Below, piece after piece: positions 1-37,668 of a stretch of DNA of 37,668 bases. Location of the stretch: NCBI GenBank assembly GCA_024276605.1, contig JAJRWX010000058.1:1-37668 (forward strand), read 5' to 3'. Under the pieces are notes generated by a model, which saw only the letters and a program-made list of their open reading frames with translations, searched no databases and had not been told where the DNA came from. Each line of letters opens with the position of its first letter. The first letter of the stretch is position 1. The translations under genes and the position numbers were made by a program. The stretch is from Planctomycetota bacterium. Its GTDB lineage: Bacteria > Planctomycetota > Phycisphaerae > UBA1845.

Positions 1-54
1 CCGCAACGTATCGCGTTCTTCATCACTCAATCGAACCACGTACTTCTTCTGCAT
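1..54 (-). CDS. IS630-like transposase, N-terminal fragment (runs off window)
   Basis: Eighteen codons are visible, starting MQKKYVVRLSDEER, with ATG at 54-52 and a strong AAGGAGGT ribosome site about six bases upstream. The peptide resembles the start of IS630-family transposases, which open with a short basic strand followed by an acidic 'DEER' helix leading into the helix-turn-helix. The gene is truncated by the window edge, not visibly mutated. It is identical over these codons to the copy at the right end, so the two are recent copies or the same assembly repeat. Confidence 0.7.
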   Translation of the reverse strand, partial: MQKKYVVRLSDEERDTLR

Positions 55-133
55 CGGGAAACCTCCTTGTCTTCCGAAACGTCAAAAACAAGAAGATAGG
101 ATAACCCCTATTCTTAGCTGTGACAAAGCACTA
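1..133 (-). mobile_element. IS630-type element, left copy (5' tip only)
   Basis: The first 135 bases are the reverse complement of 37528-37662. The shared block holds a terminal tip (GTGCTTTGTCACAGC, reading inward from about 131 on the minus strand), a short ATAGG/CCTAT stem-loop, an AAGGAGGT ribosome site and the first codons of a transposase. A TA at 132-133 abuts the tip, matching the TA target preference of the IS630/Tc1 group. Only the transposase-5' end lies in the window; the rest is beyond base 1. The family is inferred from the N-terminal peptide and the TA, so the exact boundary could be off by a few bases. Confidence 0.75.
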
Positions 134-140
134 GTGCTCA

Positions 141-164
141 ATCACACATTGATTGACGTGTGAT
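141..164. other. Stem-loop between IS tip and mqnE
   Basis: ATCACAC (141-147) and GTGTGAT (158-164) form a perfect 7-bp stem with a 10-base loop, just downstream of the mqnE stop on the minus strand. There is no T-run on either side, so it is not a convincing intrinsic terminator. It could protect the 3' end of the mqnE mRNA or belong to the adjacent REP-like element. Confidence 0.3.
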
Positions 165-250
165 CCGAACCCCGACCGTGAGGGAGAGGGCCTTTGGAGA
201 TCACTCAGGATCACGGAAACCACTTCCTGACGGGCGTGGCTCGGTTCGGA
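164..250. repeat. REP-like imperfect palindrome overlapping the mqnE 3' end
   Basis: TCCGAACCCCGACCGTGAGG on the plus strand (from 164) is mirrored by a related arm ending GGTTCGGA at 250; the minus-strand reading of the second arm begins TCCGAACCGAGCCACGCC. Both arms share the TCCGAACC start and the CCGTnAGGnAG core. I recall similar short GC-rich palindromes recurring in planctomycete genomes, but copy number cannot be checked here. The second arm is translated as the last codons of mqnE. Confidence 0.5.
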
Positions 251-1583
251 CCAGTCCATCACGAACATTCGACAGCGATCCTAGTTGAACAACCGATGTC
301 ATTGGTGGTTGCGCAGTTCCCGTAGTTGGTATACATGCGGCAGACATATCATAACTAACCGTCCAAGGTTTACCTTCGACGCGCCATCTTTTATTCGTAC
401 GCATCACACGGCGATATAATGTATCGCGTTCTACAGGTAGACCGCCGGCTTCCACGATTAAGCGTTTGAGTTTATCGACGGTCATTTCCTGATGCGTGCC
501 ATCGCCTTCTCGTTTGGTAATGTCGTAATACACCACCGTGCCATCGATGTCGTCAACGCCCCAGTTGAGCGACACCTGAGCCAGCTTGGGTGAGTGCATA
601 ATCCAAAATGCTTTGATGTGGTCTATGTTTTGACACATTAAACGCGAAATAGCCAGCGTGCGCAGATCGTCCAGTCCCGTCGGCCCGGGCAGATGCGATA
701 ACGCGCTGCCGTCGGGAATAAATGAAAGCGGAATCACGGTATTAAATCGCGCCTTACGAGATTGCAAACTTTCTTCTTGATGCTCGCGCAGTTTGATCAG
801 ATGCTTAATGCGCTCAGCGGGCAACTCCACGTGGCCATAGAGCATGGTGGCGTTGGTAAAGATGCCTAGTTCGTGGGCTGTGCGATGAACTTCGAACCAC
901 TCAACTTCGCCGACTTTATTCTTAAACGCTTCATCGTGCACACGATCATCAAAAATTTCCGCTCCGCCGCCCGGCAGACTGCCTAATCCAGCTTCGTGCA
1001 ATTTCGTCAAGACCTGCTCAATCGAGAGTCTCGGCTTAGCTAAGCGCGTGAAGTGAATAATCTCTATCGCGGTAAAAGCCTTGATGTGCATGTGCGGACA
1101 CGCTTCACGGATGGCTTGGCACATATCCGTGTAATAGGAAAAGGGTAGCTTAGGATGCAAACCGCCGACAATATGCACCTCAGTCGCACCGTATGCGTAA
1201 GCTGTTTTAGCACGGGCCACGATGTCATCGATGGATAGCTCATAAGTGTCGGGTGCGAGGTGTTTCGGGTTATCGTTAAGTTGAGGTTGAATGTCTCCCC
1301 CAGCTACCGCCATAGTCTTTGTGTATGGCCTGTAGAACGAACAGAACTTACATCGCAGCACGCAGAAGTTCGTGTAGTTTATGTGCAAGTTAGTATTGTA
1401 ATATGTCGTGCGTCCGTGCTTTTGTTCACGCACGATATTGGCTAATTCGCCGAGCGTGTGGATGTCCGACGATTCATAAAAGCACACACCCTCTTCAAGG
1501 GATAACGGCTCACCCGCCTCGACTTTGCGTCGAATATCAACGAAGTTGTTCGTGTTATAGTGCGGCATGGCTACGTCATTCAT
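201..1583 (-). CDS. mqnE: Aminofutalosine synthase MqnE (radical SAM)
   Basis: Makes aminofutalosine from 3-[(1-carboxyvinyl)oxy]benzoate and S-adenosylmethionine, the second step of the futalosine menaquinone pathway, in the cytosol. The radical SAM cluster motif CVLRCKFC gives C74, C78 and C81 (CX3CX2C), and the segment FNTVIPLSFIPDGSALSHLP plus the later KAFWIMHSPKLAQ stretch are typical of MqnE rather than MqnC or CofH. At 460 residues it is longer than usual (roughly 370-400): the family-like part ends near residue 392. The last 26 residues or so (GSLSNVRDGLVRTEPRPSGSG onward) are encoded by sequence that includes a REP-like palindrome, so the original stop seems to have been lost. No clear ribosome site precedes ATG 1583; Met6 is an alternative start. 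It is last in the resB-ccsA-M3-mqnE run, 31 bases after the peptidase gene. Confidence 0.9.
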   Translation of the reverse strand: MNDVAMPHYNTNNFVDIRRKVEAGEPLSLEEGVCFYESSDIHTLGELANIVREQKHGRTTYYNTNLHINYTNFCVLRCKFCSFYRPYTKTMAVAGGDIQPQLNDNPKHLAPDTYELSIDDIVARAKTAYAYGATEVHIVGGLHPKLPFSYYTDMCQAIREACPHMHIKAFTAIEIIHFTRLAKPRLSIEQVLTKLHEAGLGSLPGGGAEIFDDRVHDEAFKNKVGEVEWFEVHRTAHELGIFTNATMLYGHVELPAERIKHLIKLREHQEESLQSRKARFNTVIPLSFIPDGSALSHLPGPTGLDDLRTLAISRLMCQNIDHIKAFWIMHSPKLAQVSLNWGVDDIDGTVVYYDITKREGDGTHQEMTVDKLKRLIVEAGGLPVERDTLYRRVMRTNKRWRVEGKPWTVSYDMSAACIPTTGTAQPPMTSVVQLGSLSNVRDGLVRTEPRPSGSGFRDPE

Positions 1584-1614
1584 TTCATCAAAAGTATATC
1601 GGTGCCAGAGCGAA

Positions 1615-3321
1615 TCAAAGTGGTAATTGGTCTAGCTCCGATTGAATCAGTGCAATCAACGGCGCTAAGGTTTCATACGTAAAGTCAAAATTCGCACCGG
1701 CAGCCTTGAACAGTTCGGGTAGGGTTTTCGACCCGCCAAGCGCCAGCGCGGATTTATAACTTGCTAAAGCTGAGGCGTAGTCGTGGCGTGAGTTACGCCA
1801 CACCTGTAGTGCCCCGAGCTTGGCAATCCCATATTCGATATAATAAAAAGGCACCTCAAAAAGATGTAGTTGTTTGTGCCAAGCATAGGCTAAAGCATCT
1901 TCATAGCTGGTATAATCTACGATGCCGCCAAATCTTTCGTGCAAGCTGAGCCAATGCGCTCGCCGCTGATCGCGTGAATGCTGCGGGTTGGTATATAGAT
2001 AATGCTGGAAAGCATCAATGGTGGCGACCCACGGAAACAATCCAATGATGCCTTCAAGCTGCGTGCGCTTGGCACGGGCTAATTCGTCACCTTGATAGAA
2101 ATGCTCCAGGTGATCCATAGCTAGCAATTCCATACCAAACGAGGCAACCTCGGCAAACTCGATTGGACTGGATCGATACGCAATCATATCATCATGGCGC
2201 GCGGCGTAACAATGAAACGCGTGGCCGCCTTCGTGGATGAGCGTACCTACATCGTGCTGCACACCCACCGCGTTCATAAAAATAAAGGGATGCCGCGCTT
2301 CTTCATAGGTTGCTTGATACCCACCCGGCGCTTTACCTTTACGACTCTCCAAATCCAGATAGTGATTAGCCTGCATCTCATCGAATTGAGCACCAAGCTC
2401 AGGATCAACGCGATGAAATGTTTTGGATGCTCGATCGCAAAGCTGCTCAACCGTATCAAACGGCTGCAAGGGCGCACGACCTTTTACATCGACGGATAAA
2501 TCCCAAGGTCGAAGCGTGTCCACGCCCAACGCATCCTTGCGCTTTTGTTGTAAGTCGCGCACCACCGGCACGACCGCACGCTCGACGGCATCATGAAATG
2601 CGATACAGTCATCCGGGGTGTAATCGAACCGCTGCTTGGCCTTAAACGCGTATGCGCGGTAGTCCGCACAATCCGCATTACCGGCTATTCTATGTCGAAG
2701 CGCGATGAGTTGATCGAAAATGTCTTCCAGGGCGTCCTTATCCTGCAAGCGACGCGTGGTCGCCGCTTCCCAGGCATCTTGGCGCATGAGGCGATCGGTT
2801 TTCTCCGCATACACTGCCAACTGCTGTAGTGTCTGCTCCCGACCGTCAAAGGTGACGGTTTGCGCGCCACCGATTTCCTGATATTTCTGTTCGAGCTTAG
2901 CCTCCTCAACTTGGAGTGGAACATTTTCATCTCGATAGATTTCCACCGTCGCGCGAATGCTTCGGTCCAGCACTTCATAGCGCGTTTTGGGCAAGAGTTG
3001 CGAGGCCGATGCCTGGGTATATTTGATGTTAAGCTGATGGGCACGCGGCTTGGTTTTAGGATCGATATTCTCAAGAAAATCAAAAAATGCTTTTTTTCGC
3101 GCTTCGTCATCCGTCTGGCAAGTCATTTTCACATGTCGATCCGTACCCACTTCTGCGAGCGCAGCCATAAGCTCACTGTAATCGATCAGCCAACGCTCCA
3201 CATCTTCAGGGGTCTCAAGCGCACGATCGCATAATTGATCGAAATAGGGCTTTATCCTCTCCCACACATCAAGCACATCATCCGGACGTATAAACTGTCT
3301 TGGGAATGTTGCCTCACCCAT
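1615..3321 (-). CDS. M3-family oligoendopeptidase (PepF-like zinc peptidase)
   Basis: Cytosolic zinc metallopeptidase of the thimet/oligoendopeptidase F family that cuts short peptides. The HEGGH zinc motif lies near residue 363-367, with the downstream third-ligand region (SPIEFAEVASFGME) about 25 residues later, and the helical N-terminal half is typical. About 568 residues matches the family. ATG at 3321 is chosen, with AAAGGAA about ten bases upstream; a TTG one codon earlier is also possible. It lies 51 bases after the ccsA gene and 31 bases before mqnE on the same strand, so probably cotranscribed. The context gives no specific substrate; a housekeeping peptide-recycling role is most likely. 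Confidence 0.85.
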   Translation of the reverse strand: MGEATFPRQFIRPDDVLDVWERIKPYFDQLCDRALETPEDVERWLIDYSELMAALAEVGTDRHVKMTCQTDDEARKKAFFDFLENIDPKTKPRAHQLNIKYTQASASQLLPKTRYEVLDRSIRATVEIYRDENVPLQVEEAKLEQKYQEIGGAQTVTFDGREQTLQQLAVYAEKTDRLMRQDAWEAATTRRLQDKDALEDIFDQLIALRHRIAGNADCADYRAYAFKAKQRFDYTPDDCIAFHDAVERAVVPVVRDLQQKRKDALGVDTLRPWDLSVDVKGRAPLQPFDTVEQLCDRASKTFHRVDPELGAQFDEMQANHYLDLESRKGKAPGGYQATYEEARHPFIFMNAVGVQHDVGTLIHEGGHAFHCYAARHDDMIAYRSSPIEFAEVASFGMELLAMDHLEHFYQGDELARAKRTQLEGIIGLFPWVATIDAFQHYLYTNPQHSRDQRRAHWLSLHERFGGIVDYTSYEDALAYAWHKQLHLFEVPFYYIEYGIAKLGALQVWRNSRHDYASALASYKSALALGGSKTLPELFKAAGANFDFTYETLAPLIALIQSELDQLPL

Positions 3322-3372
3322 CAATAATGCGTTCCTTTTCTTGGTTGTTCGAAAAATGTTACGATGAAAAAA

Positions 3373-5373
3373 CTATGCGTAGCTATGCAATCCGGTGATG
3401 ATAAAATTAACCACAATCCAGTTGAACATCATCACTTCAAAGCCGATGAGTGCAATGATAGCCGTCCAAAAACCCTTGTCTTTTACCTTCATGCGTACAT
3501 GGATGAGAATCAGGAAGATAATGAAGGTGTTCAAGGCAAACACTTCTTTTGGATCCCAGCCCCAAGGCCTACCCCAGGAATGATCCGCCCATATAGCCCC
3601 CATGACCACACCCGTCCATAGCATGACAAAAGATAGTTCGACGAGCACCATCGTGGCGCCATCATACACCTGACTCGATGTAGGCCGTTCCGCTTGGATA
3701 AATGGATCGCTCGAAGGGGTCGCAGCCATGATCGCAGATGCTCCTCCCGAAGCGGCACGATCGACCCTCACGCCCGCTGCTCGTCTCGATCGCGCTGACA
3801 TAAGCTCTAGACCAAGCGTTGTCATGGACAACCAAAACGTCACAGACGTTGCCAGTAACATGTTTCGCGGTAAGCCATACGCCGTGTAAGCGATGAAATG
3901 CATCAACAACATGCCACCTGTGATATTCGCTACGAGCATAACTATCGGAAGCAACAACATGCGAAACTTGGGGATTAGCGCCTGATCCCACAAATAGCAC
4001 CAGCGATGACGCAAGAACAATAGCGAAGGAATGCAGGCTAATCCGATCACCGCGTAACTCCAAATAATCACGTTGGTGTGTATGTATAGCCACACATCGT
4101 TCAACGCAGCCATTTTATTGCTGATGCCGGAGTCGAGTTGCGTGGGTAGGAAATAAGCAGCCATCAAAGCGATCATCGAAACAACCGCTGACCCGAGCGC
4201 GAAGATATTGCGAAAGTTCGTCTTTCGCGCGATACGCTCTAAAATGATAGCAGCCACACCGCCTGACCAGGCAGACGTGGTAACCGCTTCGTACATATTG
4301 GCATTAGGCCAACGCCCTGAAATATACCATCGCAGCGCGATCGAAGCTGTTTGCAATGCGAACGCCACCATAAACAGCAACATGCCGATCGTGCGGGCAC
4401 CCTGCCATTTATAAATAATAGCCATAAGCAGCGGAATCACGCTGAGCAAATAGACCAACCAAACCCAACTCATACTTTTGGTGCGAAAATACCAACTTTC
4501 CCACGCCAATCGGTCTCCGGAAGGATATAGCGCTGGTGCAATAGTTGGCAACATTTCGGACAGAGCCAAAACGGCGGCACTGGATTTTTCTGCATCTTGA
4601 CTTATCCACGCACGGCGTAAGTTTGACCATGAACTCGCCAACCGCTGTTGGGTTTCTATCGCTAAACCTTCAATGTTTACGCTCGATGTCATGGAAGCAT
4701 GCGTGCTATCCTGTGGCATACCGCTTGGTGAGGTTATTTCATCTATGGCATGCCAGGGCTGATCGGCTTGTCCGCTCGGCGGGGCGATGACCTTAAGGTG
4801 GCTACTGAGAAAACGCGGGTCAGAAACCGTCAGCGCAGATTCAATCGAACGTACCACTTTCTCCGTTTTGATCAAATCCAATCCGAGCTTCTCCAGCAGC
4901 GTGCTAACTTGAGGTTGAGTCAATAAATGTCGAGAAAACAAACCGCTCTTGCGAATAGCCGCGGCGCGATTGTCGTCAACAGCGGGGTGCCCCTCTAAGG
5001 AAGCGAGAATCTGATCGCGGACTTGTTTATTCTTGACATAAATAATGTCAATATCGTTATAGAGTTGAGAACGAAACATCAAATCCAAGTAGGTGAACGC
5101 ATTCGCTTGACCATGAATACGTCTCGGCCCGGATACAAAACCCATGTATGTTTTACTGTGCGATTCAAACGAACGTAGCCGACCGTCAGCCTGTACCGCG
5201 ATACGATACAAAGGCTCTAGGTTGACTGTTCGCGCAAAGTCGGAAGTCTCCACGCGACGGTCAGGCTCTCTGGCAATGACGCCATAGGCGACACAACCCA
5301 CAATCCCAATCACAGCCATCGCATCGATGAGATAGATGCGCCATCCGCGTGTCATGGTCTTATCTTCTAACAT
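3373..5373 (-). CDS. ccsA: Cytochrome c biogenesis protein CcsA/ResC (System II)
   Basis: Integral membrane protein that carries and presents haem to apocytochrome c together with ResB. The C-terminal half has many membrane segments, the tryptophan-rich WGRPWGWDPKE motif from residue 600 followed by a conserved histidine (LIHVRM), and an upstream IHTNVIIWSYA helix matching the other conserved haem-ligand histidine. The first 300 residues are a mostly soluble extension with one N-terminal membrane anchor and no domain I recognise; 666 residues is much longer than the roughly 300-residue CcsA core. It follows resB by 61 bases on the same strand, the normal partner. The start could be the second Met (residue 7). 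Confidence 0.9.
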   Translation of the reverse strand: MLEDKTMTRGWRIYLIDAMAVIGIVGCVAYGVIAREPDRRVETSDFARTVNLEPLYRIAVQADGRLRSFESHSKTYMGFVSGPRRIHGQANAFTYLDLMFRSQLYNDIDIIYVKNKQVRDQILASLEGHPAVDDNRAAAIRKSGLFSRHLLTQPQVSTLLEKLGLDLIKTEKVVRSIESALTVSDPRFLSSHLKVIAPPSGQADQPWHAIDEITSPSGMPQDSTHASMTSSVNIEGLAIETQQRLASSWSNLRRAWISQDAEKSSAAVLALSEMLPTIAPALYPSGDRLAWESWYFRTKSMSWVWLVYLLSVIPLLMAIIYKWQGARTIGMLLFMVAFALQTASIALRWYISGRWPNANMYEAVTTSAWSGGVAAIILERIARKTNFRNIFALGSAVVSMIALMAAYFLPTQLDSGISNKMAALNDVWLYIHTNVIIWSYAVIGLACIPSLLFLRHRWCYLWDQALIPKFRMLLLPIVMLVANITGGMLLMHFIAYTAYGLPRNMLLATSVTFWLSMTTLGLELMSARSRRAAGVRVDRAASGGASAIMAATPSSDPFIQAERPTSSQVYDGATMVLVELSFVMLWTGVVMGAIWADHSWGRPWGWDPKEVFALNTFIIFLILIHVRMKVKDKGFWTAIIALIGFEVMMFNWIVVNFIITGLHSYA

Positions 5374-5434
5374 AGTAGTAGACTCACTTATTAAACTGTG
5401 GCGATTGTGCTACAAACTCATGGCATCAGTGCCA

Positions 5435-7801
5435 TCACACCATAGCCACTTCTTCAACGGTTTCCGACGGTGAACCCTGTTCATCATCGTGTCTTCGGCC
5501 CAACCTGGCGCGCTGCTGTGCTGCGCGACGTCGTTTCAATACCGGCTTGACATAAAATGCAAAGCACATACCAATGACTGAGAGGCAACAACCCGCCAGT
5601 TGAATATATACGCCATGCCGATTACCTACGCCCAGGCCGGTATAGTTCATACCACCAGCCGGGTTGCTTGGAGAAGGACGATCCCATATAGACTGAAAAA
5701 ACCAGTATTCACCGTAACTCGTTGGGTCATTGACACGAATGTCCGTCGGCTTGGTCCATTGACCTTGGTTCTGAAACCGTAGTGTACTTACATAATTACG
5801 AATGGTCATGGATGCGCCGGTGTACCCGCCGAGATGAGTATCTAATTCAAAATTATCCAAAACAACCGGATAAGGCAATGGCTGGCGACGTCGAGAAAAG
5901 ATCACTTCGATTTCTTTACCATCCGCCATGCGATAGCGCGTTGGATCATAGCGAAATCGTCCCCCATAGGCGTATTGTTCATTGGGCAACGCATAAGGAT
6001 GATATGTTAGCCAATGCGTCTGGATGTCCTGCCCCGTGCCAATTTCCAGGCGAATCATGGAAAAAGTTTCTTTCACATTTTTTTGACGCGAAGCAGGTGG
6101 TACGATAAATGGCTTTTCCTCCGGCTGGGCGTGCTGCCAATATCCTGTCACATGCACGCTGATGCCCGGCAATAGCTCGATTGATTGACCAACGCTAATT
6201 GGGCGTTCCATCACGCGACCCTGCGGCCCGTTATATACAAAATGCAATCCCCCTGGATGACCGGCTAAAATGATGGGTGTGGAAGGCGGCGTATAAGCCA
6301 TCACAATGCGTGGATCAGGGCCTTTCGTATCCAAGGCATGCGCATCCACACCTTCGCCGTGAATGTCGCGTGTCAGTTCCGGATTATTGGCTACCCAGCG
6401 CCGGAAACTTCCCTCCGGCGTTTTGATTTCTACCATCGCAATCGATACTGATCGACTCGCACCGGGAATCGTGAGATTATCCTGCACACCGCGGATGCGA
6501 TACGAAAACTCGGTATTACCAATAGGCGTAAAATCACCTGTAGGCCCAACGACCGTTTCCTGGGTCATCACGACATCAAAAGAAACGTCAGCCTCCGGCA
6601 CTTCAATATGAAGTAGCGCCGCAGAATCTTTTGGTAGCAAGGCTATGTCTTCACTAGACGTAAGCCAGCGAAAGTCTATCAGCCCGTCATCGCTTTGTGC
6701 GTGCGTGGGATGTAACGCGGCCAACTCGTAAGTATTAGGCTGAGCGCGAGGAGAAGATACCGACACCGATACCACGGGGTTTAACTGACGACCACCATCA
6801 CGCCAACGTCGCTGCATATGTGCATAACGCAAATAACCCGTGATATGCACCGAGGCGCTGGATAGTGGGTCAGCACCTGCGAGACTTGGCACCGGCAAAT
6901 CTATGGCGTTAATGTCGACGGGATCACGAGGATCAAAAAACACCTGATCGCGTGAGGCGATGCGATCGTTATAACGCGGCATATGATCGATCGAGCGCTC
7001 GATCCATTCCGTATCACCGACCACACGTGAAAATAAGGCCCATGAATCCATCACATGAAAATAAGTCTGTGGTTCATATTCAAGTGTAAGTTTGAGGTCT
7101 TGATCGACGAGTTTTCGACCGATGTTTTTGATCGCACGACCTTTACCCGGCATAATATCTTCGGTGTACTGTGCATAACCGGCTAACAATTGCCTGATAA
7201 ATGGTTCACCTTTTGGCGGCTGCACCGATACGTTGACCGCATAGGCTTTCTCACCGGCATGTTCGTCGGAGAGAATCGGCCAGGCGCTATTGGTACTTTG
7301 AATGCGAAACTGCCACACATCAGCGCCGACAGTGACACGTTTACTTGCGCCCGGCAAAACCACCAGTGAAACAGGTTCAGGCAGATGAGGGTGCTCAATC
7401 TGAACGTGACGTCGAAATACCGGAGTGTCGCCTTCGACTTTCGTAGAGAAATAGTAATAACTGCCCAACGTCATCATGATGATGCCGCTGTGAATCATCA
7501 ACACCCCGGCATTAACAAATCGAAACGGAATGCGACGAATCGTCACGATGACCATGTTCAACGTAAATGCAATCATCAGTATGTTGAATGGCCACCAGTG
7601 AAACCACTCGAACTCGGTCATCTCCAACCAAGGTAATTGACGAACCTGCGGCGCGGCACTGCCCACCGAGCAATAGATAAATAACAAAACGGCCAGCGAT
7701 ACACCTAGCCATACACTACTGAATAACTCCAATAGCCAGAACGTCGGAACGCCGCTGCTTGTTGTAGCTATCGAACCGTTAGAATTCGTTGTTGATGCCA
7801 T
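5435..7801 (-). CDS. resB: Cytochrome c biogenesis protein ResB (System II)
   Basis: ResB/CcsB partner of CcsA in System II cytochrome c maturation, acting on the outer face of the inner membrane. Three hydrophobic segments sit in the first 120 residues (including FSSVWLGVSLAVLLFIYCSV and FVNAGVLMIHSGIIMMTLGS), then a very large extracytoplasmic domain, then a final membrane helix (GVYIQLAGCCLSVIGMCFAF). The VNDPTSYGEYWFFQSIWD stretch before that helix matches the conserved ResB signature in which strand 'Y..FQS' precedes the last helix. About 788 residues is at the long end for the family. The start at 7801 (MASTTN) is preferred to an in-frame Met three codons upstream; no strong ribosome site is visible for either. 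First gene of a four-gene minus-strand run. Confidence 0.85.
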   Translation of the reverse strand: MASTTNSNGSIATTSSGVPTFWLLELFSSVWLGVSLAVLLFIYCSVGSAAPQVRQLPWLEMTEFEWFHWWPFNILMIAFTLNMVIVTIRRIPFRFVNAGVLMIHSGIIMMTLGSYYYFSTKVEGDTPVFRRHVQIEHPHLPEPVSLVVLPGASKRVTVGADVWQFRIQSTNSAWPILSDEHAGEKAYAVNVSVQPPKGEPFIRQLLAGYAQYTEDIMPGKGRAIKNIGRKLVDQDLKLTLEYEPQTYFHVMDSWALFSRVVGDTEWIERSIDHMPRYNDRIASRDQVFFDPRDPVDINAIDLPVPSLAGADPLSSASVHITGYLRYAHMQRRWRDGGRQLNPVVSVSVSSPRAQPNTYELAALHPTHAQSDDGLIDFRWLTSSEDIALLPKDSAALLHIEVPEADVSFDVVMTQETVVGPTGDFTPIGNTEFSYRIRGVQDNLTIPGASRSVSIAMVEIKTPEGSFRRWVANNPELTRDIHGEGVDAHALDTKGPDPRIVMAYTPPSTPIILAGHPGGLHFVYNGPQGRVMERPISVGQSIELLPGISVHVTGYWQHAQPEEKPFIVPPASRQKNVKETFSMIRLEIGTGQDIQTHWLTYHPYALPNEQYAYGGRFRYDPTRYRMADGKEIEVIFSRRRQPLPYPVVLDNFELDTHLGGYTGASMTIRNYVSTLRFQNQGQWTKPTDIRVNDPTSYGEYWFFQSIWDRPSPSNPAGGMNYTGLGVGNRHGVYIQLAGCCLSVIGMCFAFYVKPVLKRRRAAQQRARLGRRHDDEQGSPSETVEEVAMV

Positions 7802-8152
7802 AAAATACAAACCCTGTAAAAATCATGCTAAGCTGGCCTTCTGCGGGAGAGGGCGGGCCAAGTTCCGGCTACGACTGGTGATTATATCGTTCTATGGGAT
7901 AAGCGATATAGGTTCAAAGCGCACCGCGGTATAGCAAAATCCCTATATGGTGCAGTACGTCATCCGAACCGCGACTATCAGGAAGCATACGAGTGTAACA
8001 GAGCCATGTTTGACGGAAAGGAAGCGGTTTCAGATCTGCTGTGCGCTCATTCTGATGTACTTCATGACAGCTCATTGTTGAACCGGGAATATCTAACAAA
8101 CGTACCCTCTGTATATTAGCTGATACGATCATCTGCAGGTAGACTCAACTTC
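7802..8152. other. Divergent intergenic region (resB / wecA-like)
   Basis: This 350-base stretch separates two divergent genes and must hold both promoters. It contains a 7-bp inverted repeat, TATATCG (7883-7889) and CGATATA (7904-7910), spaced 14 bases, which could be an operator or a hairpin. I see no convincing paired -35/-10 boxes. A 72-codon minus-strand ORF (7914-8132) has no ribosome site or recognisable protein and is not called. Confidence 0.4.
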
Positions 8153-9268
8153 ATGACGTTACTCGTTTGTCTCGCTATCCTCGGACCGTTTCTGCTTTCC
8201 CTGCTGCTTACAGTGTTCATTAGGGCTTGGTCTGTTCGTATTGGATTCGTAGATCACCCCATTGACCATAAACGCCACGAAGTCCCCGTCGCGCTTGGTG
8301 GCGGCATAGCTATTGTGATCTCCATTTTTACGCCGATTGTGATCGGCATCTTGCTGGCCAAGTGGTTTCAACAGACCTCGCCACCAGCGTGGCTGTCTGA
8401 TCTTGTCTACACCCATTTGGACGGCATCGCTTCCAAATTAGGCACCGTAGTGGCGATTACATCAGGGGCATTGGTACTTCATGTGGTGGGTATCCTCGAC
8501 GACCGCCGCGCCTTAGGGCCTTGGCCAAAGCTAGCGGCCCAAATACTGGTAGCTATTTTCATCGCCGGACCTGTAGGTATACGAGCTTTCGAGGTTCTTC
8601 CGCCTACAATCTCCATTACGCTGACTGTATTTTGGATCGTACTCATCACCAATGCTTTTAACTTCTTGGACAATATGGATGGACTCAGCGCCGGGGTCGC
8701 CGTCGTCGCGTTGTCCATCTTTTCCGTGGCCGCTATAGGCGCAGGCCAGATTTTCGTACCGGTCATGGCTTGGGTTGTTATCGGCGCACTTTTGGGATTT
8801 TTGGTCTTCAATTTCTCTCCAGCATCGATTTATATGGGAGATTCGGGCAGCCTTGTGATCGGCTATATGCTGAGCGTGCTCACCATTCTCACGACCTTTT
8901 ACGATCCTCGACAGGGTCTCCAGCCGTTTGGCGTATTAGTGCCCCTTGTCGTATTAGCGGTACCTCTATATGACGTGATAAGCGTCGTTCTACATCGGCT
9001 TCGCGCTGGCGACAGCCCTTTCCGGGGCGATCAAAGACATTTTTCCCATCGATTAGTTAATCGCGGTATGAGCCAACGAGCCGCGGTCCTAACCATATAC
9101 CTCGCCACAGCCGCCACTGGTTTACCTGCCATTATGTTGCCCAAAGTATCGTGGCAGGGTGCCGTACTGTTATTGGTTGAATGCCTATGTATCGTTGTCA
9201 TGATCGCAGTCTTGGAAAGCACAGGGCGAGCGATACAAACTGACCACACTGACGACAGCAGTCTGTAA
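8153..9268 (+). CDS. WecA/TagO-type polyprenyl-phosphate sugar-1-phosphate transferase
   Basis: Membrane enzyme that transfers a (probably N-acetylhexosamine) sugar-1-phosphate from a UDP-sugar to undecaprenyl phosphate, starting synthesis of a surface polysaccharide. Family motifs are clear: the D116-D117 pair in GILDDRRALGP, NAFNFLDNMDGLSAG (167-181) for Mg2+ and nucleotide, YMGDSGS (D230), and the cytoplasmic histidine motif RGDQRHFSHRLVNRG (291-305). About ten membrane helices are evident over 371 residues, the usual size. It is not MraY, whose histidine loop differs and which would sit in a division cluster. A GCAGGT is twelve bases before ATG 8153, a rather long spacing. It stands upstream of the surface-protein region but is not obviously in its operon. 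Confidence 0.85.
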   Translation: MTLLVCLAILGPFLLSLLLTVFIRAWSVRIGFVDHPIDHKRHEVPVALGGGIAIVISIFTPIVIGILLAKWFQQTSPPAWLSDLVYTHLDGIASKLGTVVAITSGALVLHVVGILDDRRALGPWPKLAAQILVAIFIAGPVGIRAFEVLPPTISITLTVFWIVLITNAFNFLDNMDGLSAGVAVVALSIFSVAAIGAGQIFVPVMAWVVIGALLGFLVFNFSPASIYMGDSGSLVIGYMLSVLTILTTFYDPRQGLQPFGVLVPLVVLAVPLYDVISVVLHRLRAGDSPFRGDQRHFSHRLVNRGMSQRAAVLTIYLATAATGLPAIMLPKVSWQGAVLLLVECLCIVVMIAVLESTGRAIQTDHTDDSSL

Positions 9269-9717
9269 TCGTCGAAACCGTTCCCCAAAACCACAATTAG
9301 TGAGTGTATTTACGTCCTATAACAATTGAAACGTTTGGCAACAATAGATTATGATGCTGCACCGATGTGTATTTGGAGAGTGTACGGTCATGATCAGGAC
9401 TGTTCAGCCGGATAATTAATGTAATCTAGAGTTCAGAATTCAAGGTAGTTGGGGCGAAGTGCTGTGATATATCAGTACTGATGTGGCTGGCACATGAATT
9501 GTCACTTTAATGGTTGAGTTTTTTTTAACTTAACTGTTGAATCACTTACCCCAATACCCTAGACTGGCAGAATGTCAGATCATTCAGATCGTTGGCAATG
9601 GAGGAGAAGGGTGCATATCGCATCTCTTGTTAGGCTGGGTTTGTTGAACTAAGTGGTAGCTGAGTCACGCGTGGACGAAGTGTTTCTGTGCGTTTTGCTT
9701 GGTGGAGGGAGCGTTCA
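9269..9717. other. Intergenic region upstream of the giant surface protein
   Basis: This 449-base, AT-rich gap contains no credible gene. A possible sigma70-type promoter is annotated separately at 9326-9355; T-tracts and AT-rich blocks continue to about 9550. The last bases (GGAGGGAG before 9718) are the ribosome site of the next gene. If the candidate promoter is real, the giant gene would have an unusually long 5' leader of about 360 bases. Confidence 0.4.
9326..9355 (+). promoter_or_regulatory. Candidate sigma70 promoter
   Basis: TTGAAA at 9326-9331 and TATGAT at 9350-9355 are separated by 18 bases, close to the sigma70 consensus. It points toward the giant cysteine-rich gene. The call rests on the boxes alone. 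Confidence 0.3.
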
Positions 9718-12700
9718 ATGGTGGGAAGACTGAGCAGTGTCAAATCAAGGACCAGAGGTGAAGGATCGCCGTCATTTGGTCGCAGGTGGCTACTTTCTTT
9801 GATGATCGTTAGTTTGTGCCTTTTGTTAGGCACTCCTGCTTGGGCTAGCGGTAGCGATGATTGGCCGTGCTTGAACGATTGCCCATGTAGCGACGGCGTT
9901 TCATTTCTTCGCATGAGATATAACGGGCCAAGTGGTGTAACCGTTACCGTGAAAGCCGGTAGCAGCACTATATATAGCTCGGTGCATAATGATGGGGATT
10001 TGTTTGAACTAAATGGCAACGCGTCGGATGGTGATTTTTCTAACAACCAACTTAATTTCAAAATCGACGGTACGACTAATGCTGAGATCCATGTTTCTTG
10101 TTCTCAGCCAATTGGCGTTGGTTTTGTTTATGGCGCTTTCACCGTAGAGGCGATGGCTTCTGTGGATGCCGGGCTTTTTGAAACGGCATGTCCGGATGAT
10201 TGCCCATGTGATGGTCTTGAGGTTGATCTAACCAAATACGGTCAAGGTGGTAATTCTTGTGCTGCCAGTACCAGGCCGGTTACAACCGATGGTTCGTCAG
10301 CCCCATTTGTCATGACCGCACGTACTCAGGTTGATGATAGTGCGCCGCTGAACCCTACGGCTTCCGGCAGTGCGGGTAAGGTTTATATAGGTAAAAAAGG
10401 CTCAGGCGTGTTGAGTGACGGGTGTTCGGGGAAGAAGGGGATTACCGGCAAAAAAAGCGAGAGGGATGAAGAGCTAGCCTTTACATTTGATAATCCCGTC
10501 TTGGCCGCCAATATTCAAATTCACCTGAATAGGGCGGATTTAGTAGGTGATAGTGACGATAGTGCCAGATTACTGATGCCCGTCGCGTCTGCCGGTGAGG
10601 ATCAGGCAGCCGATTCGCAAACACTGGTTTCCCTGGATGGAACCGGTAGTAGTTCTCCTCTCGGCGTGGTTTCTTACACATGGACACAGATTTCCGGCCC
10701 GACGGTTACACTTTCAAATGCCAATGCGATACAACCGAAATTTGTGGCGCCGACGGTTTCGCAATCTACACCTATCGAATTTCAGTTGACGGTATGGGAT
10801 GGTCAAAATACCCATTCAGACATCGTGCAGATCAACGTCAATGATCCAGTCGCATCCAATAGCGTACCGATTGTAGATGCCGGCACAGACATTACCTCAG
10901 TTGAACTAGTACCCATTTTACTTGATGCTACGAATACGACAGATCCTGATGGCGACGTACTCACTTACACTTGGGAGCAGGTTTCCGGTACGCCGGTGGT
11001 ATTAGTGGATGCCAACACGGCCCAGGCGAAGTTCTTAGCGCCGGACTTGGTTGATGACGAGATCTTGAAGTTTCGTGTAACCGTCTCGGATGGTCAATCA
11101 TCATCAAGTAGCACCATGTCAACGTCGTTATCCAGTAGTGCTGATGAGCCGGTCATTTACCTTTCTAGCACCAGCGCCTCAGGTTTTGATTATACGATTC
11201 CCACCGCTGAAATTTTATTGGCCTTTACGAACGATGGTGCGAATCGCGGTTGGGTGGATTTTAGTCAGTTTACTTCACTGCCGGCAGGTTTGATGATCGA
11301 CGCATTCAAACTGCGGGAAACAAACGATGACCTGTACATCGACTTTTACCTCGATTGCACCCCGGCTTGTACAATTGACGCGGATTGTGATGACAATGAT
11401 GCGTGTAACGGTGTTGAGACTTGCGACTTGGTCAACGGTTGCCAGGCGGGAACGCCGCTTGTTTGCGACGATGGCAACCTGTGCAACGGTACGGAAACTT
11501 GCGACCCTGCCACGGGTTGCCAGCCGGGTACACCCGCTACGCCGGGAACCTCCTGTGAGGATGGCGACGTATGTAATGGGGCAGAGGTGTGTGATGCGGG
11601 TGGTGTATGCCAGCCCGGTACGACATTAGTGTGTGATGACGGCAACGAATGCAACGGTCTCGAAACCTGCGACCCCACATTAGGATGTCAGCCGGGAAGT
11701 AATGTTAATTGCCCGCCGGTCGAAGCCGTCTTTGTCATGGATACTTCAGGGTCCATGCAAAACGAAGGTAACGCACTGTGTAACACGATTAACGGCATTA
11801 TCTCAGATTTGGGATTGCAGGGGATTGTGGTTACATCTTCGGTTTTGGCTATCCACCCTAACAACAACAACGATCTTTTTAGTTGTCAAACGTCTAGTGA
11901 CACGGTTCATTTGCTTTTGGGAGACCCGGTACCTGGTGATCCGGACGGTTGCCCGGGCGACCTGAGCGGCAACAACAGTAGCGAAAAAGACGAAAACTGG
12001 GGACCGGCGACGGCTATTTTGGCTGATCGTTTCGCCTGGACGCCCGGCTCTGTGCGATTGATTATTCCCATCAGCGACGAAGGTGCATGCCTGGGTAGTA
12101 GCGGCAATGGCTGTAATGATCCGGGCAGCGATCGTGATGCGGTTGAGAATGCGATTACCATCGCCGTAACCAACAACGTCATTGTATCTCCCATCACTGG
12201 TGATGGTTCGAGTGCCTGTGTCATTGGTTTAGCGCAGCGCATGGCCACGGGCACCGGTGGTACGGCTTTTCAGTCGTCCGATCCAAGTGCGGACTTGGCC
12301 AATGGTATTGCCAATATTATTCTGGCCGCTTGTCAGACCGTAGACGTCTGCGACGACGGTGATGCTTGTACGGTGAGTGACTCCTGTGCCTCTGGTACTT
12401 GTCAGGGAACACCTGTGACGTGCCCACCGGACGATGAATGTCAGTCGTTCGTCTGTAACGCAGCCAATGGTCAGTGCGAAGGCGTCGCCATCAACGAGGG
12501 GTTGGCTTGCAGCGATGACGGCAATGCCTGTACGGATAATATCTGTCAGGCTGGCGCATGCATAGCTGTTAATAATGACGCCAATGCGTGTGACGACGGT
12601 CTGGCTTGTACGACGGATGCTTGTGTAAGCGGCAGTTGCGTCAGTACAGCGATAACCTGTCCGGGCGATACCGATTGCCAGACGTTCGTTTGCGATACCA

Positions 12701-15700
12701 ACACCGGGTTGTGCATCGCCCAAAACATCAACGGTGGTCTGGCCTGCACGGACGATGGCAACCCCTGTACGGACAATGTATGTCAGGCCGGCGCGTGTGT
12801 CGCGGTGAATGACGATAGCAACAGTTGTACCGATGGTAATGCCTGCACGACGGATGAGTGCCTGGCAGGCGCTTGTGTGAGTACATCGATAAGTTGCCCT
12901 GTCGACAACGAATGTCAAACTTTTGTATGCAATCCAGCCAATGGACAATGTGAGGCTCAATCGATCAATGAAGGTTTATCTTGTACGGATGACGGCAATG
13001 CCTGTACGGACAACGTTTGTCTAAGTGGTGTTTGTTCGGCGGTCAATGACGATACCAACGTGTGTTCGGATGCGGACGCATGTACGGACGATGCCTGTGT
13101 CGCCGGCCAGTGCGTGAGTACGCCCATCACCTGCCCGGCAGATGATGATTGCCACACCTTTGTCTGTGATAGCGGAGCGGGCATGTGCATCCCTCAGCCG
13201 ATCAACGAAGGCTTGAGCTGTACGGATGACGGCAACCCATGTACGGACAATGTCTGCGTCTTCGGCGTTTGTGTTGCGGTTAATGATGAAACCAACACGT
13301 GTAGCGATGGTTTGAACTGCACGACGGATACTTGCGTTGGTGGTCTGTGTGTCGGTACGCCCATTACTTGTCCCGACGCGACGGACTGTCAAACCTTCGC
13401 TTGTGATGAGGTTACAGGTCAATGTGTGGCCAGTAACACCAACGAGGGCCTCGCCTGTACGGAAGATGCCAACCCCTGTACCGACAACGTATGTCAATCC
13501 GGTGCCTGTGTCGCGGTGAATGACAATAGCAATACATGCTCGGACGGGAATCTTTGCACGGATGATGCTTGTGTGAACGGGGTTTGTACCGGTACGCCGA
13601 TCAGTTGCCCGTCTGCCACTGATTGTCAGACATTCACTTGTAATGTAGCGACTGGACAATGTGAAGCCCAAAGTACCAATGAGGGCTTAGCATGTACCGA
13701 TGATGGTAATCCTTGTACGGACAATGTTTGCCAGTTGGGTGTTTGCATAGCAGTCAACGACAACACCAACGCCTGTACGGATAGCAATCTTTGCACGACC
13801 GACGCCTGTGTCGGTGGTGTGTGCGTGGCGACTCCGGTGTCATGCCCTGCGGCAACGGAATGTCAATCATTTGTATGTGATGTCGTAGACGGCCAGTGCA
13901 AGGCACAACCCATCAATGAGGGGTTAGCCTGTACCAGCGATGGTAATCCCTGTACGGATAATACTTGTCAGTTGGGTGTTTGTATCGCCACCAATGACAA
14001 CACGAATGCTTGTACCGACGACATCGCTTGTACGGACGATGTTTGCCTCAATGGCAGTTGTTCATCGACGCCCAATGATGCCAGTTGTGATGACAGTTGT
14101 ATTTGCACCGTGAATGTTTGTTCTCCGTTGGATCCGTTGGCCGATGTGAGCGGCTGTGTGAGTACGGCGATACCGAGTTGTTGCCCACTCGATCCCTGCG
14201 AAGACAATAACGCCTGTACGGATAACGTATGCGATACCTTAACCGGGTCGTGCTCCTTCCCGCCGATTCCGATCGATTGTTCGGAATTGGACGGTGATTG
14301 TACGTTAGGGGTTTGCGATCCGGCGTCGGGTCTTTGCACGATCGAAATTATCAACGAAGGCTTTGAGTGCACCGACGACGGCAATGCATGCACGGACGAT
14401 GTTTGTCGCAACGGCGTTTGTACACCGGAAAATAACGATGCTAACACGTGTACCGACAACAATCCTTGCACGAGCGATTCATGCCAGGCCGGTGCGTGTG
14501 TGAGTGACGCCATTCCGTGCCCTGCGGATACGGATTGTCAAACCTTTACCTGTAATACCACGACGGGCCTGTGCGAAGCGCAGTCTATCAATGAAGGATT
14601 AGCCTGCACGGATGATGGTAACACTTGTACCGACAATAAATGCCAAGCAGGCGCTTGCGTGGCGGTCAATAACGATGCCAACACCTGTACCGATGGCAAT
14701 GCCTGTACCAACGATGCGTGCGTCGGTGGGGTGTGTCAAAGCACGAATGTTTCCTGCCCGGCGGATACGGCTTGTCAAACGTTTGTCTGCAATCTAGCTA
14801 CCGGTATTTGCGATCCGCAATCCATCAATGAAGGGTTGGCCTGTCCGGATGACGGCAATGCCTGTACGGATAACGTTTGTCGAACGGGTGTATGTACCGC
14901 TGAAAATGATGACACCAATACTTGTACGGATAGCAATCCCTGTACCACCGATGCGTGCGTCGCCGGTGCATGTACCAGTACCAATATCACCTGTCCGGCG
15001 GATAATGATTGCCAGACGTTTGTATGCAATACTTCGACGGGGCAGTGCGAACCTCAATCGATCAATGAGGGGTTAGCCTGCACGGATGATGGCTTGCCTT
15101 GTACGGATAATGTCTGCCTGAGTGGTACCTGTACGGTGGTCAACGACGACACCAATACCTGTACGGATAATAACCTATGCACCACCGATGCGTGTACCAG
15201 CGGAGTATGCGTAAGTACCAACATCTCCTGCCCGGCGGATACGGACTGTCAGACGTTTGTATGTAACCCGGCGACGGGGGTATGCGATGCCGTATCGATC
15301 AATGAGGGGTTAGCTTGTACGGATGATGGGAATCCCTGTACGGACAACGTCTGTCGCAGCGGTGCATGTGCGGCTGAAAACGATGATACCAATACCTGTA
15401 CGGACAATAGCCTTTGTACGGATGATGCTTGCGTAGCCGGTGGTTGTATCAGCACCCCGGTCACGTGCGATGACAATAATGTGTGCAACGGGGTGGAGAC
15501 TTGCGACCCCTTGTTAGGTTGTCAGGCGGGTACGCCGCTGAGTTGTGTAGATAGTAATCTATGTAACGGTACAGAGACGTGTGATGCCACCTTGGGTTGT
15601 CAGCCGGGCGTTCCGTTGGTTTGCGATGATAACGATGCGTGTACGGGCGTAGAGGTTTGCGTACCGGCTACGGGTTGTCAGCCGGGCACACCTCTGGTCT

Positions 15701-17415
15701 GTAACGACAATGATGTGTGCAACGGCGTGGAAACGTGTGCTCCAGCCAGTGGTTGTGTCGCTGGTGTACCGTTGGCGTGTGATGATAACGATGCCTGCAC
15801 AGGCGTTGAATCTTGCGATGCCACCCTGGGTTGTCAGGCGGGTACGCCTCTGGTTTGTGATGATAATAGTGTGTGTAACGGATTAGAGATTTGCAACCCG
15901 GCTACGGGTTGTGAACCGGGTACGCCGCTGGTGTGCGACAACAACGATGCCTGTGACGGGTTGGAGACCTGTAATCCCATTACCGGTTGCCAAAACGGTA
16001 CGCCGTTGAACTGCGATGATAGCGATCTTTGTACCATTGATGCTTGTGATGCGCTATTGGGTTGTCTACCCAAGACACCGGTAGATTGTGATGACAACAA
16101 CGTGTGTACGGGTGTGGAGACATGTGATCCATTGTTGGGTTGTCAAACCGGTACACCGCTCGTGTGTGATGATGGTAATTTATGTACCGATGATGCGTGT
16201 GATCCAATCGCCGGTTGCCAATTCCTGCCCGACGACAGCAACAGTTGCGAGGCCGACGGTGATCTATGTACGATCGATGTTTGCATAGCCGGCGTATGCG
16301 ATACGACAATGAAGACTTGTCCTGGGGATACGGAATGTAGCACGTTCAGTTGCAATGTGAATACGGGCGATTGTGATGAGCTTCCCATCAACGAAGGGCT
16401 GGCTTGCAGTGACGAAGGGAATGAGTGTACCGCTGACATCTGCCGTAGTGGTTTATGTGCCCACGAAGTCACCGACGGTGCGCCTTGTACCGATGATGGG
16501 TTGGAATGCACCGATGATCTTTGCGATGCGACCGGCGTGTGTAATCATACGGATGTGATCGACGGGACGATTTGTACGGTAGATGCACTGGTTTGTACGT
16601 TGGACGTCTGCATCGGTGGTTTGTGCGATCACGTCGGTATGGATGATGTCTGTGATGATGCCGTAGGTTGTACGAGTGACCTTTGCGATCTGATCAACGA
16701 TTGCGTGAACACCCCGGTGGATTTGGCCTGTGACGATGCGGTAGCTTGTACCATCGACGCTTGCGACCCGATGAATGATTGCCTGAACACACCGGACAAC
16801 ACAGCCTGTGACGATGGCGTGGTGTGTACGACCGATGTGTGCGACGCCATAGCCGGTTGCTTATCGACGCCTAACAATTCGTCATGCGATGATGGTGTAG
16901 CTTGCACTATCGATACCTGCGACTCAGTGGCGGATTGTCAGTTTACGCCGGATAGCAGCCTGTGCGACGACGGGAACGAATGTACGATCGATCAGTGTAC
17001 GCCTACCGGGTGTATCTTTACGGATACCGGCTTGTGCGGTGCGTGCTGTGTATCAGCCACGAAGTCCTGCATCCCCGATGTCTTGCAAGGTACGTGCACT
17101 AGCCTGAACGGTCTGTTCATCGGTTCGGGCACCGTCTGCCTGGGCGATGCGGACAATGATGGCGTCGACGACCTCTGTGACAACTGCAATGGGGCTAACG
17201 ATGCCATATTCGGTGTGCTTCTGTGTAGTGAATCCGGTATCGCCTGTGAGGTCGATGGCGATTGTGGTCCGGGCGAGATTTGTGAGAAGGCCTGTTTGGG
17301 CAAGATTCCCACGGTTTCCGAATGGGGCTTGGTCGTGCTGACACTGCTGTTGTTGGTCTGTGGCAAGCTGTTTTACGGTGCTCGTCGATCACTCAGTCCA
17401 GTTCGAGCTCGGTGA
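9718..17415 (+). CDS. Giant secreted cysteine-rich vWA repeat protein with IPTL-CTERM sorting tail
   Basis: A 2565-residue exported protein, probably displayed on the surface and handled by the exosortase encoded downstream. Start at ATG 9718 is supported by GGAGGGAG six bases upstream. Order: signal sequence (hydrophobic LLSLMIVSLCLLLGTPAWA); a small beta domain with the CSQPIGVGFVYGAF signature; two PKD-like domains (each with a YTW..VSG/ISG strand and DG turn); four 26-residue four-cysteine repeats; a von Willebrand A domain with MIDAS D675-T-S-G-S; then about 1650 residues of Cys/Asp/Asn-rich repeats; one short DADNDGVDD segment; and a tail IPTVSEWG, a hydrophobic helix and a basic end (GARR...). 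The tail matches the IPTL-CTERM pattern (motif, membrane helix, arginines). Repeats of this kind are seen in large secreted proteins, and a disulfide-rich fibre is the likely structure. Ligand and role (adhesion, cell-cell contact, envelope layer) are unknown. Confidence 0.85.
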   Translation: MVGRLSSVKSRTRGEGSPSFGRRWLLSLMIVSLCLLLGTPAWASGSDDWPCLNDCPCSDGVSFLRMRYNGPSGVTVTVKAGSSTIYSSVHNDGDLFELNGNASDGDFSNNQLNFKIDGTTNAEIHVSCSQPIGVGFVYGAFTVEAMASVDAGLFETACPDDCPCDGLEVDLTKYGQGGNSCAASTRPVTTDGSSAPFVMTARTQVDDSAPLNPTASGSAGKVYIGKKGSGVLSDGCSGKKGITGKKSERDEELAFTFDNPVLAANIQIHLNRADLVGDSDDSARLLMPVASAGEDQAADSQTLVSLDGTGSSSPLGVVSYTWTQISGPTVTLSNANAIQPKFVAPTVSQSTPIEFQLTVWDGQNTHSDIVQINVNDPVASNSVPIVDAGTDITSVELVPILLDATNTTDPDGDVLTYTWEQVSGTPVVLVDANTAQAKFLAPDLVDDEILKFRVTVSDGQSSSSSTMSTSLSSSADEPVIYLSSTSASGFDYTIPTAEILLAFTNDGANRGWVDFSQFTSLPAGLMIDAFKLRETNDDLYIDFYLDCTPACTIDADCDDNDACNGVETCDLVNGCQAGTPLVCDDGNLCNGTETCDPATGCQPGTPATPGTSCEDGDVCNGAEVCDAGGVCQPGTTLVCDDGNECNGLETCDPTLGCQPGSNVNCPPVEAVFVMDTSGSMQNEGNALCNTINGIISDLGLQGIVVTSSVLAIHPNNNNDLFSCQTSSDTVHLLLGDPVPGDPDGCPGDLSGNNSSEKDENWGPATAILADRFAWTPGSVRLIIPISDEGACLGSSGNGCNDPGSDRDAVENAITIAVTNNVIVSPITGDGSSACVIGLAQRMATGTGGTAFQSSDPSADLANGIANIILAACQTVDVCDDGDACTVSDSCASGTCQGTPVTCPPDDECQSFVCNAANGQCEGVAINEGLACSDDGNACTDNICQAGACIAVNNDANACDDGLACTTDACVSGSCVSTAITCPGDTDCQTFVCDTNTGLCIAQNINGGLACTDDGNPCTDNVCQAGACVAVNDDSNSCTDGNACTTDECLAGACVSTSISCPVDNECQTFVCNPANGQCEAQSINEGLSCTDDGNACTDNVCLSGVCSAVNDDTNVCSDADACTDDACVAGQCVSTPITCPADDDCHTFVCDSGAGMCIPQPINEGLSCTDDGNPCTDNVCVFGVCVAVNDETNTCSDGLNCTTDTCVGGLCVGTPITCPDATDCQTFACDEVTGQCVASNTNEGLACTEDANPCTDNVCQSGACVAVNDNSNTCSDGNLCTDDACVNGVCTGTPISCPSATDCQTFTCNVATGQCEAQSTNEGLACTDDGNPCTDNVCQLGVCIAVNDNTNACTDSNLCTTDACVGGVCVATPVSCPAATECQSFVCDVVDGQCKAQPINEGLACTSDGNPCTDNTCQLGVCIATNDNTNACTDDIACTDDVCLNGSCSSTPNDASCDDSCICTVNVCSPLDPLADVSGCVSTAIPSCCPLDPCEDNNACTDNVCDTLTGSCSFPPIPIDCSELDGDCTLGVCDPASGLCTIEIINEGFECTDDGNACTDDVCRNGVCTPENNDANTCTDNNPCTSDSCQAGACVSDAIPCPADTDCQTFTCNTTTGLCEAQSINEGLACTDDGNTCTDNKCQAGACVAVNNDANTCTDGNACTNDACVGGVCQSTNVSCPADTACQTFVCNLATGICDPQSINEGLACPDDGNACTDNVCRTGVCTAENDDTNTCTDSNPCTTDACVAGACTSTNITCPADNDCQTFVCNTSTGQCEPQSINEGLACTDDGLPCTDNVCLSGTCTVVNDDTNTCTDNNLCTTDACTSGVCVSTNISCPADTDCQTFVCNPATGVCDAVSINEGLACTDDGNPCTDNVCRSGACAAENDDTNTCTDNSLCTDDACVAGGCISTPVTCDDNNVCNGVETCDPLLGCQAGTPLSCVDSNLCNGTETCDATLGCQPGVPLVCDDNDACTGVEVCVPATGCQPGTPLVCNDNDVCNGVETCAPASGCVAGVPLACDDNDACTGVESCDATLGCQAGTPLVCDDNSVCNGLEICNPATGCEPGTPLVCDNNDACDGLETCNPITGCQNGTPLNCDDSDLCTIDACDALLGCLPKTPVDCDDNNVCTGVETCDPLLGCQTGTPLVCDDGNLCTDDACDPIAGCQFLPDDSNSCEADGDLCTIDVCIAGVCDTTMKTCPGDTECSTFSCNVNTGDCDELPINEGLACSDEGNECTADICRSGLCAHEVTDGAPCTDDGLECTDDLCDATGVCNHTDVIDGTICTVDALVCTLDVCIGGLCDHVGMDDVCDDAVGCTSDLCDLINDCVNTPVDLACDDAVACTIDACDPMNDCLNTPDNTACDDGVVCTTDVCDAIAGCLSTPNNSSCDDGVACTIDTCDSVADCQFTPDSSLCDDGNECTIDQCTPTGCIFTDTGLCGACCVSATKSCIPDVLQGTCTSLNGLFIGSGTVCLGDADNDGVDDLCDNCNGANDAIFGVLLCSESGIACEVDGDCGPGEICEKACLGKIPTVSEWGLVVLTLLLLVCGKLFYGARRSLSPVRAR
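12490..15534 (+). repeat. Tandem 237-bp (79-codon) cysteine repeat array
   Basis: The [I/N]NEG[L/F] start of the unit recurs at 12490, 12727, 12964, 13201, 13438, 13675 and 13912, then at 14350, 14587, 14824, 15061 and 15298: every step is exactly 237 bases except one of 438. A thirteenth, isolated unit begins at 16387. Each unit has 12 cysteines in three groups of four (positions 7, 14, 19, 24; 34, 40, 45, 50; 57, 63, 68, 75 in the unit starting at 14824). Codon choice differs between units, so these are old copies held to a fixed length, not a recent slippage product. Confidence 0.9.
15466..16242 (+). repeat. Tandem 78-bp (26-codon) cysteine repeat array
   Basis: Units of the form C-x5-C-x5-C-x5-C (for example CDDNNVCNGVETC then D/N...GC) start at 15466, 15544, 15622, 15700, 15778, 15856, 15934, 16012, 16087 and 16165. 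All steps are 78 bases except one of 75, where the CTIDAC variant loses a residue. Four more copies lie before the vWA domain (about 11369-11705), and one copy is in the 758-residue protein at about 19120-19220. Confidence 0.85.
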
Positions 17416-17481
17416 TGATAAAAGTAAGCAGGCAGGTAAGAGTTAAAGTGTGAGTGAAACGGGATTTTTTTCTTTTTTTTC

Positions 17482-17511
17482 TTGTCATAATCAGGCTATT
17501 TGTGGTATAGT
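17482..17511 (+). promoter_or_regulatory. Candidate sigma70 promoter for the Lnt-like gene
   Basis: TTGTCA (17482-17487) and TATAGT (17506-17511) are 18 bases apart, about 68 bases before ATG 17579. A T-rich tract (17464-17480) lies directly upstream. There is no hairpin after the giant gene's stop, so the T-tract is not called as a terminator. Confidence 0.4.
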
Positions 17512-17578
17512 GGGGCCTGTTGGTGAGGGCGAAGAAGCCTTCTTACGCAAAGCTTTGTTCGTTGCGGTAAGATAGGGT

Positions 17579-18265
17579 ATGAATTTGGCGACTATTCCAG
17601 TGACAGATAATCGGCACTCTGCTACTTGGGGCGGGCTATTAGCCTTGTCTTTAGTGGGTGCTGCGCTGCTTATGTCACTGGCCCTTTCCTCCGCCTCAAA
17701 CCAATGGTTGGGCCTGATCACGCTGGTACCGCTGCTATGGTGCATGAGGATACTTTCTCCGTCGCGTGCCTGTCTGGCCGGTGGACTGTATGGTTTAAGT
17801 CTTGCCGTCTTTAGTGGTTTAGGTTCGCATCCCTCGTTGGCTATGTCGATTAGCTCTGTGGCGTTAATCACGCTTGTGGTGAGCGTTTACGGATGGCTGG
17901 GTGCGCGGATCACACGACGCATCGGCTTTAGTCCGCTCATTCTGGCGTTGGGTTGGGTCGTGGTCGAGTTGGCGCTCAAACCATTGGCAATTAAGCATGG
18001 TTTGTTAGCCTCGACGCAGGGCGGTGGCTTGTTCGTTCGTGTCATTGGCCCGGTAGCTGGTTATCTCGTCGTAGCCTTCCTCATCGCTTATTTCAATGCC
18101 TCCATTTTGGAAATCCTAACGGGGGCATGTACGGTCGACGGCGGTGGCCGACGTTTAGTCTTTTCGAGTCGTCCCTATGTGGCGGCTATCCAATCAACTT
18201 TCCTGTGTTGTCCCACGGATTATGCAAATATAGCGCAACCCCGCGCTCCTCCTTTAGCCGTCTGA
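17579..18265 (+). CDS. Lnt-like polytopic membrane protein lacking the nitrilase domain
   Basis: A 228-residue membrane protein resembling only the N-terminal transmembrane part of apolipoprotein N-acyltransferase (Lnt). WLGLITLVPLLW followed by AGGLYGLSLAVF, then PLILALGWVVVELALKP and GPVAGYLVVAFLIAYFNASI, follow the order and character of the Lnt helices that precede its catalytic domain. The carbon-nitrogen hydrolase domain with the Glu-Lys-Cys triad is absent; after the last helix only about 45 weakly patterned residues remain. I looked in the other two frames downstream and found no remnant of a nitrilase domain. It is either a truncated lnt or a stand-alone membrane protein built from the same scaffold. 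It sits between the two exosortase-substrate genes, so a role in that pathway is possible but unproven. TATAGT and TTGTCA boxes lie upstream. Confidence 0.55.
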   Translation: MNLATIPVTDNRHSATWGGLLALSLVGAALLMSLALSSASNQWLGLITLVPLLWCMRILSPSRACLAGGLYGLSLAVFSGLGSHPSLAMSISSVALITLVVSVYGWLGARITRRIGFSPLILALGWVVVELALKPLAIKHGLLASTQGGGLFVRVIGPVAGYLVVAFLIAYFNASILEILTGACTVDGGGRRLVFSSRPYVAAIQSTFLCCPTDYANIAQPRAPPLAV

Positions 18266-18465
18266 GTTGTCTACTGCCTCCTTTTCATGAGCGAGGTGGT
18301 CGACTTGGATGCAGACACGGTTTGTAGGTGTGTTTGCTTTGCTGGTTATCGGTTATTCACTAATTTAGAGTTTGTGCGTACGACGGCTTGTCGTCTAGTC
18401 GTGATAGCTATTAAACCCGCTGTGGTTAGACGCTGTCGACGCAATGGTTTGCTACCGAAAAAGTC

Positions 18466-18484
18466 GAGAGGGGATTGGCCTCTC
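18466..18484 (+). other. Stem-loop in the leader of the TSP3 protein gene
   Basis: GAGAGG (18466-18471) pairs with CCTCTC (18479-18484) across a seven-base loop, ending 18 bases before the GGAGGT ribosome site. Such 5' hairpins can stabilise mRNAs of abundant secreted proteins; that role here is inference. Confidence 0.35.
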
Positions 18485-18515
18485 TCGCGAAACCTTATGT
18501 TTGGAGGTAATGGAA

Positions 18516-20792
18516 ATGAAGGTTAAACGATTTGTAGCTTTAACAGCTGCTGTTTCTTTGCTTGCTTCGAGTGCGGCATTAGCGCTCGACCCGGTACAGG
18601 TTACGCCTGTCACCACGAAAGATACATTGAGAACTGATTCAATGAGTACAGGTAGTCAGTCGTCTAATAACTGCGCCTCAGTCATTGCTGAGGGTAATAT
18701 CAGTGAAATCGGCGTGACGGTTATTTCCGGCGTTCTTGACGCCGCGAGCTTAGATGATTTTGATGATGCCGTAGGCAATGCGCTTTGCGGTGGATCTGGT
18801 TATGGTACGGGTGGTACCCCTGATAATATTCACTCGTTCACGTTAAACCAGAGTGGTGTGTGGGGCTTTGATGCCGGTTGCGGCGTTTTTAGTGCCAATG
18901 TCAACACGTATGATACCAGCATGCACATTCGTCAGGACACTGGCGGAGGTTGCCCCGGCGACATAGTTGCTTGTAACGGTGATGCCTGTGGTTCGCCTTG
19001 GCCATCGGCTATTTTTGAGTTCCTGACCGCAGGTACCAATTACTTCCTGGTCATGGAAGGCTACAGCCCTTATACGTATGGTGCTTACAGCGTTGATGTT
19101 GGCCAGGTTGCACCACCATGTGTGACGAATGCCGATTGCGATGACTTGGATTTCTGCAATGGTACCGAAACATGTAGTGTTGATGGCGAGTGCCTACCTG
19201 GTTCCGCCCCTTGTCCAGCATGGCAAGATTGTGATTCCATCACAGGTACCTGTGGTGCTTCACCTCCGGCTTGCACCCAGGTATTAAAGGGTGATGGTGC
19301 CCAGTTCTTCTTCCCGAATGCCAACAACTGTGACGGTTGTGGTGAAGCTGACGACGTAACCTTACGCGTAGGTGCCGGTCGCGATCTGATCAGCTACTCG
19401 TTCGAGATCATCGGTCGTGCCATTGGTGCCGCTGTTGGTGATCCGTACACCGTCACCAGCCAGTTGTACACGATTACCGCCGCTGGTAATCCTGGTGCGC
19501 CGATTCCAGGTACAACCTGTAACTTTACTTTCGCCATTCAGCCGGGTGGTACTGCTGCTGATATTGCCCTTTGTGAGCCGAATGCCGGCTTGCCGACGGG
19601 TATCATTTTGAATCCAGGCCCCTTCGGCACTGAAGGTTTCGTGGTTTATCGTTCCACCACAGATGGTAGTGGTTTCTTGATTGCCGGTGGTCCTCCTCGT
19701 ATTGGTGGCGATATGAATCCAGCCACGGTTGATGGTATTGAAGCCGCCTTTGGTCAGTCCATTTTCTGGTTGGAAGGTACCCCAGGCGCCGACGATTGGG
19801 GCCCCGGTGCGTTTGCTGCTCCAACCGTATCTGACTTCAACGCCATGAGCGTTTGTACCGATCCAGTCGGTCCTTGCTGCACGGGCAATACCTGCTCGAT
19901 GCTCAATGATGCTGATTGTACGGCAGCCGGTGGAACGCTTACGCTCGGTTTGAATACCGTGGATAATCCAGTCACCTGTGGTGATACCGACTGTGACGGT
20001 GACGGCGTGATCGCTAGCTTGGACAACTGTCCGGATATTGCGAACCCAACTCAAACCAATAGTGATGCTGACTCACACGGTGATGCTTGTGACAATTGCC
20101 CAACGACTGATAACGAAGATCAGGCCAATGGCGATGCTGACTCGTTCGGCGACGCCTGCGACAATTGCCCAGCCGTTACTAATGAGGATCAGGCCAATGG
20201 TGATGCTGACACGTTCGGCGATGTTTGTGATAACTGCCCGGCTGATGATAACCAAGATCAGCTAAACAGTGACACTGACACGCTCGGCGATGCTTGCGAC
20301 AACTGCCCGCTCGTTGATAACGAAGATCAGGCAGATTGTGGCGCTAACGGTGTTGGCGATGCTTGTGATGTCAATACTGATGGCGATATCCTGACGGATG
20401 AGTGCGACAACTGTCCAACTCGACCAAATGATGATCAAGCTGACGGCGACGGTGACGGTGTTGGTGATGTTTGTGACAACTGTCCGGTTGATGCGAACCC
20501 AACTCAGACTGATACCGATGGCGATACCGTCGGTGACGTTTGTGACGGTTGCCCGAACGATGCCAACAAGACTGATCCGGGTATCTGTGGTTGTGGCGTT
20601 GCCGATGTTGGTGACAGCGACAATGACGGTGTGCTTGATTGTGTAGACATCTGCCCAGGTGCTGATGATGCTGTCTTTGGTGATTGCACCGGCAACATCC
20701 CAACCGTCTCCGAATGGGGTCTGGTTGTCCTGGCGTTGCTACTCTTGGTAGCCGGTAAGGTCTATTATGGCCGCCGCACTGCTTTGAGCTAG
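18516..20792 (+). CDS. Secreted thrombospondin type-3 repeat protein with IPTL-CTERM sorting tail
   Basis: A 758-residue exported protein, second predicted substrate of the exosortase. ATG 18516 is chosen because GGAGGT (18503-18508) is seven bases upstream and the peptide then starts as a signal sequence (MKVKRFVALTAAVSLLASSA). After it comes a PPC-like beta domain (GTPDNIHSFTLNQSGVWGFD...), one copy of the four-cysteine CNGTETC repeat shared with the giant protein, a beta-rich central region, and thrombospondin-3-type calcium repeats (DNCPTTDNEDQANGDADSFG and relatives). The repeats step by exactly 69 bases (GAC/GAT starts at 20091, 20160, 20229, 20298). The end is IPTVSEWG plus hydrophobic helix plus GRR. 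Earlier in-frame starts lack a ribosome site. A surface structural or binding role is likely; the ligand is unknown. Confidence 0.85.
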   Translation: MKVKRFVALTAAVSLLASSAALALDPVQVTPVTTKDTLRTDSMSTGSQSSNNCASVIAEGNISEIGVTVISGVLDAASLDDFDDAVGNALCGGSGYGTGGTPDNIHSFTLNQSGVWGFDAGCGVFSANVNTYDTSMHIRQDTGGGCPGDIVACNGDACGSPWPSAIFEFLTAGTNYFLVMEGYSPYTYGAYSVDVGQVAPPCVTNADCDDLDFCNGTETCSVDGECLPGSAPCPAWQDCDSITGTCGASPPACTQVLKGDGAQFFFPNANNCDGCGEADDVTLRVGAGRDLISYSFEIIGRAIGAAVGDPYTVTSQLYTITAAGNPGAPIPGTTCNFTFAIQPGGTAADIALCEPNAGLPTGIILNPGPFGTEGFVVYRSTTDGSGFLIAGGPPRIGGDMNPATVDGIEAAFGQSIFWLEGTPGADDWGPGAFAAPTVSDFNAMSVCTDPVGPCCTGNTCSMLNDADCTAAGGTLTLGLNTVDNPVTCGDTDCDGDGVIASLDNCPDIANPTQTNSDADSHGDACDNCPTTDNEDQANGDADSFGDACDNCPAVTNEDQANGDADTFGDVCDNCPADDNQDQLNSDTDTLGDACDNCPLVDNEDQADCGANGVGDACDVNTDGDILTDECDNCPTRPNDDQADGDGDGVGDVCDNCPVDANPTQTDTDGDTVGDVCDGCPNDANKTDPGICGCGVADVGDSDNDGVLDCVDICPGADDAVFGDCTGNIPTVSEWGLVVLALLLLVAGKVYYGRRTALS

Positions 20793-20824
20793 TGTTTGAT
20801 TGATTACTACGATTTTCCGACGAT

Positions 20825-20852
20825 GGCGGAGTCTCATTAATGAGGCTCCGCC
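20825..20852 (+). terminator. Palindromic hairpin after the TSP3 protein gene
   Basis: GGCGGAGTCTCATT (20825-20838) pairs along its whole length with AATGAGGCTCCGCC (20839-20852), with one G-T wobble. It lies 32 bases after the stop. A T-run follows only at 20874-20879, so it is a good RNA-stabilising or terminating hairpin but not a textbook intrinsic terminator. Confidence 0.5.
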
Positions 20853-21024
20853 TCATCGGTCTTCGTGGTGTGCTTTTTTGCCATACCCGAATGGTTTGGG
20901 TGTTGGCTGTTTCGGTTTATCGATCATTGATCGACAGTGATGCAATCACTGTTTCGGGGGTCTACCCGATTACAGGGTTGTATCCTATGATTTAAGCACA
21001 GCGGGTTTATTGATATATTAAAGG

Positions 21025-21063
21025 CCGCCTGTGGGGATAAAGTTCCTGCAGGCGGTTTTTTTT
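21025..21063 (+). terminator. Intrinsic (Rho-independent) terminator
   Basis: CCGCCTG (21025-21031) pairs with CAGGCGG (21049-21055), and the stem continues inward through GGGGAT/GTTCCT with G-T wobbles to a three-base AAA loop. Eight Ts (21056-21063) follow at once. This is the clearest terminator in the window and separates the substrate gene from the exosortase genes. Confidence 0.85.
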
Positions 21064-21095
21064 GCAGGTGATACGATGTGCGTTAATCCATTGAT

Positions 21096-21214
21096 CCGAG
21101 CCGCAAGCGCCAGCGACCGGTGTCTTCAGGCTCTAACCCACGCTACGAATAACCTGGGCGATTCCGGGGTGTATGGCGCTGTGAAAACACGGGTCGCTTG
21201 CGCTCGCCGCTCGG
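21096..21214. repeat. REP-pair (REPIN-like) element
   Basis: A 28-base arm at 21096-21123 (beginning CCGAGCCGCAAGCGCCAGCG) and the reverse complement of 21187-21214 (beginning CCGAGCGGCGAGCGCAAGCG) agree at 23 or so of 28 positions and are separated by 63 bases. Two inverted REP-like arms around a spacer is the structure of a REPIN. I recall similar GCAAGCGCCAGCGACCGG sequences as common intergenic repeats in planctomycetes. No associated transposase is in the window. Confidence 0.6.
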
Positions 21215-21307
21215 ATTGTTGCTTGGATTGCCTTATTCCGTGAAAGATGCTTTTGCTTTATAGTTTGGTAAGTGAAGTGAAGTGAAGATGGAGGCGATGT
21301 TCACCGT

Positions 21308-21916
21308 ATGGGTAGGCACGATAAACATAAACACGATTCATTATCGCAGCGTGATGACAAGTCACACCCTCGAAGACGGAAAGGGCTGAGAAAGTCGTGG
21401 TACGCTACACATGGTCGAGATTTGAGGTTCTTGGCCATGTTCGCGGTGCTCATGGGCGGATATTACTTCATCACCACCACGGCGACCATGAAAGATGATT
21501 TCATCCCGTGGTTTCTTGGGCAGAATGCGCGGGCTTCTGCAGCCGTACTGCATACTTTTGGTTATGAGGATATGACGCGGCGCGGGAATGCGTTGACCTC
21601 TTCGCGTGGGGCTGTGACTGTGGAGCGCGGTTGCGATGCGTTGGATCCGTGTGCCCTTTTTGTCGCGGCGGTGTTGTCTACACCTGCCGCCTTTTCATCA
21701 AGGCTCTTAGCTGCGATTGGGGGGGCATGCATTCTCATCGTACTCAATCTCGTTCGCATTATCACTTTGTTTCTTACGGCTGTTCACTGGCGTTCGGCGT
21801 TTGATGTGATGCACCTGGAAGTCTGGCAGGCGTTGTTTATTATTTTAGCGATTGTCTTGTGGATGACGTGGGCTTCGTGGGAGCGTCGTCGTCGACGTAA
21901 GATAGTAGTGAGTTGA
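21308..21916 (+). CDS. xrtH: Exosortase, XrtH type (IPTLxxWG-CTERM processing)
   Basis: Membrane cysteine transpeptidase-like enzyme predicted to cut and sort proteins with an IPTL/IPTV-SEWG C-terminal signal. The exosortase triad is visible: Cys109 in RGCDALDP, Arg150 in LNLVR at the start of a helix, and His169 in MHLEVWQ before the last helix. About five membrane segments fill 202 residues, the small size seen for XrtH. The basic N-terminus (KHKHDSLSQRDDKSHPRRRK) is cytoplasmic. The XrtH assignment rests on the two IPTVSEWG proteins encoded just upstream, on size, and on the partner gene that follows 48 bases later. GGAGG lies 13 bases before ATG 21308, a long spacing, so the exact start is uncertain. 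Confidence 0.8.
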   Translation: MGRHDKHKHDSLSQRDDKSHPRRRKGLRKSWYATHGRDLRFLAMFAVLMGGYYFITTTATMKDDFIPWFLGQNARASAAVLHTFGYEDMTRRGNALTSSRGAVTVERGCDALDPCALFVAAVLSTPAAFSSRLLAAIGGACILIVLNLVRIITLFLTAVHWRSAFDVMHLEVWQALFIILAIVLWMTWASWERRRRRKIVVS

Positions 21917-21964
21917 TGATGCCGTACGGTTCACGCGAGATGAATATCCCTATCGATACCTTTT

Positions 21965-22723
21965 ATGGTTGAACATTCCACACAACCCAATGATAAGTCA
22001 TCTCGTGCCGGTGGTGTGTCTGAGGCTGTTGAGGCTCCATCACCACCATCGATGATACGATTTTTCCTTATGTTTTGCCTGCTGTGTGGTTTGTTGCTAG
22101 CCCCTTGGTCAAGTGTTGAGCAAGGTTATCGAAGTTTGTTTAGATTCGGCGGCGATGTTGTTTTTTCACGTTTTTGGTTCTGGTCAGATGGGTATGTGCG
22201 GTTTATGGATTTGAAATCGGATGATGTCCATGCTCGCGTCAATGCCGTGATTCCGCGATCATTGCCGCCTGGGTTTCGTCTGCCGGCACCGTCTGGTGAG
22301 CTGGATGTGTTGATGGTGTTACAAAATCGCCGTGCGGTGGGAAGTCTGGGTTTTATTCGCGCAAGCAGTAGAAATCAGGGTTATTGGCCGACCGCGTTTT
22401 TGATTGCGCTGATTCTGGCGAAGCGTATGCGTTGGTCTCGTCGGGGGTGGGCGCTGCTGTGGGGTATGCTCATGGTGCATGCGTTCATCGCATTTCGGCT
22501 TTCTATCAATTTATTGGCTACGGGTTTTGCCGTGCCGGGCAAGCGTTATGCTATATTTGAACCGAGCGAATTCTGGCTGGCGTTGTTGCGGCGTGCGGAT
22601 GAGGTGTTTGTACAGAATCCCACGGTATCATTTGTCGTCGCGGCTTTTATCTGGCTGGTGGTCGCTTTTACCAAGCAGGATTGGGTGATGGTTCTACAAG
22701 CCACTCGTCATGATGATGATTGA
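21965..22723 (+). CDS. Exosortase-associated membrane protein
   Basis: A 252-residue protein with an N-terminal membrane helix (FFLMFCLLCGLLLAPW), an extracytoplasmic region of about 90 residues, and three further helices (TAFLIALILA, WALLWGMLMVHAFIAFRLSI, VSFVVAAFIWLVVAFT). I recognise no catalytic motif. It is 48 bases downstream of the exosortase gene on the same strand. I recall that XrtH genes often have a paired membrane protein of this layout, so it is called as the XrtH partner; that is recognition by context, not by motif. It may help the exosortase bind substrates or place the product. Confidence 0.6.
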   Translation: MVEHSTQPNDKSSRAGGVSEAVEAPSPPSMIRFFLMFCLLCGLLLAPWSSVEQGYRSLFRFGGDVVFSRFWFWSDGYVRFMDLKSDDVHARVNAVIPRSLPPGFRLPAPSGELDVLMVLQNRRAVGSLGFIRASSRNQGYWPTAFLIALILAKRMRWSRRGWALLWGMLMVHAFIAFRLSINLLATGFAVPGKRYAIFEPSEFWLALLRRADEVFVQNPTVSFVVAAFIWLVVAFTKQDWVMVLQATRHDDD

Positions 22724-22813
22724 TTTGACTGATTTAGGTTTAACTTTCAGGTCATGACTTTTGTTAAGAAGCGGGGATTACATTTATTGGTTTACGCAGG
22801 ATAAGACGCACCT

Positions 22814-24754
22814 ATGGGTCACAAAAAAAGACATGCGGGAAACAAGGAAACTGTTACATCCGGCAGCACGGGTAAGGCGGTAGTTTCGGGGGCCGGGCGT
22901 GGACGCATCCTTTCAATCATTGGTATATTGCTTGGCGCTGTTACCCTGATTGGTTTGTTCATTTGGGGACGTGGTGGAGGCACGATTGAGACGGCGTGGG
23001 TATCCGGCGTAGCCAAGGGATATAATATCGTGTTGATCACGATGGATACGACCCGCGCCGATCATATCGGGTGTTACGGGCGTGAACGTGCAGAAACGCC
23101 GATCATCGATCGTTTGGCCCGGGAGGGCATTCGTTTCGAAGATGCCGTTTCGCCGGTACCGATGACGCTTCCCTCTCATAGTTCGATTCTTACCGGTCTA
23201 GACCCCATTAGCCACGGTGTTCGATCTAATGGTACTTATTCGTTGAAAGATGAACATGCCACGTTGGCGGAAATACTGCGCGATGAGGGATATGAAACCG
23301 GCGGGTTTGTGGCCTGCTTTGTCTTAAATGCCCGGTTTGGTTTGAATCAGGGGTTCGATGTTTACAACGATGAGGTTGAAGCGGCCCCGGATGCGATGGT
23401 TGGTGGACTCACGAGTGAACGTGATGCAGAGCAGGTATCCAATGCCGCAGTATCCTGGTTGCAACAGCGAGATAAGAAGAAGCCTTTTTTCATGTGGGCG
23501 CACTTTTATGATCCTCATGAACCGCACGAATTGCCCGCAGCCTATGTGTCACGTTTCAAAGACCATGTGTATGATGGTGAGATTGCCTTTGTGGATGCAC
23601 AGATAGGTCGCATTCTCGATACGCTTACTTCCCAAGGTGTGAACCAACAAACGATTGTGATTGTAACGTCGGATCATGGTGAAAGTCAGGGGGAACACAA
23701 CGAACTTACGCATACGCGTTTTATCTATGAAGCTACGCAGCACGTACCGCTGATCCTTTGGTCACCTTCGCTATGGGATGGTGGTGTGGTTGTGGATGAT
23801 GTCGTTGTCGGTGTGGTTGACATTGTGCCCACGGTATTGGACCTACTTGGTGTGGAGAGTGAAGAGCGCTTTGATGGAATTTCATTACGGCGGAGTCGAG
23901 AAAATCCGGATCGTGTCGTGTACATAGAGACCATGGCGAACTATCTGGACAATGGTTGGGCACCACTCTTTGGTATGCGCCGGCATCTTGATAAATATAT
24001 ATTGGCGCCCAAGCAGGAGTATTACGATCTTGAGCGCGATCCTCACGAATTGACCAATCGATTTGGCGCTCGCTCGAAGCGCATTTCAGCCTCCGTCCAA
24101 ACGTTGTCAGAGGCGCTGGCTAAGCGCCGTGAAAGTGACGTTGATATTGCTGATATGGCCACGAATGTAGAAGACCTCGAACCGGAAGCCAGGCAAAAAT
24201 TGGAAGCCTTAGGCTATCTGGGCGGCGACGGGCCGGTCGCTACGGAAGGTGAGTTGCAAGACCCTAAAGATATGATGATCGTCTGGCAGATGGTTCAAGA
24301 TGCGAATAAAAAGTCACGGCACGGCCAACGAAAGGAAGCGCTATCTCAGCTACTCGAAGCCAAAGTGTTGGCGCCGCACGACCATTCGATTGATCGCCAT
24401 TTAGGTATATTGTACATGCGTTTAGACCGCTTGGCTGAGGCGGAGGAATCACTGGAACGGTATCTCAAAGTGCGATCTACGAATTCAAGCATTCATGCGC
24501 TGATAGCGCAAATCATGATTAAACAAAAGCGGTTCATGGAGGCTAAAGAACGCTTGAAGACAGCCTATGAACTTTCTCCGGAGAATGGGGTCGTGCTGGT
24601 GGCGATGGGGGACTTGCTTGCCGTGGTTGGTAATATCAACAAGGCCCAGGCTTATTATGAACAGGCGCTGAAAGTTGACCCGTACCGCATGGAGAAAGCC
24701 ACGAGTGATCGGCTCAACAAATTGCAACAGATACGTAACGCGATGGGTCAATGA
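22814..24754 (+). CDS. Membrane-anchored sulfatase-fold (alkaline phosphatase superfamily) protein with TPR tail
   Basis: A 646-residue protein: basic start, one membrane anchor (about 34-51), a sulfatase-fold domain facing outside (about 70-380) and TPR repeats (about 480-640). Fold motifs are clear: LITMDTTRADHIGCYG (metal ligands from Asp78), SHSSILTG, and TSDHGESQGEHNE. The nucleophile position reads T118-L-P-S-H instead of the C/S-x-P-x-R needed for formylglycine, so it is unlikely to be a true sulfatase. Thr at this place is used by phosphotransferases of the superfamily such as LtaS, so a phosphodiesterase, phosphotransferase or regulatory role is more likely. A common ALGYLGG linker joins the two parts. 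It is 90 bases after the exosortase partner gene. Its stop overlaps that of the convergent His-rich gene by seven bases. Confidence 0.75.
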   Translation: MGHKKRHAGNKETVTSGSTGKAVVSGAGRGRILSIIGILLGAVTLIGLFIWGRGGGTIETAWVSGVAKGYNIVLITMDTTRADHIGCYGRERAETPIIDRLAREGIRFEDAVSPVPMTLPSHSSILTGLDPISHGVRSNGTYSLKDEHATLAEILRDEGYETGGFVACFVLNARFGLNQGFDVYNDEVEAAPDAMVGGLTSERDAEQVSNAAVSWLQQRDKKKPFFMWAHFYDPHEPHELPAAYVSRFKDHVYDGEIAFVDAQIGRILDTLTSQGVNQQTIVIVTSDHGESQGEHNELTHTRFIYEATQHVPLILWSPSLWDGGVVVDDVVVGVVDIVPTVLDLLGVESEERFDGISLRRSRENPDRVVYIETMANYLDNGWAPLFGMRRHLDKYILAPKQEYYDLERDPHELTNRFGARSKRISASVQTLSEALAKRRESDVDIADMATNVEDLEPEARQKLEALGYLGGDGPVATEGELQDPKDMMIVWQMVQDANKKSRHGQRKEALSQLLEAKVLAPHDHSIDRHLGILYMRLDRLAEAEESLERYLKVRSTNSSIHALIAQIMIKQKRFMEAKERLKTAYELSPENGVVLVAMGDLLAVVGNINKAQAYYEQALKVDPYRMEKATSDRLNKLQQIRNAMGQ

Positions 24755-25530
24755 GTGTGCCCGACAGCAAAATACTTGTCACGATTCGCCCGGGACATGA
24801 GCAGCGGGAAGACAATATCGCTTAGACAACAAGGCACCATGACAGCTAGGACCACAAAGAGAAACACTTTTCCAAGCATATCAATCCAGCCGACCATCCC
24901 CAAGGGACCGACCATGTAAAAAATACTTGCCATCGTTGAAGCCAGGACATGCATGGAGTGTGAAAGTAGCGTGCTATGGGCTGCAGCGTTGGCGGCAGCC
25001 AGGCCGATGATGCTGCCGATGATGGCGAACGGCAGCACGACATCGGTATGTTCAATTAAGCAGATATGCCACGGCGTTTGCATGCCCAGTATAGACAGCG
25101 AAATGTGTGGCATGACGATGTCACTCATGCCGCAGACGCCGATGGCACCGATCAGTCCGATGATAATCGCTTTAGGCCACTTTCGCTCATAACGAAAAAA
25201 CATGGCTGTCGTCGCTGCGGCAGAGAACAGCATGTGTGCGGGATGGAATAAGTGAAAAAAGCGCTGGGCGAAGGCGTTGTCGTAGCCATGCTCGTGCGGT
25301 GCTTGGTCAACCTCGTGGGTATGTTCGTCAGGGTGTGCCGAGCTTTCCATATGATGATCGGCTGACTCGTAGGCTGATTGATGAAAGCCGTCGCCAAAGA
25401 TGCATAGTGTGCCGGCGACGATGAGGCCAATGGTCACGGCTAATACGGAGAAGGGTACGTGCTCGCGCAGCTCAGTGAGCAGTGCGGAGGGCATGTGGCG
25501 ATGATGGTCATGTGAATGCTCGGACAACAT
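24748..25530 (-). CDS. His-rich polytopic membrane protein, function unknown
   Basis: A 260-residue membrane protein with about six helices. Two histidine clusters face the soluble side: SEHSHDHHRH right after the start and a stretch near residue 70-90 (HHMESSAHPDEHTHE). Further His residues flank the helices. Such clusters usually bind Zn, Ni, Co or Cu, so metal transport or sensing is possible, but I recognise no family. ATG 25530 is chosen because GGAG is five bases upstream; a longer ORF begins at 25593, but its AGGAG is only one base from that ATG. Divergent from the radical SAM gene (272 bases apart) and overlapping the sulfatase-fold gene end-to-end by seven bases. Confidence 0.5.
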   Translation of the reverse strand: MLSEHSHDHHRHMPSALLTELREHVPFSVLAVTIGLIVAGTLCIFGDGFHQSAYESADHHMESSAHPDEHTHEVDQAPHEHGYDNAFAQRFFHLFHPAHMLFSAAATTAMFFRYERKWPKAIIIGLIGAIGVCGMSDIVMPHISLSILGMQTPWHICLIEHTDVVLPFAIIGSIIGLAAANAAAHSTLLSHSMHVLASTMASIFYMVGPLGMVGWIDMLGKVFLFVVLAVMVPCCLSDIVFPLLMSRANRDKYFAVGHTH

Positions 25531-25802
25531 GTCGACTCCATTTGGGTGATGGTGGCATTGCGTGTGTCGTACTCCGCTAGCGATACCCGCCATTCTCCTG
25601 TAGATCTATCTTGACTACGGCAGGGATTATGCTGCCCCAAGGGCGTGGCGACAAGAGATAGAGCAAAAGCCACTTTGTTTGTATACTAACGTGTCTAGCA
25701 TTCGTTTGTCGGGTTATGGTTAAATGAACGCTCGTAAAATACGAAACACCGCGCAAGCTAAAGCATGCGGCTCGGAACAATTGACAGATAGGTGATCTCA
25801 CC

Positions 25803-26936
25803 ATGTCCGCATCGATACGCCTCAAAGAGCTACTATACGACAATACCATGTCGTCTGCGCCGCAGCTACTAGTACGTGAGCCGGGTGGGCGGGTTCGGTG
25901 TTTAGCCTGTGGGCATCGGTGCTCTATTTTGCCGGAGCGGAGTGGGGTTTGCCGGGTTCGGTTCAATCAGGGGGGTGATTTACGGGTTCCGGCGGGGTAC
26001 GTCGCCGGGGTACAGGTTGATCCGATCGAAAAGAAGCCTTTCTATCATGCATTCCCAGCGCGGGATGCACTGTCTTTTGGCATGTTGGGGTGCGATCTGC
26101 ATTGCAGCTATTGCCAGAACTGGGTGACATCGCAGGCGCTTCGTGACGATGCCGCTGTAGCGAGGCCTAACTTTTACGGTGCCGCACAAATCGTCGAAGC
26201 GGCTGTACGTCAGCAGGTGCCGGTGATGGTGAGTACCTATAACGAACCGCTGATTACCGCAGACTGGGCCGTAGAGATTTTCAAGCTTGCTCGCCAGCAA
26301 GGTATTGTCTGTGGCTTCGTCAGCAACGGCAATGCCACACCGGAAGTGCTCGAATTCATCAGGCCCTATGTGGATTTGTATAAGGTTGATCTAAAGACGT
26401 TCAATGATCGCAACTATCGTCAGCTAGGTACGGCACTGGATAATGTGCTCGATACGATCAAGCGACTCTTTGCTATGGGGTTCTGGTTGGAGATTGTGAC
26501 GTTAGTGGTTCCCGGTTTCAATGACGGCGACGAGGAGTTGAAACAGATCGCCGATTTCATCGTAGGCGTTTCGCCGGATATACCCTGGCATGTGTCGGCA
26601 TTTCGTCCTGATTACAAAATGACGGACCCGCCGCGAACGCCGGTGGATACACTGGTGCGTGCATACGATATTGGTAAGCAAGCCGGGTTGAAGTTTGTCT
26701 ACCCGGGTAATGTTCACGAGGTTATCGGTAAGCGAGAGAACACCTACTGCCCGTCTTGCGAAAGGCTATTGATCCGCCGCCGTGGATTTATTGTGGAAGA
26801 GAATCGCATGAAAGGCTCGACGTGTCCCTTCTGTGAAACGATTATCCCCGGCGTCTGGCAGGATAATCCACCGAGTTGCACGCAGGGAAGTGGTATACCA
26901 TTGCCATGTGTGATTCCCGATGGGCCATGCGGATAA
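25803..26936 (+). CDS. amrS: AmmeMemoRadiSam-system radical SAM enzyme (AmrS family)
   Basis: Radical SAM protein of the pyruvate-formate-lyase-activating-enzyme-like group that usually partners AMMECR1 and Memo domains. C97-x3-C101-x2-C104 (GCDLHCSYCQNW) binds the Fe4S4 cluster. Before it, CLACGHRCSILPERSGVC is the cysteine-rich N-terminal module characteristic of this family, and PIEKKPFYHAFP is another hallmark. A C-terminal zinc-ribbon-like element (CPSCERLL...CPFCETIIPGVW) is present. At 377 residues the size is normal. ATG 25803 has AGGTGA seven bases upstream. The Memo and AMMECR1 partners are not in this window; the actual substrate of the family is unknown. Confidence 0.85.
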   Translation: MSASIRLKELLYDNTMSSAPQLLVREPGGRVRCLACGHRCSILPERSGVCRVRFNQGGDLRVPAGYVAGVQVDPIEKKPFYHAFPARDALSFGMLGCDLHCSYCQNWVTSQALRDDAAVARPNFYGAAQIVEAAVRQQVPVMVSTYNEPLITADWAVEIFKLARQQGIVCGFVSNGNATPEVLEFIRPYVDLYKVDLKTFNDRNYRQLGTALDNVLDTIKRLFAMGFWLEIVTLVVPGFNDGDEELKQIADFIVGVSPDIPWHVSAFRPDYKMTDPPRTPVDTLVRAYDIGKQAGLKFVYPGNVHEVIGKRENTYCPSCERLLIRRRGFIVEENRMKGSTCPFCETIIPGVWQDNPPSCTQGSGIPLPCVIPDGPCG

Positions 26937-27158
26937 GGTTTGATAAATGTCCCATGATAGTGGTCGCACTTTCTTGACTGCAATCGCACAAAAACGTAGC
27001 CTACGGGAACGCGGAACTGCCCATTTTTACATGGTTAGTGGGCATGGTTTTGGTCTCGTATCGGTCTTTTTATAGTTTTGTTGTATTCGTTCGATTAGCG
27101 ATCCGTTGCGGCGGATGTGCTATGTCAACTTCGTTTGTTCTAACTGGAGTAGATCAAC

Positions 27159-28184
27159 ATGGGCGTAAAAGTCGGGATTAATGGGTTTGGGCGCATCGGG
27201 CGACTGGTGTTTCGGGCGATGGCTGCTCGCAGTAGCGAATTTGATATTGTGGCCATTAACGATCTGAGTAACCCGGCGACGCTACGTCAGTTGCTCAAAT
27301 ATGATTCGGTTCACGGTCGATTCGCAGGGACGGTCGAGGCGACGGATACGTCGTTGATCGTTAATGGGAAGGAAGTTCACATTTTGTCTGAGCGTTCGCC
27401 GGGGAAACTTCCCTGGCGAGAGATGGGAGTGGATGTTGCCTTGGAATCGACCGGCATTTTTGTGACGAGGGAAGGTGAACGAGGCGGATACGGTGACCAC
27501 CTCAAAGCTGGGGCGCGCAAGGTGATTCTTAGCGCTCCTGCAAAGGACGAACCGGATTTGACGGTCGTACTCGGCGTCAATGACGATCAACTGAACGCTT
27601 CGCAAATGACGATTTCCAATGCCAGTTGCACGACGAATTGTCTAGCTCCGTTGGTGATGGTGCTTCATGAATCGTTTGGGGTGGTGGATGGACTCATGAC
27701 GACCGTTCATGCGTATACAAATGATCAAAGAATTGCGGATATGGTGCATGGTGATCCGCGACGTGCGCGAGCCGCGGCGGTGAACATTATTCCCACGAGC
27801 ACCGGTGCTGCGCGAGCCGTGGGTAAGGTATTACCGGAACTCAATGGCAAGCTGAACGGATTTGCCTTGCGCGTGCCGGTGCCGGATGGTTCCATCGTGG
27901 ACTTAGTGGCCCGGTTGAAAAAGAAAGTGACAGCGGCGGATATCAACGCGGCGCTTAAAAACGCTGCGGAGGGTAAACTCAAGGGGATCATGGAATATAG
28001 CGAAGATCCTTTGGTGAGCAGTGATATCGTCGGTAATCCTCATAGTTCGATTATCGATGCGAAAAGCACGATGACCATGCCGGGTGATAGTGGTGAGATG
28101 GTGAAAGTGGTTTCTTGGTATGACAATGAGTGGGGCTATGCCAGTCGAACAGCAGATTTGATTGCCAAGGTGGCGGCACTGTAA
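27159..28184 (+). CDS. gap: Glyceraldehyde-3-phosphate dehydrogenase, type I
   Basis: Converts glyceraldehyde 3-phosphate, phosphate and NAD(P)+ to 1,3-bisphosphoglycerate in glycolysis and gluconeogenesis. The Rossmann start [16 protein letters not shown], the active-site stretch [12 protein letters not shown] with the catalytic Cys, the HAYTNDQ His motif and the end [11 protein letters not shown] are all intact. At 341 residues the length is normal. It is followed by pgk, 136 bases away, the usual pairing. ATG 27159 begins directly at the conserved sequence, so the start is secure. Confidence 0.97.
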
Positions 28185-28320
28185 TGACTGTCGTCGCTTG
28201 AGATTTGGTCAGTTTTTTTAGAATCAGTATGTGGCGTGTCTGTGCCCTTGTTTGTTGATGGGTTACGTATGCTTTAGGGTGCGTTGAGAATTTGTCCCTG
28301 GTGCTTGGTTGGGTTTAATC

Positions 28321-29589
28321 ATGACTGAAATACAAACAGAACATCGTTCTGCCGCGTCGATGAAGAAGACCATTGATGATATCCGTGTTCACGGACAACG
28401 CGTTTTGGTCCGGCTTGATTTTAACGTGCCGCTCGATGAGCAGCAGCACATCACCGATGATCGTCGCATCAAAGCTGCGATTCCCACGATTCAACATTTG
28501 CGCGATGGTGGCGGTCGTCTTATTTTGATGAGTCATCTTGGCCGGCCCACCGGTGAGCCTGAAGATCAAACCAAATTTTCATTGGCACCGGTGGCGAAGC
28601 GACTGGGCGAGCTGTTGGGTTGTCGCGTGCCGCTGATTGGTAGTTGCTTGGGCGAGGAGGCTGAGTTTGCGGTGTCGACACTCAAGCATGGTGAAGTGTG
28701 TTTGTTGGAAAACCTGCGGTTTCACGCGGAGGAAACTATCAAGGACAAGAAGGCGTTGACCGATGGGGCGCTGCGCCGGGCGAAGGACGGATTTGCCTCG
28801 CAGATTGCTTCACTGGGGGATGTATATGTCTGTGATGCGTTTGGTACCTGTCATCGTGATAATGCCAGTATGTTGACAGTTCCCTCGCTGATGGCTGGTA
28901 AGCCTCGCGTTGTAGGTTATCTGGTTCAACGAGAGATTGAGTTCCTCGGAGGTGTATTGAGTCGTCCGGCACGTCCGTTCGTTTGTATTCTTGGTGGAGC
29001 AAAAGTTTCAGATAAACTCGGTGTCATTCATGCGCTGTTGGAAAAGTGCGATACGATTTTAATCGGTGGTGCGATGGCCTACACGTTCCTTGCAGCCGAA
29101 GGGATGGACGTAGGCAACAGTCTTGTGGAAAAGGAGTTGTTCGATACTGCGCTAAACCTTCGTAAAGAAGCGGGCGATCGACTGCAATTGCCTATTGATT
29201 CCGTGGCCGCCCAGGCTATAGAAGCTAATTCAAGCACACGGGTATGTGAAACAGACATTCCAAATGGTTGGATGGGATTGGACATTGGCCCGAACTCGAT
29301 CGAGAAGTTTGGGCGTGTTCTGCAATCAGCTAAGACCATCGTATGGAACGGTCCGATGGGCGTGTTTGAAGTCTCACCGTTTGATGCCGGTACGCTCGGC
29401 ATAGCCCGGTGTGTGGCCGAAGCGACGGATGGTGGGGCTACATCGATTATTGGTGGAGGTGATAGCGCTGCAGCGATTGATCAAGCCGGTGTCGCCGATC
29501 GCATGACGCATATTTCCACCGGCGGCGGAGCGTCGCTGGAATTTCTTGAGGGTAAGCGCTTTGCCGCGATAGAGATACTTGATGATTGA
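28321..29589 (+). CDS. pgk: Phosphoglycerate kinase
   Basis: Makes ATP and 3-phosphoglycerate from 1,3-bisphosphoglycerate. KKTIDDIRVHGQRVLVRLDF opens the family-typical N-terminal domain; HLGRP, ENLRFH, the hinge region with LGGAKVSDK, and GGGDSAAA with the later STGGGASLE nucleotide loop are all present. The family part starts at residue 14 or so of the version beginning at 28321, so the true start may be 28321 or the internal ATG at 28360; a longer ORF starts at 28309. None has a strong ribosome site. Follows gap and precedes the ATPase gene by 41 bases. Confidence 0.95.
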   Translation: MTEIQTEHRSAASMKKTIDDIRVHGQRVLVRLDFNVPLDEQQHITDDRRIKAAIPTIQHLRDGGGRLILMSHLGRPTGEPEDQTKFSLAPVAKRLGELLGCRVPLIGSCLGEEAEFAVSTLKHGEVCLLENLRFHAEETIKDKKALTDGALRRAKDGFASQIASLGDVYVCDAFGTCHRDNASMLTVPSLMAGKPRVVGYLVQREIEFLGGVLSRPARPFVCILGGAKVSDKLGVIHALLEKCDTILIGGAMAYTFLAAEGMDVGNSLVEKELFDTALNLRKEAGDRLQLPIDSVAAQAIEANSSTRVCETDIPNGWMGLDIGPNSIEKFGRVLQSAKTIVWNGPMGVFEVSPFDAGTLGIARCVAEATDGGATSIIGGGDSAAAIDQAGVADRMTHISTGGGASLEFLEGKRFAAIEILDD

Positions 29590-29630
29590 CTTAGTCTACA
29601 TACGACTATTCCGGTTAGGATGGGTTACTC

Positions 29631-30839
29631 ATGTTGGAAAAGATTAGTCTACATAACTTTAGAACATATTTGAATGCCGAAGTAGACTTTACGTCCCGCC
29701 ATCTGATTATAGGTAGGAACAATAGCGGGAAAACAAATTTGTATGCTGCGCTTCGTTTTTTGTGCACTTCTGCTCATGGCGATTTTTCGCATGCTTGCGT
29801 TGCAGTGCCGGGGGGGATTTCAGAATTAAGAAACTGGACCCTTGATAGTCCAATCGTGGAATTGTCCTTGTCTTGCAAATTGCCATTTCAGGGTCGGATT
29901 CTTTCTTATCAATACGATCTTCATCTTGTAGTGGATGTAGGAGCGATGGCTACGGAGTCTTTTGGGCAAGACCTAACTGTTACCGTTAAGGAAGAACGCT
30001 TAGTTGTTGAAAGTGCGAAAATTGGTGACACCGTACTTCTATTCAACGATGGAAAGCAGTCGACCATGTTGCGCGAGAAGGCTCAGCTTCGTGCAAATGG
30101 AGATGTGGATACTGCGCAATCTCCGCGTGATAGCTCTATGCTCTCAAAATTGTATGAGCTTGAGACAAATCGTCGGGCCATACTATTTAAGAACTTCCTT
30201 TCAAAGTGGTTTTTCTTTTCGTTTAATCCGGAACAGTTGCGATTTGGATGGCGCGGTTCAAATACAAGTGATTCATTTTTAAGTGTGAACGGTCATAACC
30301 TTGCATTCATGCTATACAACATTAAAAATGTAGATGAGCGACGCTACCGAAGAATTATCAATCATGTTCGATTACTGGAACCGGACCTGGAAGCCATCAA
30401 TTTTATTCCTTCTACAGGTCAGGTACCCATCCCCTTCATTGAACTAAAGCACAGGCGACAGGCTACGTGGGATGGGCTTTCTGATGGTACACTGCGTTGC
30501 CTTGCCATGGCTTATTTGGCTGAAATCGTGCGTGCAAACAAGGGTGAGGATACTATTCCCTCACTTATTTTCATAGAAGAACCGGAGAATGGTTTGTTTC
30601 CTGGTCAGCTTCGAACCATATTCGATCAATTGTTTGAAGATGATTCATCGAGTGGACAATTTATCTTTACGTCTCATTCTCCTTATTTCATCAACTTTTT
30701 CGACTCACGTCGAAATTCGGTTTCTATTTTAAGAAAAGCTGAAGGGCGTACGACAATTGCCATTCCTCAACCGCCAGATGATTCTGATCCTGATCGTCCT
30801 TTGCTGGCCGAAGAATTTTCGATGGAGTTAGACGATTGA
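29631..30839 (+). CDS. AAA/RecF-like ATPase (OLD/AbiLi-like), predicted defence component
   Basis: A 402-residue ABC-class ATPase of the RecF/OLD kind. Walker A is GRNNSGKT (28-35) after the HNFRTYLNAEVDF start, the signature region is LSDGTLRCLAMAYL, Walker B is LIFIEEPENGL (Glu316-Glu317), and the switch histidine is H349 in TSHSPYF. There is no long coiled coil between Walker A and Walker B, so it is not an SMC or Rad50. Its next gene starts at a TTG that overlaps its stop (TTGA), the close coupling seen in two-gene ATPase/nuclease defence modules. Base composition looks lower in G+C than the neighbours: 21 of 60 in 30301-30360 against 34 of 60 in pgk at 29461-29520. It lies between pgk and rpe, suggesting insertion into a housekeeping operon. 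Confidence 0.75.
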   Translation: MLEKISLHNFRTYLNAEVDFTSRHLIIGRNNSGKTNLYAALRFLCTSAHGDFSHACVAVPGGISELRNWTLDSPIVELSLSCKLPFQGRILSYQYDLHLVVDVGAMATESFGQDLTVTVKEERLVVESAKIGDTVLLFNDGKQSTMLREKAQLRANGDVDTAQSPRDSSMLSKLYELETNRRAILFKNFLSKWFFFSFNPEQLRFGWRGSNTSDSFLSVNGHNLAFMLYNIKNVDERRYRRIINHVRLLEPDLEAINFIPSTGQVPIPFIELKHRRQATWDGLSDGTLRCLAMAYLAEIVRANKGEDTIPSLIFIEEPENGLFPGQLRTIFDQLFEDDSSSGQFIFTSHSPYFINFFDSRRNSVSILRKAEGRTTIAIPQPPDDSDPDRPLLAEEFSMELDD

Positions 30840-31444
30840 TCCGAAAAATTGGCCTCATTTATCAAGATAGGCATAGTGCAGGATTTCTGCGCGGTCTTTG
30901 CGATCGACTCGAATGCAAAGCTACGTTGGTCGTTCCGCCTGCTGCCATCGGAAAAACTCAAGTAATGCCGAGGCGCCAAATTAGACTTGCGTGGAAATAT
31001 TTTCAACACAAGGGCGTCGATTTAGTAGTGCGATTTACTGATGCAGATGGTTCCCGTTGGGAAGACATACAACGTGATGAGATAAGCCGCGTCCCTGATG
31101 ATGCGCAATCAATCTGGATTTGTGGTGTCGCAGTGAACAATGTTGAAGAGTGGTTATGTCTGGACGTGAATAATCTCGCCAACCTACTAGGAATCGAAGC
31201 TTCGGCGATCCCCAGCGGCGATGCCCAAACCGGCACAGTTAAGCGGTTAATATTTCAGAACAGTTCCATCGATGAATCTAGCGATGATGTCGTTGCAAGA
31301 ATTGTACGAAAAACTCCCGCAAGAGTATTTCGTCGCTGGCTTCAGCAACCTTCACTATTGAGCTTTTATAAGGATTGTCGAGCGGCTGCGATGAGGGCTG
31401 AGTGTCAAACTCCGAACGATCTCGATTCTAGCAACAATGAATAA
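30836..31444 (+). CDS. TOPRIM-like (DUF4276/RloB-like) partner of the ATPase
   Basis: A 202-residue protein, probably the effector of the pair. FTDADGSRW (Asp69, Asp71) and the following NNVEEWLCLD (Glu104-Glu105-Trp106) fit the acidic pattern of TOPRIM-like DUF4276/RloB proteins, in which an Asp pair is followed by an E.W..D stretch. These motifs would bind Mg2+ for nuclease activity. The assignment is by pattern and gene order, not a close match, and I am only moderately sure. The start is TTG at 30836, overlapping the ATPase stop by four bases. Its own stop (31442-31444) overlaps the rpe start at 31437, so the pair is translationally linked on both sides. Confidence 0.6.
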   Translation: MIRKIGLIYQDRHSAGFLRGLCDRLECKATLVVPPAAIGKTQVMPRRQIRLAWKYFQHKGVDLVVRFTDADGSRWEDIQRDEISRVPDDAQSIWICGVAVNNVEEWLCLDVNNLANLLGIEASAIPSGDAQTGTVKRLIFQNSSIDESSDDVVARIVRKTPARVFRRWLQQPSLLSFYKDCRAAAMRAECQTPNDLDSSNNE

Positions 31445-32126
31445 TTTTCCAAAATCACCTGGTATTCGTATGGCACCGTCCTTGCTCGCTGCCGATTTCA
31501 CTCGCTTGGGTGAGCAGGTTGCGATGATCGAAAAGGGCGGGGCGGAAGTACTGCATCTTGATGTGATGGATGGGCATTTTGTGCCGAATCTTAGTTACGG
31601 TGTTCCGATTATTGAATCGATTCGTGAGCAGTCCAACATGTTTTTCGATACGCATTTGATGATTGAGGAGCCTCAGCGGTATGCAGAGTCGTTCGTGAAA
31701 GCGGGAAGTGATCTTATTACGTTTCATATTGAAGTTGTGAATAACCCGCTGGCTGTGGTGGAGCATATTCGAGAGCTTGGTGTTTCGGTGGGCGTGTCAC
31801 TTAATCCCACGACGCCGGTCTCAGCTATTGCCTCTATTATCGATGTTGTCGATCTCGTGCTGATTATGAGCATTTGGCCGGGTTTCGGTGGCCAAAAATT
31901 TATGCCTGAAGTGCTGCCAAAGGTGGCGGAGTTGAAAAAGCTTCTAGGCTCTCATCAGCGTCTGGAAATTGACGGTGGAATCGGGCCTGAGAGCATTGGA
32001 TTGGCCGTGGAGGCGGGTGTGGATACCCTGGTGGCGGGTACGGCGATTTTCCGCCAGCCTGATCCAGTGGCTGCTATGCGGCATCTACATCGTCTTGCGG
32101 TTGATGCGCCGGGCGGAGATAATTAG
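31437..32126 (+). CDS. rpe: Ribulose-phosphate 3-epimerase
   Basis: Interconverts ribulose 5-phosphate and xylulose 5-phosphate in the pentose phosphate pathway. The TIM-barrel start APSLLAADFTRLGEQVAMIE, the metal site LHLDVMDGHFVPNLSYG (His, Asp, His), the DLVLIMSIWPGFGGQKFMP loop and the IDGGIG phosphate loop are all present. ATG 31437 overlaps the upstream stop by eight bases. The family-typical start corresponds to residue 12 (ATG 31470), which may be the ancestral start; neither has a clear ribosome site. Confidence 0.95.
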   Translation: MNNFPKSPGIRMAPSLLAADFTRLGEQVAMIEKGGAEVLHLDVMDGHFVPNLSYGVPIIESIREQSNMFFDTHLMIEEPQRYAESFVKAGSDLITFHIEVVNNPLAVVEHIRELGVSVGVSLNPTTPVSAIASIIDVVDLVLIMSIWPGFGGQKFMPEVLPKVAELKKLLGSHQRLEIDGGIGPESIGLAVEAGVDTLVAGTAIFRQPDPVAAMRHLHRLAVDAPGGDN

Positions 32127-32190
32127 ACCACTGGGGGGGGAGTCGTGTGTTGGGCTGGTATGGCGAAATGAGTGGTTGGGGTGAGCGTAT

Positions 32191-32784
32191 ATGGCGTCGT
32201 TTATATTAATTCCTTGGCCGGAAACAACTTGGAGCTTGGCTGGTCGTATGATCGGTCGAAGTCCTGTATCGATGACGGACCGTGGTCACGAGCAAGTGTT
32301 AGCATGGGCTGGTGCGATGGAGAAAGATCCGCCGGTAGTGGTTTACTCCAGCGACGAGGTTGCTTCGGTTCAGGTGGTTAAGGTTCTGGAAAAGCACGTT
32401 CACATGAAGCGTAAAGAGCTGCAGGCGTTGGCTGAGGTCGATGTTGGTCTGTGGGATGGTTTGACGACGGTCGAGTTGAAGCGTCGTTATCCAAAAATTT
32501 ACAAGCGGTGGTGCGATGATCCGTTTTCGGTGTGCCCGCCGGAAGGTGAGGAGTTTACGTTAGCTTCGGATCGTATTCGCGAGGCGATCGTTGGCTTGGT
32601 GGGTGATCGTCGCGATCGCACGCTGGCTGTCGTGCTTGGGCCATTTGCTTTTGTGCTGGCTCGATCGGTTGTAGAGCGTAGCCCGCTTATCGATTTGCAG
32701 GATCAATCCAAGGCAGAACCATTACGCTACCCATGGCTTAATGAGAAGGTGGAGGCATCTGCATCTGCAGCGGCGAGGCGGTAG
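32191..32784 (+). CDS. Histidine-phosphatase-fold protein without catalytic residues (pseudoenzyme)
   Basis: A 197-residue protein of phosphoglycerate-mutase-like fold. ETTWSLAGRMIGR, MTDRGHEQV and LAEVDVGLWDGLT line up with the family (ETxWN..GR.QGR, LT.RG..QA, L.E.d.G.WEGL). The catalytic LIRHGET reads L-I-P8-W9-P10-E-T; the second catalytic histidine region (VSHG) reads VLGP (148-151); and the arginine in SS.L.RA reads SSDEVAS. Only the acidic residue near 82 remains. It is therefore most likely inactive as a phosphatase or mutase and may be a binding or regulatory protein. GGGGTGAG is five bases before ATG 32191. It lies 64 bases after rpe and upstream of accD. No frameshift is seen. Confidence 0.7.
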   Translation: MASFILIPWPETTWSLAGRMIGRSPVSMTDRGHEQVLAWAGAMEKDPPVVVYSSDEVASVQVVKVLEKHVHMKRKELQALAEVDVGLWDGLTTVELKRRYPKIYKRWCDDPFSVCPPEGEEFTLASDRIREAIVGLVGDRRDRTLAVVLGPFAFVLARSVVERSPLIDLQDQSKAEPLRYPWLNEKVEASASAAARR

Positions 32785-32800
32785 TGGCTGAGGGTGAATG

Positions 32801-32829
32801 ATAAGATTCTAGAGCATTCTCAATCTTAT
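32801..32829. other. Stem-loop upstream of accD
   Basis: ATAAGATT (32801-32808) and AATCTTAT (32822-32829) make an 8-bp stem with a 13-base loop containing a possible GAG/CTC inner stem. No T-run follows. It may end the upstream transcript weakly or be an operator. Confidence 0.35.
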
Positions 32830-32836
32830 TGTAGCG

Positions 32837-32848
32837 TTGACATGTCAA
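32837..32848. promoter_or_regulatory. Perfect 12-bp palindrome, possible operator at the accD promoter
   Basis: TTGACATGTCAA is a perfect palindrome, and its first six bases are also the ideal -35 hexamer. The following -10 is poor (TAGGAA at 16 bases, CATACT at 22). A repressor bound here would cover the -35 box of accD. The regulator is unknown. Confidence 0.4.
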
Positions 32849-32923
32849 TTTGCTCCGGTAGGAACATACTCCCGGGCGCTACAGTAGGGTAGAGCATGTG
32901 CTAGCCTTTTGGAGAGTGGTACA

Positions 32924-33727
32924 TTGCAGGATCGCGTGGAAATACCTGCCGGATTGTGGGCACGCTGCACAAGCTGTGGCCATATTGTGTATGAAAAGGA
33001 AGTGGCTGAGGCGCTCAATGTTTGTCCGGAGTGTGGCCATCATCGGCGTGTTGATGCCCGTACACGTATCGAGCAACTTGTGGATTCAGGCACGTTTGAA
33101 GAATTCGCAGCAGACCTGAAGTCTACGGATCCACTCAAATTTACCGACCGCGTGCCATATAAGGAGCGGCTCGTACGAGAGCAGGAGAAGACGGGCGAGG
33201 TTGACGCGGTCATTATCGGGAAGGCATTTATTCGGGGCCGGGGTATCATTCTAGCCGTGATGAACCCGTTTTTTATCATGGCATCGATGGGGGCGGTTGT
33301 TGGTGAGAAGATCACACGAGCCGTGGAACGCGCTCTGGAAGAAGGGTTGCCATTAATCGTGTTCACTGCCTCCGGTGGTGCTCGAATGCAGGAAGGCATG
33401 ATCTCTCTAGTACAAATGGCTAAGACTTCAGCCGCATTGGCTAGGTTTGACGACGCTGGCGGTTTATATGTCGTTGTGGCCTCCGATCCAACGACTGCCG
33501 GTGTGGCAGCTAGTTTTGCCAGTTTAGGTGATATAATCATGGCAGAGCCGAAAGCCATGATTGGCTTTGCCGGTCCTCGTGTGATAGCCAATACGATCAA
33601 TGCCGAACTACCCGAGGGCTTTCAGACCGCGGAATTTATGCTTGAACATGGTTTCGTCGATCGTATCGTGCATCGTTCGGACTTGCGATCAGAATTAGCG
33701 CGTGTCATTGACTACTGTGGGAAATAG
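32924..33727 (+). CDS. accD: Acetyl-CoA carboxylase carboxyltransferase subunit beta
   Basis: Beta half of the carboxyltransferase that moves CO2 from biotin to acetyl-CoA to give malonyl-CoA for fatty acid synthesis. A four-cysteine zinc ribbon (CTSCGH...CPECGHH) is followed by the crotonase-fold core with FTASGGARMQEG, DPTTAGVAAS and IGFAGPRVI. There is no ATG before the conserved part. TTG 32924 is chosen because GGAG is nine bases upstream; TTG 32909 and GTG 32936 are alternatives. The product is about 267 residues, slightly short of the usual 280-300. The accA partner is not in the window. Confidence 0.93.
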   Translation: MQDRVEIPAGLWARCTSCGHIVYEKEVAEALNVCPECGHHRRVDARTRIEQLVDSGTFEEFAADLKSTDPLKFTDRVPYKERLVREQEKTGEVDAVIIGKAFIRGRGIILAVMNPFFIMASMGAVVGEKITRAVERALEEGLPLIVFTASGGARMQEGMISLVQMAKTSAALARFDDAGGLYVVVASDPTTAGVAASFASLGDIIMAEPKAMIGFAGPRVIANTINAELPEGFQTAEFMLEHGFVDRIVHRSDLRSELARVIDYCGK

Positions 33728-33895
33728 CTAATCCACCACTCTGTTGTCGTTTCTTTTTGGCTATGACGAACCTGCACATGGTCGTGCTGTTGTTTCGCAA
33801 AAGATTTTCTTTGCAATTAGCCGACAGATATAGTACAAGATCACAGTCACGAGGCTGTCTAAGATTTGTTCCACGCTTGGCCTTTTCACGGAAGA

Positions 33896-34450
33896 ATGAT
33901 GAACCAGCGGGCACGGATGGTAAAGACCCTTCTATGCTTGGCCCTGTCCATGACCGGGGCTGCGGCGCTGCTGGGTTGGCTGGACCCTTCGACTACTCCA
34001 TCACCGGATGCATTGCCATTTGCGACCATTGAGTCGGTAGCCCGGGAGGCAGTGGCCAATGCGATCAATCTTGAGCCTGATCGATGGCGGGATGTTAGGG
34101 TGGCTTCGAGTCCAGCGGGTGGACAGCTTGGTAATCTACTTGCAGCCAGAGCCGATTGGGAGAGTAGTCACTTCTTCGTGCGCTTCGATGGTCATATTAC
34201 GTGCGGGTCGCTCTGGCGCAATCAGCGTGACCGCTTGGAATCGCCTGGAACGATCGTGGTGGAAGTCGCCCAAGAAGAACCGGGTGTAGCTATGTCCCAG
34301 GCTCAGTGGGTGGGGGTTCGTTCGTTAGTGCGTTTGCTCACCGAAACGGTGGCCCCAACTGCCGGTGAGTTGCCTGTCACGGCGGATAACTCCTGGCAAG
34401 CAGTTTATCAGCATGTAGAGCTAGAGCCTGACATGTCCTCGTCGTCATAA
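33896..34450 (+). CDS. Short exported protein of unknown function
   Basis: A 184-residue protein with a basic start and an N-terminal hydrophobic stretch (TLLCLALSMTGAAALLGWL), a signal peptide or anchor. The rest is a mixed alpha/beta region with no family I recognise: ATIESVAREAVANAINLE, WESSHFFVRFDGHI and TIVVEVAQEEPG. An upstream in-frame Met (33866) would place ten residues before the natural signal start, so MMNQRAR at 33896 or 33899 is preferred; GGAAGA lies just before it. It lies between accD and the degenerate subtilisin, same strand. Confidence 0.55.
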   Translation: MMNQRARMVKTLLCLALSMTGAAALLGWLDPSTTPSPDALPFATIESVAREAVANAINLEPDRWRDVRVASSPAGGQLGNLLAARADWESSHFFVRFDGHITCGSLWRNQRDRLESPGTIVVEVAQEEPGVAMSQAQWVGVRSLVRLLTETVAPTAGELPVTADNSWQAVYQHVELEPDMSSSS

Positions 34451-34503
34451 CCCAAATCCATTTTTACGCCCACACTTTAGGTTTTTCTCTCTAATTAGTC
34501 CTG

Positions 34504-34509
34504 TATAAT
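34504..34509 (+). promoter_or_regulatory. Consensus -10 box upstream of the subtilisin-like gene
   Basis: TATAAT at 34504-34509 matches the sigma70 -10 exactly. A -35 near 34482-34487 (TTTTTC) is poor. It lies 111 bases before the chosen ATG at 34620. Confidence 0.35.
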
Positions 34510-34619
34510 CAACGTTGGGATTCAAGACACTTTCGCGGTATACTACCTATCCTGTGATGGTGATGGCTTCGCCTATCTCCGTCTCGATCAACGATGTTGC
34601 TCTTGTGGAAGGTGTTGCG

Positions 34620-36632
34620 ATGCGAGGGGCGAATGGTTGGGGTATCTGCATATCCTGTTTCGCGTTTTTCGTCACCGGTACAAACGCTCAGCCGGTTGAT
34701 CCGGATTTTGATCGACAGTGGTACTTGGACAATACAGGGCAGGTGGTCAGCGGTGCGGTTGGCGTGCCTGGGGCCGATGTCGATGTTATCTCCGCGTGGT
34801 CCTTGTTTGATGGCGTTGAAAATGTAACGATAGCCATTGTGTCGACAGGGGTTGATCCTCATCCGGAGTATGCGGATCGTCTACTTGAGGGCATTGGTTT
34901 TGTTGGTGATCCGAATAATTCACTCGATGCTTGCGGTATAGGTACTCATATGGCTGGTGTCGTTGGTGCGGCACATGAAAATATGTCGGGAACCAACGGC
35001 ATTGCAGGCGTGTGTCCGACGGTTCACATCCTTCCCATTAGGGTGTCAAATGGTTGCCAGTCTGATAAATCGGCTACAGCGCAAGGCATTGAGTGGGCGG
35101 TGGATCGAGGGGCTGATATCATCCTCGTTGGTGTAGCGTTCACTCAGGGACAAAACCAATTATTGCAGGCGATTGAATATGCGGCTAGTCAGGATGTGAT
35201 GGTGGTCGCGCCGGCCGGCGCCGTCAGAGACAATACGCTGTCCTATCCCGCAGCCTATGCCAACTGCATCTCCGTATCAGCATCAACGAACCAGGATACG
35301 CTCGCGTTTTTTTCAAGCTATGGCATTGGGCTTGACCTAGCCGCACCTGGTCAAGGTATTTATTCCACTTGGCTTAATGGTACCTACTCGGAAGTGGCCG
35401 AAGCCGGATCGATATCTGCGGCCTTAACCGCTGGTACGGCAGCTTTATTGAAGTCATATAACCCAGGTTTATCGAGTGTGGCATTACGCCAGTTGATGAA
35501 TGACACCGCAGAACTAATAGGCGATCCTACGTTCTTTGGTAACGGTCGTCTCTGCACAGGGTGTGCGATGAGGCTAATGCCGCCACCGCCGTTGCGCTTC
35601 GAACATGACTTATTATCGCCGAGAGTTGTTACACCTAACGCATCATCACGGACTACCATCCAATTGGTTGACGTTTCTGAGATGGCTGATGTTGATCAAG
35701 TTTTCATGTACTACCGTATTGACAAGGGGCCTTGGAAAGTGTCTCCAGTACGACACTTGAATGATGATTCGTATGAATTGCGTTGGCCGGCGGCTCCATG
35801 TGATTCAACGATTGAATATTACCTTAGCGCCAGAAGCATGAGCGGCACAGTTATATTGGATCCGGCCACGGCGCCATTGCGAACCTACAAGGTGCGTGCA
35901 CTAGACCGGTTGGTATTATTTGAAGATGATTTTGAATCCAATAAAGGGTGGGTAGTTGTTGATCCAACGAGTAGTGCCAGCGGTTTGTGGGAACGGGTGG
36001 ATCCTGTGGGAACTAGCGCACAGCCCGAGTATGATACCTCGCCACAATCCGGTACGCTTTGTTATGTGACGGGACAACATACCCCCGGTCAGTCCGTCGG
36101 TGCCAATGATGTGGACGGTGGGCCTGTTCAATTGTGCTCGCCACAGATACCCATGCCATCGCGTAATGTGGAGCTGAGTTTTTCGTGCTGGGTTGAGTCA
36201 CTTGGTAACGGCGTGCCGGACGTCATGGACGTCGAAGTTTCTACGGATCATGGGCAATCATGGCTCATGGTTGTGCAAATCCCTTCCACCTCAGGCTGGG
36301 TTCGTCATACCCACCCACTTCGTGACCTAGTTGGATTTACGGGGTCATCCATGCGCCTGCGCTTTTCTATCGCTGACTTTGATTTGTCACTAACCGAAGC
36401 GGCGGTAGACGATGTGCGCGTGACAGAACTGCGATGTTCCACGGCTAGTCACGATGACAATGATGATGGATATATCGATCTGACTGACTTCAATGAGTTT
36501 TTCACCTGTTTCAACGGACCGGATGTGCCTATCGAATACGATGTTTGTCGGGTGTTTGACGTCTATGGTTTATTAGAAGTTGATCTTAAAGACTTTTCTG
36601 CATTTCAGCGCCGCTTTAATCCGGGGATGTGA
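34620..36632 (+). CDS. Degenerate subtilisin-fold (S8) secreted protein with dockerin-like C-terminus
   Basis: A 670-residue exported protein. ATG 34620 follows GGAAGGT by six bases and starts a signal sequence (GICISCFAFFVTGTNAQ); upstream in-frame starts would bury it. Residues about 30-300 have the S8 fold: DRQWYLDNTGQ, IAIVSTGVDPHPEY, GIGTHMAGVVGA, GIAGVCP, and AGSISAALTAGTAALL. The catalytic Asp is Ser75, the catalytic His is Ile107 and the oxyanion Asn is Ala201; only the Ser (264) remains. After a beta domain comes a jelly-roll or MAM-like domain (VLFEDDFESNKGWVVVDP... to VDDVRVTEL). The end has two helix-loop pairs, NDDGYIDLTDFNEFFTCF and VYGLLEVDLKDFSAFQRRF, a dockerin-like pattern common in Phycisphaerae. 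It is probably a binding or structural protein rather than a protease. Confidence 0.75.
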   Translation: MRGANGWGICISCFAFFVTGTNAQPVDPDFDRQWYLDNTGQVVSGAVGVPGADVDVISAWSLFDGVENVTIAIVSTGVDPHPEYADRLLEGIGFVGDPNNSLDACGIGTHMAGVVGAAHENMSGTNGIAGVCPTVHILPIRVSNGCQSDKSATAQGIEWAVDRGADIILVGVAFTQGQNQLLQAIEYAASQDVMVVAPAGAVRDNTLSYPAAYANCISVSASTNQDTLAFFSSYGIGLDLAAPGQGIYSTWLNGTYSEVAEAGSISAALTAGTAALLKSYNPGLSSVALRQLMNDTAELIGDPTFFGNGRLCTGCAMRLMPPPPLRFEHDLLSPRVVTPNASSRTTIQLVDVSEMADVDQVFMYYRIDKGPWKVSPVRHLNDDSYELRWPAAPCDSTIEYYLSARSMSGTVILDPATAPLRTYKVRALDRLVLFEDDFESNKGWVVVDPTSSASGLWERVDPVGTSAQPEYDTSPQSGTLCYVTGQHTPGQSVGANDVDGGPVQLCSPQIPMPSRNVELSFSCWVESLGNGVPDVMDVEVSTDHGQSWLMVVQIPSTSGWVRHTHPLRDLVGFTGSSMRLRFSIADFDLSLTEAAVDDVRVTELRCSTASHDDNDDGYIDLTDFNEFFTCFNGPDVPIEYDVCRVFDVYGLLEVDLKDFSAFQRRFNPGM

Positions 36633-36693
36633 TAGCCCATTCAATCTAGTTGCCTTCCAGTAGTACTACGCTGTTATGCCTGCGTACTCTTCT

Positions 36694-36719
36694 GTCATTC
36701 CCGTGAAGGCGGGAATGAC
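36694..36719. repeat. GTCATTCCCG hairpin element
   Basis: GTCATTCCCG (36694-36703) and CGGGAATGAC (36710-36719) form a perfect 10-bp stem with a six-base loop, 62 bases after the dockerin-type protein's stop. Closely similar hairpins are widespread intergenic repeats in bacteria. It could act as a terminator or mRNA stabiliser; no T-run follows. Confidence 0.55.
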
Positions 36720-36876
36720 GGTTTGTAAGGGAACTTCCGGGGGGTTGGCCTATGTTTTTTTCGCTTCTCGTATTTCCTCATGCGCGGTATCATAAGCATA
36801 GCGTAATGTCAGATCACTGTGACAGTTTCTCGTGATTGATCATCGACTTCGATTCTTGCACAAAGGAGCAAACCTT

Positions 36877-37488
36877 ATGTCGTCGAAAAAGTTCGTTGTT
36901 TCGTTAGTCTGTGTTTTGTTTGTCTTGATGGCTGCGGGTACGGTCTTGTCGGACGATAAGACCAAACAAGAGCATGGTGGTGCTATGGATGCCATGATGC
37001 AAGGGTTTATGAAAAATGCAGCCCCAGGGCCTTTCCACGCGCATCTCAAACCACTCGTTGGTTCATGGAAGACGACATCCAAATTTTGGATGGCTGTAGG
37101 TGCCGAGCCTTCGGTTAGCGAGGGAACAGCTGAGAGGAAGTTAATCCTCGGCGGTCGTTATCTGCAGGAGCATTACAACTCTACTGTTATGGCGATGCCA
37201 TTTCAGGGATTCGGTATGGTGGGTTACGACAACATGAAGAAGCAGTATGTGAGTATCTGGATGGATACCATGTCAACGACCGTTATGGTTGATCGTGGTA
37301 CGTGCGATCCTTCCGGCAAGGTGTTCACCTATCATGGCGAAATGGATGATCCATTTACGGGTATTCATAAGAAATACCGAACGGTGCTTCGGGTGATTAA
37401 CAACGATAAGCATATGTTGGAAATGTTTGAAACCGCACCGGGTGAAAAAGAGCGCCAGAGCATGGAGATCATTTACACGCGTTCGTAG
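36877..37488 (+). CDS. DUF1579 family exported protein
   Basis: A 203-residue protein with a signal peptide (VVSLVCVLFVLMAAGTVLS) and a DUF1579 domain: HLKPLVGSWKTTSKFW, then RKLILGGRYLQEHY, GFGMVGYDNMKKQYVSIWMD, and a C-terminal MFETAPGEKE...MEIIYTR strand. DUF1579 is a small lipocalin-like beta barrel; its ligand is unknown. ATG 36877 is supported by AAAGGAG (36862-36868) eight bases upstream, against an upstream in-frame start with no ribosome site. The last host gene before the right IS copy. Confidence 0.85.
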   Translation: MSSKKFVVSLVCVLFVLMAAGTVLSDDKTKQEHGGAMDAMMQGFMKNAAPGPFHAHLKPLVGSWKTTSKFWMAVGAEPSVSEGTAERKLILGGRYLQEHYNSTVMAMPFQGFGMVGYDNMKKQYVSIWMDTMSTTVMVDRGTCDPSGKVFTYHGEMDDPFTGIHKKYRTVLRVINNDKHMLEMFETAPGEKERQSMEIIYTRS

Positions 37489-37529
37489 GCTTGGTGCTTT
37501 TGTTGTCTACGCCCGCTGGTCAAATAGAC

Positions 37530-37668
37530 TAGTGCTTTGTCACAGCTAAGAATAGGGGTTATCCTATCTTCTTGTTTTTGACGTTTCGGAAGACAAGGAG
37601 GTTTCCCGATGCAGAAGAAGTACGTGGTTCGATTGAGTGATGAAGAACGCGATACGTTGCGGGAGGTA
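37530..37668 (+). mobile_element. IS630-type element, right copy (5' tip only)
   Basis: A TA at 37530-37531 is followed by the tip GTGCTTTGTCACAGC. The block 37528-37662 is the reverse complement of bases 135-1. It carries the same ATAGG/CCTAT stem-loop and ribosome site and leads into the transposase start. The element continues past the window end. Confidence 0.75.
37609..37668 (+). CDS. IS630-like transposase, N-terminal fragment (runs off window)
   Basis: Twenty codons are visible from ATG 37609, MQKKYVVRLSDEERDTLREV, with AAGGAGGT (37596-37603) five bases upstream. It is identical to the left copy over the shared 18 codons. The gene is cut by the window edge only. The peptide looks like the start of IS630-family transposases. 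Confidence 0.7.
   Translation, partial: MQKKYVVRLSDEERDTLREV

Follow-up and report, generated by a model that had tools for sequence, protein, structure and literature searches.

The closest described systems to the locus reported here are translation-arrest peptides encoded by upstream open reading frames (uORFs), exosortase H with its IPTL-CTERM substrates, and the apolipoprotein N-acyltransferase Lnt. The main text of PMC12992588 describes RAPP and RGPP as robust and versatile arrest motifs, which proteomes avoid and which are enriched at the C-terminal ends of small membrane or secretory proteins encoded by uORFs of diverse genes. For arrest uORFs, PMC10987492 gives a localisation signal, a conserved C-terminus, and a spacer of more than 30 residues as criteria. 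Most of the 23 Escherichia coli and Bacillus subtilis sequences with such motifs gave no efficient stall in vitro, and RAPP is therefore not sufficient for arrest (PMC10987492). Helices have been described as completing their integration at about 45 residues (PMC7886326). Other control of CTERM genes is in print for an RpoN-dependent PEP-CTERM gene (PMC9850573). The word "exosortase" is absent from the main text of PMC12992588 and PMC10987492. Within a literature scope that took in few subscription journals or preprints (most lay outside it), we found no paper joining an exosortase with an arrest peptide or PEP-CTERM with ribosome stalling, and none joining exosortase with apolipoprotein N-acyltransferase, IPTL-CTERM or XrtH.

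The window, that is, the whole 37,668-nucleotide stretch of DNA that was analysed, is contig C40 of a 4.5-Mb assembly. The features of the locus, with the evidence for each in brackets, are as follows:

9688..17415, + strand: giant Cys-rich exported protein (ORF and Pfam)
17579..18265, + strand: Lnt-like polytopic membrane protein of 228 aa, a candidate arrest leader (PF20154 at 34.5 bits, family profile, model, Foldseek, dN/dS)
18050..18139, + strand: codons for the Lnt-like protein's last helix, model residues 158-187 (model secondary structure)
18140..18241, + strand: codons of the Lnt-like linker, residues 188-221, unconserved and of near-fixed length (pLDDT under 50, column identity)
18242..18253, + strand: codons of R222-A-P-P225, a candidate translation-arrest motif three residues ahead of the stop (homologue C-termini)
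18266..18509, + strand: leader from the Lnt-like stop to the likely TSP3 start (folding z -3.03)
about 18466-18488, + strand: hairpin in the TSP3 leader, ahead of GGAGG (sequence and fold)
18510..20792, + strand: TSP3-repeat exported protein (ORF, Pfam, start site)
21308..21916, + strand: XrtH-like exosortase with Cys109, Arg150, and His169 (TIGR04177 at 77.4 bits, TIGR04178 at 43.0, conservation)
21965..22723, + strand: partner, an exosortase-related membrane protein without Cys and His (HHalign, alignment columns)
22814..24754, + strand: sulfatase-fold protein with TPR repeats (Pfam; homologues in loci L088, L089, L093, L097, and L100)

Judged from its sequence, this is likely an XrtH cassette with an inactive exosortase-like partner, in which an Lnt-derived candidate translation-arrest leader heads the TSP3 gene. 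The original prediction centred on the exosortase and its two substrates; that finding holds, but its emphasis lay on the wrong feature. The exosortase and its tails represent a known system in variant form, and the gene left unrecognised, the Lnt-like one, is the interesting one.

Both of the long exported proteins predicted to end in IPTVSEWG, a helix, and arginines were found, with ORFs and tails in place, and in each the IPTVSEWG is followed by a hydrophobic stretch and a basic end. The giant is 2575 aa from a GTG start, or 2565 from the ATG at 9718, and its IPTVSEWG starts at 17305; its homologues in genomes G001 and G002 are 79-80% identical. Profile searches identified K319L-like PKD domains and Dicty_CTDC-type repeats in this protein. 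The vWA domain once ascribed to it was matched by no Pfam vWA model, and what stands of that claim is a DTSGSM motif seen by eye only. The TSP3 protein is 782 aa as an ORF opening at 18444, with a Shine-Dalgarno site that points to ATG 18510 or 18516 and an IPTVSEWG that starts at 20697. Its calcium-binding type of repeat was correctly called, as PF02412 confirmed the TSP_3 repeats. A surface layer or fibre as the product is a guess.

Against the IPTL-CTERM cut-offs (20.8 bits for PF18203 and 20.5 for TIGR04174), the TSP3 tail scored above both when the whole protein was searched (23.5 and 22.5), and the giant's tail fell narrowly under both (19.1 and 19.0). A genome scan with PF18203 gave 28.7 and 22.5 bits for the window's two tails, both above cut-off. 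The tail pattern matched twice in the window versus 0 matches in 100 shuffles. Genome-wide, the IPTVSEWG pattern was found at six places, two of them inside the window, and the IPTL-CTERM profile at 24 places at E <=10 (15 above cut-off), all 24 of which were read by eye as C-terminal tails. These tails split by the residue 13 positions after WG, which is Lys in 10/24, including both K-class tails of the window, and another residue in 14/24 (Thr 10, Ser 2, Ala 1, Ile 1).

The predicted exosortase with a Cys, Arg, and His triad and a membrane partner downstream is present, and in an alignment of 96 XrtH-like proteins Cys109 is retained in 94, Arg150 in 95, and His169 in 95. Its assignment to the XrtH type held in part. 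TIGR04177 (XrtH) is the best NCBIfam match and the triad and tails agree with it, but the score of 77.4 bits lies under the cut-off of 86, an outcome named beforehand as one that would speak against the prediction, and we therefore use the name XrtH-like. The protein is above cut-off in TIGR04178 (43.0 vs 23) and PF09721 (28.9 vs 25.7). It thus resembles exosortase H with IPTL-CTERM in its best family match, catalytic triad, and adjoining IPTVSEWG tails, and differs in falling under the family cut-off, in having an exosortase-related partner without Cys and His, and in belonging to a set of several paralogues per genome, each with its own adjoining tail classes.

The window's partner had no family match in profile searches. 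Of the 111 loci fetched, 95 have an XrtH match, and 79 have a homologue of the partner, counted anywhere in the locus. Comparison of the partner profile with the XrtH profile by HHalign gave a probability of 97.7 with E 2e-12 in local mode, and 98.7 in global mode. The Arg position is kept in 64/79 homologues, whereas the stretch matching XrtH has no conserved His, and Cys does not figure among its most frequent residues. The partner thus resembles an exosortase that lacks both Cys and His, and we read it as a non-catalytic subunit, which may bind to XrtH.

The locus had been called self-contained, and it could be an XrtH locus that sorts its own two surface proteins, with the Lnt-like gene incidental to it. 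The gene order, kept in three congeneric genomes, fits such an account, as does the single tail class beside the XrtH genes of the window's clade. Nevertheless, the genome holds 24 IPTxxWG tails and three XrtH-like genes, the two further ones scoring 96.1 bits (on contig C37, above the TIGR04177 cut-off) and 83.3 bits; the same tail class occurs in genomes without the window's clade, and linkage of the Lnt-like gene to tail genes extends over 30 genomes. We therefore reject the label self-contained and consider the account as a whole very improbable. Two genes with strong EpsH-type matches are also present in the same genome. Among the loci fetched, the full order of giant, Lnt-like, TSP3, XrtH, and partner genes was observed in this genus only (3 genomes), so the gene order that had been put forward for checking is kept in two congeners and no wider than the genus. 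The wider recurring unit in these loci is an Lnt-like gene followed by a tail gene, often with XrtH and the partner behind.

Relatives of the window exosortase were found in 39/60 related genomes, with as many as five per genome. A quick tree was built from 96 proteins, for which 93 listed matches from other genomes were fetched, and in it the window exosortase's clade comprises 13 rows with support of 93. A tail motif lies no more than 1.6 kb upstream of the XrtH match in 28 loci, and these tails were classed by eye as K/YFG (7), T (18), or IKFG (3); one of the seven K/YFG tails, that of L098, has YFG and lacks the Lys at +13. The classes of tails adjoining XrtH genes follow the XrtH tree. 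They require 2 changes on it, the minimum possible, and none of 1000 label shuffles fell below 6 changes, nor below 5 (0/1000) when four close relatives were dropped. All 7 loci of the window's clade with an adjoining tail are of the K/YFG class.

A strict rule, that K-class tails need the window-type XrtH clade, agrees with which tails adjoin which XrtH genes but is contradicted by genomes G017, G018, and G020. These carry canonical K-class tails (21/21 read, taken from the best profile matches) and have no member of the window's clade, sharing instead another XrtH clade, of the L042 type. A second outcome named beforehand as speaking against the prediction, such tails in genomes with another exosortase in place of the window's, was thus observed in the same three genomes, in which other XrtH-like genes are present. 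Across 22 genomes of the family, one or other of the two clades occurs in 12/12 with K tails and 0/10 others; this either-clade rule was formed post hoc and hence is not claimed, and against it stands the T-class tail that adjoins the L042-type genes in G001 and G002.

The Lnt-like gene had been singled out as odd, and its domain content and C-terminus bear this out. The protein has the LNT_N membrane domain only (PF20154, 34.5 bits), as no nitrilase-type acyltransferase domain was found by Pfam scan in the window or the scanned homologues, and LNT_N was detected in 20 of 23 such homologues. In the structural model, a helical bundle extends to residue 187, with a mean pLDDT of 71.7, and residues 188-221 are under 50. 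In a Foldseek comparison with the PDB, the top 24 matches were all Lnt, with weak E values (0.02-0.45) and probabilities of at least 0.97. The family thus has the LNT_N domain and Foldseek matches in common with Lnt, and differs from it in lacking the acyltransferase domain, in scoring far under the lnt equivalog cut-off (18.2 bits vs 132.9), and in its RAPP C-terminus. A dN/dS of about 0.1 versus G001 indicates purifying selection. Column identity is 0.40 in the membrane domain and 0.55 across residues 112-145, a degree of conservation beyond the needs of a bare localisation signal, which counts against translation arrest as its role.

Homologues of this gene were first met in XrtH loci, immediately upstream of tail genes. 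A profile search found the gene in 30/60 relatives, all 30 of them XrtH-positive. In an order-wide survey of 114 genomes, which overlap the 60 relatives and were scored for XrtH at E <=1e-12, the Lnt-like gene was found in 42 genomes and XrtH in 57, and 41/42 Lnt-like genomes were XrtH-positive; the sole exception, G318, is 1 of the 57 XrtH-negative genomes (Fisher p 2e-16, relatedness ignored). The gene is missing from 16/57 XrtH genomes, and the window's own genome has 2 Lnt-like genes vs 24 tails, so that most of its tail genes are without one; both observations count against translation arrest. The phylum sample of 245 other genomes yielded 1 weak match (42 bits, in a 618-residue frame), in which the motif is absent.

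We examined the gene following each of 58 Lnt-like genes in 30 genomes, defined as the longest same-strand ORF starting within 600 bases. Three genes were cut and 4 had a cut neighbour, and in all of the 51 remaining cases the next gene is a tail gene (45 matched the pattern, and 6, whose motifs deviate, were judged by eye), with all tail classes represented. Two tandem pairs of Lnt-like and tail genes occur in G013 and two in G021, and one further pair lies on contig C23 of the window's own genome, where no XrtH was found nearby. L118 and L148 are reduced to the last helix, linker, and motif, and L126 to little beyond the linker and motif; a tail gene is still next in each.

All 59 homologues with an intact C-terminus carry R[A/G/P]PP (50 RAPP, 7 RGPP, 2 RPPP), and its codons vary among them. 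At the same loci, a C-terminal R[AG]PP was found in 46/49 Lnt-like ORFs vs 2/1451 other ORFs, using a pattern that omits RPPP and motifs more than 30 residues from the end; one of these two others, in L118, is in fact a truncated Lnt-like gene that precedes a tail gene. The spacing alignment comprises 58 of 62 sequences, after removal of one low-scoring member and of three whose C-termini are cut. The R, P, and P are 100% identical in these 58 and the mean column identity of the motif is 0.93, versus 0.116 for linker residues 188-216. The stretch from column 170 through the last residue of the motif is 56 residues long in 48/58 sequences and 55-59 in 58/58, while the number of residues after the motif varies from 1 to 52. 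Estimated from hydropathy, the distance between the end of the last helix and the end of the motif is 42-48 residues in 50/59 homologues, and exactly 44 in 32/59; these motif and spacing statistics come partly from related genomes and hence are not independent. The helix-to-motif spacing of about 44 is close to the value of about 45 residues in PMC7886326.

These data bear on two other accounts of the gene. Lnt-like genes might be decaying Lnt copies kept by linkage, with the motif as a chance or lineage relic, as the absent acyltransferase domain and some shortened copies would allow. An invariant R, P, and P, an unconserved linker of near-fixed length, a dN/dS of about 0.1, and the 46/49 vs 2/1451 contrast all argue against decay, to which we give next to no credence. 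Alternatively, the protein could be a working part of the sorting machine, active in lipid or substrate handling, with RAPP as a C-terminal protein-binding tag. Its conserved membrane domain and low dN/dS, its resemblance to the membrane domain of Lnt, and its place directly before tail genes are in keeping with this. A tag, however, would be expected at a fixed distance from the C-terminus, and it is the distance from the helix that is near-fixed; furthermore, the two robust arrest motifs, RAPP and RGPP, account for 57/59 cases, no Lnt acyltransferase domain was found, and N-terminally shortened relatives retain the C-terminal part. We regard the working-part account as unlikely, though it and translation arrest could both be true together.

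Returning to translation arrest, the family has the localisation signal, conserved C-terminus, and spacer of more than 30 residues expected of arrest uORFs, the sec or yidC neighbour excepted. In the window, the membrane bundle runs to residue 187 and the motif spans residues 222-225. In the wide sense used for RAPP/RGPP proteins (a motif near the C-terminus of a protein of fewer than 300 residues), 57/59 homologues have RAPP or RGPP and the window's protein is 228 aa; a few homologue frames, measured stop-to-stop, exceed 300 aa. Assignment to the Sec/YidC-related arrest peptides as a class, by the criteria of PMC10987492, was rejected, the next gene being a tail-bearing exported protein in 51/51 cases. 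The family lies outside that group because the next gene is not sec or yidC and because its product has Pfam LNT_N. That the downstream gene encodes a sorted protein rather than a translocase also counts against arrest. Like ApdA, ApdP, the RQH-family uORFs, CruR, and SecM (RAGP), the gene is an upstream ORF with a membrane signal, a C-terminal RAPP/RGPP near the stop, a spacer of more than 30 residues, and a downstream gene on the same strand. It differs from them in that the sensor would be an entire polytopic domain derived from Lnt, about 190 residues long, arrest here is predicted, and the downstream gene codes for an exosortase substrate, a type of target that the main text of PMC12992588 and PMC10987492 does not name for them.

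From the motif and its context, we infer that the Lnt-like protein probably acts as a co-translational arrest sensor controlling an exosortase substrate, and perhaps the genes behind it too. The cassette would combine exported proteins that bear the tails with an active exosortase and an exosortase-like partner devoid of catalytic activity, and the Lnt-derived membrane protein would head the TSP3 gene and probably XrtH and the partner behind. During synthesis and insertion, the ribosome would reach RAPP as the last helix, about 44 residues away, leaves the tunnel, and would stall at that point in the absence of a pull on the nascent chain or of its release. Such a stall would set the expression level of the downstream substrate, whether up or down, and release could come from membrane insertion or from contact with the sorting machinery. 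Possible routes from the stall to the next gene are transcription attenuation, mRNA stability, and RNA refolding. More tentatively, and with less than even confidence, the exosortase pathway in one order of Phycisphaerae-like planctomycetes may be under a co-translational checkpoint, in which the ribosome stalls at RAPP at the moment when the last helix of the inserting Lnt-derived domain clears the translocon, and the stall is released by completed insertion or by contact with sorting machinery made of an active XrtH and a dead exosortase, switching the substrate operon. Several such modules, differing in XrtH paralogue and tail code, would then operate side by side in a single cell.

The leader RNAs, taken from motif to start, were more structured than shuffles (mean z -1.16; 13/58 below -2). 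A test for a SecM-type switch, in which the Shine-Dalgarno site would become accessible once a ribosome sits on RAPP, was negative, as predicted accessibility changed by 0.001 vs 0.014 in shuffles (p = 0.72, 58 loci). A Shine-Dalgarno site was present at the next gene in 54/58 loci, a figure biased upward because the start was chosen partly by its site. No known RNA family was found in the window at gathering threshold, and promoter and terminator scans of 17000-23000 gave sites no more frequent than in shuffles.

If translation arrest does operate here, exosortase substrates would be a new target class for such control, and a full polytopic membrane domain of enzyme origin would be a new kind of arrest sensor. 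The near-fixed 44-residue spacing over an unconserved linker would then offer about 60 natural force-sensor variants. The locus also raises the question of whether arrest peptides report protein sorting, beyond Sec, YidC, or metals. How coexisting exosortases discriminate among substrates is a further question, to which the tail classes and a partner lacking Cys and His are relevant. The sulfatase-fold/TPR gene is linked to the locus in several genera, and we are unsure of its membership. Finally, eight loci came from newly drawn genomes, of which L317 and L319 repeat the sequences of L299 and L305, already in the set, and were not counted, and L316 and L318 are close to L158; in the six counted loci, the motif was present in 6/6 and a tail in 3/3 uncut next genes.

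The sulfatase-fold gene next to the XrtH-like exosortase (XrtH) and its membrane partner, and the gap between XrtH and the gene for the TSP3-repeat protein, lie in the window as follows:

20793-21307, gap of ~515 bases that separates XrtH from the TSP3 gene
22814-24754, + strand, sulfatase-fold protein with TPR repeats, neighbour of XrtH and partner

The sulfatase-fold/TPR gene adjoins XrtH and partner across several genera, in the window and at five loci from related genomes (L088, L089, L093, L097, and L100), and its product possibly has a role in the anchoring chemistry. No feature was identified in the gap, the counterpart of which in the related genome G001 is about 400 bases.

At loci L118, L126, L147, and L148, ORFs ending in RAPP or RGPP were observed 5' of tail genes adjoining XrtH. 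The Lnt domain is largely gone from these ORFs, and a search for Lnt similarity in that of L147 found none; they may be independent arrest leaders. In other families of the order (L273, L281, L286, and L287), the gene 3' of the Lnt-like gene has a tail with a different motif, for example PAMSTEG or PATTTEG. These tails are perhaps additional CTERM classes, recognised by other XrtH-like enzymes.

Tail class may be linked to the domain preceding the tail, because a similar DxDxDGxxDCxDxCPGxDD stretch precedes the K-class tails (Lys 13 residues after WG) on own-genome contigs C10, C19, and C66, where the C10 version is slightly deviant, and in the window's TSP3 protein. Across the genomes searched, G020 (matching isolate OFTM243) had the top counts genome-wide, both of matches to the two tail profiles (about 104-116) and of Lnt-like matches (at least 9).
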